A DNA stretch of 36,685 nt from a virus, in IMG/VR virus record IMGVR_UViG_3300037502_000642, positions 1 through 36,685 of that record; one strand, given 5' to 3'. Shown here piece after piece: positions 1 to 36,685 of this stretch (within the stretch, counting starts at the first letter, position 1; every line of letters begins with the position of its first letter). The translations under genes and the position numbers were made by a program. The notes under the pieces were generated by a model, which had not been told where the DNA came from, made no database searches, and saw only the letters and a list, made by a program, of their open reading frames with translations.

Positions 1-10
1 TCCAAGTACA

Positions 11-700
11 ATGCGTGATATTGAATATGAAAAGTTTGATTACAATATTATCAAGCCAAACATTAATCCTTTTGCTGACACATTAGTAAATGAAATGTGG
101 CCCTTCTTCAGAAATCTTTGGAGAGCGAGGGGCGGATATGCGGCACAAGTTAAGTTTAGTCCTGAACTAGACTTAAAAGAATTTGGTAGCCAATATGGTC
201 CAGGCATGTATACTGCAACATTTAACTTTAGAATTAATGATGCAGGTCAGTGGCATGCAGACTTTAAGTATAAGTTTGACCAAATAGACAATCCATATGA
301 TGATAGACTACCCCCTCCAGAGGGTCGTAAAGGTCCGTTCTATGCACAAGACTACTCACGTTTGCAAAGTAATACTGCAAAACGTGCTAGAAAGATTGCA
401 AAGCCTAGTTGGAGTGTAGATGAAGGGCGTAGTGGACAAGATTTTAGTGACTTACTACGTGAGGAAGCAGAACTCAATGCTAGTATAGATTTCTCATTTG
501 AATACCATTATGTTGGTGATGGCGATTGGAGTGATTTAGAGCAGTACAGAGTAGATGTTTCTAATGTCAAACGTGAAGCCATTCCTGAGAAGGAAGCAAT
601 GAGTGCATTAGACTTTGCTAAACAAGCGCAACCCAATGTTCAGTCAGTCCCTATAACTAGTATCACACGTAAAGTTAGCAAGCCGGCCTTCCCAGTATAA
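11..700 (+). CDS. Unknown protein, probably the C-terminal part of a gene cut by the window edge
   Basis: The reading frame stays open upstream of the first ATG to the window edge and no ribosome binding site fits in the 10 bases available, so the true start may lie outside. The visible 229 residues are rich in aromatic and charged residues, with a Pro-rich patch (residues about 97-107) and basic stretches. I see no signal peptide, membrane segment or catalytic motif and do not recognise the family. It ends 50 bases before the next gene, and the gap holds a late promoter inside a hairpin. A virion or assembly role would suit the location but nothing in the sequence proves it. Confidence 0.75.
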   Translation: MRDIEYEKFDYNIIKPNINPFADTLVNEMWPFFRNLWRARGGYAAQVKFSPELDLKEFGSQYGPGMYTATFNFRINDAGQWHADFKYKFDQIDNPYDDRLPPPEGRKGPFYAQDYSRLQSNTAKRARKIAKPSWSVDEGRSGQDFSDLLREEAELNASIDFSFEYHYVGDGDWSDLEQYRVDVSNVKREAIPEKEAMSALDFAKQAQPNVQSVPITSITRKVSKPAFPV

Positions 701-747
701 ATTTCCTTAGTTTTATGTGACTATAAATAAGAAAGTCACACTGGGAA
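689..747 (+). promoter_or_regulatory. Bulged inverted repeat enclosing a late promoter and masking the ribosome binding site
   Basis: TTCCCAGT (689-696) pairs with ACTGGGAA (740-747), and TGTGACT (716-722) pairs with AGTCACA (734-740). The right arm is paired almost without interruption from 734 to 747 and contains the GGGAA that serves as Shine-Dalgarno for the gene at 751. The box TATAAATA (722-729) lies between the arms, so RNA starting near 735 would lack the left arms and leave the site free. Confidence 0.65.
722..729 (+). promoter_or_regulatory. T4-type late promoter box TATAAATA
   Basis: An exact match to the T4 late promoter -10 element. It lies 22 bases before the ATG at 751 and is the only late box seen before the close-packed block that runs to 10735, so it probably drives the whole block. 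The start point expected from T4 spacing is about 735. Confidence 0.65.
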
Positions 748-750
748 ATA

Positions 751-1497
751 ATGGAAAAAATAATGCTAATTGCCGGATGTAGCCATGCAGCCGGCTCTGA
801 AATAAATGGATTAGAGGATAGTGTTTATAATAGGCAACATTCTTTTGGGAATTTAGTTGCCTTTAACTATGGTTATAAACCTATTAACATATCACAAAAT
901 GGAATGACCAACAGTGGCATAACACGTTCCATTCTAAAGTGGATAGAGAAGTTTTATGATCCTAATAAAATAGAGTTGTTTGTCTTAGTGTCTTGGACTG
1001 AAAGTACAAGATTAGAGATTCCAGCAGATAGAAATTTTTGGTACAATGGGTCAAGCAAAGCCGCTGATTGGTTTGACGAGACTGCTAATACTTATTTCAG
1101 AATTAATTTGGGATGGGAAGGTGGTGATGCAGAAGAAAAAGCACTGTTTCCTTCTTATCAAAAATTTATGGTTCAAAATGAAAAGTTTTTAGAATTAACT
1201 AGCATTAATAATGTATTATTGGTACAATACTTGTTGCAATCTAAGGACATAAAGTATATCATGTGTAATGCTATGCATATGTTCACGCTACCTAGTAAAC
1301 ACAACCAAGAACTGTTATCATTAGTAGATTCTTCACGGTACTATAATATGAAAAACAACGATGCTAGTTTCTTTTGGAAGTATAGAAATTTAGGATACAG
1401 CAATCCAAAGGCAAAATATTGGCATCATGGAGAAGAACCGCATCAACTCTATGCAAAAGAACTGTGTGAATTTATAGGAGAAAACAAATGCTTATAA
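751..1497 (+). CDS. SGNH/GDSL-hydrolase-like protein
   Basis: This 248-residue protein has an SGNH-like layout. The N-terminal strand ends in AGCSHAAGSE (about residues 8-17), where the Ser sits in the nucleophile position with GCS instead of the usual GDS. Block II-like QNGMTNSG is near residue 49, a strand followed by SWTEST is near 80, and a late His-rich segment (YWHHGEEPH, near 225) could supply the catalytic His. Family members remove acyl groups from sugars or lipids; the substrate here is unknown. It opens a block with a carbamoyltransferase and two further SGNH-like proteins, which suggests work on a surface glycan. The start is supported by GGGAA upstream. Its end overlaps the next small gene. 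Confidence 0.6.
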   Translation: MEKIMLIAGCSHAAGSEINGLEDSVYNRQHSFGNLVAFNYGYKPINISQNGMTNSGITRSILKWIEKFYDPNKIELFVLVSWTESTRLEIPADRNFWYNGSSKAADWFDETANTYFRINLGWEGGDAEEKALFPSYQKFMVQNEKFLELTSINNVLLVQYLLQSKDIKYIMCNAMHMFTLPSKHNQELLSLVDSSRYYNMKNNDASFFWKYRNLGYSNPKAKYWHHGEEPHQLYAKELCEFIGENKCL

Positions 1498-1583
1498 GAT
1501 GGATAAAATCACTTATTAGAGAATATAAGTATAGAAAACGCTTAAAAGAATTACGTAAAAGAGACCCATTTATTTACAAATGA
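1488..1583 (+). CDS. 31-residue basic protein
   Basis: A short frame of 31 codons starts with ATG at 1488 behind a good Shine-Dalgarno (AGGAGAA). It overlaps the end of the preceding gene and ends in an ATGA overlap with the carbamoyltransferase start at 1580. The product is strongly basic (begins MLIRWIKSLI, ends RDPFIYK) and likely one amphipathic helix. Overlap on both sides suggests translational coupling, so it may also serve to deliver ribosomes to the carbamoyltransferase, which has no strong site of its own. Function is unknown. It is easily missed because of its length. Confidence 0.7.
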   Translation: MLIRWIKSLIREYKYRKRLKELRKRDPFIYK

Positions 1584-3058
1584 ATCACATAGGAATAAGT
1601 TGCGGTTTTCATGACGCTGGATTAAGTGTCATAGGAAATAACGGAGAAATACTATTTGCTGGTCATAGCGAACGCTATAGCAAATATAAACATGATAAAG
1701 ACCTGTGCGGTGATATCGCAAGAGATGCCTTACGCCACATTACAGATGATTATCAGTTACACTATTATGAAAAGCCTTGGTTAAAAGCCTTGCGACAATT
1801 ACGTGCAGGACAACGTTTAGGTCCATTTTTTCCTAAAGGAATTATAGGACCTGCTGTAATGGAAGAGTTTGGTGATAAACCAATCAAGACGCATGTACAT
1901 CATATGACACATGCGGCGGCAGGATTTCAAACAAGCCCCTTTGATGATGCTACCGTAGTTGTTATTGATGCTATCGGCGAACTAGATTGTATTACAATTT
2001 GGGATGCTTGGTACGATGATAAAGGAATCGCACAATATAAGAAATTATGGAGTAGAAAATATCCTAATAGTATTGGACTAATGTATAGCGCAATGACTGA
2101 TTATGTTGGACTTAAGCCAATGGATGAAGAATATATTCTTATGGGTATGGCTGCATATGGTAAAGTAAAATACTATAACAAAATTGAAAGTGAGTTCTTA
2201 GAAGATAGAACCGCCATGACATTCAAGCGCAATTTACATATAGGCATTGAAGATAAGTTCTTTGGTGAAGCAGATAATATGGATATAGCCGCAAGTACAC
2301 AGGCTCTTACTGAAGATTTGATACAAGTTATAATGAGTAAAGCACGTATGATAGGCAAGAGCCGTAATCTTGTATACGGCGGTGGTGTTGCACTTAACTG
2401 TCTTGCAAATAGATTGTTAGGTAACTTCTTTGAAAAGATGTGGATTATGCCCAATCCAGGAGATGCAGGCAATAGTTTAGGCGCAGCCGCATTGGGATAT
2501 GGTAAGAAACTCACATGGTCTGATGCTTTCTTAGGTCACAACATTAAAGGTGATTACCCTGTAGAAGCAGTCATACAAGAATTAGAAACAAACAAAATGG
2601 TAGGCGTTGCTAATGGTAGAGCAGAGTTTGGACCAAGAGCATTAGGCAATCGCAGTTTGTTGGCAGATCCTCGTGGTCCTGAAATAAAGGACAAAGTTAA
2701 TGAAATCAAACGTAGACAAAAATTTAGACCCTTTGCTCCAGTCATTCTTGAGGAACATGTGGATCAGTATTTTGACATGCCTCGCAATTGGACTGATAGT
2801 AGGTATATGCAAGTCATCGCCACTTGCAGGCATCCTGACCTTTATCCCGCTATTGTTCATCACGACAGCACTAGTCGTGTACAGACAGTTCCTAAAGATC
2901 GATCTGGGATACGACAACTCTTAGAAGCATGGTATGCTAAGACGGGCTGTCCTATGCTACTCAATACAAGTTTAAATATTCGAGGAGAACCTATGGTAAA
3001 TGATAGACATGATGCTGATAGGTTTGAAACACGTTATAATCTTAAGGTAATTTCATAA
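1580..3058 (+). CDS. Carbamoyltransferase, NodU/CmcH family
   Basis: This 492-residue protein shows the NodU/CmcH signatures in order: an N-terminal ASKHA-like strand (IGISCGFHDAGLSVI, residues 4-18), HSERYSKYKHDK (29-40), a His cluster HHMTHAAAGF near 107, a second phosphate-binding strand VVVIDAIGE, MGMAAYGK, GGGVALNCLANR, NPGDAGNSLGAA, and the YrdC-like carbamoyl-adenylate end with EFGPRALGNRS and LLNTSLNIRGEP. Family enzymes transfer a carbamoyl group from carbamoyl phosphate to a sugar or similar hydroxyl using ATP. Here the acceptor is unknown; the flanking SGNH-like genes and the giant repeat protein point to a glycan. The length is somewhat below typical cellular members (about 550-600). 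It starts in an ATGA overlap with the 31-residue gene. Confidence 0.9.
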   Translation: MNHIGISCGFHDAGLSVIGNNGEILFAGHSERYSKYKHDKDLCGDIARDALRHITDDYQLHYYEKPWLKALRQLRAGQRLGPFFPKGIIGPAVMEEFGDKPIKTHVHHMTHAAAGFQTSPFDDATVVVIDAIGELDCITIWDAWYDDKGIAQYKKLWSRKYPNSIGLMYSAMTDYVGLKPMDEEYILMGMAAYGKVKYYNKIESEFLEDRTAMTFKRNLHIGIEDKFFGEADNMDIAASTQALTEDLIQVIMSKARMIGKSRNLVYGGGVALNCLANRLLGNFFEKMWIMPNPGDAGNSLGAAALGYGKKLTWSDAFLGHNIKGDYPVEAVIQELETNKMVGVANGRAEFGPRALGNRSLLADPRGPEIKDKVNEIKRRQKFRPFAPVILEEHVDQYFDMPRNWTDSRYMQVIATCRHPDLYPAIVHHDSTSRVQTVPKDRSGIRQLLEAWYAKTGCPMLLNTSLNIRGEPMVNDRHDADRFETRYNLKVIS

Positions 3059-3061
3059 TTT

Positions 3062-6000
3062 ATGCTAAGAGATGTATTTTATTTCGGTAAAAAACCAAAC
3101 GCACACCCTAGAGAAAGACTAGCAAAGTCATTAGATGATGCTAGAATGCAAGCCTCAACCAAAGACTTTTGGATCATTAATGAATTTTGTGATTACAAAA
3201 ACTTTGATTGGGACTTTGACTTTGAATTTTTACCTGATGAAGATGTATGGGCTGAAGATCATAACAATGTATGGCCCAGTGTTTATCAAAAAGATAGTGG
3301 TACATGGTTGTGCGCTAAACAAAAAAGTGATATCACAATATACAGAAATGATGTACAACCACTAAAGCGTAAAAACGAAAAGAATGACAACTGGGTATTG
3401 CATGATTTAATTGATGAAACTAAATTTGACTTTGGCTGGCATCCTGATCCTACTGACCCTCCTTATATCTATAAGTGGGGTAGTAAATTTTATCCAGCGC
3501 AATTTCAAACTGTATTAGAGTATCGTGTACCGGGTGCAATAGATGTTAAGTACATGGATACAATTGTTGAGTTGCTACCTCAATATGAACGTTGGGTAGA
3601 AAATCATAAGATAGATAGAAACAAATTTGATTTGTCATGGAGACCTGATCCAATGGATCCTCCATACATTTATGTTTGGGGTAATCCTCATATAGACCCT
3701 ACATTAGAATCTACATTAGAATACCATACACCGGGCGCTACTGATAAAAAGTATATGCCTGAAAAACTTGTTGTGTTGCCACAATGGGAACGTTGGGTAG
3801 AACATACCCCGGTCGATAAGTTGCGTAGTGAAAAAAATGGCTTTGACTTTAGTTGGAGACCAGATCCGCGTGAGCCTGCATACAATTATGTATGGGGCAA
3901 TAAATTTGAAGATGCTGAAATAGTACCTACGCTAGAGTATCGCATGGCAGATGCAACACAAGTAAAATATATGACAGAACGTGTTGATGTATTACCACAA
4001 TGGGAACGTTGGAGTGTAATACAAGATATTGAAGAATCAACATTTGACTTTAGTTGGAGACCGGATCCACGTGAACCTTTACTGAATTATATTTTTGGTA
4101 ATGAATTATATGACGGTACAATCATGCCTACCATTGAGTATAGAATGGAAGGTGCAACAGAAACAAAATACATTGATAATTGGACAAAACCTAAGTTTAA
4201 ATCTAACAAGTCTCTTTTTGAATTCTTAGAAGATAGTGATGGGTTGGATTATAGTTGGAGACCTAATCCAACCAGTCCACCATATATCTATGCTTGGGGC
4301 AATCAGTGGAATAAGCCTGAAGATAAAGTAAGTGTGCAGTATGTTGTAGAAGGTGCAACAGAATACAAGTACATGAGTGAACGTGCTATACGTAAACACT
4401 GCATGGACAACTGGATCATACCTAGTGACGTTGATGTTACAGGATTTGACTTCAGTTGGGAACCTAGCCCAGCAGACCCTGCATATATCTATGAGTTTGG
4501 TACACAATGGCAAAAGACAGGTGGCCCAAAATATGTTGTGCCCGGTGCAACACAAGTCAAATACGTTGATATCTTTAAAGTAAAGAAGTTACCTAGTAGG
4601 GCTAACTGGACTATACCTAAGAATGTAGACGTTACAAACTTTGACTTCAGTTGGCATCCAGATGATACAAGTCCACCATACATATATCACTTTGCTACTC
4701 AATGGGCAACTAGCGGTGGACCAATCTATACAGTCCCAGGTGCAACAGAAGTTAAGTATATTGATGATCAGGTTGCTAAGATGTTACCTGATAAAACAAA
4801 TTGGGAGTATGATAGTAATCTAATTGACGATACATCATTTGATTTTAGTTGGCATCCATATGTAGAAGATCAACCATACATCTATGTGTTTGGCACACAA
4901 TGGCAAAAGACAGGTGGTCCGCGTTATATAACTCCAGGTTGTCACAAAAATAGTCCTATCAAATATATTGACACACGTATTTTAAAAGCAAAGCGTAAGC
5001 CATGCATGGACAATTGGGTCGTATTAGATAACTTGAACGTTATTGATTTTGATTATAGTTGGCATCCAGATGATACTGAAGAAGCGTATATCTATCAGTT
5101 TGGTAATAATCAGTATCCTGCTGAGATAATGCCTACTGTAGAATACACAGTGCAGGGTGCAAAACAATTTAAGTATGTGCATGATATCGTTGCTACGTTA
5201 GGCCCTGATAAAACTAATTGGGAGATACCAAAGAACATTGATGATACTGGATTTGATTATAGTTGGAAGCCTAATCCTAAAGACCCCTCATACATATATG
5301 AGTTTGGTACTCAATGGCAAAAGACAGGCGGCCCTCGATATGTAGCATATAAAGCAACTGAAGTCAAATACGTTGATACACAAAAAGTAAAACGTTTAGA
5401 GTCTAAAGACAATTGGACTATTCCAAGCAATTGTGACATTACAGGCTTTGACTTCAGTTGGCATCCAGATGATACAAGTCCAGCATACATTTACTATTTT
5501 CCAACTCAGTGGGCACTAAGCGGCGGACCAGTATATACAGTACCCGGTGCTACTGAAGTTAAGTATGTTGAAGATCAAACTGCTATTGCTACTGTTGATA
5601 AAACTAACTGGATAGTACCAGATGATGTTGATGCAGATAGTTTTGATTTCAGTTGGCATCCCTATGTAGATGATCAACCATATATCTATCAATTTGGTAC
5701 ACAGTGGCAAAAAACAGGTGGACCAAGATATGTCACACCAGGATGCCATAAGAATAGTCCTGTCAAGTATATTGACACACGTATTTTAAAAGCAAAGAAA
5801 AAATCTTCAACTAACAATTGGGAGATACCTGACAACTTAGATGTTAAGGACTTTGACTTCAGTTGGCACCCTGATGATACCGAAGAGCCATTCATTTATC
5901 AGTTTGGTACACAGTGGCAAAAAACAGGTGGACCAAGATATGTAGTTCCTGGTGCAAAGGCTTTTAAGTATATTGACTTACAAAAAGCAAAACGTATGCC

Positions 6001-9000
6001 GTCTATGGAAAACTGGGATGTACCTTCTTACGTTGACATAGATGGATTCGACTTTAGTTGGCACCCTGATGATACAGGGGAACCCTATAATTATATGTTT
6101 CCCACCGAGTGGCAACAACAGGGTGGACCTGTATATAAGATGCAAGGTGCTGATAGTGAAGCATACATGGCACATCCTGTTGCAAAAACTAAAGCACAAA
6201 CAGACAACTGGATAATACCTAATGATATTGATGTGACAGAGTTTGCACTAAATTGGCATCCGCATCCTAAAGACCCTCCAATGGTATATCAGTTTGGTAC
6301 TCAATGGCAAAAAACAGGTGGACCTAAATATATAAGTAAACATGCAGACTCTAGCAGTCCAATCAAATACATTGATGTTTCTAAAGCCAAAAAGTTACCT
6401 AACAAAAAGAATTGGAAAATTCTTCACAAGTATGATGTTGTAGATTTTGATTATAGTTGGCACCCAGATGATACTGACGAGCCATTTACATATCAGTTTG
6501 GTAACAAGTATTTTTCTGCCGAACAGATGCCAACATTAGAGTATCGTGTTAAAAAATCAAATAAAGTAAAGTATATACATGAACCTGTAGCAACATTATC
6601 AGAAGATAGAACTAACTGGGAAATTCCTAAGGATGTAGACGTTACAGATTTTGATTTTAGTTGGAGACCTAGTCCGTTGGATCCTCCTTATATCTATCAA
6701 TTTGGAACACAACATCAAAAGACAGGTGGTCCTAGGTACGTAGTAAAAAATGCTACTAACATAAAGTATGTAGATACTTTAAAAGCACGTAAACTTCCTA
6801 CTAAACAAAACTGGGATATACCTCCTAATATTGATATTAAGGATTTTGATTTTAGTTGGCATCCAGATGATACTGATCCTCCCTACATATATCAATATGG
6901 TACACAATGGGCATTGACTGGTGGCCCAAGATACATAGTTCCCGGTGCTACAGAAACAAAATACGTAGAAGGAACAATTGCTAGAGTAGGTTCAAATATG
7001 CAAAATTGGGAAGTACCCAATGATATTGCAAAAGAAGAATTTGACTTTAGTTGGCACCCATATGCAGAAGATGAACCGTTTATCTATCAATTTGGAACAC
7101 AGCATCAAAAGACCGGAGGTCCAAGATACATTGTGCCCGGTGCTACTCAAGTAAAATATATTGACAGACGTATCTTAAAGGCACGAAAGTTACCTAAGAA
7201 GGCTAACTGGAGAATTTCTAACGGAGTTACTACTTCTAAATTTGACTTTAGTTGGCATCCAGATGATACGTCACCTCCTTATATCTATCAATTTGGTACT
7301 ATAGAGGATCCTATTGATGGTCCTAAATATCTGACTCCAAACAACAACGGGGAAACAGTTTATCTAAACAGAATAGAATTATTAGAGGAAGTAAAAACTG
7401 TAGATTATCCTAAGTATAATATAGTCACAACATTGGAAGATTTAATTACAGAGCATTCAACTGAAATATTTTGGGCTACACGTACTGATATTGATTATTC
7501 TAATTTTGATTTTGATTGGCGTCCAAACATAGAGCAAGCACAGTATGTACATGTGTTTGGCCAAAGTGAAAGCATTAAATCACAAACATATTTTGTTAAC
7601 GCTGTATTATGGAATAAAGGATTTAAAGAATTTAATTTCGTTGAAAAGCAAGATCAGAAAAACGTAGATGAACTTGATATGTTTTTTGTTGATAAAGGAA
7701 ATCCTGAAGCACAAAAACGATTTGATACACTTAAGGCTAGATATCCTAAGTTACAAAAAACACGTTATCTAAACAGTTGGGTTGATACTGTTAACCGTTG
7801 CTGTAATCGTTCTAGTAGCGCATTGTTATGGGTATTGAATAGTGAATTAGATTATACTAATTTCAATTTTGATTATTATCCTAATCCATGGCAGACTAAA
7901 ATGGTTCATGTATTTGGTACTCAATGGAGCCACTGGGGTACGACATTTATGGTTAACCGAGAGTCTTTCCCCGCTGATACAAAATATATTAAAATCATAG
8001 AACACTTGAGTAATTTAAATTTTGTAAAAGAAAATAAGGCATACGCAACAAAATGTGTACATGATATTGTACTAATTGATCATGGTAATAAAGATATTTC
8101 AGAAACAATAGACTTTTTAAAATCTAAATCTAATGGAGACATAACAATCTTCAAGTATGTCACTAGTTATCTCAACACGTTAAGAACAGTTGTAAGTAAA
8201 TTACCTAATAAGAAAGAACATTACGTATGGATTTGTAGCAGTGTATGTGATTACAAGACTTTTGATTTTAGTTACATTGTTGATCCTTTCTCCAGAGACA
8301 ATTTACACGTATTTCCTAGCGACAAACAAAAATTTGGAGATACATTCTTTGTAGACGTAAACAAGTTGCGTGAATTAATAACTAGTGTTGAACTACTTGA
8401 AGATTACAAAGTTAATTATAATCAGGCACAAAAAGCCATTAGACTACCTGCTCCTACTGTAGTTGTAAACGAAGATACGCATGTAAACGCAATTCATAAC
8501 TTGCAAGATTTTCCATATACTATCTTAGTGACAGAAGATAATAAGAATATAGACAGTGTTGATGTTGAACCTATGTCACTGTGGGATTCTTCTACTAAAA
8601 ACATTATTGTAACTAGTGTTGGCGCCACAAGAATCATAGTACCAAATGAAGTTAAAGATTATGTAAAGACACAGTTGTATGATTACCCATACATCAAAAA
8701 ATCATCGAAACTAGCAATGTCTACTCCGATGGACATTGTATTTTTAAGTAATGGCGAAACTGGTGCGGAAGAAAACTACGAGCATTTGTTAAAAATAACC
8801 AAAGGTTTAAAGAATAGGGTTGTTAGAGTTGAAGGTGTAAAGGGGCGTGTAGCCGCATATAGGGCCGCAGTAGAAGCAAGTAACACCCCATGGGCATTTA
8901 CAGTATTTGCTAAGTTGAAAGTTAGTGCTAAGTTTGATTTTAACTGGCAACCGGATAGATTACAAATGCCTAAGCATTATGTATTCCAAGCAAAGAACCC

Positions 9001-9400
9001 CGTTAATGGTTTGATATATGGGCATCAGGCTATGATTGCCTACAATAAAAAATTAACATTAAATAATGAAGGATTAGGATTGGACTTTACTATGGATGAT
9101 CCACATGAAGTAGTTGAACTTATGTCCGGTATAGCAAATTACAATACAGATGAGTTTAGTACATGGAGAACAGCATTTAGAGAAGTCATTAAATTGCAAT
9201 GGGATCGTACAGAAGTTAGTGATAAACGTTTAGAAGTTTGGCTAACTAAGGCAGAAGGGGAGTTTGCGCAGTATAGCCTAGATGGGGCAAGAGATGCTGT
9301 AGCATATTATTCTGAAGTAGGTGGGGAGTTTAACAAATTAAAACTCAGTTATGAATGGGATTGGCTACAACGTTATTTTGAAAATCGATATAAAAAATGA
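3062..9400 (+). CDS. Giant 2112-residue tandem-repeat protein with a glycosyltransferase-like C-terminal domain
   Basis: Residues 1-109 contain one diverged module. Residues 110-1437 hold 20 tandem modules of about 65 residues with the pattern NW....+D...FDFSWHPDDT.PPYIYQFGTQWQKTGGPRY (split by position, + is hydrophobic) and a YID/YVD near each end. Residues about 1470-1885 carry larger diverged units. Residues 1886-2112 form a distinct end domain (PMDIVFLSNGE, then TPWAFTVFAKL, then FDFNWQPDRLQMPKHYVF). The end domain and two preceding units (from about 1537 and 1667) share a strand-loop-helix half followed by the same W/FDF/P/HVF half that makes up the repeats, so the repeats look like half-domains. 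The layout is reminiscent of a GT-A glycosyltransferase, but I see no firm DXD motif. There is no signal peptide or membrane segment. It starts 3 bases after the carbamoyltransferase stop and ends in an ATGA overlap with the next gene. Function is unknown; late expression and neighbours suggest glycan or virion-surface work. Confidence 0.8.
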   Translation: MLRDVFYFGKKPNAHPRERLAKSLDDARMQASTKDFWIINEFCDYKNFDWDFDFEFLPDEDVWAEDHNNVWPSVYQKDSGTWLCAKQKSDITIYRNDVQPLKRKNEKNDNWVLHDLIDETKFDFGWHPDPTDPPYIYKWGSKFYPAQFQTVLEYRVPGAIDVKYMDTIVELLPQYERWVENHKIDRNKFDLSWRPDPMDPPYIYVWGNPHIDPTLESTLEYHTPGATDKKYMPEKLVVLPQWERWVEHTPVDKLRSEKNGFDFSWRPDPREPAYNYVWGNKFEDAEIVPTLEYRMADATQVKYMTERVDVLPQWERWSVIQDIEESTFDFSWRPDPREPLLNYIFGNELYDGTIMPTIEYRMEGATETKYIDNWTKPKFKSNKSLFEFLEDSDGLDYSWRPNPTSPPYIYAWGNQWNKPEDKVSVQYVVEGATEYKYMSERAIRKHCMDNWIIPSDVDVTGFDFSWEPSPADPAYIYEFGTQWQKTGGPKYVVPGATQVKYVDIFKVKKLPSRANWTIPKNVDVTNFDFSWHPDDTSPPYIYHFATQWATSGGPIYTVPGATEVKYIDDQVAKMLPDKTNWEYDSNLIDDTSFDFSWHPYVEDQPYIYVFGTQWQKTGGPRYITPGCHKNSPIKYIDTRILKAKRKPCMDNWVVLDNLNVIDFDYSWHPDDTEEAYIYQFGNNQYPAEIMPTVEYTVQGAKQFKYVHDIVATLGPDKTNWEIPKNIDDTGFDYSWKPNPKDPSYIYEFGTQWQKTGGPRYVAYKATEVKYVDTQKVKRLESKDNWTIPSNCDITGFDFSWHPDDTSPAYIYYFPTQWALSGGPVYTVPGATEVKYVEDQTAIATVDKTNWIVPDDVDADSFDFSWHPYVDDQPYIYQFGTQWQKTGGPRYVTPGCHKNSPVKYIDTRILKAKKKSSTNNWEIPDNLDVKDFDFSWHPDDTEEPFIYQFGTQWQKTGGPRYVVPGAKAFKYIDLQKAKRMPSMENWDVPSYVDIDGFDFSWHPDDTGEPYNYMFPTEWQQQGGPVYKMQGADSEAYMAHPVAKTKAQTDNWIIPNDIDVTEFALNWHPHPKDPPMVYQFGTQWQKTGGPKYISKHADSSSPIKYIDVSKAKKLPNKKNWKILHKYDVVDFDYSWHPDDTDEPFTYQFGNKYFSAEQMPTLEYRVKKSNKVKYIHEPVATLSEDRTNWEIPKDVDVTDFDFSWRPSPLDPPYIYQFGTQHQKTGGPRYVVKNATNIKYVDTLKARKLPTKQNWDIPPNIDIKDFDFSWHPDDTDPPYIYQYGTQWALTGGPRYIVPGATETKYVEGTIARVGSNMQNWEVPNDIAKEEFDFSWHPYAEDEPFIYQFGTQHQKTGGPRYIVPGATQVKYIDRRILKARKLPKKANWRISNGVTTSKFDFSWHPDDTSPPYIYQFGTIEDPIDGPKYLTPNNNGETVYLNRIELLEEVKTVDYPKYNIVTTLEDLITEHSTEIFWATRTDIDYSNFDFDWRPNIEQAQYVHVFGQSESIKSQTYFVNAVLWNKGFKEFNFVEKQDQKNVDELDMFFVDKGNPEAQKRFDTLKARYPKLQKTRYLNSWVDTVNRCCNRSSSALLWVLNSELDYTNFNFDYYPNPWQTKMVHVFGTQWSHWGTTFMVNRESFPADTKYIKIIEHLSNLNFVKENKAYATKCVHDIVLIDHGNKDISETIDFLKSKSNGDITIFKYVTSYLNTLRTVVSKLPNKKEHYVWICSSVCDYKTFDFSYIVDPFSRDNLHVFPSDKQKFGDTFFVDVNKLRELITSVELLEDYKVNYNQAQKAIRLPAPTVVVNEDTHVNAIHNLQDFPYTILVTEDNKNIDSVDVEPMSLWDSSTKNIIVTSVGATRIIVPNEVKDYVKTQLYDYPYIKKSSKLAMSTPMDIVFLSNGETGAEENYEHLLKITKGLKNRVVRVEGVKGRVAAYRAAVEASNTPWAFTVFAKLKVSAKFDFNWQPDRLQMPKHYVFQAKNPVNGLIYGHQAMIAYNKKLTLNNEGLGLDFTMDDPHEVVELMSGIANYNTDEFSTWRTAFREVIKLQWDRTEVSDKRLEVWLTKAEGEFAQYSLDGARDAVAYYSEVGGEFNKLKLSYEWDWLQRYFENRYKK
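3389..7372 (+). repeat. Twenty tandem ~195-bp coding repeats with a four-unit higher order
   Basis: Module starts (the NW or RW positions) recur about every 65 codons. From residue 450 on, four module types alternate as A-B-C-D. A has a P.P.DP core and ends like VKKLPS. B has TQWA..GGP or a similar variant. C has HPY..D followed in two copies by an insert GCHKNSP and RILKAK. D has HPDDTEE or DDTDE and, in two copies, an AE.MPT.EY segment. Cassettes start at residues 450 (nt 4409), 719 (nt 5216) and 1185 (nt 6614); the third cassette is short. The five modules before residue 450 are of an older, more uniform type. Confidence 0.85.
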
Positions 9401-10161
9401 TCGACAATATAAGAGTACCTTCATTCGCTAATCAATCACTGGAATATTTAGGGTGTGATAGTCCTACTAGTCCTGGACTACTGCAACAATTTAATAATGA
9501 TTTAACTGAGTATTATGATTATCCTTATTATATAGATTACAAATTTAATAGTAGGGGATTTAGAGATACAGAATGGCCTAATACTGTTGAGAATAAGATA
9601 TGGTGTGTGGGTGACAGTGCAACATTAGGTATGGGTATTCCAGAAGAGTTTAGATATTCTTCATTATTACCCAATACTATTAATTGCAGTAGGATATTAG
9701 CAGATAATGAATGGTTACACGATAATGCTATCAATATATTACAGCATGCCTCACCAAGGTTAGTTATCATGCAGTGGACTTATTTTCATAGAAATTATAT
9801 GGGACCTGAAAAACAAAAAAACCCAAAAGGATCATACGGAGAATTAATTTGGGGAAGAATGGTAAACTTTAAAAATTTATTTATAGATCAGGATAAGTAT
9901 GATGCGGACTACCTATTGCATGTAATTAAAAAAGTTGAAGAATTTAATAAAACATCTAATGTTATACATTTGTTAACTCCTAATTTTCATGATGGATTTA
10001 ATTTTTTAAGTAAAGTAAAAGATTCAGTAAAACATGTGATCCATATTGATTGGATTGATAATTCCAGAGACAAGTATTTTCATTATGGAGTTCAAAGTCA
10101 TAGATTGCTTTCTAAAAAAATAGTAGATTTGTGTAATGAAAAAAATATTAATATTTGGTGA
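9397..10161 (+). CDS. SGNH/GDSL-hydrolase-like protein
   Basis: This 254-residue protein has block I as IWCVGDSATLGMGIPEE (about residues 68-84), a canonical GDS with the Ser nucleophile. A strand RLVIMQWTYFHRNYM follows near residue 122 (block III region), and HYGVQSHRLLSKKIVDL near the C terminus would supply the catalytic His of block V. About 65 residues precede block I, including SRGFRDTEWPN, which is common in front of this fold. The likely role is O-deacylation or esterase-type action on a sugar or lipid; the substrate is unknown. It starts in an ATGA overlap with the giant repeat gene and overlaps the next SGNH-like gene by 26 bases. Confidence 0.65.
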   Translation: MIDNIRVPSFANQSLEYLGCDSPTSPGLLQQFNNDLTEYYDYPYYIDYKFNSRGFRDTEWPNTVENKIWCVGDSATLGMGIPEEFRYSSLLPNTINCSRILADNEWLHDNAINILQHASPRLVIMQWTYFHRNYMGPEKQKNPKGSYGELIWGRMVNFKNLFIDQDKYDADYLLHVIKKVEEFNKTSNVIHLLTPNFHDGFNFLSKVKDSVKHVIHIDWIDNSRDKYFHYGVQSHRLLSKKIVDLCNEKNINIW

Positions 10162-10735
10162 TAGTTTTGCAGCCGACTGGAGTGTCAAGTATATAGAATA
10201 CAAAGGTTGGCCAAATCTCTTACAAGAACAATTTGATGTTACTAACATTGCTCAGGCTGGCGTTTCTGAATTTAAAATATATAAACAGTTGTTGACAGTT
10301 AATGTTGCGGACTATGATATTTTTATAGTCTCTCATACTAGTCCATATAGAATACCTGTTAGAAAACATCCGGTGCATCATTTGGATTCGTTACACAGTA
10401 ATGCAGATTTAATTTATACAGATATTGAGTTCCATTCAAACAGATTGAAAAATATTTTCAATTTTCCATTAAGAACTGCAATTAATTTTTATAAACACTT
10501 GTATGATGAAGAATTTTACACACTAACATATAATATGTTGCGTGACAAAATCAATGACATATTAACGAACAAAAGAGTAATATGTGTTAGTAATTTTCAC
10601 AATAAGTACGAATATTATGAGCAAAACTGCTTAGATTTCTCATATCTATACCCTAAATATAAGGGTACAGTAAATCATTTTTCAGAAGAAGGAAATCGCA
10701 TAATTTTTGGCAAAATCCTAAGCGAAATAAACTAA
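10136..10735 (+). CDS. SGNH/GDSL-hydrolase-like protein
   Basis: This 199-residue protein begins with block I at once (MKKILIFGDSFAADW, Ser in GDS). It continues with TNIAQAGVSEFKIYKQL (block II-like Gly), DIFIVSHTSPYR (block III-like strand) and a C-terminal VNHFSEEGNRIIFGKIL that fits block V with its catalytic His. That is the complete minimal SGNH fold at the usual length of about 200 residues. It lies at the 3' end of the block that opens at 751 and overlaps its upstream SGNH-like neighbour. The substrate cannot be read from the sequence. Confidence 0.65.
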   Translation: MKKILIFGDSFAADWSVKYIEYKGWPNLLQEQFDVTNIAQAGVSEFKIYKQLLTVNVADYDIFIVSHTSPYRIPVRKHPVHHLDSLHSNADLIYTDIEFHSNRLKNIFNFPLRTAINFYKHLYDEEFYTLTYNMLRDKINDILTNKRVICVSNFHNKYEYYEQNCLDFSYLYPKYKGTVNHFSEEGNRIIFGKILSEIN

Positions 10736-10796
10736 TATTTTATCTTTTTCACAGGTTAGTAAATATTACTTTCGATGTTTAAAGGAGAATAAACTA

Positions 10797-11336
10797 ATGA
10801 AAAAACTCGCAATTGCGTTATTAATCGCTGCAGGTATGGGCTCTGCTCAAGCCGCTAACTTTTTTGACTTTGAAGTTCAAACAGTTAAGGACAGCAAAAC
10901 CAAAGCAGAAAGCACTGCGCAGTATCTACGTGTAGGAAAAGATATGGCAGGCTTGCACTTTGGCTTACAAGCACGTACTCAGGCGTTTGATGGCGGCGGT
11001 ATGGTCAATAGCATTGAAGCAACAGCAGGTAAAGACCTTGTAAAAGGACTTCATACTTTTGCCGGTGTTGGCTATGACAATGGCTTTAACGGGTCAGGTT
11101 CATTCCAATATGGTCTTGTTGGTGCATCAACCGGTGCTAAGGTTGGACCTTTCTTTGGCTATGCCGGAGTAAAGACACGTGTAAACTGGGAGAGTGCTAA
11201 TCCAAAGCAAACAGTTGCATTCGCAGGTTTAAGTTATCCACTTAACAAGCATGCAAGCGTAAGCGCAGGATATAGCAAGTCATACCAAGATATCAAGGAA
11301 GATGCTTGGGGTGCAGGTATACGTTTTAGTTTCTAA
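10797..11336 (+). CDS. Outer-membrane beta-barrel protein with signal peptide
   Basis: The 179-residue product starts with a clear Sec signal peptide (MKKLAIALLIAAGMGSAQA, cleavage expected after residue 19). The mature part has alternating strands rich in Gly and aromatics and ends in AGIRFSF. A terminal Phe with alternating hydrophobic residues is the signal recognised by the BAM assembly machinery. At about 160 mature residues it fits an 8-stranded barrel. It has its own strong ribosome binding site (AAAGGAGAAT) and is followed by an intrinsic terminator. A phage-encoded barrel could change host surface properties, for example to block superinfection as proposed for lambda Lom, but this is inference. 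Gly- and Ala-rich composition unlike neighbouring genes suggests acquisition from a host. Confidence 0.75.
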   Translation: MKKLAIALLIAAGMGSAQAANFFDFEVQTVKDSKTKAESTAQYLRVGKDMAGLHFGLQARTQAFDGGGMVNSIEATAGKDLVKGLHTFAGVGYDNGFNGSGSFQYGLVGASTGAKVGPFFGYAGVKTRVNWESANPKQTVAFAGLSYPLNKHASVSAGYSKSYQDIKEDAWGAGIRFSF

Positions 11337-11357
11337 TTTGATTTATTCAAATTAAAG

Positions 11358-11384
11358 AACGGGCTGGCAACAGCCCGTTTTTTA
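11358..11384 (+). terminator. Intrinsic terminator after the beta-barrel gene
   Basis: AACGGGCT (11358-11365) and AGCCCGTT (11372-11379) form an 8-bp GC-rich stem with a 6-base loop, followed by a run of T. It lies 21 bases after the barrel stop and directly before the -35 box of the next promoter. Confidence 0.9.
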
Positions 11385-11413
11385 TTGACTTCTGTAATTC
11401 ATCAATATATAAT
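11385..11413 (+). promoter_or_regulatory. Sigma-70 promoter for a leaderless methyltransferase mRNA
   Basis: TTGACT (11385-11390), a 17-base spacer and a perfect TATAAT (11408-11413). The ATG of the next gene is at 11420, seven bases after the last T, which is where transcription should start. No Shine-Dalgarno is present. Confidence 0.8.
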
Positions 11414-11419
11414 ATTGAT

Positions 11420-12691
11420 ATGGCAAATCCAATTGTTGCGCAATACATCAGTACTCATGTAGATAGTAGGGGAATACCATGCATTGAAAATGATGAATGG
11501 AACGCACTCATACAACAATATAGCAAAGAAGATATAAAAGAAGAACTGGCTAACTATATTGTTGATAATAAGATTCCTTTCCCAACTAAAGAAATAATCA
11601 AAAAAGAATTTGAAGATTTGTTCATTCGTTTTGCCAATACATCTATGTTAGGCGAATACAAAGACTTCCATACTGTATTAGAAAAGTTTGATTACAAATA
11701 CAAGTACGTTGATAATCCATTAGGCGTCATTGATAAGTCACACACATATAATAGTGTCAGCAATTACTTTCAGCAAGAGAATCGTATGCGTTGTGGAAGT
11801 AATCTAGTAGACAGTCCTTGGGACATATGGCACGATAAAGAAAAACTAAAAAGAATGAATTGGCACTTTTGGCGTAGTGGTGCATTGGGCAACAGTGATG
11901 TTGATGATAGTACATTTCGTAGTGGATTTAGAATTGGCACATACACTGCTACACAATTTAAGCCTAGCGTAGCAAAAGCATTATATGAAAAGCATAGTGC
12001 CAAATATGTACTAGACACAAGCAGTGGTTGGGGAGACAGACTTGCAGGCTTTTATGCAACACCCTGTACTGAATGGTATGTGGGTTGTGATCCTAATCCT
12101 GAAGTATTTGAAATGTATAAACAACAATGCTTGGAGTACGAACGATTGTTAGGTAGCAATCCAACTGTTGTGGAGGATGAAAACTTCTTTAGCATTACAG
12201 GTACAAAGAGTGTAGAGATTTGGAATCTACCCAGCGAGGATGTTAATTGGAGTATCTACGAAGATACATTTGATTTTTACTTTACTAGCCCGCCCTATTA
12301 CGAAACAGAACGATATGCTAGCAATAATGCAAGTACACAGAGTTGGCACAGATATCCTGACTTTGACAGTTGGAAAAATAAATTCTTTTTTCCTGTCAAC
12401 GAAAAGATTTTTAAAACGTTAAAAGATAATGCGTACATGATGATCAACATTATTGAACCTAGAATAGCAAAAGGCACAAGGCTAAATCTATGTGATGATA
12501 TGGTAGATCATTTAGTAAGTATTGGAGCAAGTTATATTGGTAAGATTGGAATGCGTATGCAGGCTAGACCTCATGCTATAGTAAACACAGTTAAAAATAG
12601 CGTTTTTGTAGAACCCATATGGGTTTTTAGAAAAAACAGTAATGAATACAATGGCTTAGAGACTAATATGTTTAACACGTTTTTTGGGTAA
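11420..12691 (+). CDS. DNA methyltransferase (amino-type, TSPPYY motif)
   Basis: This 423-residue protein has a SAM-binding motif I (YVLDTSSGWGDRLAGF, from residue 196), an acidic ligand segment GCDPNP (222-227) and the catalytic motif IV TSPPYY (289-294). The (D/N/S/T)PP(Y/F) core is typical of N4-cytosine and N6-adenine methyltransferases, so the likely role is DNA base modification against host restriction, though RNA methylation by related Trm11-like enzymes cannot be excluded. About 190 N-terminal residues have no recognisable domain and could contribute to target recognition. No partner nuclease is nearby, so it looks solitary. It is driven by its own sigma-70 promoter as a leaderless transcript. 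Confidence 0.75.
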   Translation: MANPIVAQYISTHVDSRGIPCIENDEWNALIQQYSKEDIKEELANYIVDNKIPFPTKEIIKKEFEDLFIRFANTSMLGEYKDFHTVLEKFDYKYKYVDNPLGVIDKSHTYNSVSNYFQQENRMRCGSNLVDSPWDIWHDKEKLKRMNWHFWRSGALGNSDVDDSTFRSGFRIGTYTATQFKPSVAKALYEKHSAKYVLDTSSGWGDRLAGFYATPCTEWYVGCDPNPEVFEMYKQQCLEYERLLGSNPTVVEDENFFSITGTKSVEIWNLPSEDVNWSIYEDTFDFYFTSPPYYETERYASNNASTQSWHRYPDFDSWKNKFFFPVNEKIFKTLKDNAYMMINIIEPRIAKGTRLNLCDDMVDHLVSIGASYIGKIGMRMQARPHAIVNTVKNSVFVEPIWVFRKNSNEYNGLETNMFNTFFG

Positions 12692-12699
12692 ACGCATAT

Positions 12700-12728
12700 T
12701 TGACAAATATTACAAATATAAATACAAT
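12700..12728 (+). promoter_or_regulatory. Sigma-70-like promoter overlapping a late box
   Basis: TTGACA (12700-12705), 17-base spacer, TACAAT (12723-12728). The late box TATAAATA (12717-12724) overlaps the -10, so one site could serve both early and late polymerase. The predicted sigma-70 start is at the ATG at 12735, seven bases after the -10, the same geometry as at 11413/11420. Confidence 0.6.
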
Positions 12729-12734
12729 ATGAAC

Positions 12735-12848
12735 ATGGATAGTACGCAAAGGTTGGTTTTATTAGGTTTTGGTGCCCTTGTAGGGTCATACACCCTCTAC
12801 AAGTTGGCTTTAGAAGCATGGTGTATAATTTATGGGCTTATTTACTAA
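12735..12848 (+). CDS. 37-residue single-span membrane protein
   Basis: The short frame can start at ATG 12729 or ATG 12735. I prefer 12735, where the overlapping promoter predicts the transcript start. The product has one hydrophobic stretch (LVLLGFGALVGSYTLY), then KLALEAW and a second short hydrophobic end, so it probably sits in the inner membrane. It ends 14 bases before the next ATG. There is no family recognition. It is short enough to be a chance frame; good hydrophobicity and the promoter position are the support. Confidence 0.45.
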   Translation: MDSTQRLVLLGFGALVGSYTLYKLALEAWCIIYGLIY

Positions 12849-12862
12849 GTCAGGAGAAAATC

Positions 12863-13237
12863 ATGAAAGCACTTGTTGCAGGTATCCTAGGTCTTTTTGC
12901 TCTTACTGCTAATGCAGGAGGTATCGATTGCCGTTCAGGAGTAGACCACAAACACCCCGCTTGTTTTGTAAGACCACATGTTGTACATGTACATCATGGG
13001 CATCGTCATCATCATTGGAATCATCACAGACACGCCCCTGTGATTGTACATCGTAGTCATAATGATTGGGTAGTACCACTAGTGGGTGGAGTAATTTTAG
13101 GTGCAGTTATTAATGAGGCAGCAGACCGTCGTAATGATAACCCTGCTCCTAATACGTCAGTAAACTGCACAGAATGGCGTGAAGTAATACAGAGTGATGG
13201 AACAATTGCCCGCGAACGTACCTGTTATCAAAAGTAA
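12863..13237 (+). CDS. Exported His-rich protein with a glycine-zipper segment
   Basis: The start is placed at ATG 12863, which has an excellent Shine-Dalgarno (AGGAGAAAATC) and gives a proper signal peptide (MKALVAGILGLFALTANA, cleavage near residue 18). The in-frame ATG at 12818 would bury the signal. The 124-residue product has two Cys soon after cleavage, a very His-rich stretch (about residues 34-63, HHGHRHHHWNHH in its middle) that could bind metal ions, a hydrophobic Gly-patterned segment VVPLVGGVILGAVINEA and a C-terminal domain with two more Cys. Location should be periplasm or envelope. Function is unknown; metal binding is inferred from composition only. It resembles host envelope proteins more than phage ones. 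Confidence 0.75.
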   Translation: MKALVAGILGLFALTANAGGIDCRSGVDHKHPACFVRPHVVHVHHGHRHHHWNHHRHAPVIVHRSHNDWVVPLVGGVILGAVINEAADRRNDNPAPNTSVNCTEWREVIQSDGTIARERTCYQK

Positions 13238-14318
13238 GCACCGCTACGATAATGCATTTATAACTGTAGATGCATGGGACTCTTTCGATAAAAAGGAAGA
13301 GTTTCATCAAAAAATTTTAAAATCATCTACAGAACAGATTGTATATTTAGGCCAAAATGAGTGGGACTACTACAGTGGTGCCGCTCTTCCTAAATTTAAT
13401 GCGGCGTTAGAGCATTTAAAAAATCAAGATAGAATATTTCATATTGTTACAAGTGGATTTCCGTATCACAAAGAACCAATTGATCCTAATTTAAAAGTCT
13501 ATCATTGGGTAGATTGGTTTATGAAAAAAACATTTACTAGGTGTATTAATACTTCTAAAGATGTAGACAGATCAAGATTCGCAGAGTTTCGCTATTATTC
13601 TCAATCGTTAGAAAACACAACATTCGATCATTATCTAACATCATTAAATCATAGGTCTCATGCACACAGATGCCATATGATGGATTTAATTGCAAAAAAT
13701 AATCTTATCGAGGGTAATGCAATTAGTTGGCACAACTTAGTGGGTAACGGTAGTATGGCAGATATGTATGATTGGGAATACTTTACACCAAGAGTGCTAT
13801 CATTAAGTGATAATTTCAATGACGAATGGAATACTCCGCCAACACAATACTTTAAATCTTTTATGCAGGTAGTTAGTGAGAGTTCTCAAAATGTTAAAAT
13901 CTTTACGGAAAAGACGGCTATGGCATTAATTTCGCATAAGCCATTTTTGATAGCAGGACCTATGCATATACATCAAACTTTAAAAGATTTAAATTTTGAA
14001 TTATACGATGACATATTTGATTACTCATTTGACAATGAACCAAATCAAGGAAAAAGGTATCAGATGATTATGGATAATTTTGTAAGAATCCAACAGGAAA
14101 ACACTCTAGGTGATTTAGTAAAACTGCAAGAAAAAATTAAATCAAAGATTGTCTATAATTTTGAAAATTTAAAAAAGAATGTGTTTGATTTTTCTACAGT
14201 CCCTCCCATTGTTAGAAAAATATTTGAGGTTTATAAAATTACAGGTGAGGATGTGGGGCATTGGTCAAATGGAGCATTAGCATGTTTAGATGACCATCGC
14301 AGAGAATTTTATAAATAA
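13197..14318 (+). CDS. Glycosyltransferase-like protein (GT10/exostosin-like end domain)
   Basis: This 373-residue protein overlaps the 3' end of the His-rich gene. A GTG directly precedes the chosen ATG and neither has a clear Shine-Dalgarno, so the start is uncertain. The recognisable part is the segment SESSQNVKIFTEKT followed by HKPFLIAGPMHIHQTLKDL and FDYSFDNE. This (F.TEK....KPF...G....L...+F) pattern is shared by fucosyltransferase-like and exostosin-like proteins where it binds the sugar nucleotide. The N-terminal half has YLGQNEWDYYSG and HWVDWF without an assigned role. The last codons contain a late promoter box (14310-14317) for the tmRNA unit. The family call is tentative. Confidence 0.6.
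   Translation: MEQLPANVPVIKSKHRYDNAFITVDAWDSFDKKEEFHQKILKSSTEQIVYLGQNEWDYYSGAALPKFNAALEHLKNQDRIFHIVTSGFPYHKEPIDPNLKVYHWVDWFMKKTFTRCINTSKDVDRSRFAEFRYYSQSLENTTFDHYLTSLNHRSHAHRCHMMDLIAKNNLIEGNAISWHNLVGNGSMADMYDWEYFTPRVLSLSDNFNDEWNTPPTQYFKSFMQVVSESSQNVKIFTEKTAMALISHKPFLIAGPMHIHQTLKDLNFELYDDIFDYSFDNEPNQGKRYQMIMDNFVRIQQENTLGDLVKLQEKIKSKIVYNFENLKKNVFDFSTVPPIVRKIFEVYKITGEDVGHWSNGALACLDDHRREFYK
14310..14317 (+). promoter_or_regulatory. T4-type late promoter box for the tmRNA unit
   Basis: An exact TATAAATA lies within the last codons and stop of the preceding gene. T4 spacing puts the start near 14323, immediately before TGCTGT (14325-14330), the proposed first paired strand of the tmRNA acceptor piece. 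Confidence 0.6.
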
Positions 14319-14322
14319 GTTT

Positions 14323-14386
14323 ATTGCTGTATGAAGCAAAGAGAAAAGTGTTCTGGACGGCGGTTCGAATCCGCCCAGGTCCACCA
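14323..14386 (+). ncRNA. tmRNA acceptor piece (3' half, encoded upstream)
   Basis: About 64 bases from the predicted late start to the encoded CCA. It holds the whole T-arm and the 3' acceptor strand. There is no anticodon or D-arm upstream, so it is not a tRNA gene. The 5' boundary is inferred from the promoter. Confidence 0.8.
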
Positions 14387-14454
14387 TATACGCACTATTG
14401 CATAAAACCGACTCAATCATCCGAGTGCAGGCAAACCATTAGTGCTTATATGAC

Positions 14455-14613
14455 GGGCCTGTACTTGGTTTCGACAGGGCAAAGAGTAACAGAGTGGACA
14501 GCACGGTAGGCGATGACCGTAAATCAAGCAAAACAAGTAGACGCAAACGATTCTACATACGCACTTGCCGCTTGAGGCATGCTGAGGTAAGACATACCGA
14601 TAAACAGAAATTC
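14455..14613 (+). ncRNA. tmRNA coding piece (5' half with tag frame)
   Basis: It begins with the 5' acceptor strand and degenerate D-loop region, carries the tag frame, and ends between the tag stop and the terminator stem. After the tag only about 38 bases remain, so pseudoknots PK2-PK4 of one-piece tmRNAs cannot all be present. This matches the reduced form of known two-piece tmRNAs. Confidence 0.8.
14543..14575 (+). other. tmRNA tag reading frame ANDSTYALAA
   Basis: GCA (resume codon) AAC GAT TCT ACA TAC GCA CTT GCC GCT TGA. It is preceded by TAGAC, the counterpart of the TAGTC just before the E. coli resume codon. The ALAA end is the signal read by ClpXP and related proteases. The AND.(.)(Y/F)ALAA form is the beta/gammaproteobacterial type. 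Confidence 0.93.
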
Positions 14614-14640
14614 AGATAGGGACTTTGGTCCCTATCTTTT
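14614..14640 (+). terminator. Intrinsic terminator of the tmRNA unit
   Basis: AGATAGGGAC (14614-14623) and GTCCCTATCT (14628-14637) form a perfect 10-bp stem with a TTTG loop, followed by T residues. With the late box at 14310 it closes an independent transcript of about 315 bases. Confidence 0.95.
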
Positions 14641-14647
14641 TATCCAC

Positions 14648-14655
14648 GATAAATA
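14648..14655 (+). promoter_or_regulatory. Late box GATAAATA, five bases before the ATG
   Basis: A close variant of the T4 late box. The last A is followed by five bases and then the ATG at 14661. It lies right after the tmRNA terminator, so a new start is needed here. The expected start point falls on the start codon. Confidence 0.6.
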
Positions 14656-14660
14656 TCAGT

Positions 14661-16307
14661 ATGAAAATAAAAACTCTTGAATCGTTTGACTTATCCGACG
14701 CTGTAAAGTTCCATTACGAACTTAATCCTAAGTTGTGGAAAAATAATAGATTAGATCCTGCAGTAAAAAAACAGTTATTAATTATTGCTGAAGATTTTCT
14801 TATTGAGTTAGGAATTAAAGGTTTAGACGTAGACGATATTACTATATCAGGATCAAATGCCGCATATACATACACTCCACATAGTGATTTAGATTTGCAT
14901 ATCCTTGTTGATATGAGCAAACTTCCAAACGATGAAGTTTATAAAGAGTTATTTCAGGCTAAAAAGACATTATACAACGATAGTCATGATATTAAGATAC
15001 GAGGCATACCCATAGAATTGTATGTACAGGATAGCAAACAACCTGTAATTAGTTTGGGTGAGTATAGTTTATTACAAAATAAATGGTTGAAGATTCCTAC
15101 TAAACGTAGGGCTAATTTTGATCAACGTGCTAGTAAAGTCAAATACGACAAACTAAATGATTTGGTTACAAGAGCATTACGTTTTAAAAAGTCAGATCAA
15201 GTTAACAAAGCACTTAAGATTATTAAACAGTATAGACAAGCAGGCCTTGATAAAGGTGGTGAGTTTAGTCCTGAAAATCTAGCATTTAAGGCCATACGTA
15301 AACGTGGCTTTATTCAAGACCTTTATACATTACGTGATGAATTACATAGTAAAGAACTAAGTATTGAAAACATGTATGCCCAAGAGGATTATCATCCTAA
15401 CGCAAAGCCAAGAGGTCCAGAGTTCCCACCAACAATGCCATCTGGCACAGTCAAAGTAGATGTAAGTGATGTATATGACTGGTATAAACTAGGTCAACAT
15501 ATCAGCGACTTAGAAGGACTTGGTAAGCATGATTTTGGTAAAGGTCCACCTAGCACTATATTGAGTTTCGGTGATGAAGATACTGAACACAAATATATTG
15601 ATAACTTGATGAAAACAGGATTGACCACAACAGATATTGACCCTAAAGGACATGAACCTAAGAAGGGTCAGAAGGTAGATCCTACATATAATGTTAATGA
15701 GGTCTTTGACCAACCCTACAAACTCAAATGGGAAAAAGGTGACCATGGTGATGTTGATGCTTATACACAATTGCCAGATGGTAACTATCTAAGTATCATG
15801 TTTAACAAAGAATATAATCAGGACAACGAAGAAGCATGGAGCGTAGAGTTCTATCGAAATAACAGTCAAGAGGTTACTGGTGAAGGTGATGCTCAACGAG
15901 TATTTGCTACTGTGTTAGGTGCTATTCAAACATTCATTAAAAAATATAAGCCAAATAGAATCATATTCTCAGCAAGTAAAGAAGTTGAACCTGGACAAAA
16001 CGCACAAAGCCGTGCTAATCTATATGATAGATTAGTTCAGCGTTATGCTAAGGCAATGGGATACAAAGCATTTAGGGCTGATGCAGGTAATAAAGTTCAC
16101 TATGAATTGAGTAAAATAAAGAAAAGCGTATCAGAGGCTTCAGGATATATTCCTAGTGAAAAAGAAAAAAATGACCCAAGATTCAAAACGGCCTTGACAG
16201 TAGATGTGAAACCTGATAGTATTAAGAAAAATGCAAAAGCATTTGGATCAAACATACAACGTTCAGGCATACCACCCACACTACCCACAAATGGCAAGAG
16301 AGTTTAA
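14661..16307 (+). CDS. Polymerase-beta-type nucleotidyltransferase domain protein
   Basis: The start is set at ATG 14661; upstream in-frame codons lie in the terminator. Residues about 40-125 carry the nucleotidyltransferase signature: ISGSNAAYTY (GS at 64-65), SDLDLHILVD (D76 and D78 as metal ligands) and a third acidic residue in GIPIELYVQD (E119). Residues 130-240 are basic and helical. Residues about 245-350 include a Pro-rich linker and a DVYDWYKLG segment. Residues about 355-495 form a second domain ending in NRIIFSASKEVEPGQNA and RLVQRYAKAMGYKAFR. The first domain may add nucleotides to a protein, RNA or small molecule; the substrate is unknown. The second is not recognised. Late promoter control suggests a morphogenesis-time or virion role. 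Confidence 0.7.
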   Translation: MKIKTLESFDLSDAVKFHYELNPKLWKNNRLDPAVKKQLLIIAEDFLIELGIKGLDVDDITISGSNAAYTYTPHSDLDLHILVDMSKLPNDEVYKELFQAKKTLYNDSHDIKIRGIPIELYVQDSKQPVISLGEYSLLQNKWLKIPTKRRANFDQRASKVKYDKLNDLVTRALRFKKSDQVNKALKIIKQYRQAGLDKGGEFSPENLAFKAIRKRGFIQDLYTLRDELHSKELSIENMYAQEDYHPNAKPRGPEFPPTMPSGTVKVDVSDVYDWYKLGQHISDLEGLGKHDFGKGPPSTILSFGDEDTEHKYIDNLMKTGLTTTDIDPKGHEPKKGQKVDPTYNVNEVFDQPYKLKWEKGDHGDVDAYTQLPDGNYLSIMFNKEYNQDNEEAWSVEFYRNNSQEVTGEGDAQRVFATVLGAIQTFIKKYKPNRIIFSASKEVEPGQNAQSRANLYDRLVQRYAKAMGYKAFRADAGNKVHYELSKIKKSVSEASGYIPSEKEKNDPRFKTALTVDVKPDSIKKNAKAFGSNIQRSGIPPTLPTNGKRV

Positions 16308-16551
16308 TTCCGCACTACAAGCAAGCCAAATTGTAGATGAACTATATCGGGAAATGAAACGTTTCCGATATAACCCTGACTTACATAGAATTCACAAAAA
16401 CCTAGAAAGTATGGTTCGTGAATTGGGTAAGGCAGAAGTGTTAGTAAGACAGACACATAAAGATGCTAGATATCTTGCCCAAAAACAAGACCTAATTGAT
16501 GCCATAGACCGCTTTGAAAAACTACTTTTAGTACTGGCCCTTACGGAATAG
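16291..16551 (+). CDS. Small helical unknown protein
   Basis: The start is placed at ATG 16291, which gives an 86-residue protein overlapping the previous gene by 17 bases. The longer in-frame start at 16231 would lie deep inside that gene. The product is almost wholly helical and charged (MAREFNSALQASQIV at the start, EVLVRQTHKDARYLAQ mid-way, ending LLLVLALTE), with heptad-like spacing that could form a coiled coil. There is no family recognition. Overlap suggests co-translation with the nucleotidyltransferase-like protein. It is followed by a strong promoter for the next gene. Confidence 0.65.
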   Translation: MAREFNSALQASQIVDELYREMKRFRYNPDLHRIHKNLESMVRELGKAEVLVRQTHKDARYLAQKQDLIDAIDRFEKLLLVLALTE

Positions 16552-16589
16552 GCACTGTAAGTTGTTGATTTTAAACGACTTTTTAAGGC

Positions 16590-16618
16590 TTGACAATAAA
16601 TCAATTTGGGCATATAAT
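16590..16618 (+). promoter_or_regulatory. Consensus sigma-70 promoter
   Basis: TTGACA (16590-16595), 17-base spacer, TATAAT (16613-16618): all twelve consensus bases and ideal spacing. It should act as a strong early promoter read by host polymerase. Start expected near 16625, leaving a leader of about 27 bases with the site CGGAG. Confidence 0.92.
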
Positions 16619-16651
16619 AGAGTCTTAGACAGTCAACGAACGGAGCAATAA

Positions 16652-16939
16652 ATGGCTAAGCAAGATTGGATAGTCAGTGTGTTTAAGGCAGACAAGCGTT
16701 GCAAGTCTGGTGAGCGTTTTATCGCTAAGTACCCGTTTTCGGGTATGGATCGTGACACGGTTTCACGTGAACTGAATGGTCTAGCCCAAGTCCTCTATCC
16801 TAAGAAGGATGGTTGGCGCTTCGATGTTCAGCCTGCTACCATGATCGTCAAGAACCTTATGACCGGTAAAAATGTTGAAATTGCTTCGGACACCCCATGG
16901 TGTTGCAATCCTGCTAGCGAATCTTACTGGTCAATGTAA
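16652..16939 (+). CDS. Unknown 95-residue early-type protein
   Basis: The gene has a perfect sigma-70 promoter and a ribosome binding site (ACGGAG) before ATG 16652. The product is basic at the N terminus, has Cys at about residue 17 and a CC pair near residue 83 (TPWCCNPASE), and no membrane segment. Codon use is richer in G and C than the late genes and resembles the ATPase gene that follows. It ends before a second strong promoter, so it is a single-gene unit apart from read-through. An early host-directed role fits the promoter, but the family is not recognised. Confidence 0.7.
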   Translation: MAKQDWIVSVFKADKRCKSGERFIAKYPFSGMDRDTVSRELNGLAQVLYPKKDGWRFDVQPATMIVKNLMTGKNVEIASDTPWCCNPASESYWSM

Positions 16940-16962
16940 TTGCCCAATTGTTAACTATACAG

Positions 16963-16991
16963 TTGACAAATAATGCAAGGTCATATATACT
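16963..16991 (+). promoter_or_regulatory. Strong sigma-70 promoter for the MoxR gene
   Basis: TTGACA (16963-16968), 17-base spacer, TATACT (16986-16991). Start expected near 16998; the leader carries TTAGGAG before a GTG start. Confidence 0.88.
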
Positions 16992-17023
16992 TCAAACATC
17001 ACAAAATTTTTTAGGAGCAAATT

Positions 17024-18121
17024 GTGAGCAAAGTTTCAGACAATCTAACTATTACTAGCGTTCAAGCCCGCAAGGCAGTATTGAAGGCATTCAAGTCTAA
17101 GCGTCCCATTTTCTTGTGGGGGCCTCCCGGTATCGGCAAGTCTGAGGTAGTAAGCGAAATCACTGATGAACTTGGTGGCTATATGATTGACTTGCGTATG
17201 GCACAAATGGAGCCGACTGATTTGCGCGGTATCCCTTTCTATAACAAAGATACAGGCAAGATGGATTGGGCTCCCCCAGTCGAACTTCCCGATGCTGAAT
17301 TGGCATCACAATATCCCATCATTGTTCTTTTCCTTGATGAGATGAATTCAGCACCTCCTGCTGTACAGGCTGCAGGTTATCAGTTGGTGCTCAACCGTCG
17401 TGTTGGTAAGTATGTATTGCCCGATAACGTTGTGATTGTTGCGGCAGGTAACCGTGATAGTGACAAGGGTGTTACTTATCGCATGCCCATGCCCCTTGCT
17501 AATCGTTTCGTTCACCTTGAAATGCGAGCCGATTTTACTTCATGGCAGAACTGGGCTGTGAACAAAGGTATTCACAAGGACGTTGTTGGTTACTTGAGTT
17601 TTGCAAAGCAGGACCTGTACGATTTTGATAATAAGTCGGCATCACGTGCTTTTGCTACTCCACGTAGTTGGGTCTTTGTGAGCGATTTGCTCAATGATGA
17701 AGATTCTGATACCGATACATTGTACAATCTTGTATCAGGTGCAGTTGGTGAGGGTCTTGCTGTTAAGTTTATGGCACACCGCAAAGTTGCAGGTCGTATG
17801 CCCGAACCCAGCGATATCTTGTCAGGCAAGGTTAAGGACCTTCAAGTCAAAGAAATTAGTGCTATGTACTCATTGACTATTTCTATGTGCTACGAATTGA
17901 AGGATGCACTTGACAACAAGAAGGTCAACAACAAAGAATTCCATGCAATGGCTGATAACTTTTTCAGTTACATCATGGCAAACTTTGAGACTGAATTGGT
18001 TGTTATGGGTGCTAAGATTGCACTTAAGACTTACAAGTTGCCGATCGAACCCAGTCAGTTGAAGAACTTTGATGACTTCCACAAGAAGTACGGCAAGTAC
18101 ATTGTTGAGGCAGGTAACTAA
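17024..18121 (+). CDS. MoxR-type AAA+ ATPase
   Basis: A GTG start at 17024 sits behind TTAGGAG. The 365-residue protein shows Walker A GPPGIGKS (residues 33-40), a DLRMAQMEPTDLRG segment typical of the MoxR/AAA_5 group, Walker B VLFLDEMN (101-108), sensor 1 VIVAAGNRD (137-145) and an arginine-finger region PLANRFVHLEM. MoxR ATPases act as hexameric chaperones, usually with a VWA-domain partner that binds the client through a metal site. Exactly such a partner lies two genes downstream. The client is unknown. Its strong early promoter and the terminator after the gene imply high early expression. Confidence 0.9.
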   Translation: MSKVSDNLTITSVQARKAVLKAFKSKRPIFLWGPPGIGKSEVVSEITDELGGYMIDLRMAQMEPTDLRGIPFYNKDTGKMDWAPPVELPDAELASQYPIIVLFLDEMNSAPPAVQAAGYQLVLNRRVGKYVLPDNVVIVAAGNRDSDKGVTYRMPMPLANRFVHLEMRADFTSWQNWAVNKGIHKDVVGYLSFAKQDLYDFDNKSASRAFATPRSWVFVSDLLNDEDSDTDTLYNLVSGAVGEGLAVKFMAHRKVAGRMPEPSDILSGKVKDLQVKEISAMYSLTISMCYELKDALDNKKVNNKEFHAMADNFFSYIMANFETELVVMGAKIALKTYKLPIEPSQLKNFDDFHKKYGKYIVEAGN

Positions 18122-18130
18122 GTTGCTCCT

Positions 18131-18158
18131 GGGGCGTGGGAAACCCGCCCCCTTTTTT
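18131..18158 (+). terminator. Intrinsic terminator after the MoxR gene
   Basis: GGGGCG (18131-18136) pairs with CGCCCC (18146-18151), extended by GG/CC above a bulged T, with a short A-rich loop and six T after the stem. The T run merges directly into the late box at 18158. Confidence 0.88.
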
Positions 18159-18165
18159 ATAAATA
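18158..18165 (+). promoter_or_regulatory. Late box TATAAATA, five bases before the ATG
   Basis: An exact late box that begins on the last T of the terminator run and is separated from ATG 18171 by five bases, predicting a leaderless late mRNA. Confidence 0.65.
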
Positions 18166-18170
18166 CGGAT

Positions 18171-18404
18171 ATGATTAACAAACCAAAAGTTGTTTTTGCA
18201 CCGGGCTGTTTCGATAGTTTTGAGGGCACTCAAGAGGAATTGGATGCTATGATTGCTGAAATCAACCAATTGGTTGAGAGCGGTGAGTTTTTTGATCAGG
18301 CAATCGCAATTGACGAACTTTCCGATGAGGAAAAGGAAGACTTCCTTGATGGACTTGAAATCAATATCCGTGATATTCAGGCTCCAAATCGCACACTAAA
18401 TTGA
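18171..18404 (+). CDS. Small acidic unknown protein between the MoxR and VWA genes
   Basis: The frame is open further upstream, but ATG 18171 directly follows a terminator and a late promoter and gives a sensible 77-residue product. The protein is strongly acidic, with helices LDAMIAEINQLVESGEFF and DELSDEEKEDFLDGLE, and has no Cys pair, signal or membrane segment. It has a different promoter class from the two genes that flank it, so it may not belong functionally to the ATPase pair. The family is not recognised. Confidence 0.7.
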   Translation: MINKPKVVFAPGCFDSFEGTQEELDAMIAEINQLVESGEFFDQAIAIDELSDEEKEDFLDGLEINIRDIQAPNRTLN

Positions 18405-18407
18405 GGC

Positions 18408-18436
18408 TTGACATTAATTCCAAACAGTGCTATAAT
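18408..18436 (+). promoter_or_regulatory. Consensus sigma-70 promoter for the VWA gene
   Basis: TTGACA (18408-18413), 17-base spacer, TATAAT (18431-18436), a perfect match. It overlaps the region just after the stop of the small acidic gene. Start expected near 18443; the leader has AAGGAG before ATG 18464. Confidence 0.92.
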
Positions 18437-18463
18437 GATGTTATTCAAGTGAAGGAGCCTGTA

Positions 18464-19768
18464 ATGCATATTCTCAAAATGTCTGATGTTCTTCCCGGGA
18501 CTAAGACTAAGAAAAAACGTAGTAAGAAATTCGAAAATCTGGTAGGTCCTACTGACCCCAAGGTAGATCATGCCGCACGTGAACGTTTGGTAACTGCACG
18601 TATCGGTCTACTATTGCGACATTCGTTTTTCGGCAATCTCGCTACCCGTTTGCAACTTGTTAATGCTGATGACTGGTGTAGCACTGCCGCAACTGACGGT
18701 CTCAAGTTCTATTACAATTCACGTTTCATTATGATGCTCAAGCCTAAAGAGGTTGAGTTTCTTGTAGGACATGAAGTATTGCACGTAGTCTATGATCACA
18801 TGGGCCGTCGAGGTGATCGTGATCCTCAAATTTGGAATATTGCTGATGACTATGCGGTTAATGCTGACTTGAAGCGCCACAAGGTAGGTGAGTTTATCAC
18901 TACAGTACCTTGCTTGTACGAATCAAAGTATGATGGCAAGCCTGCTGAAGAAATCTATGATGACCTCATGAAGAATGCTCAGAAGATTAGCATTGATGAC
19001 CTCATCGACCAAATGATTGATGATCATATGGATGGTGAAGGCGAGGGTGAGGGAGAAGAAGGAGACGGCAAAGACGGCAAAGGTAAGCGCCCTAAGATGA
19101 GTGACGAGGAGCGTGAGCGTGTACGTCAGGAAGTCAAACAGGCTATTCTCAATGCCGCACAATCAGCCGAAGCAGGTAGTCTGCCTAAAGGTGTTGAGCG
19201 ATTGATTAAGCAACACACTAACCCTGTGATGCCCTGGCGTGAATTGATTCAGACTAATTTGACTAGTGCTATTCGCACTGACTTTAGTTGGATGCGCCCT
19301 TCACGCCGTAGTTGGCACATGGATGCTATCATGCCCGGCATGACGCCCGGTGAAGAAATCGATGTTACTATTGCTATCGACATGTCAGGTAGTATTGGTA
19401 ACGATCAGGCTCAAGCATTCTTAGGTGAGATTGCAGGCATGATGAGTGCATTCGATGGATACAAGGTTCATGTATTCTGCTTTGATACTGATATCTATAA
19501 TCCTGCTAACTTCACTAGCGAGAATTTAGATACAATTGATAGTTACGAACCAGTCGGTGGCGGTGGTACTGACTTCGATGCTATCTTTGAATATCTCAAG
19601 CGTGAAGCAATTGAGCCTAAGCGATTGATTGTTTTCACTGATGGTTACCCTTGTGGTTCATGGGGTGACGCAAACTATTGTGATACTACTTGGATTATTC
19701 ATGGTGATCCCGATCCCAATCCCCCATTCGGCACTTTTGCAATCTATAATGATCATAAGCGGGGGTGA
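18464..19768 (+). CDS. VWA-domain protein with a metallopeptidase-like N-terminal domain (MoxR partner)
   Basis: The start is ATG 18464, which follows AAGGAG and a perfect promoter; the longer frame back to 18401 would include promoter DNA. The 434-residue protein has an HExxH zinc motif (HEVLH, residues 103-107) with NIADDYAVNADL downstream, as in the VWA-like metallopeptidase-fold family (DUF2201-like). It then has an acidic Gly/Glu-rich linker (about 188-205), a helical stretch, and a VWA domain with the MIDAS motif DMSGS (306-310) and GGGTD (366-370). Partners of this type deliver substrates to MoxR ATPases. Whether the HExxH site is catalytic cannot be told. The gene end overlaps the next start. 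Confidence 0.85.
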   Translation: MHILKMSDVLPGTKTKKKRSKKFENLVGPTDPKVDHAARERLVTARIGLLLRHSFFGNLATRLQLVNADDWCSTAATDGLKFYYNSRFIMMLKPKEVEFLVGHEVLHVVYDHMGRRGDRDPQIWNIADDYAVNADLKRHKVGEFITTVPCLYESKYDGKPAEEIYDDLMKNAQKISIDDLIDQMIDDHMDGEGEGEGEEGDGKDGKGKRPKMSDEERERVRQEVKQAILNAAQSAEAGSLPKGVERLIKQHTNPVMPWRELIQTNLTSAIRTDFSWMRPSRRSWHMDAIMPGMTPGEEIDVTIAIDMSGSIGNDQAQAFLGEIAGMMSAFDGYKVHVFCFDTDIYNPANFTSENLDTIDSYEPVGGGGTDFDAIFEYLKREAIEPKRLIVFTDGYPCGSWGDANYCDTTWIIHGDPDPNPPFGTFAIYNDHKRG

Positions 19769-20012
19769 AGAGATTGTAATATACGAGTCCCCTGATGGGG
19801 GAAAGACGGTATATTCTCGCAGATTGGGTGCTGACCCTAGCACCCGATCTGTTCACTATGTTGATCCAACATATAAAAAAGAGCAAGAGTTAAATAGGCG
19901 TTGGGCCAATCTTAAAGAAGCCGTGTTCATGGCTGACAGTGACCCAACTATCAATGATGCATTAGAGAAATTGGAGATGGTATATGCCCTCAAGAAAAAA
20001 GAAGTTAAATAA
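19749..20012 (+). CDS. Small unknown protein overlapping the VWA gene
   Basis: I place the start at ATG 19749, 20 bases inside the VWA gene, giving 87 residues that begin MIISGGEEIVIYESPDGGKT. The longer frame from 19629 would overlap the VWA coding sequence by 140 bases and start with a chance hydrophobic stretch. The N-terminal half looks like a small beta sheet and the C-terminal half is helical (RRWANLKEAVFMADSD, ALEKLEMVYALKKK). No Shine-Dalgarno is evident, so translation is probably coupled to the upstream gene. The family is not recognised. Confidence 0.6.
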   Translation: MIISGGEEIVIYESPDGGKTVYSRRLGADPSTRSVHYVDPTYKKEQELNRRWANLKEAVFMADSDPTINDALEKLEMVYALKKKEVK

Positions 20013-20355
20013 CTTTCTTGTCGTTTGGGACATGTTAGGTCTTGAAAGTATTTTTAGTGTTGATGATGCACTAAATGAAGTAGAGAGTTATGAAAAAGAT
20101 AAGACTTGGAAAACATTGAAGGGCGAGCCTGTAGGCAAGTGCCCTAATCCTATCCCACTTCAAATGTTAATCATGCGGGCTAGGTATAACACCCAACGTA
20201 GTTATGAAATCTATACATTCAGTACGGATATGAGTATGAAGGAAATACGTCAGGTATTTGCAGTCACACCACAGCCCCTTGTAGAATGGATACGTGAGAA
20301 CGGTAACAAGATTTACAGTGATTATGTTAGGCAGGAAAAGAAATTTATTGTGTGA
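19984..20355 (+). CDS. Unknown 123-residue protein
   Basis: The gene overlaps the previous one by 29 bases and starts with a basic MPSRKKKLNNFLVVWD. The middle (GKCPNPIPLQMLIMRARYN) and the end (VTPQPLVEWIRENGNK) contain the features of a compact mixed fold with conserved-looking Trp and Pro. There is no signal, membrane segment or catalytic motif. It belongs to a run of small overlapping genes between the VWA gene and the nucleotide metabolism genes. It could be a DNA-related accessory protein, but nothing shows it. Confidence 0.65.
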   Translation: MPSRKKKLNNFLVVWDMLGLESIFSVDDALNEVESYEKDKTWKTLKGEPVGKCPNPIPLQMLIMRARYNTQRSYEIYTFSTDMSMKEIRQVFAVTPQPLVEWIRENGNKIYSDYVRQEKKFIV

Positions 20356-20361
20356 GGCGAA

Positions 20362-20616
20362 GTGTCCGATTATCAGGTAAACATCAACACGTGGTTTATG
20401 GAAAGGGAAGTTAAGAACTTCCCTCGCCATTTTATAGTTACTAGAACACCCATAAGTCAAGAGTCCAAACAATGGATTTTAGAATCACTTAAGGGAAGAT
20501 TTTGCATTGTTAGTTCATTAGAAGTAGAAGATAAAATGCTTTTGGGTTTTCCTGTAGAGATACCTGCATTTGAGGACCCGCAAGAAGCAACATTCTATGA
20601 GTTAAAGTGGTCCTAA
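20362..20616 (+). CDS. Unknown 84-residue protein
   Basis: It uses GTG at 20362, preceded by GAGGCGA, six bases after the previous stop. The 84 residues (start MSDYQVNINTWFMERE, end ATFYELKWS) suggest a small alpha/beta protein. The family is not recognised. It is followed by a 56-base gap holding a -10-like element and a hairpin over the next ribosome binding site. Confidence 0.6.
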   Translation: MSDYQVNINTWFMEREVKNFPRHFIVTRTPISQESKQWILESLKGRFCIVSSLEVEDKMLLGFPVEIPAFEDPQEATFYELKWS

Positions 20617-20630
20617 ATATTTTTTAGTAC

Positions 20631-20664
20631 TATAATCTCCTGTTAAATACTTCATAAACAGGAG
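20631..20664 (+). promoter_or_regulatory. TATAAT element and hairpin covering the next ribosome binding site
   Basis: TATAAT (20631-20636) lies directly before CTCCTGTT (20637-20644), which pairs perfectly with AACAGGAG (20657-20664) around a 12-base loop. The right arm contains the Shine-Dalgarno AGGAG for ATG 20673. RNA read through from upstream would hide the site; RNA started from the TATAAT (about 20643) would lack most of the left arm. The -35 region (TGGTCC) is poor. Confidence 0.6.
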
Positions 20665-20672
20665 ACAATAAT

Positions 20673-21392
20673 ATGAGTTTTTTAAGACACGTAGGTAAGC
20701 ACGGTGATCGCAAGGTTGCAGTCATTTTCCGTGAAGTGCCCGGTGAACCTCATATGTGCTTGGTTGCGTATACAGAGATTCTTAACCAACACATACATGA
20801 CCCGCTCATCAAATGCATTGAAAGTGACATTGGCCAAAATAGTGAAAACTTAGCGGATGCGTTAAATCGCACTCACACTAAAGACGGACACATCATACTT
20901 CAAAAATTACATGCTGAGGGTATGCTAAAGAAAGTTAATACGGAGTTGATTGTAATGACTCCGGCACCAAATGTCAAAATCAAATTGAATGAACTCAACA
21001 AGATTTTAGACGAAATGAAGATGGGTGAAGAAGCCACAAAGAAACTTGCCGAGATGGATGCAAGTTTAGGTATGCAAGACGCCGCACAAGTTGCAAGACG
21101 TATGCGTGGTGATAAGTTACCTGAGCAGTTAAAAGAAAACAAAGCACCACAACGAGCACCTATACAAGCAGGCTCAGTTGATGCATTGGGTGATAATCAA
21201 ATTGCAAACAATTTGCGTCAACAAGCAGAAAAAATGAGTCGTGAAGCAAAAGGCTTGATGGCAGAAGCAGAGCGCCTATTAAAAGAGGCAGCAACATTAG
21301 ATCCAGTTAAACCTATGAAGGAGAAAACTTCCGTAACCTTAGACACTAAAAAAGTAAAGTCAACTAGGGCCAAGAAAGTAAATGTCGCCTGA
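20673..21392 (+). CDS. Unknown 239-residue helical protein
   Basis: The start is fixed by AGGAG eight bases upstream. The N-terminal part (MSFLRHVGKHGDRKVAVIF, then GEPHMCLVAYTEILNQHIHD) looks like a small alpha/beta domain. From about residue 105 the protein is helical, with LNKILDEMKMGEEATKKLAE, a linker with Pro and Gln, then a heptad-rich segment LRQQAEKMSREAKGLMAEAE and a basic tail ending KSTRAKKVNVA. A coiled coil and nucleic-acid-binding tail are plausible. Its expression appears to be gated by the hairpin just upstream. It overlaps the next gene by 11 bases. The family is not recognised. Confidence 0.7.
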   Translation: MSFLRHVGKHGDRKVAVIFREVPGEPHMCLVAYTEILNQHIHDPLIKCIESDIGQNSENLADALNRTHTKDGHIILQKLHAEGMLKKVNTELIVMTPAPNVKIKLNELNKILDEMKMGEEATKKLAEMDASLGMQDAAQVARRMRGDKLPEQLKENKAPQRAPIQAGSVDALGDNQIANNLRQQAEKMSREAKGLMAEAERLLKEAATLDPVKPMKEKTSVTLDTKKVKSTRAKKVNVA

Positions 21393-21678
21393 ATTTATCG
21401 CAAAGTGGGAACACATCCTTGAAGATGTTGAGAAGCAGAAAATTCCTATACAGTTTATTAAAAAATTAATAATCAAATTACAGGGAAAGAAACAACAAAC
21501 TATCAACATCTCAAGGATGCTGGATCAAGGGTTGGATCCCGATCAAATTGAAGAAGCAGTAAGTCGTAAGTTATTCGAACTAGATGAACAAGTTGTAAGT
21601 GTAGAGTTTGTTTTGAACGTTCAAAGTATTGCAGATACCGTTCAGCCGGAAACGGATCGCTTGCTGAATAAACTATGA
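21382..21678 (+). CDS. Unknown 98-residue helical protein
   Basis: It overlaps the previous gene by 11 bases and the DHFR gene by 4 (ATGA). The product is helical, with MSPEFIAKWEHILEDVEKQK at the start and a DPDQIEEAVSRKLFELDE segment in which the DPDQ turn followed by an amphipathic helix recalls small DNA-binding or adaptor folds. No catalytic residues are obvious. Its place in the overlapping run before DHFR suggests expression with nucleotide metabolism genes. The family is not recognised. Confidence 0.65.
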   Translation: MSPEFIAKWEHILEDVEKQKIPIQFIKKLIIKLQGKKQQTINISRMLDQGLDPDQIEEAVSRKLFELDEQVVSVEFVLNVQSIADTVQPETDRLLNKL

Positions 21679-22127
21679 AACTTATATTAGCCTGTGATCC
21701 TAAGGGTGGGATCGGATATAAAAACAAATTGCCTTGGGATAAAATCCAAGGCGATTTGCCAAGATTTAAACGATTAACAGAAAATGGCATTGTGGTCATG
21801 GGTCGTAATACTTGGGAAAGTCTGCCTAAGAAACCGTTACCTAATAGGGTAAACGTTGTCATAAGCAGAACTATGCCACCAAATGATGACGCTATTGTGT
21901 TACCTAATATTGGAAGATTAAAAGATGCAGATGGCGCTTGGATAATAGGCGGTGCAAGTTTAATAGAATCAGTTTGGGAACACATTAAAGAAATACATTT
22001 AACACTTGTGTTAGCCGAATACACTTGTGATACTTACGTTGATATTGTAAAATTAAAGAAAGATTTTATGCAAGTGACGGGAAGTGGTCACGGAGATCAT
22101 TCATATGAGGTTTGGAAACGTAGATGA
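21675..22127 (+). CDS. folA: Dihydrofolate reductase
   Basis: This 150-residue protein has the classic DHFR layout: an N-terminal strand MKLILACDPKGGIGYKNKLP, then W21 and the catalytic acid D27 in GDLPRFK, the NADPH-binding VMGRNTWESLP, and VNVVISR. Further on, WIIGGASLIE matches the conserved (I/F)GGA segment, and the C-terminal strands include IHLTLV and GHGDHSYEVWKR. It reduces dihydrofolate to tetrahydrofolate and so restores the cofactor used up by the thymidylate synthase encoded next. The two genes overlap by 4 bases, as frd and td do in T4. The length is normal for a small bacterial or phage type. Confidence 0.95.
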   Translation: MKLILACDPKGGIGYKNKLPWDKIQGDLPRFKRLTENGIVVMGRNTWESLPKKPLPNRVNVVISRTMPPNDDAIVLPNIGRLKDADGAWIIGGASLIESVWEHIKEIHLTLVLAEYTCDTYVDIVKLKKDFMQVTGSGHGDHSYEVWKRR

Positions 22128-23023
22128 AACAGTATCATGATTTATTAGAAGATATATTAAAGAACGGTGAGGTAAAAGATGATAGAACTGGCGTGGGCAC
22201 TATTAGTGTGTTTGGTCGGCATCTTCGTTTTGACCTTAATACCGGTTTTCCAGCAATCACTACAAAGAAGTTGGCTTGGAAGGCTTGTGTGGGCGAGTTA
22301 CTTTGGTTTATTGAAGGTAGTAACGATGAACGTAGACTGGCGGAAATTACGCATGGGTCGAAAGAAGGGACGGTCACGATCTGGACGCCAAATGCATTAG
22401 CACCCTATTGGAAAGATAAGGCTAAGTTCGAAGGTGATCTAGGTCGTGTATACGGCGTACAATGGCGTCACTGGAAAAAGAATACTGAACGTTGGGACTT
22501 TGGTAAAGCACATTTAGGTGGACAGCGTTTGGCGGTAGATCAAACAGAAGTAGATCAATTAATTAATTTAATTGAAGGAATTAAAAAAGATCCAAATGGA
22601 CGTAGACATATTCTTAGTGCTTGGAACGTAGCAGAGATGGATGAGATGGCATTGCCCCCGTGTCATGTAATGAGTCAATATTATGTCAACAAAGATAAAA
22701 AACTATCTTGTCATATGTACCAGCGCAGTGTGGATGTGTTTCTTGGTTTACCTTTTAACATTGCTAGCTATGCGTTACTCACTCATTTGATTGCACAGGT
22801 ATGTGACTTGCGTGTAGGTGAACTAATTATTAGTATGGGAGACACACATATCTATAATGATCATATTGAACAAGTCAAAGAACAATTAACTAGAGATATA
22901 CTAGCGGCCCCTGCATTAGTATTAAATCCTAAGATTAAAGATATCACTAAATTTACCATGCAAGATATTAATCTATTGAACTATACCTCACATGGTCCAC
23001 TTAAGGCTAACATGGCAGTATGA
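22124..23023 (+). CDS. thyA: Thymidylate synthase
   Basis: The 299-residue enzyme carries the ThyA signatures: the phosphate-binding DRTGVGT (20-26), W61-F-I-E-G-S, GRVYGVQWR (108-116), PNGRRHILSAWN with the Arg pair (158-169), the catalytic Cys180 in LPPCH, and SCHMYQRSVDVFLGLPFNIASYA, GDTHIYNDH near the C terminus. It methylates dUMP to dTMP with methylene-tetrahydrofolate, producing dihydrofolate for the adjacent reductase. There is no intron, unlike T4 td. It overlaps both neighbours by 4 bases. Confidence 0.97.
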   Translation: MKQYHDLLEDILKNGEVKDDRTGVGTISVFGRHLRFDLNTGFPAITTKKLAWKACVGELLWFIEGSNDERRLAEITHGSKEGTVTIWTPNALAPYWKDKAKFEGDLGRVYGVQWRHWKKNTERWDFGKAHLGGQRLAVDQTEVDQLINLIEGIKKDPNGRRHILSAWNVAEMDEMALPPCHVMSQYYVNKDKKLSCHMYQRSVDVFLGLPFNIASYALLTHLIAQVCDLRVGELIISMGDTHIYNDHIEQVKEQLTRDILAAPALVLNPKIKDITKFTMQDINLLNYTSHGPLKANMAV

Positions 23024-23265
23024 GTAACGTAAACGTAGTTGTACATAAATTTCGTATGGGTGATGTTGAGGATCCTCAGTTATATGCTGCCGAACCATTA
23101 TATAAATGGGAACATAGCGAAGTAGGTCAATGGGTCATGAAGCATGCTATAGATCAACCTACTTGGAATTTAATTCCTAACCTAGACATATATGGACATG
23201 AAGTGATTATAAGAGCAACATTAAGACCAGAAGATTATACATATTGGAAATTAAAGTATGAGTAA
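23020..23265 (+). CDS. Unknown 81-residue protein
   Basis: The gene lies between thyA and the epimerase gene, overlapping both (4 and 8 bases). The protein (start MSNVNVVVHKFRMGDVEDP, with YKWEHSEVGQWVMKH and a final TYWKLKYE) looks like a compact alpha/beta fold of the type that recurs as a small unknown in T4-like phages. I see no active site. Full overlap on both sides argues that it is a true gene, translated with its neighbours. Confidence 0.7.
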   Translation: MSNVNVVVHKFRMGDVEDPQLYAAEPLYKWEHSEVGQWVMKHAIDQPTWNLIPNLDIYGHEVIIRATLRPEDYTYWKLKYE

Positions 23266-24238
23266 AATATTAGTAACAGGTGGGTTAGGATTAATAGGTC
23301 ACCACGTAGTAAATCTATTAGAAAACTTAGGACATGATGTTATCATAACAGATACACAAACTAATTATGGAATCATTCCTCAAGACGAGATTGATTACTT
23401 AATAAAGGAACGTAAGAAGAAAATCAAAAAGGCATTGATTTATAAATTTGATATTTGTGACCAGCGCAATTTAGATTGGTTGTTTGCCGCAAACAAGTTT
23501 GATATCGTCATACACATGGCAAGTTTTCCAAGACAGAAAGTTGTCAATGCTAATCCAATTATTGGTAGTCGTGTGATGAGTGAAGGATTACTTAACTTAT
23601 GCGAACTCAGTAAAAAATATAATGTAAAAAAGTTTGTTTACATAAGTAGTAGTATGGTATACGGGACATTTCCCGACGATGTGACTGAGGATTATAATTG
23701 CAAGCCTCAAGGTCAATATGGAATTTTAAAACTTGCAGGAGAACACCTTGTTAAAGATTACGCACGTAGAGGCAGTTTTAGTTATGTTGTTATTCGTCCT
23801 AGCGCAGTATACGGGCCTCTTGATGTGGAAGATAGAGTTATTGCAAAATTTATGCTCACTGCAATGCGAGGCGGAATGCTCAAGGTTAATGGAGCAGGAG
23901 AGACCCTTGACTTCACCTATGTTGAAGATGCCGCAATTGGAATCGTCAACGCCTCACTTAGTACAAACACCGATAATAAAACCTACAATATAACAAAGAG
24001 CCATAGTAGAAGTTTATTGTATGCAGCCGAACTTGCTGTCAAAATTGTAGGTAAAGGTAGTATTGAAGTCAAAGATAGAGACTTAGATTTTCCTAGTCGC
24101 GGTGCATTAAATATTGAAGCAGCCAAACGTGACTTTGGGTATGATCCGCAAGTTGATGTAGAAGAGGGTTTTCAAAAATATTATGAATGGCTCAGCAATA
24201 GCCCATTTTGGCTTAGCAAGACAGTACCGCAATCTTAA
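23258..24238 (+). CDS. NAD-dependent epimerase/dehydratase (extended SDR)
   Basis: This 326-residue protein has the Rossmann glycine motif GGLGLIG (residues 8-14), D32 of the NAD-ribose site, DI/C-D in FDICDQRN near 64-71, the HMASF strand, the catalytic SSSMVYG (130-136) and Y154-xxx-K158. Family members convert nucleotide sugars (4-epimerisation, dehydration). The closest partner is the DegT-type aminotransferase that starts within its 3' end, so the two probably make an amino sugar. Precise substrate specificity cannot be read. It overlaps the preceding small gene by 8 bases. Confidence 0.9.
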   Translation: MSKILVTGGLGLIGHHVVNLLENLGHDVIITDTQTNYGIIPQDEIDYLIKERKKKIKKALIYKFDICDQRNLDWLFAANKFDIVIHMASFPRQKVVNANPIIGSRVMSEGLLNLCELSKKYNVKKFVYISSSMVYGTFPDDVTEDYNCKPQGQYGILKLAGEHLVKDYARRGSFSYVVIRPSAVYGPLDVEDRVIAKFMLTAMRGGMLKVNGAGETLDFTYVEDAAIGIVNASLSTNTDNKTYNITKSHSRSLLYAAELAVKIVGKGSIEVKDRDLDFPSRGALNIEAAKRDFGYDPQVDVEEGFQKYYEWLSNSPFWLSKTVPQS

Positions 24239-25259
24239 AGACGAATTATTAGAAGCAACTGACCAAGCATTACGTGAGGGCTGCCTTATGGCAGGCCCTT
24301 ACACCAATAAGTTTGAAACTTGGCTAGCGTTAAAGACTGGTGCAGAGTTTGCAGTTACCGTACATAGCGGTACGCAAGCATTAGAAATTATAGCACTGTT
24401 TCTAAGATCACAATGGTTTGTTACTGTACAATCAGAAATGAAACCTAGTGTTTACATTCCTAACGTAACCTATCCCGCTACATTAAATGCATTTATAAAT
24501 GCTGACTGGGATGTTGAACTAGTTGATACTGATAAGAACGGATTGATCAACCAAGAACATTTAGACAGGTTGCAGATGTTTTCGTTCATATGTATGGTAG
24601 GACTATATGGTGCTAGAACCCCTGATGCTACTTCCAATCATATTATTGACGGTGCGCAACATTGGCTGGTAGCAGACAAGAACACAATGGGCATTGGTAT
24701 GGCTATCAGTTTTGACCCTACTAAGAATCTTCCTAGTAGTGGCAACGGTGGTGCGATTGTAACTAATGATAGAGAACTATACGAGTTTGCATATAACTAT
24801 CGTAGTAACAGCAAACCTGATTGGCATCAAATGTCAGGAACTAATAGCAGAATGAGCGAATTAGATTGCGCACATTTACTAGTACGTTCACGACATATTG
24901 ATAGTTGGCAATGGCGCAGGAAACAAATTAGGTATTATTATTTGGAGCAATTTAAGAATTTACCTGTACATTGCTTAAGTAGAGATTTTCAAGTACATGC
25001 GGATCAAAAGTTTGTGATTTACACAGACCACAGAGATGATCTACACGAACATTTAAAGAAACATAATATAGAATCTAAAGTTCATTATACACATGCATTG
25101 AGCGAACTACCTATATCTAAGTACTTGAAAAGGCCTGATATGCTAAGTACTAGCGTTATGCTGACTAGGGGTGTATTAAGTCTACCCATTTATCCTGAAT
25201 TGACGGACGGAGAAGTTGAATATATTTCCTCCGTAGTACGCAAATTCTACGATAAATAA
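24183..25259 (+). CDS. DegT/DnrJ/EryC1/StrS-type sugar aminotransferase
   Basis: The 358-residue protein fits the PLP-dependent sugar aminotransferase family: HSGTQALEI (61-69) binds the cofactor phosphate, IPNVTYPATLNA (92-103) is the conserved segment of this group, D156 in IIDGAQHW is the pyridine-binding Asp, and K181 in SFDPTKNLPSSGNGG is the Schiff-base Lys. The C-terminal part includes KVHYTHALSELP. It probably aminates a keto-sugar nucleotide made by the epimerase/dehydratase, whose gene it overlaps by 56 bases. This large overlap is unusual; the next in-frame Met is at residue 36, within the conserved region, so the start is likely right. Confidence 0.88.
   Translation: MNGSAIAHFGLARQYRNLKDELLEATDQALREGCLMAGPYTNKFETWLALKTGAEFAVTVHSGTQALEIIALFLRSQWFVTVQSEMKPSVYIPNVTYPATLNAFINADWDVELVDTDKNGLINQEHLDRLQMFSFICMVGLYGARTPDATSNHIIDGAQHWLVADKNTMGIGMAISFDPTKNLPSSGNGGAIVTNDRELYEFAYNYRSNSKPDWHQMSGTNSRMSELDCAHLLVRSRHIDSWQWRRKQIRYYYLEQFKNLPVHCLSRDFQVHADQKFVIYTDHRDDLHEHLKKHNIESKVHYTHALSELPISKYLKRPDMLSTSVMLTRGVLSLPIYPELTDGEVEYISSVVRKFYDK
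25251..25258 (+). promoter_or_regulatory. Late box GATAAATA, five bases before the ATG
   Basis: It lies across the last codons of the aminotransferase gene. Five bases separate the last A from ATG 25264, so the lysis genes should start on a leaderless late mRNA. Confidence 0.6.
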
Positions 25260-25263
25260 CTGT

Positions 25264-25761
25264 ATGTGGATCTTTACAATCGCCCCCGAATGGGTCATAC
25301 ATCTTATATTTTCAGTAGGATTACTAGGAGTAATCGCAGGATTTGTATTGGGTTTCATACCCTTTATTAATAGATATCTACTGCCTATTAAAATAATCAG
25401 TCTGATTGTGTTTGCATTTGGTCTATACCTTGAGGGAGGCCTTGCAGACAATAAAGAATGGCAACTTAAAGTAAAAGAAGTTGAAGCAAAAGTGGCCAAA
25501 GCAGAAGCAGAGGCTGCAAATGCAAACACACAATTACAGGCAGTGTTAACTAATAAAACTGACGTAATAAAGCAAAAGGGCGATACTATTATAAAATACG
25601 TAGATCGTTATAGAGATAGAGAAGTGTTAAAAACTGTAGAAGGACCTGAGAGAGTTAGAGTAGAAGAAGTTATCAAATATGTAGAAACTTGCCCTGTCCC
25701 CAAAGAACTTATTGATATTCATAATCAGGCTGCAGGAATGAATAAAGGGGACAAGAAATGA
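25264..25761 (+). CDS. Inner-membrane spanin-like protein (Rz-like)
   Basis: The 165-residue protein has two hydrophobic segments near the N terminus (about residues 11-33 and 36-58), then a long charged coiled coil (KEVEAKVAKAEAEAANANTQ and on to about 125) and a short Pro/Cys-containing tail (VETCPVPKELIDI). It overlaps by 4 bases a gene for a small lipoprotein, which is the standard layout of i-spanin/o-spanin pairs. Together they fuse inner and outer membranes in the final step of lysis of Gram-negative hosts. Two N-terminal spans rather than one are unusual for Rz. Late-box control fits a lysis role. No holin or endolysin was seen in this window. Confidence 0.6.
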   Translation: MWIFTIAPEWVIHLIFSVGLLGVIAGFVLGFIPFINRYLLPIKIISLIVFAFGLYLEGGLADNKEWQLKVKEVEAKVAKAEAEAANANTQLQAVLTNKTDVIKQKGDTIIKYVDRYRDREVLKTVEGPERVRVEEVIKYVETCPVPKELIDIHNQAAGMNKGDKK

Positions 25762-26036
25762 GATTTATTCTAGCGTTATCATTAGTAATTTTATTGTCAG
25801 GGTGCAGTTTGTTTAGGCAGCCCGTTCCCGTAGTTCCTAAGTTCCCTGAGGCTACTCCTGAATTGCTAAAGAAATGTGAAGAATTGAGAAAAGTAGAGGG
25901 TGATCAAGTACTGATTACGGAACTACTAAGAGCCGTTGTACATAACTATTCATTGTATTATCAATGCTCAACTAAGGTAGAGGGTTGGCAAGAGTGGTAT
26001 GAAACACAAAAGAAAATATATGAAAACATTAAATGA
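25758..26036 (+). CDS. Outer-membrane lipoprotein, o-spanin-like (Rz1-like)
   Basis: The 92-residue product starts with a lipoprotein signal peptide ending in the lipobox LSGC (Cys17). The mature part is Pro-rich at once (RQPVPVVPKFPEATPELLKKC), as in Rz1 proteins, followed by LITELLRAVVHNYSLYYQCS and WQEWYETQKKIYENI. Cys residues at the end of the Pro-rich part and in YYQC could link the complex. It starts in an ATGA overlap with the i-spanin-like gene. It is the best candidate for the outer-membrane half of the spanin complex. Confidence 0.7.
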   Translation: MRFILALSLVILLSGCSLFRQPVPVVPKFPEATPELLKKCEELRKVEGDQVLITELLRAVVHNYSLYYQCSTKVEGWQEWYETQKKIYENIK

Positions 26037-26044
26037 GGCATAAC

Positions 26045-26305
26045 ATGAAAACTATAATAGTCGCAGTTATTGCGTTAGGATTAGCAGGATGTGCAACTGC
26101 AAACAAAGAACAGTTATATTATGACGCTAGCAAAGCAATTAGTAAAGATTTGACTGTAGCACAATCAGCATGTTGGGGTGCTATAGGTGAGATTGCAAAG
26201 GGTGCAAGTGATAGCGTTAAAATCAATGCTATTGCGCTTGCTGAAAAGTGCAAAAACGATCCTGTAAAAGTAACTCCACCTAAAAAGAACTGGTTTGGTT
26301 TCTAA
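26045..26305 (+). CDS. Small lipoprotein
   Basis: I choose ATG 26045 (86 residues) because TGAGG lies at the right distance and the signal peptide then begins MKTIIVAV; an ATG at 26033 overlapping the previous stop would add four residues and has no ribosome site. The signal ends in the lipobox LAGC (Cys16 from this start). The mature part is helical (YYDASKAISKDLTVAQSACW, then KINAIALAEKCKND) and ends in PPKKNWFGF. It is probably anchored in the inner or outer membrane. As third gene of the lysis-like group it may assist lysis or surface exclusion; neither is shown. Confidence 0.7.
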   Translation: MKTIIVAVIALGLAGCATANKEQLYYDASKAISKDLTVAQSACWGAIGEIAKGASDSVKINAIALAEKCKNDPVKVTPPKKNWFGF

Positions 26306-26309
26306 GCCC

Positions 26310-26330
26310 TATACTGATAAATACAGTATA
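26310..26330 (+). promoter_or_regulatory. Late box framed by a perfect inverted repeat
   Basis: TATACTG (26310-26316) and CAGTATA (26324-26330) are exact inverted copies, and the seven bases between them are ATAAATA, the core of the late box GATAAATA (26316-26323). The expected start (about 26329) lies at the end of the right arm. The next ATG is at 26347. Confidence 0.6.
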
Positions 26331-26346
26331 ACTTTGGAATATTGAT

Positions 26347-26883
26347 ATGGCAACACAACAAGTAATTAATATAGGTACACTACCAAACGACGGTGAAGGT
26401 GATCCGTTACGTGTTGCCTTTGGAAAGATTAATAATAATTTTAGTAATCTTTTTGCTACCTTTGTTAATACAAGTAATACATATAGTACAGGGAATACAC
26501 CTGGCCAAGTAATATTTGAAACTCCTGTCAGTAGTTTTACTAATGGGGTTTTTACTATTCGCTCCAATGATCCAGGTACGGATGATGCGCAAAATATAAC
26601 CTTATCTGCCCAACTAAACACAGCAGGCAATGGAGTAAAATTTACCGGATACGCAACTACTTTTACAGGTAATGCTATATGTAATTATGATATGGACGTG
26701 TTTGGTTCTAATGTCAGAGTTTTAGTAAGTCCATTTACTACAGCATCATTGTTTCATTTTGTATCTTCTCAAATAATGTATGTTGGTAATCCTATACCAG
26801 GTCTTGAATTACAACTTGATGGATATCCAATTGGTCAAGTTATGTCAACTGAGAATGATTATAACATTACTACAGAAGATTAA
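26347..26883 (+). CDS. Virion structural protein (fibre/baseplate type)
   Basis: The 178-residue protein opens with INIGTLPNDGEGDPLRVAFG and KINNNFSNLFA, a start that I associate with N-terminal domains of phage tail and fibre proteins. The rest is beta-rich and poor in charged residues (TFTGNAICNYDMDVFGSN, VRVLVSPFTTASLFHF), as typical for trimeric fibre or baseplate modules. No signal peptide. Late promoter control agrees with a virion role. A weak ribosome site (TTGGAA) precedes the ATG. Confidence 0.65.
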   Translation: MATQQVINIGTLPNDGEGDPLRVAFGKINNNFSNLFATFVNTSNTYSTGNTPGQVIFETPVSSFTNGVFTIRSNDPGTDDAQNITLSAQLNTAGNGVKFTGYATTFTGNAICNYDMDVFGSNVRVLVSPFTTASLFHFVSSQIMYVGNPIPGLELQLDGYPIGQVMSTENDYNITTED

Positions 26884-26884
26884 T

Positions 26885-27289
26885 ATGAGGGCTAGAGAGT
26901 TTATTACCGAACAAAAACTAAGTGATGCACACGACGGGTTGGATGTAGCATCAAAAGCCCTACCTAACACCTATATAATTCCTGACTTAAAAAATAACGA
27001 CTTTTACGATTTATATCGTTTTGGTGTTGCTATAGCAGCGGTTCGAGGAGAGCAGGGCAATGGTGATGGGGTACATGATGGAAATGAACCTAAATTCAGA
27101 GCAACTAGTTTATGGGGAGAACAACAAGTTGTAAGTAGTTTTGACCCTAATGTTGGTAAAGTTATTGACAAAGCGTTAGCAAAAGTAAACAAGCATGGTA
27201 AAAAGGCTGTTAGTACTCCTAGCAGTGACGAAATGGATGATACACTAACAGTATCACCTATGAAGCCCTTTAAAGGATACAAGAGATGA
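26885..27289 (+). CDS. Small protein with a T4 capsid-targeting-like N terminus
   Basis: The start is ATG 26885, directly after the structural gene; the longer frame from 26780 lies inside that gene. The 134-residue protein starts MRAREFITE, very like the capsid-targeting sequence of T4 internal proteins (MKTYQEFIAE), and ITE fits the gp21 protease rule (I/L)-x-E. It ends SPMKPFKGYKR. The next gene's product starts and ends alike. The middle includes DLYRFGVAIAAVRGEQG and a Ser/Thr-rich linker. I infer that it is packaged in the head and its leader cut by the prohead protease; a different structural role is possible. Confidence 0.7.
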   Translation: MRAREFITEQKLSDAHDGLDVASKALPNTYIIPDLKNNDFYDLYRFGVAIAAVRGEQGNGDGVHDGNEPKFRATSLWGEQQVVSSFDPNVGKVIDKALAKVNKHGKKAVSTPSSDEMDDTLTVSPMKPFKGYKR

Positions 27290-27660
27290 GGGCTAAAGAG
27301 TTTATTATAGAACGTACTATAGGACATCCTACAAAACGCCAACGTTTTGCCACTAGAGGTTTACACAAGTTCCGTGACCCCGGTGGGTATGATAGAACAT
27401 ACGAACTAAACCGTATTATGATGGCTACTGCATGTGCAGATGGTACTACTCCATTAGAATTAGACGCTGAAACATGGAGTGGTAGATATAACACCGCGCA
27501 TCCATACACAGACCTTGAACATAAGATGTTAAAGCAAGCCTTTAAAGCAGTAGGTAGCGATACTACTGACCTAAATCACGGTGATTTAAATAGTGATGAA
27601 TTACCCGATACTAATATTAAAAGCCCAATAAAGCCTTTTAAAGGGTACAAGAAAAAATAA
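27286..27660 (+). CDS. Small protein with a T4 capsid-targeting-like N terminus
   Basis: This 124-residue protein overlaps the previous gene by 4 bases (ATGA). It starts MRAKEFIIE, where IIE fits the prohead protease rule, and ends SPIKPFKGYKKK, both nearly as in the preceding gene's product. The middle is unlike it: RFATRGLHKFRDPGGYDRTY is basic, and AHPYTDLEHKMLKQAFKAVG is helical. Shared ends with different cores suggest two cargo or core proteins using the same targeting and docking signals. Confidence 0.7.
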   Translation: MRAKEFIIERTIGHPTKRQRFATRGLHKFRDPGGYDRTYELNRIMMATACADGTTPLELDAETWSGRYNTAHPYTDLEHKMLKQAFKAVGSDTTDLNHGDLNSDELPDTNIKSPIKPFKGYKKK

Positions 27661-27709
27661 ATTTGTTGGTTTCTGAGAATAAGTATTGACATAACAGTAC
27701 AGGATTCTC

Positions 27710-28408
27710 ATGCAAAATTTAATAGACATTAATAACACCCTCGATCTAGTAAAACTCAAGTTTTATAACGAATGGCTTTATACAGCCCATATATATGACG
27801 AAGGTGATAGTCCCTTTCACAAGCAACTAACTACACAAGTAGTTAAAGATTACATTGATCCTATTAACTTACCTAAAAATGCTAAGATATTAGATTTGGG
27901 TTGTGGTCCAGGCTATTTCTTAGATGAAATGAAGTCACGTGGATATACAGATGTTACGGGTGTGACATTAAGCCCCGGTGATGTTAAGTTATGCGAAGAT
28001 AAAGGTCACACTATCAAAAAATATGATTTAAGTTTCTTGCCACAAAAAGATGGCTACTACGATGAAAGTGTTGACTTTGTATTCTTGCGTCATGCTCTAG
28101 AGCATAGTCCATATCCTATCTTTAGTTTAATGGAATATAATCGTATTCTAAAACAAGGTGGCAGAATTTATATTGAAGTTCCTGCTCCTGATTGTGAAAG
28201 AATGCATGAATTCAATTTGAATCATTATAGCATTTTAGGGCAAAATCAGTTGGCTGCTCTACTTACACGCACAGGATTCAATATTGAAAGATTTAATAAT
28301 CTTGAGTTTGATTTAAATGTTCCTGACAAAGATGGTAATCCAAAATCAGTTAGAGAAAAGTATTTCTGTGTAGTAGCAGTGAAGCAAAGACCTTTAGATA
28401 TAAAATGA
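27710..28408 (+). CDS. Class I SAM-dependent methyltransferase
   Basis: The 232-residue protein has motif I ILDLGCGPGYFLDEM (residues 60-74), the acidic strand DVTGVTLSPGDV, motif IV-like DFVFLRHALEHSPYP and the post-motif LKQGGRIYIEVPAPD: a complete Methyltransf_11/23-type fold. The HALEH segment is typical of enzymes acting on small molecules or sugars. Substrate unknown. It overlaps the next gene by 4 bases. Upstream lies an inverted repeat TGAGAAT/ATTCTCA (27674-27680, 27704-27710) that abuts the ATG. Confidence 0.85.
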   Translation: MQNLIDINNTLDLVKLKFYNEWLYTAHIYDEGDSPFHKQLTTQVVKDYIDPINLPKNAKILDLGCGPGYFLDEMKSRGYTDVTGVTLSPGDVKLCEDKGHTIKKYDLSFLPQKDGYYDESVDFVFLRHALEHSPYPIFSLMEYNRILKQGGRIYIEVPAPDCERMHEFNLNHYSILGQNQLAALLTRTGFNIERFNNLEFDLNVPDKDGNPKSVREKYFCVVAVKQRPLDIK

Positions 28409-29079
28409 TAGATTTTGACAAGATAAAAAATCTTTTTGTAGTTTATCCTCCCTCTTGTGCAGGAACCCATTTAGGTAATTTATTAAGTTTGCATCCTGCA
28501 TTTAACCCTAAATATAATTGGGACGGTAACTATGAGCAACGCATGATTGAGAATTATATACATACGCATGCACATAGAAAGTTTCATTCTCCTAGATCAT
28601 GTAATGTGCATTTTGATCCATTACAAAAGAATATCAATGATTTTGATAAAGATGATCCATGGTTAAATGAAATGCTTAGTAACGATAAAAAGAATGTGTT
28701 TACTGGTCATTTTACAAATTTTCACAATATGTTTGTAAACACTTTCCTAAGAAAATATAAGCCGTATGCCGCTATGATATTAACTGAGCCTAAAGTTGGA
28801 TCAATAGCATATATCAGAAATCAGTTAAATGGATTTGAAGAAACAAATCCATACAAAAACTATCAAATACCATGTAAGTTCCCTAGCCCCAGTCCTGTTG
28901 ATGGTCTAGACTTTATTACAGAAGAAAATGGATTCTTGCTAGATACAGATGAATTCTTTACTAAAGACGGATTCAAACTACTTAATGAAAAATTGCAAGA
29001 AAATTTAGGTATTACTTTAGACGAAAAATACGAGCCAATACATCATTGTTGGTATGAAATAGCAACATACCACGTATAA
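28405..29079 (+). CDS. P-loop sulfotransferase-like protein, copy 1
   Basis: The 224-residue protein begins with a hydrophobic strand and a loop rich in small residues, KNLFVVYPPSCAGTHLGNLL, resembling the PAPS-binding 5' loop of sulfotransferases, followed by LSLHPAFNP. Mid-protein features are FTGHFTNFHNMFV and YAAMILTEPKVGSIAYIRN, and the end has LLDTDEFFTKDGFKLLNEKL. A paralogue with the same order of motifs follows the next gene (30821-31507). I would guess a sugar- or protein-modifying transferase, but the loop is not canonical. It is co-transcribed with the SAM methyltransferase. Its end abuts a late box and hairpin. Confidence 0.6.
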   Translation: MIDFDKIKNLFVVYPPSCAGTHLGNLLSLHPAFNPKYNWDGNYEQRMIENYIHTHAHRKFHSPRSCNVHFDPLQKNINDFDKDDPWLNEMLSNDKKNVFTGHFTNFHNMFVNTFLRKYKPYAAMILTEPKVGSIAYIRNQLNGFEETNPYKNYQIPCKFPSPSPVDGLDFITEENGFLLDTDEFFTKDGFKLLNEKLQENLGITLDEKYEPIHHCWYEIATYHV

Positions 29080-29105
29080 ATACTCTTATAACTTATAAGA
29101 GTATT
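29075..29105 (+). promoter_or_regulatory. Late box overlapping a 13-bp perfect palindrome before the fibre gene
   Basis: TATAAATA (29075-29082) runs into AATACTCTTATAA (29079-29091), which is mirrored exactly by TTATAAGAGTATT (29093-29105) around one base. The ATG is at 29108 and there is no Shine-Dalgarno. The late start (about 29088) lies inside the left arm, so late RNA cannot form the full hairpin whereas read-through RNA can. The hairpin plus following T residues might also end the upstream transcript. Confidence 0.7.
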
Positions 29106-29107
29106 TT

Positions 29108-30817
29108 ATGGCCGAACCCAATCCAAGCAATGTAGCACCCTGGTATTTGCGCAACATTACGCAAGCCCTTGAACTTGATAACGCAACAGGAAACGTCTTT
29201 GTACGAACCAATGCTGCGGTAATAGGTAACGTTTCAATAGGCAATGTTGCTATAGGAGCATTGGGTAATGTTGATATATCAGGTAATACTCTACCCGTCA
29301 CAGTATCAGGTGGCAATGTCAACGCAAGTGTTACTGGCACAGTAACAGCCACACTCAGCGGTAACCTCGCAGGTATCACAGGTAATGTCACAGTAGTAGA
29401 TGGCGGTGGTAGCCTAACAGTAGATGGCAATGTAGGCATCACAGGCAATGTCAATATAGGTACAATGCCTAATGTCAATGCTAGTGTATCAGGCAATGTT
29501 GGCGTAAGTAGTTTTGGTAATATTGATATCACTGGCAACGCATTACCGATCACTGGTAATGTGAACGCAACATTAGATAGCAATGCCAATGTTATCATAT
29601 CAGGATTTGGTGGTCAGACAGCAGATGCTTTCGGTAGATTGCGTGTAAGCAATCCATATACATTATTTGATACTCAAAATAGATATTACGATCACGAACA
29701 ATACAGTTCAAGTACTTCAGGAACTGCCAATGTAGTCTATGAAGCAAACTCAAGTTCCTTTATGTGTAATGTAGGTACTACTTCAGGCGATAGCGTGTTG
29801 CGTGAAACAGTTAGAGTGTTCCCATATCAGCCAGGCAAGAGTTTATTAGTATTGTCATCATTTTGTTTCAATAGTCCTAAACCAAACCTAACACAGAGAA
29901 CTGGTTTTTTTGATGCCGACAACGGTGTATTCTTTGAAGCCGTTGGTGCAACATTGAACATGGTGATACGCAGTAGCAGTACAGGTAGTATAGTTGAAGA
30001 TAGAATACCACAAAGTAGTTGGAATGGTGACCCTCTTGACGGAACCGGACCAAGCGGTATCTCATTGGATGTTGCACTTACGCAAATTTGGTACGTTGAT
30101 ATTGAATGGTTAGGTGTTGGTAGCGTAAGAGTTGGCTTTGTCATCAATGGTCAGTATATCACTTGCCATACATTTAATCACGCTAACACACCAAATACAG
30201 GCACAACTGATAATACCACAACATATATGACAACTGCCACACTACCATTGCGTTGTGAGATTACTAACACAGGCACGACCGGCTCACCAAGTATGTTGCG
30301 TCAGATATGCGCAAGCGTTATCAGCGAAGGTGGTTTCCAGTTATCAGGTTCAGGTAATCCAAGAGCCGCATCACATCTAATAGGTACACCAGTAAGATTG
30401 CCTAACGATGCAAGTTTCAAACCTGTCATCGCTATCAGATTGAAATCTACTATGCTTGACGCTGTAGTAGTACCTATCAACTATACATTAGTACCAGTAG
30501 CACAAAGCCTGTTCCAGTATCGTATATACAAGTATGCTGTGACAAGCGGTGGTGCTTGGGTAGATAGCGCGGCAGATAGCGCAGTACAATATAATCTTGC
30601 TCCAACTACTTTAGTCAGTGGTGATATCGTTGAGCAATCATTCATCAATAGCACTAATCAAAGCAGTGGTGCGCCAACACAAGAAGTTTTCACATTCACA
30701 TATCAACTTGAGCGTGAACCATTTACAGGCACACCATATGAGTATGTCATCACTATGGCAACAACTGGTACTAACCAAGATGTTTACGCAAGTATTGAAT
30801 GGCAAGAAATGTCATAA
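29108..30817 (+). CDS. Tail-fibre-like virion protein with GNV repeats
   Basis: The 569-residue protein starts MAEPNPSNVAPWYLRN and has, from about residue 30 to 165, many short beta repeats built on (I/V)xGNVxV, such as SIGNVAIGALGNVDISGNTL. Then comes FGRLRVSNPYTLFDTQNRYY, LRETVRVFPYQPGKS and a long beta-rich region typical of phage fibre or whisker heads, ending VYASIEWQEMS. Low charge, many Gly, Asn, Ser and Thr, and no Cys-rich or enzymatic motif. It is late-promoted and flanked by two paralogous transferase-like genes, so it may be their target or simply a neighbour. A receptor-binding or decorative role is likely. Confidence 0.7.
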   Translation: MAEPNPSNVAPWYLRNITQALELDNATGNVFVRTNAAVIGNVSIGNVAIGALGNVDISGNTLPVTVSGGNVNASVTGTVTATLSGNLAGITGNVTVVDGGGSLTVDGNVGITGNVNIGTMPNVNASVSGNVGVSSFGNIDITGNALPITGNVNATLDSNANVIISGFGGQTADAFGRLRVSNPYTLFDTQNRYYDHEQYSSSTSGTANVVYEANSSSFMCNVGTTSGDSVLRETVRVFPYQPGKSLLVLSSFCFNSPKPNLTQRTGFFDADNGVFFEAVGATLNMVIRSSSTGSIVEDRIPQSSWNGDPLDGTGPSGISLDVALTQIWYVDIEWLGVGSVRVGFVINGQYITCHTFNHANTPNTGTTDNTTTYMTTATLPLRCEITNTGTTGSPSMLRQICASVISEGGFQLSGSGNPRAASHLIGTPVRLPNDASFKPVIAIRLKSTMLDAVVVPINYTLVPVAQSLFQYRIYKYAVTSGGAWVDSAADSAVQYNLAPTTLVSGDIVEQSFINSTNQSSGAPTQEVFTFTYQLEREPFTGTPYEYVITMATTGTNQDVYASIEWQEMS

Positions 30818-30820
30818 TGC

Positions 30821-31507
30821 ATGAAAAATTTGTTTATACTATACCCCGGTGGGTGTGGTGGTAATCACCTAGCCAATATAATCAGCACCAATTCTAAATT
30901 TACGCCGTTATTTGATAGCGAAAACTATCATAATGATTTACTTGTAAAATACAAAGAAATTTTTCAAACAGTTCCAACTAAAGGTTATCAGCATACAGGA
31001 ACTCCACACGTACATCATTTTAAATCTCATTTTTCTAAACATACTAATTTAGAACAGTTACATGATGAGTTGATGTTCAATCAATTATGTGAAAATAAAA
31101 CAGTTAATATTTTGATGGGGCATGAGCATTGTTTTGAACAAGCAGAAGTAAAGTTAAGATTAATTAGTAAAGTTCCTGATCCTTTTTGGTTAGTGCTGAA
31201 TTTTCCAAAAATAGACTCTATACCTTATAACAGAATAAAATTATACGGTCTTACGCCCAGACCCGAACGTTATACCTTTCCTTTTAATTGTACAATGTAT
31301 AAGGGAAACGTATATGCTAGTAGTAACTTAGAGAACAGTATTCTAATTGAAACAGAGGAGTTATTCACTGACTATGGAGTGGACTACGTAAGAGAAAAAT
31401 TATATAAATTGGACATAGAAATACCCTCTATAGCAGATGAGTTACATAAATTATGGTTCAATAAATTACAAGAAATATTAGTTTTGTACAACTCATTTCC
31501 AAAATAA
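30821..31507 (+). CDS. P-loop sulfotransferase-like protein, copy 2
   Basis: This 228-residue protein is a paralogue of the one at 28405-29079: it starts MKNLFILYPGGCGGNHLANI, keeps (Y)P..C.G.HL.N, has NILMGHEHCFEQAEVKLRL in the place of FTGHFTNFH, PKIDSIPYNRIKLYG in the place of PKVGSIAYIRN, and LIETEELFTDYGVDYVREKL in the place of LLDTDEFFTKDGFKLLNEKL. The matching order of four segments is what supports paralogy. Function is unknown; a sulfotransferase-like nucleotide-binding fold is a guess from the first loop. It follows the fibre gene by three bases. Confidence 0.6.
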   Translation: MKNLFILYPGGCGGNHLANIISTNSKFTPLFDSENYHNDLLVKYKEIFQTVPTKGYQHTGTPHVHHFKSHFSKHTNLEQLHDELMFNQLCENKTVNILMGHEHCFEQAEVKLRLISKVPDPFWLVLNFPKIDSIPYNRIKLYGLTPRPERYTFPFNCTMYKGNVYASSNLENSILIETEELFTDYGVDYVREKLYKLDIEIPSIADELHKLWFNKLQEILVLYNSFPK

Positions 31508-31510
31508 ATA
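31503..31510 (+). promoter_or_regulatory. Late box AATAAATA, five bases before the terminase ATG
   Basis: It overlaps the stop codon of the previous gene; five bases (TCAAT) separate it from ATG 31516. There is no Shine-Dalgarno. The same TCANT linker follows the boxes at 14648 and 33070. Confidence 0.55.
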
Positions 31511-31515
31511 TCAAT

Positions 31516-33060
31516 ATGAGTACTCAGACGTTAATTAAAGATCCGTATGTAAAAACAATTTTTAAAACTCAACAGGAGTTAGATGATTTTGTTAAGTGCT
31601 GTGATCCACAAACAGGTTATTTGCACTTTATGGATAACTTCTTTTATATACAGCACCCAACACGTGGTAGCATGGTCTATCACCCATGGATATATCAAAG
31701 AAGATTAATAGAAACTTACCATAATTATCGTTATAGTATTAGTTTGATGCCACGACAAAGTGGTAAATCAACAAGTGCCGCCGGCTATCTATTATGGTAT
31801 GCTATGTTTGTACCTGATAGTACGATTCTAATTGCGGCACACAAGTATACCGGTGCGCAGGAAATTATGCAACGTATTCGTTATGCATATGAAAACTGTC
31901 CCATGCATATTAAGGCAGGCGTGACAACTTATAACAAGGGGTCGCTTGATTTTGAAAATGGATCAAGAATAGTTTCAGCAACCACGACGGAAAATACGGG
32001 TCGTGGTATGTCTATTTCATTGCTATACTTAGACGAGTTCGCATTCGTTAGACCTTCCATTGCTGAATTGTTTTGGACTTCTATCACGCCTACCTTATCT
32101 ACTGGTGGTAAAGCAATTATCACTAGCACTCCGAACAGTGACGAGGATCAGTTCGCATTAATTTGGAAGGGTGCTAATAAAACTGAAGATGAGTTTGGTA
32201 ATACGACAGAACTAGGTGTAAATGGATTTAGAGCCTATAGGGCACATTGGAGCGAACAGCCAGGTCGTGATGAGAAGTGGGCAGAAGAAATGAAAGCACA
32301 ATTGGGCGAAGATCGTTTCCGTCGTGAAATTGGTTGCGAATTCATTATCGCCGATGAAACATTAATTGCACCTACTACACTATTAGATTTGGAAGGTATA
32401 GAACCAGTAAATCGCATGGGTCAAGTGCGTTGGTATAAGAAACCAACAAAGGGTAATATCTATGCCGTAGGTCTTGACCCCAGTTTAGGTACGGGTAGTG
32501 ATCCTTCTGCTATACAAATTTACGAAGCAAATACTACTACACAAATAGGTGAGTGGAAGCACAATAAGACAGATATTCCAAATCAAGTTAAATTATTAGC
32601 ACAGATAAACAAATACATTGTAGAGTGCACCGGTGAACCTAACAACCTTTATTATTCTATTGAGAATAATAGCATAGGTGAAGCCGCACTTATATCATTA
32701 GCAGAATACGGAGAAAGTAATATACCGGGTATATTCCTAAGCGAACCTGGTAAGAAACGCAAGGGTTTTAATACTACACATAAAGTTAAATTAACTGCTT
32801 GTGCAAAGTTTAAAACACTATTAGAAAGTAAAAAGATGACCCTATATAGTCGCAGTCTTATAGGGGAACTTAAAACCTTTGTAGCAGTAGAGGGCAGTTA
32901 TAGGGCTAAAATAGGCGAAACTGACGATTTAGTAATGGCCAGTTTATTAGTAATTAGAATGTTACAGCAATTAAGCGATTTTCACTATGATTTAGAAACA
33001 CAAATACGTGACCATGATGAAATTATAGCCCCACTACCCTTCTATGCTGTGCTAGGTTAA
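31516..33060 (+). CDS. Terminase large subunit, gp17 type
   Basis: The 514-residue protein has the adenine-binding/Walker A segment MPRQSGKST (residues 78-86), Walker B SLLYLDEFA with D172-E173, the coupling motif ITSTPN (201-207), and a C-terminal nuclease with the first metal-ligand Asp in YAVGLDPSLGTGSDPS (near 320), an acidic SIENNSIGEA (near 390), and the late Asp in GETDDLVMASLLV. The motor cuts and pumps DNA into the prohead. It is shorter than T4 gp17 (610 residues), mainly at the ends, but all active sites are present. No small terminase subunit was identified nearby. Confidence 0.95.
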   Translation: MSTQTLIKDPYVKTIFKTQQELDDFVKCCDPQTGYLHFMDNFFYIQHPTRGSMVYHPWIYQRRLIETYHNYRYSISLMPRQSGKSTSAAGYLLWYAMFVPDSTILIAAHKYTGAQEIMQRIRYAYENCPMHIKAGVTTYNKGSLDFENGSRIVSATTTENTGRGMSISLLYLDEFAFVRPSIAELFWTSITPTLSTGGKAIITSTPNSDEDQFALIWKGANKTEDEFGNTTELGVNGFRAYRAHWSEQPGRDEKWAEEMKAQLGEDRFRREIGCEFIIADETLIAPTTLLDLEGIEPVNRMGQVRWYKKPTKGNIYAVGLDPSLGTGSDPSAIQIYEANTTTQIGEWKHNKTDIPNQVKLLAQINKYIVECTGEPNNLYYSIENNSIGEAALISLAEYGESNIPGIFLSEPGKKRKGFNTTHKVKLTACAKFKTLLESKKMTLYSRSLIGELKTFVAVEGSYRAKIGETDDLVMASLLVIRMLQQLSDFHYDLETQIRDHDEIIAPLPFYAVLG

Positions 33061-33069
33061 CCGTTTAGG

Positions 33070-33077
33070 ACTAAATA
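33070..33077 (+). promoter_or_regulatory. Late box variant ACTAAATA, five bases before the ATG
   Basis: Seven bases CTAAATA followed by TCATT and ATG 33083, the same spacing and linker as before the terminase. The first two bases of the box differ from consensus, so the support comes mostly from the repeated geometry. Confidence 0.5.
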
Positions 33078-33082
33078 TCATT

Positions 33083-35788
33083 ATGGCTATTGATCAGGAA
33101 TCATTTAACAAAAAACTTTATGACCTACTAAAAACTAGGGGTTATCGTCCTATACCTAAGGACAGTAAAAATCAGAGAACTGAAAGCCCGCAAGACGCTG
33201 ACGTTTTCAATTTTACTTTTACTAAAGGTGGAGAAGAAATGGGTGATGCTTGGGTAACAATTGATGATGCCCAAGACGTTATACTATATTACGATGACGA
33301 TATTATGGATACCGGTGGTCGTAGCGACGGATCAGAATATGACGATAGTTGGTCTGCGTTCATTCAACATTTAAAGCGTTGGGCAATGGGCAAACAACTA
33401 GGATTCGAATTACGAGATAAACAAAAATTAGGTGATGACATGGCACAAAGAGAATATACAAGGAAGAAAGAAAATATATCCGAAGGATATTACCCAATGG
33501 GTAAGCAGTCAAGTTATAGTGATGCTGTGCCTACAGTTAAAATCATACTGCAACACACACGCCAAATACAAGAAGGCGAGCAACGTTATCGTAATATTGC
33601 TAGAATATTTTTGGAGAATCAACTTGGAGAAAGAATTCTTGCCCCTACTACCCGTCCGGGAGTTGCCCAAGTTTATGCCAGACATTTGGCCGAAGGCGGA
33701 GTTCCAAACGACGAACGTTGGAACCATATCAAAGGTCTTTGTGAAGAATACAACAAAATGGCCGGATTCGTTCGTGCCACTAGAGGCAATCAATTTAACG
33801 AATCAGCGCAACAGTTAGTAAACGAAGGTATTAACCATTACCACAACTTACGTGAGACATTAGGTAAGATGCGTGGTCATCGTGGTTATCACAAATACTT
33901 TGAAAGTTATACTCCTACATTAATGGAAACAGAGGGTGATGAAAGTAACCTTACTGAATTATTTGTGCAAGAAACATTAGATCCACGCATTGAAAGTGTA
34001 ATGCCAATTCTTTCACGTTTACAAAAGAACGTTACAGAAATGAAAGAAGTAAATGAGTTAGCAGAATGGGCTGATAGTTTACTTGAAGGCGGTGATGGTC
34101 CTGAAGCAAGCGAAGAAACCGATGTAGATACTGCAGGTGACGCAGGTGAAGGCGGCGGCGAAGATGCACCTGAAGATGATTTAATGGAAGCACCTGGTGC
34201 GGAAACATTAGCACATAATCAAAATACTGAAAAGGGTAATTTAAAGGCTTTTGATTTGGCAGAATTTACAGATAGAAATGAAAAGAAAGATATTGAAAAA
34301 AGAATAACTTCAATAAAAAATAGATTAAAAGATACTAACCTAAGTAAAGATGAACAGCAAGATTTAGAATTAGATTTAACAACACATGAAAAAAGACTAA
34401 AAGATTTTAAAGGCGGAGTAAGTAGATCATCCGGTTCACGTTCAGATCCGGATTCAACTAACCAAGCAAAAATTGGATCACAATCAAAAAAATCTGAAAA
34501 AGATACTATTAATAACGCAGAAAAAAGATTAGATGATGTTAATGACATGATTCAATCTTGGTTAAGTGTTAAAGAAAGTAGCGACATGGAACCATATGAA
34601 GATATGAGTGATATGGAACTTATTAGATTATGCAGTCAAATGGGTTTAGAGAAATCATGTGTTAGAGATGGTGAAGGTCAACTTGCTAACCGTGATGAAG
34701 TAATCAATCTATTGAAAATGCAGGACCACGACGAATCATTGGAAGAAGCAGAAGTTGAAGAAAGCGGATTACAAGCATACTTAGGTAATAAGAAGTATGG
34801 TAAAGAAGGTATGGATGCACTACGCAAAGCAGGTCGTGAACATGCTAGCAAAAAAAAGATGGCAAGCATCCGTGCCAAATATGATAAGTTAGATGAAGAA
34901 TTAGCGGAAGGCATCTTAGATAAAATTAAAGGAGCAATAGGATTAGGACCAAAGAAGGGTTCTGAACGTTGGATCCGTGTAGAACTGCCGGCTATTGAAA
35001 AACCAAATCAAGTAAAAGATAAACTTATTGGGTTAGGATTAAAAAGTATAGAACATGATAGAAATTCAAGTGGTCCAACAAACACATATTATGCTAAAAC
35101 AGATATATCTGACAACGCACATATTAGAAATGAAATTAAAAAACTTTATTCTAGTGTGAATCCAAAGAACATTTTTGTTGGAAATTCAAACGGCCCATCC
35201 AATCATACTACGGCACAACCGGCAGCAACTGCTCCTGCGGCAAATACAGCACCTGCGGATCAACCCGCTACAGGTCCTGATTTAAGAGTAGATAGGGGTC
35301 GTTTACCTAGCGGTGGTCAAGGTACATCTAGTAGACCTTCTAGCACTGGAGGTAGATTATCGATGCCAGGCGATCCTAAAGGTGTATACGCCGGTGATGA
35401 TAGATCCAGTTTTAGAGGAGATGGTTCTTTCCGCTATGAAAGCGCAGAACAAGATGTAGAAGAAGGTCTTGATGCTAACCAAAAGCGTGTAGGTCAATTA
35501 GGCCCAACTGAAAAAGTAGGACCTAAAGGCGCAGTTGGTAAACTTGTTGGCGCGAATGAAAGTGTAGAGTTAAGTGAAATGGACAAGTCACAACCATCAA
35601 GTGATAGAGGCGGTGAGAGTTCAGGTAACCCATATGCTAAAGGTGGTAAGGCTACACCAATCAAAGCAAAAGATGCTGAGAAAGATGCTGAAAAGGCATT
35701 AAACAAGTCTATGGATAAGGCTCATAAGAAAGATGTGAAAGAGGGTCAAGAAGACCTCGATGCTATACTAAGGTTATTGGGTAAATAA
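33083..35788 (+). CDS. Large unknown phage protein with acidic and basic low-complexity regions
   Basis: The 901-residue protein has at least four parts. Residues 1-115 form an alpha/beta domain (FNKKLYDLLKTRGYRPIPKD; DAWVTIDDAQDVILYYDDD). Residues 130-290 form a helical domain (VKIILQHTRQIQEGEQRYR; GVAQVYARHLAEGGVPNDER). Residues 320-400 are acidic and Gly-rich. Then come helical and basic parts with two small motifs: SDMELIRLCSQMGLEKS followed by DEVINLLKM near 520, and SGLQAYLGNKKYGKEGMDAL near 575. The tail is rich in Gly, Pro and Ser and ends GQEDLDAILRLLGK. No enzyme signature. Its place between terminase and gp32 and its late-type box suggest a head or packaging-associated structural protein, but this is unproven. 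Confidence 0.75.
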   Translation: MAIDQESFNKKLYDLLKTRGYRPIPKDSKNQRTESPQDADVFNFTFTKGGEEMGDAWVTIDDAQDVILYYDDDIMDTGGRSDGSEYDDSWSAFIQHLKRWAMGKQLGFELRDKQKLGDDMAQREYTRKKENISEGYYPMGKQSSYSDAVPTVKIILQHTRQIQEGEQRYRNIARIFLENQLGERILAPTTRPGVAQVYARHLAEGGVPNDERWNHIKGLCEEYNKMAGFVRATRGNQFNESAQQLVNEGINHYHNLRETLGKMRGHRGYHKYFESYTPTLMETEGDESNLTELFVQETLDPRIESVMPILSRLQKNVTEMKEVNELAEWADSLLEGGDGPEASEETDVDTAGDAGEGGGEDAPEDDLMEAPGAETLAHNQNTEKGNLKAFDLAEFTDRNEKKDIEKRITSIKNRLKDTNLSKDEQQDLELDLTTHEKRLKDFKGGVSRSSGSRSDPDSTNQAKIGSQSKKSEKDTINNAEKRLDDVNDMIQSWLSVKESSDMEPYEDMSDMELIRLCSQMGLEKSCVRDGEGQLANRDEVINLLKMQDHDESLEEAEVEESGLQAYLGNKKYGKEGMDALRKAGREHASKKKMASIRAKYDKLDEELAEGILDKIKGAIGLGPKKGSERWIRVELPAIEKPNQVKDKLIGLGLKSIEHDRNSSGPTNTYYAKTDISDNAHIRNEIKKLYSSVNPKNIFVGNSNGPSNHTTAQPAATAPAANTAPADQPATGPDLRVDRGRLPSGGQGTSSRPSSTGGRLSMPGDPKGVYAGDDRSSFRGDGSFRYESAEQDVEEGLDANQKRVGQLGPTEKVGPKGAVGKLVGANESVELSEMDKSQPSSDRGGESSGNPYAKGGKATPIKAKDAEKDAEKALNKSMDKAHKKDVKEGQEDLDAILRLLGK

Positions 35789-35797
35789 CACTACAAA

Positions 35798-35821
35798 AAA
35801 CCGCAGATTTTTCTGCGGTTT
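35798..35821. terminator. Strong hairpin, terminator-like, best oriented for the minus strand
   Basis: AAACCGCAGA (35798-35807) and TCTGCGGTTT (35812-35821) form a perfect 10-bp stem with a TTTT loop. On the + strand the stem is followed by CCC, with T only inside the stem; on the minus strand it is followed by a T run. It may act in both directions. Confidence 0.7.
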
Positions 35822-35832
35822 CCCACATCCGG

Positions 35833-35840
35833 CATAAATA
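35833..35840 (+). promoter_or_regulatory. Late box variant CATAAATA upstream of gp32
   Basis: One base from the TATAAATA consensus. It lies just before the sigma-70-like promoter, so gp32 may be expressed both early and late, as gene 32 is in T4. Confidence 0.5.
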
Positions 35841-35843
35841 CTA

Positions 35844-35872
35844 TTGACATAGGCACCGTGTAGTAATACAAT
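35844..35872 (+). promoter_or_regulatory. Sigma-70-like promoter for gp32
   Basis: TTGACA (35844-35849), 17-base spacer, TACAAT (35867-35872). Start expected near 35879, giving a leader of about 70 bases. Confidence 0.75.
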
Positions 35873-35885
35873 AATGCTTATGTTA

Positions 35886-35906
35886 GTTGATTCATAGGGA
35901 ATCAGC
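35886..35906 (+). promoter_or_regulatory. Hairpin at the 5' end of the gp32 leader
   Basis: GTTGATTC (35886-35893) pairs with GAATCAGC (35899-35906) with one G-U pair and a 5-base loop. It starts about seven bases into the predicted transcript. T4 gp32 represses its own translation by nucleating on a leader pseudoknot and spreading over an unstructured, A/U-rich stretch; the A/T-rich stretch after this hairpin would suit such a scheme. I could not find a convincing second pseudoknot stem. Confidence 0.45.
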
Positions 35907-35951
35907 GAATTATTTTAAGGCTCAACAAAGACCAACTTAAGGAGAAATATT

Positions 35952-36685
35952 ATGGCCTCACTAGCAGACATTCGTGCCCGTATCGCGGCACAAGAAAACA
36001 AGTCACAAAACAAGGGTTCTGGAACCCAGTCTGACAACGCAATCTACCCACACTGGAACATGAGCGAAGGTACAACTGCTACCGTTCGTTTCTTGCCAGA
36101 TGCAGATTCAAAGAATACATTCTTTTGGGTAGAACGTCAAATCATCAAGTTGCCATTCAATGGTGTTAAGGGTGATCCCAACATGAAGCAGGTAGTTGTT
36201 CAAGTACCTTGCGTAGAAATGTATGGTGATAGTTGCCCCGTTCTTGCAGAAGTTCGTCCTTGGTATAAGGATGAAACACTTAAGGAACTTGCTAACAAGT
36301 ATTGGAAGAAACGTAGTTACATTTTCCAAGGCTTTGTACGCCAGAACCCACTAGGCGATGACAAGACTCCTGCGAACCCTATTCGCAGATTCATCATTAG
36401 CCCACAAATCTTTACTATCATCAAGTCAAGTCTGATGGATCCTGAAATGGAAGAATTGCCAACTGACTATATGCGTGGTCTTGACTTCAACGTTAAGAAG
36501 ACCAGCAAAGGTGGTTATGCTGATTATAGCACATCAACTTGGGCACGTAAGGAAACAGCATTAACAGAAGCAGAACAGGCTGCTATTGATGCACATGGAC
36601 TCTTCAATCTCGCAGAATTCTTACCTAAGAAACCTAACGAGGCAGAGTTGCGTATCATCAAGGAAATGTTTGAAGCAAGTGTTGA
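35952..36685 (+). CDS. Single-stranded DNA-binding protein, gp32 type (3' end cut by the window)
   Basis: The frame runs from ATG 35952 (behind AAGGAGAAAT) to the window edge without a stop, giving 244 residues. It begins MASLADIRARIAAQENKSQN, a basic cooperative-binding N terminus as in gp32, followed by the OB-fold core with TTATVRFLPD, FFWVERQIIKLPFNG and WKKRSYIFQGFVRQNP. The protein coats single-stranded DNA in replication and recombination. T4 gp32 holds zinc with one His and three Cys, while here only C87 and C95 occur in the visible core, so the zinc site is reduced or absent. The acidic C-terminal tail would lie outside the window. Codons are more GC-rich than in most late genes, fitting high expression. 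Confidence 0.93.
   Translation, partial: MASLADIRARIAAQENKSQNKGSGTQSDNAIYPHWNMSEGTTATVRFLPDADSKNTFFWVERQIIKLPFNGVKGDPNMKQVVVQVPCVEMYGDSCPVLAEVRPWYKDETLKELANKYWKKRSYIFQGFVRQNPLGDDKTPANPIRRFIISPQIFTIIKSSLMDPEMEELPTDYMRGLDFNVKKTSKGGYADYSTSTWARKETALTEAEQAAIDAHGLFNLAEFLPKKPNEAELRIIKEMFEASV

Follow-up and report, generated by a model that had tools for sequence, protein, structure and literature searches.

The analysed window, 36,685 bases long, is a virus record. It encodes a T4-type terminase, which shares 49% identity with the terminase of Pseudomonas phage PA5oct, and a T4-type single-strand DNA-binding protein. A 2112-residue protein encoded at 3062-9400 contains many repeats of about 50-60 residues (FDFSWHPDDTSPPYIYQFGTQW...) and had no PHROG or Pfam match. 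At 17024-19768 a gene for a MoxR-like ATPase adjoins a DUF2201/VWA metallopeptidase-like gene. Positions 14323-14641 hold a complete two-piece (circularly permuted) tmRNA gene, betaproteobacterial in type, identified by covariance models and by reading of the sequence. The features of the region were as follows.

13236-14318, plus strand: upstream neighbour, unknown protein with no Pfam or PHROG match
14310-14317, plus strand: TATAAATA, predicted T4-type late promoter box, overlapping the TAA stop codon of the upstream gene
14323-14386, plus strand: tmRNA 3' piece (CCA piece) with P2 strand, T-arm, acceptor 3' strand and CCA (RF04321, RF01850, ARAGORN)
14376-14382, plus strand: acceptor 3' strand CAGGUCC with U70 at 14380, followed by discriminator A (14383) and CCA (14384-14386), read from the sequence
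14387-14454, plus strand: spacer of 68 nt, predicted to be removed in maturation, its ends pairing in the fold to lengthen the acceptor helix
14455-14461, plus strand: acceptor 5' strand GGGCCTG, pairing 7/7 with 14376-14382
14455-14641, plus strand: tmRNA 5' piece (mRNA piece), from G1 to the terminator (covariance models, ARAGORN, terminator)
14543-14575, plus strand: tag reading frame ANDSTYALAA-stop, from the resume codon GCA to TGA, with a hydrophobic end (sequence, ARAGORN)
14614-14641, plus strand: intrinsic terminator with a 10-bp stem (14614-14637) and a TTTTT/T run (terminator scan)
14648-14655, plus strand: GATAAATA, separate late-type box for the downstream gene, whose ATG is at 14661
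14661-16307, plus strand: downstream neighbour, conserved phage protein (phrog_36119)

A sequence-only reading of this DNA had called a permuted tmRNA here and had proposed Rfam covariance models as the check. Both models gave significant, full-length matches in the permuted layout. RF04321 matched with 129.2 bits over model positions 1-213 of 213 (gathering score 47), with the 3' half ahead of the 5' half. RF01850 (beta_tmRNA) matched 14273-14639 with 127.3 bits, above its curated cut-off (gathering score 84), and several phage relatives likewise score above that cut-off. ARAGORN called the same gene with the same tag. The window gene thus belongs to a known RNA class, of which it is an ordinary example. 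The 7-bp acceptor, the CCA ending at 14386, the 68-base spacer and the tag ANDSTYALAA named in the earlier reading were all found in the sequence, and the terminator that it described as perfect at 14614 has its 10-bp stem followed by TTTTT. Its size for the 5' half (160 bases) was too small, as the terminator end predicts about 187 nt (14455 to about 14641). The third acceptor pair is a G.U pair (G3·U70), the alanine identity pair. Two-piece processing and tmRNA activity are predicted from these features.

Conservation was assessed in a diverse set of 143 phage tmRNAs collected by sequence patterns. The acceptor stem was paired 7/7 in 141/143, but in only 31/143 when partners were swapped between sequences. 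G3·U70 was kept in 141/143. Tags differed among the phage tmRNAs, the majority ending in ALAA. Because of the intact acceptor stem, the retained G3·U70 and the ALAA tag ends, the comparison indicates that the phage tmRNA gene is under selection. The window tag has the ordinary ALAA degron ending, which lends no support to specialised tagging. Predicted tags of about 27-31 residues, partly common between loci (e.g., ANADTFDFSAMSFTGNTVSGKSKVALAA), were seen at L037, L038, L196, L214 and L240; they may be genuine long tags or come from a wrongly assigned frame.

Pairing of the spacer ends was found in 110 of the 143 phage tmRNAs compared to 19 of 715 shuffled spacers. The same helix was found in the five bacterial permuted tmRNAs measurable for it and is therefore part of the ordinary design. 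The fold-back spacer described in the sequence-only reading is thus present, but the hairpin was rejected as a phage-specific trait since host copies have it.

The P2/T-arm signature was common in viral contigs. The pattern GTATGAAG-N6-GAAA-N3-GTTCTGGAC was found in at least 120 viral stretches, compared to a single genome among 84,980 from bacteria and archaea. That single genome match (L419, 1-3004) is a contig binned with a Gammaproteobacteria MAG and carrying a tRNA array. It has two copies of the tmRNA 3' half/motif, one of them with no visible 5' half nearby, and is probably a misbinned phage contig. Host beta tmRNAs were represented by 13 copies from an order-level search; class- and phylum-level searches found few. 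Bacterial permuted tmRNAs with a readable P2 region had other P2 sequences, and the readable beta-type host spacers were about 30 bases long, whereas the phage copies have GTATGAAG...GAAA and spacers mostly of 50-120 nt.

Unannotated permuted tmRNAs were also seen in Xanthomonas phages Rb1 and X1 and Stenotrophomonas phages BUCTxx99 and QDWS359 (L621-L624), matching RF04321 with 76.6-108.7 bits. In QDWS359 a hypothetical protein is annotated across the tmRNA gene. The Xanthomonas and Stenotrophomonas hosts have a one-piece tmRNA. No late box was present directly upstream of the permuted tmRNA in the Xanthomonas and Stenotrophomonas phage isolates found.

In the window the box TATAAATA starts at -19 from the P2 motif GTATGAAG, and the predicted RNA start, at about 14323, is the first base of the tmRNA. 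No sigma70 promoter was detected upstream of the tmRNA in the promoter scan. No -35 was present in front of the box, the best candidate by eye matching 4/6 at 19-nt spacing; TATAAA also matches 5/6 of the sigma70 -10 box. The tmRNA is the sole product of its unit because the terminator is followed by the separate box GATAAATA at 14648. ATAAATA or a close variant lies at the same place before the downstream gene in most relatives displayed, and several relatives of this neighbour also have a permuted tmRNA just upstream.

Occurrences of the box elsewhere in the window were then compared to chance. TATAAATA was at chance level (6 found, 5.45 expected) and its bare presence was discarded as promoter evidence, so the weight rests on its position. 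With the first base relaxed (NATAAATA) the box was if anything rarer than chance (11 compared to 20 expected). Ten of these 11 are on the plus (coding) strand and the remaining one, a TATAAATA, is on the other strand. Six of the ten plus-strand boxes sit 10-35 nt upstream of gene starts (P 1.2e-6, with all A/T 7-mers as the comparison). The boxed genes include those for a spanin (25264), a baseplate-wedge-like protein (26347), a virion protein (29108) and the terminase (31516). This positional spread is that of a late promoter. ATAAATA boxes were seen exactly 13 bases before the ATG at three window genes (boxes 14648, 25251, and 31503), and many relatives of the downstream gene (L122-L177) have ATAAATA about 12-16 bases before the ATG. 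With such spacing late mRNAs would be leaderless or nearly so. A gene for a gp55-type sigma was absent from the window, which is a 36.7-kb fragment. Such a sigma was found in 10 of 27 related contigs, three of these being weak matches (E about 5e-4 to 7e-4), and gp55-type late sigma genes also occur in contigs with late-boxed tmRNAs (L205, L240, and L349).

To follow the box in other phages, IMG/VR was scanned with patterns lying inside the tmRNA only, the promoter having no role in selection. This gave 153 distinct phage tmRNAs (differing by at least 12% across 130 bases). NATAAATA starts at -20/-19 from the P2 motif in 17 of the 153, and 38 have TAAATA at -18/-17, where the background is about 0.6 for each position. 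The sigma70 -10 box TATAAT peaks in the same set at -19/-18 and TTGACA at -42. The late box replaces the sigma70 -10 box and leaves the predicted RNA start unchanged. A late-type box alone was present in 32/153 (about 21%), a sigma70 promoter alone in 46/153 (30%), both in 6/153 (4%) and neither in 69/153 (45%). A separate scan requiring TATAAATA found at least 28 further ARAGORN-confirmed tmRNAs directly behind it; some of these are near-identical copies and the rest have very different tags.

The nearest tmRNA relative (L332) lacks a late box, and a -35 precedes TATAAA in several related tmRNAs. In L125, L412 and L415, which have the tag VAANDNNVDLALAA, TTGAC is followed after about 17 bases by TATAAATA, a hybrid that both sigma70 and the late sigma could read. 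A tree of the tmRNA core was weakly resolved; on it the promoter state changed 30 times, compared to a mean of 34.9 for shuffled labels. Promoter type is on this account labile across phage tmRNAs, although the tree is no proof of how many switches took place. The late-promoter control proposed in the sequence-only reading fits the window, where the gene has its own promoter-terminator unit behind a box that acts as a putative late promoter in this phage and recurs elsewhere. It does not extend to a general rule, as the majority of phage tmRNAs of this type either carry a sigma70 promoter or show no clear one, late control being one mode among several. There are about even odds that the permuted tmRNAs form a virus-borne lineage, largely apart from bacterial copies, in which sigma70 and late boxes were swapped repeatedly in place with the RNA start constant, the phages thus timing ribosome rescue.

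The best explanation, at a probability of roughly 0.7, is that the window carries a working phage two-piece tmRNA in its own short unit under a T4-type late promoter. Gene structure, pairing, G3·U70, tag, terminator, and box position and recurrence are taken from the sequence; timing, processing and activity are what we infer. A phage late sigma of the gp55 type with host RNA polymerase would recognise TATAAATA and start the RNA at about 14323, and the transcript would stop at the terminator near 14641. The spacer hairpin would draw the CCA end and G14455 together, and RNase P and 3'-processing enzymes would excise the spacer to leave two base-paired pieces. Host AlaRS would charge the RNA via G3·U70. 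With host SmpB and EF-Tu, the RNA would then rescue ribosomes stalled on broken mRNAs late in infection, and the rescued peptides would receive the ANDSTYALAA tag and pass to host proteases. Late expression of the window tmRNA is accordingly a prediction from box position and recurrence.

Host sigma70 polymerase could drive the tmRNA gene early or throughout infection with TATAAA as the -10 box, as proposed for methylophage Melnitz, in which the tmRNA was assigned an early promoter and a suggested early role (PMC9004378). TTGAC-N16-20-TAYANT with its -10 at this position occurs in 30% of comparable phage tmRNAs, and hybrids with both promoter types exist. The window, however, has no -35, and its 8-bp box is the one found ahead of late genes in the same phage, so that this explanation is unlikely here. 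Still less probable is that the tmRNA lacks its own promoter and arises by read-through from the gene upstream, with a stop codon producing the box by chance. The overlap of the box with the TAA stop of that gene and the 45% of phage tmRNAs with no clear promoter are in keeping with read-through. Against it, 72 of 928 control gene ends have ATA after the TAA, compared to 8 of the 9 gene ends at -18/-17 beside tmRNAs, and the box has a sharp positional peak. The box as a chance product of TAA stop codons was rejected by this 928-gene-end control.

The remaining explanations concern the RNA itself. The RNA might be a decoy, binding SmpB or blocking the host tmRNA. Such a role has precedent in the suggestion made for mycobacteriophage DS6A and its tag-less tmRNA (PMC4131195, PMC11915505), but DS6A has no tag frame, while in the phage copies the tag frame, stop, G3·U70 and degron end are intact and conserved. 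A decoy role is very improbable on this evidence. Phages commonly integrate at host ssrA genes (a point discussed in PMC9004378), and the gene might be a passive remnant of a host ssrA acquired at an attachment site. This is scarcely credible, since the gene is complete, has a promoter and a terminator and lies in a T4-like phage, its acceptor stem covaries, and the P2 signature is nearly absent from bacterial genomes.

The tmRNAs of Bxz1-group phages and Bacillus phage G are of the standard one-piece form. Phage-encoded tmRNAs have been described in these mycobacteriophages and in Bacillus phage G, with DS6A having only the tRNA-like part (PMC4131195), and a tmRNA database lists 79 phage sequences (PMC11915505). 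Phage two-piece tmRNAs as such are already known: one was reported in Melnitz, and 53 of 133 phage tmRNA structures were two-piece (PMC9004378). Melnitz resembles the window phage as an aquatic phage with T4-like transcription genes and a permuted tmRNA. Its tmRNA is of the alphaproteobacterial type with a predicted early promoter and a glutamine riboswitch association, whereas that of the window is beta-type with a late-type box and its own terminator. Host tmRNAs of the RF01850 family share with the window gene the part order, acceptor/T-arm, AND...ALAA tag, terminal hairpin and fold-back spacer. Their consensus has a sigma70-like -10 box (TATAAT) where the window has the late box. The T4 late promoter is an 8-bp TATA box about one helical turn before the start and lacks sequence conservation at -35 (PMC2988020), and the window box is alike in length, distance and lack of a -35. 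It differs in driving a structured non-coding RNA and in the relaxed first base. No report of a late-promoter tmRNA was found in the open-access literature searched, which lacks most subscription papers. As far as could be found, neither the late promoter nor its recurrence nor its exact replacement of the -10 box has been described.

On why phages carry tmRNA, the one published proposal found took expression to be early. A late promoter in about one fifth of phage tmRNAs of this type (about one quarter including the sigma70 hybrids) points to ribosome rescue during late protein synthesis. The existence of two promoter classes allows a direct test of the timing hypothesis. A T4-type late regulon can include a structured RNA as a self-contained member, and the findings suggest that some phages turn on ribosome rescue late in infection.
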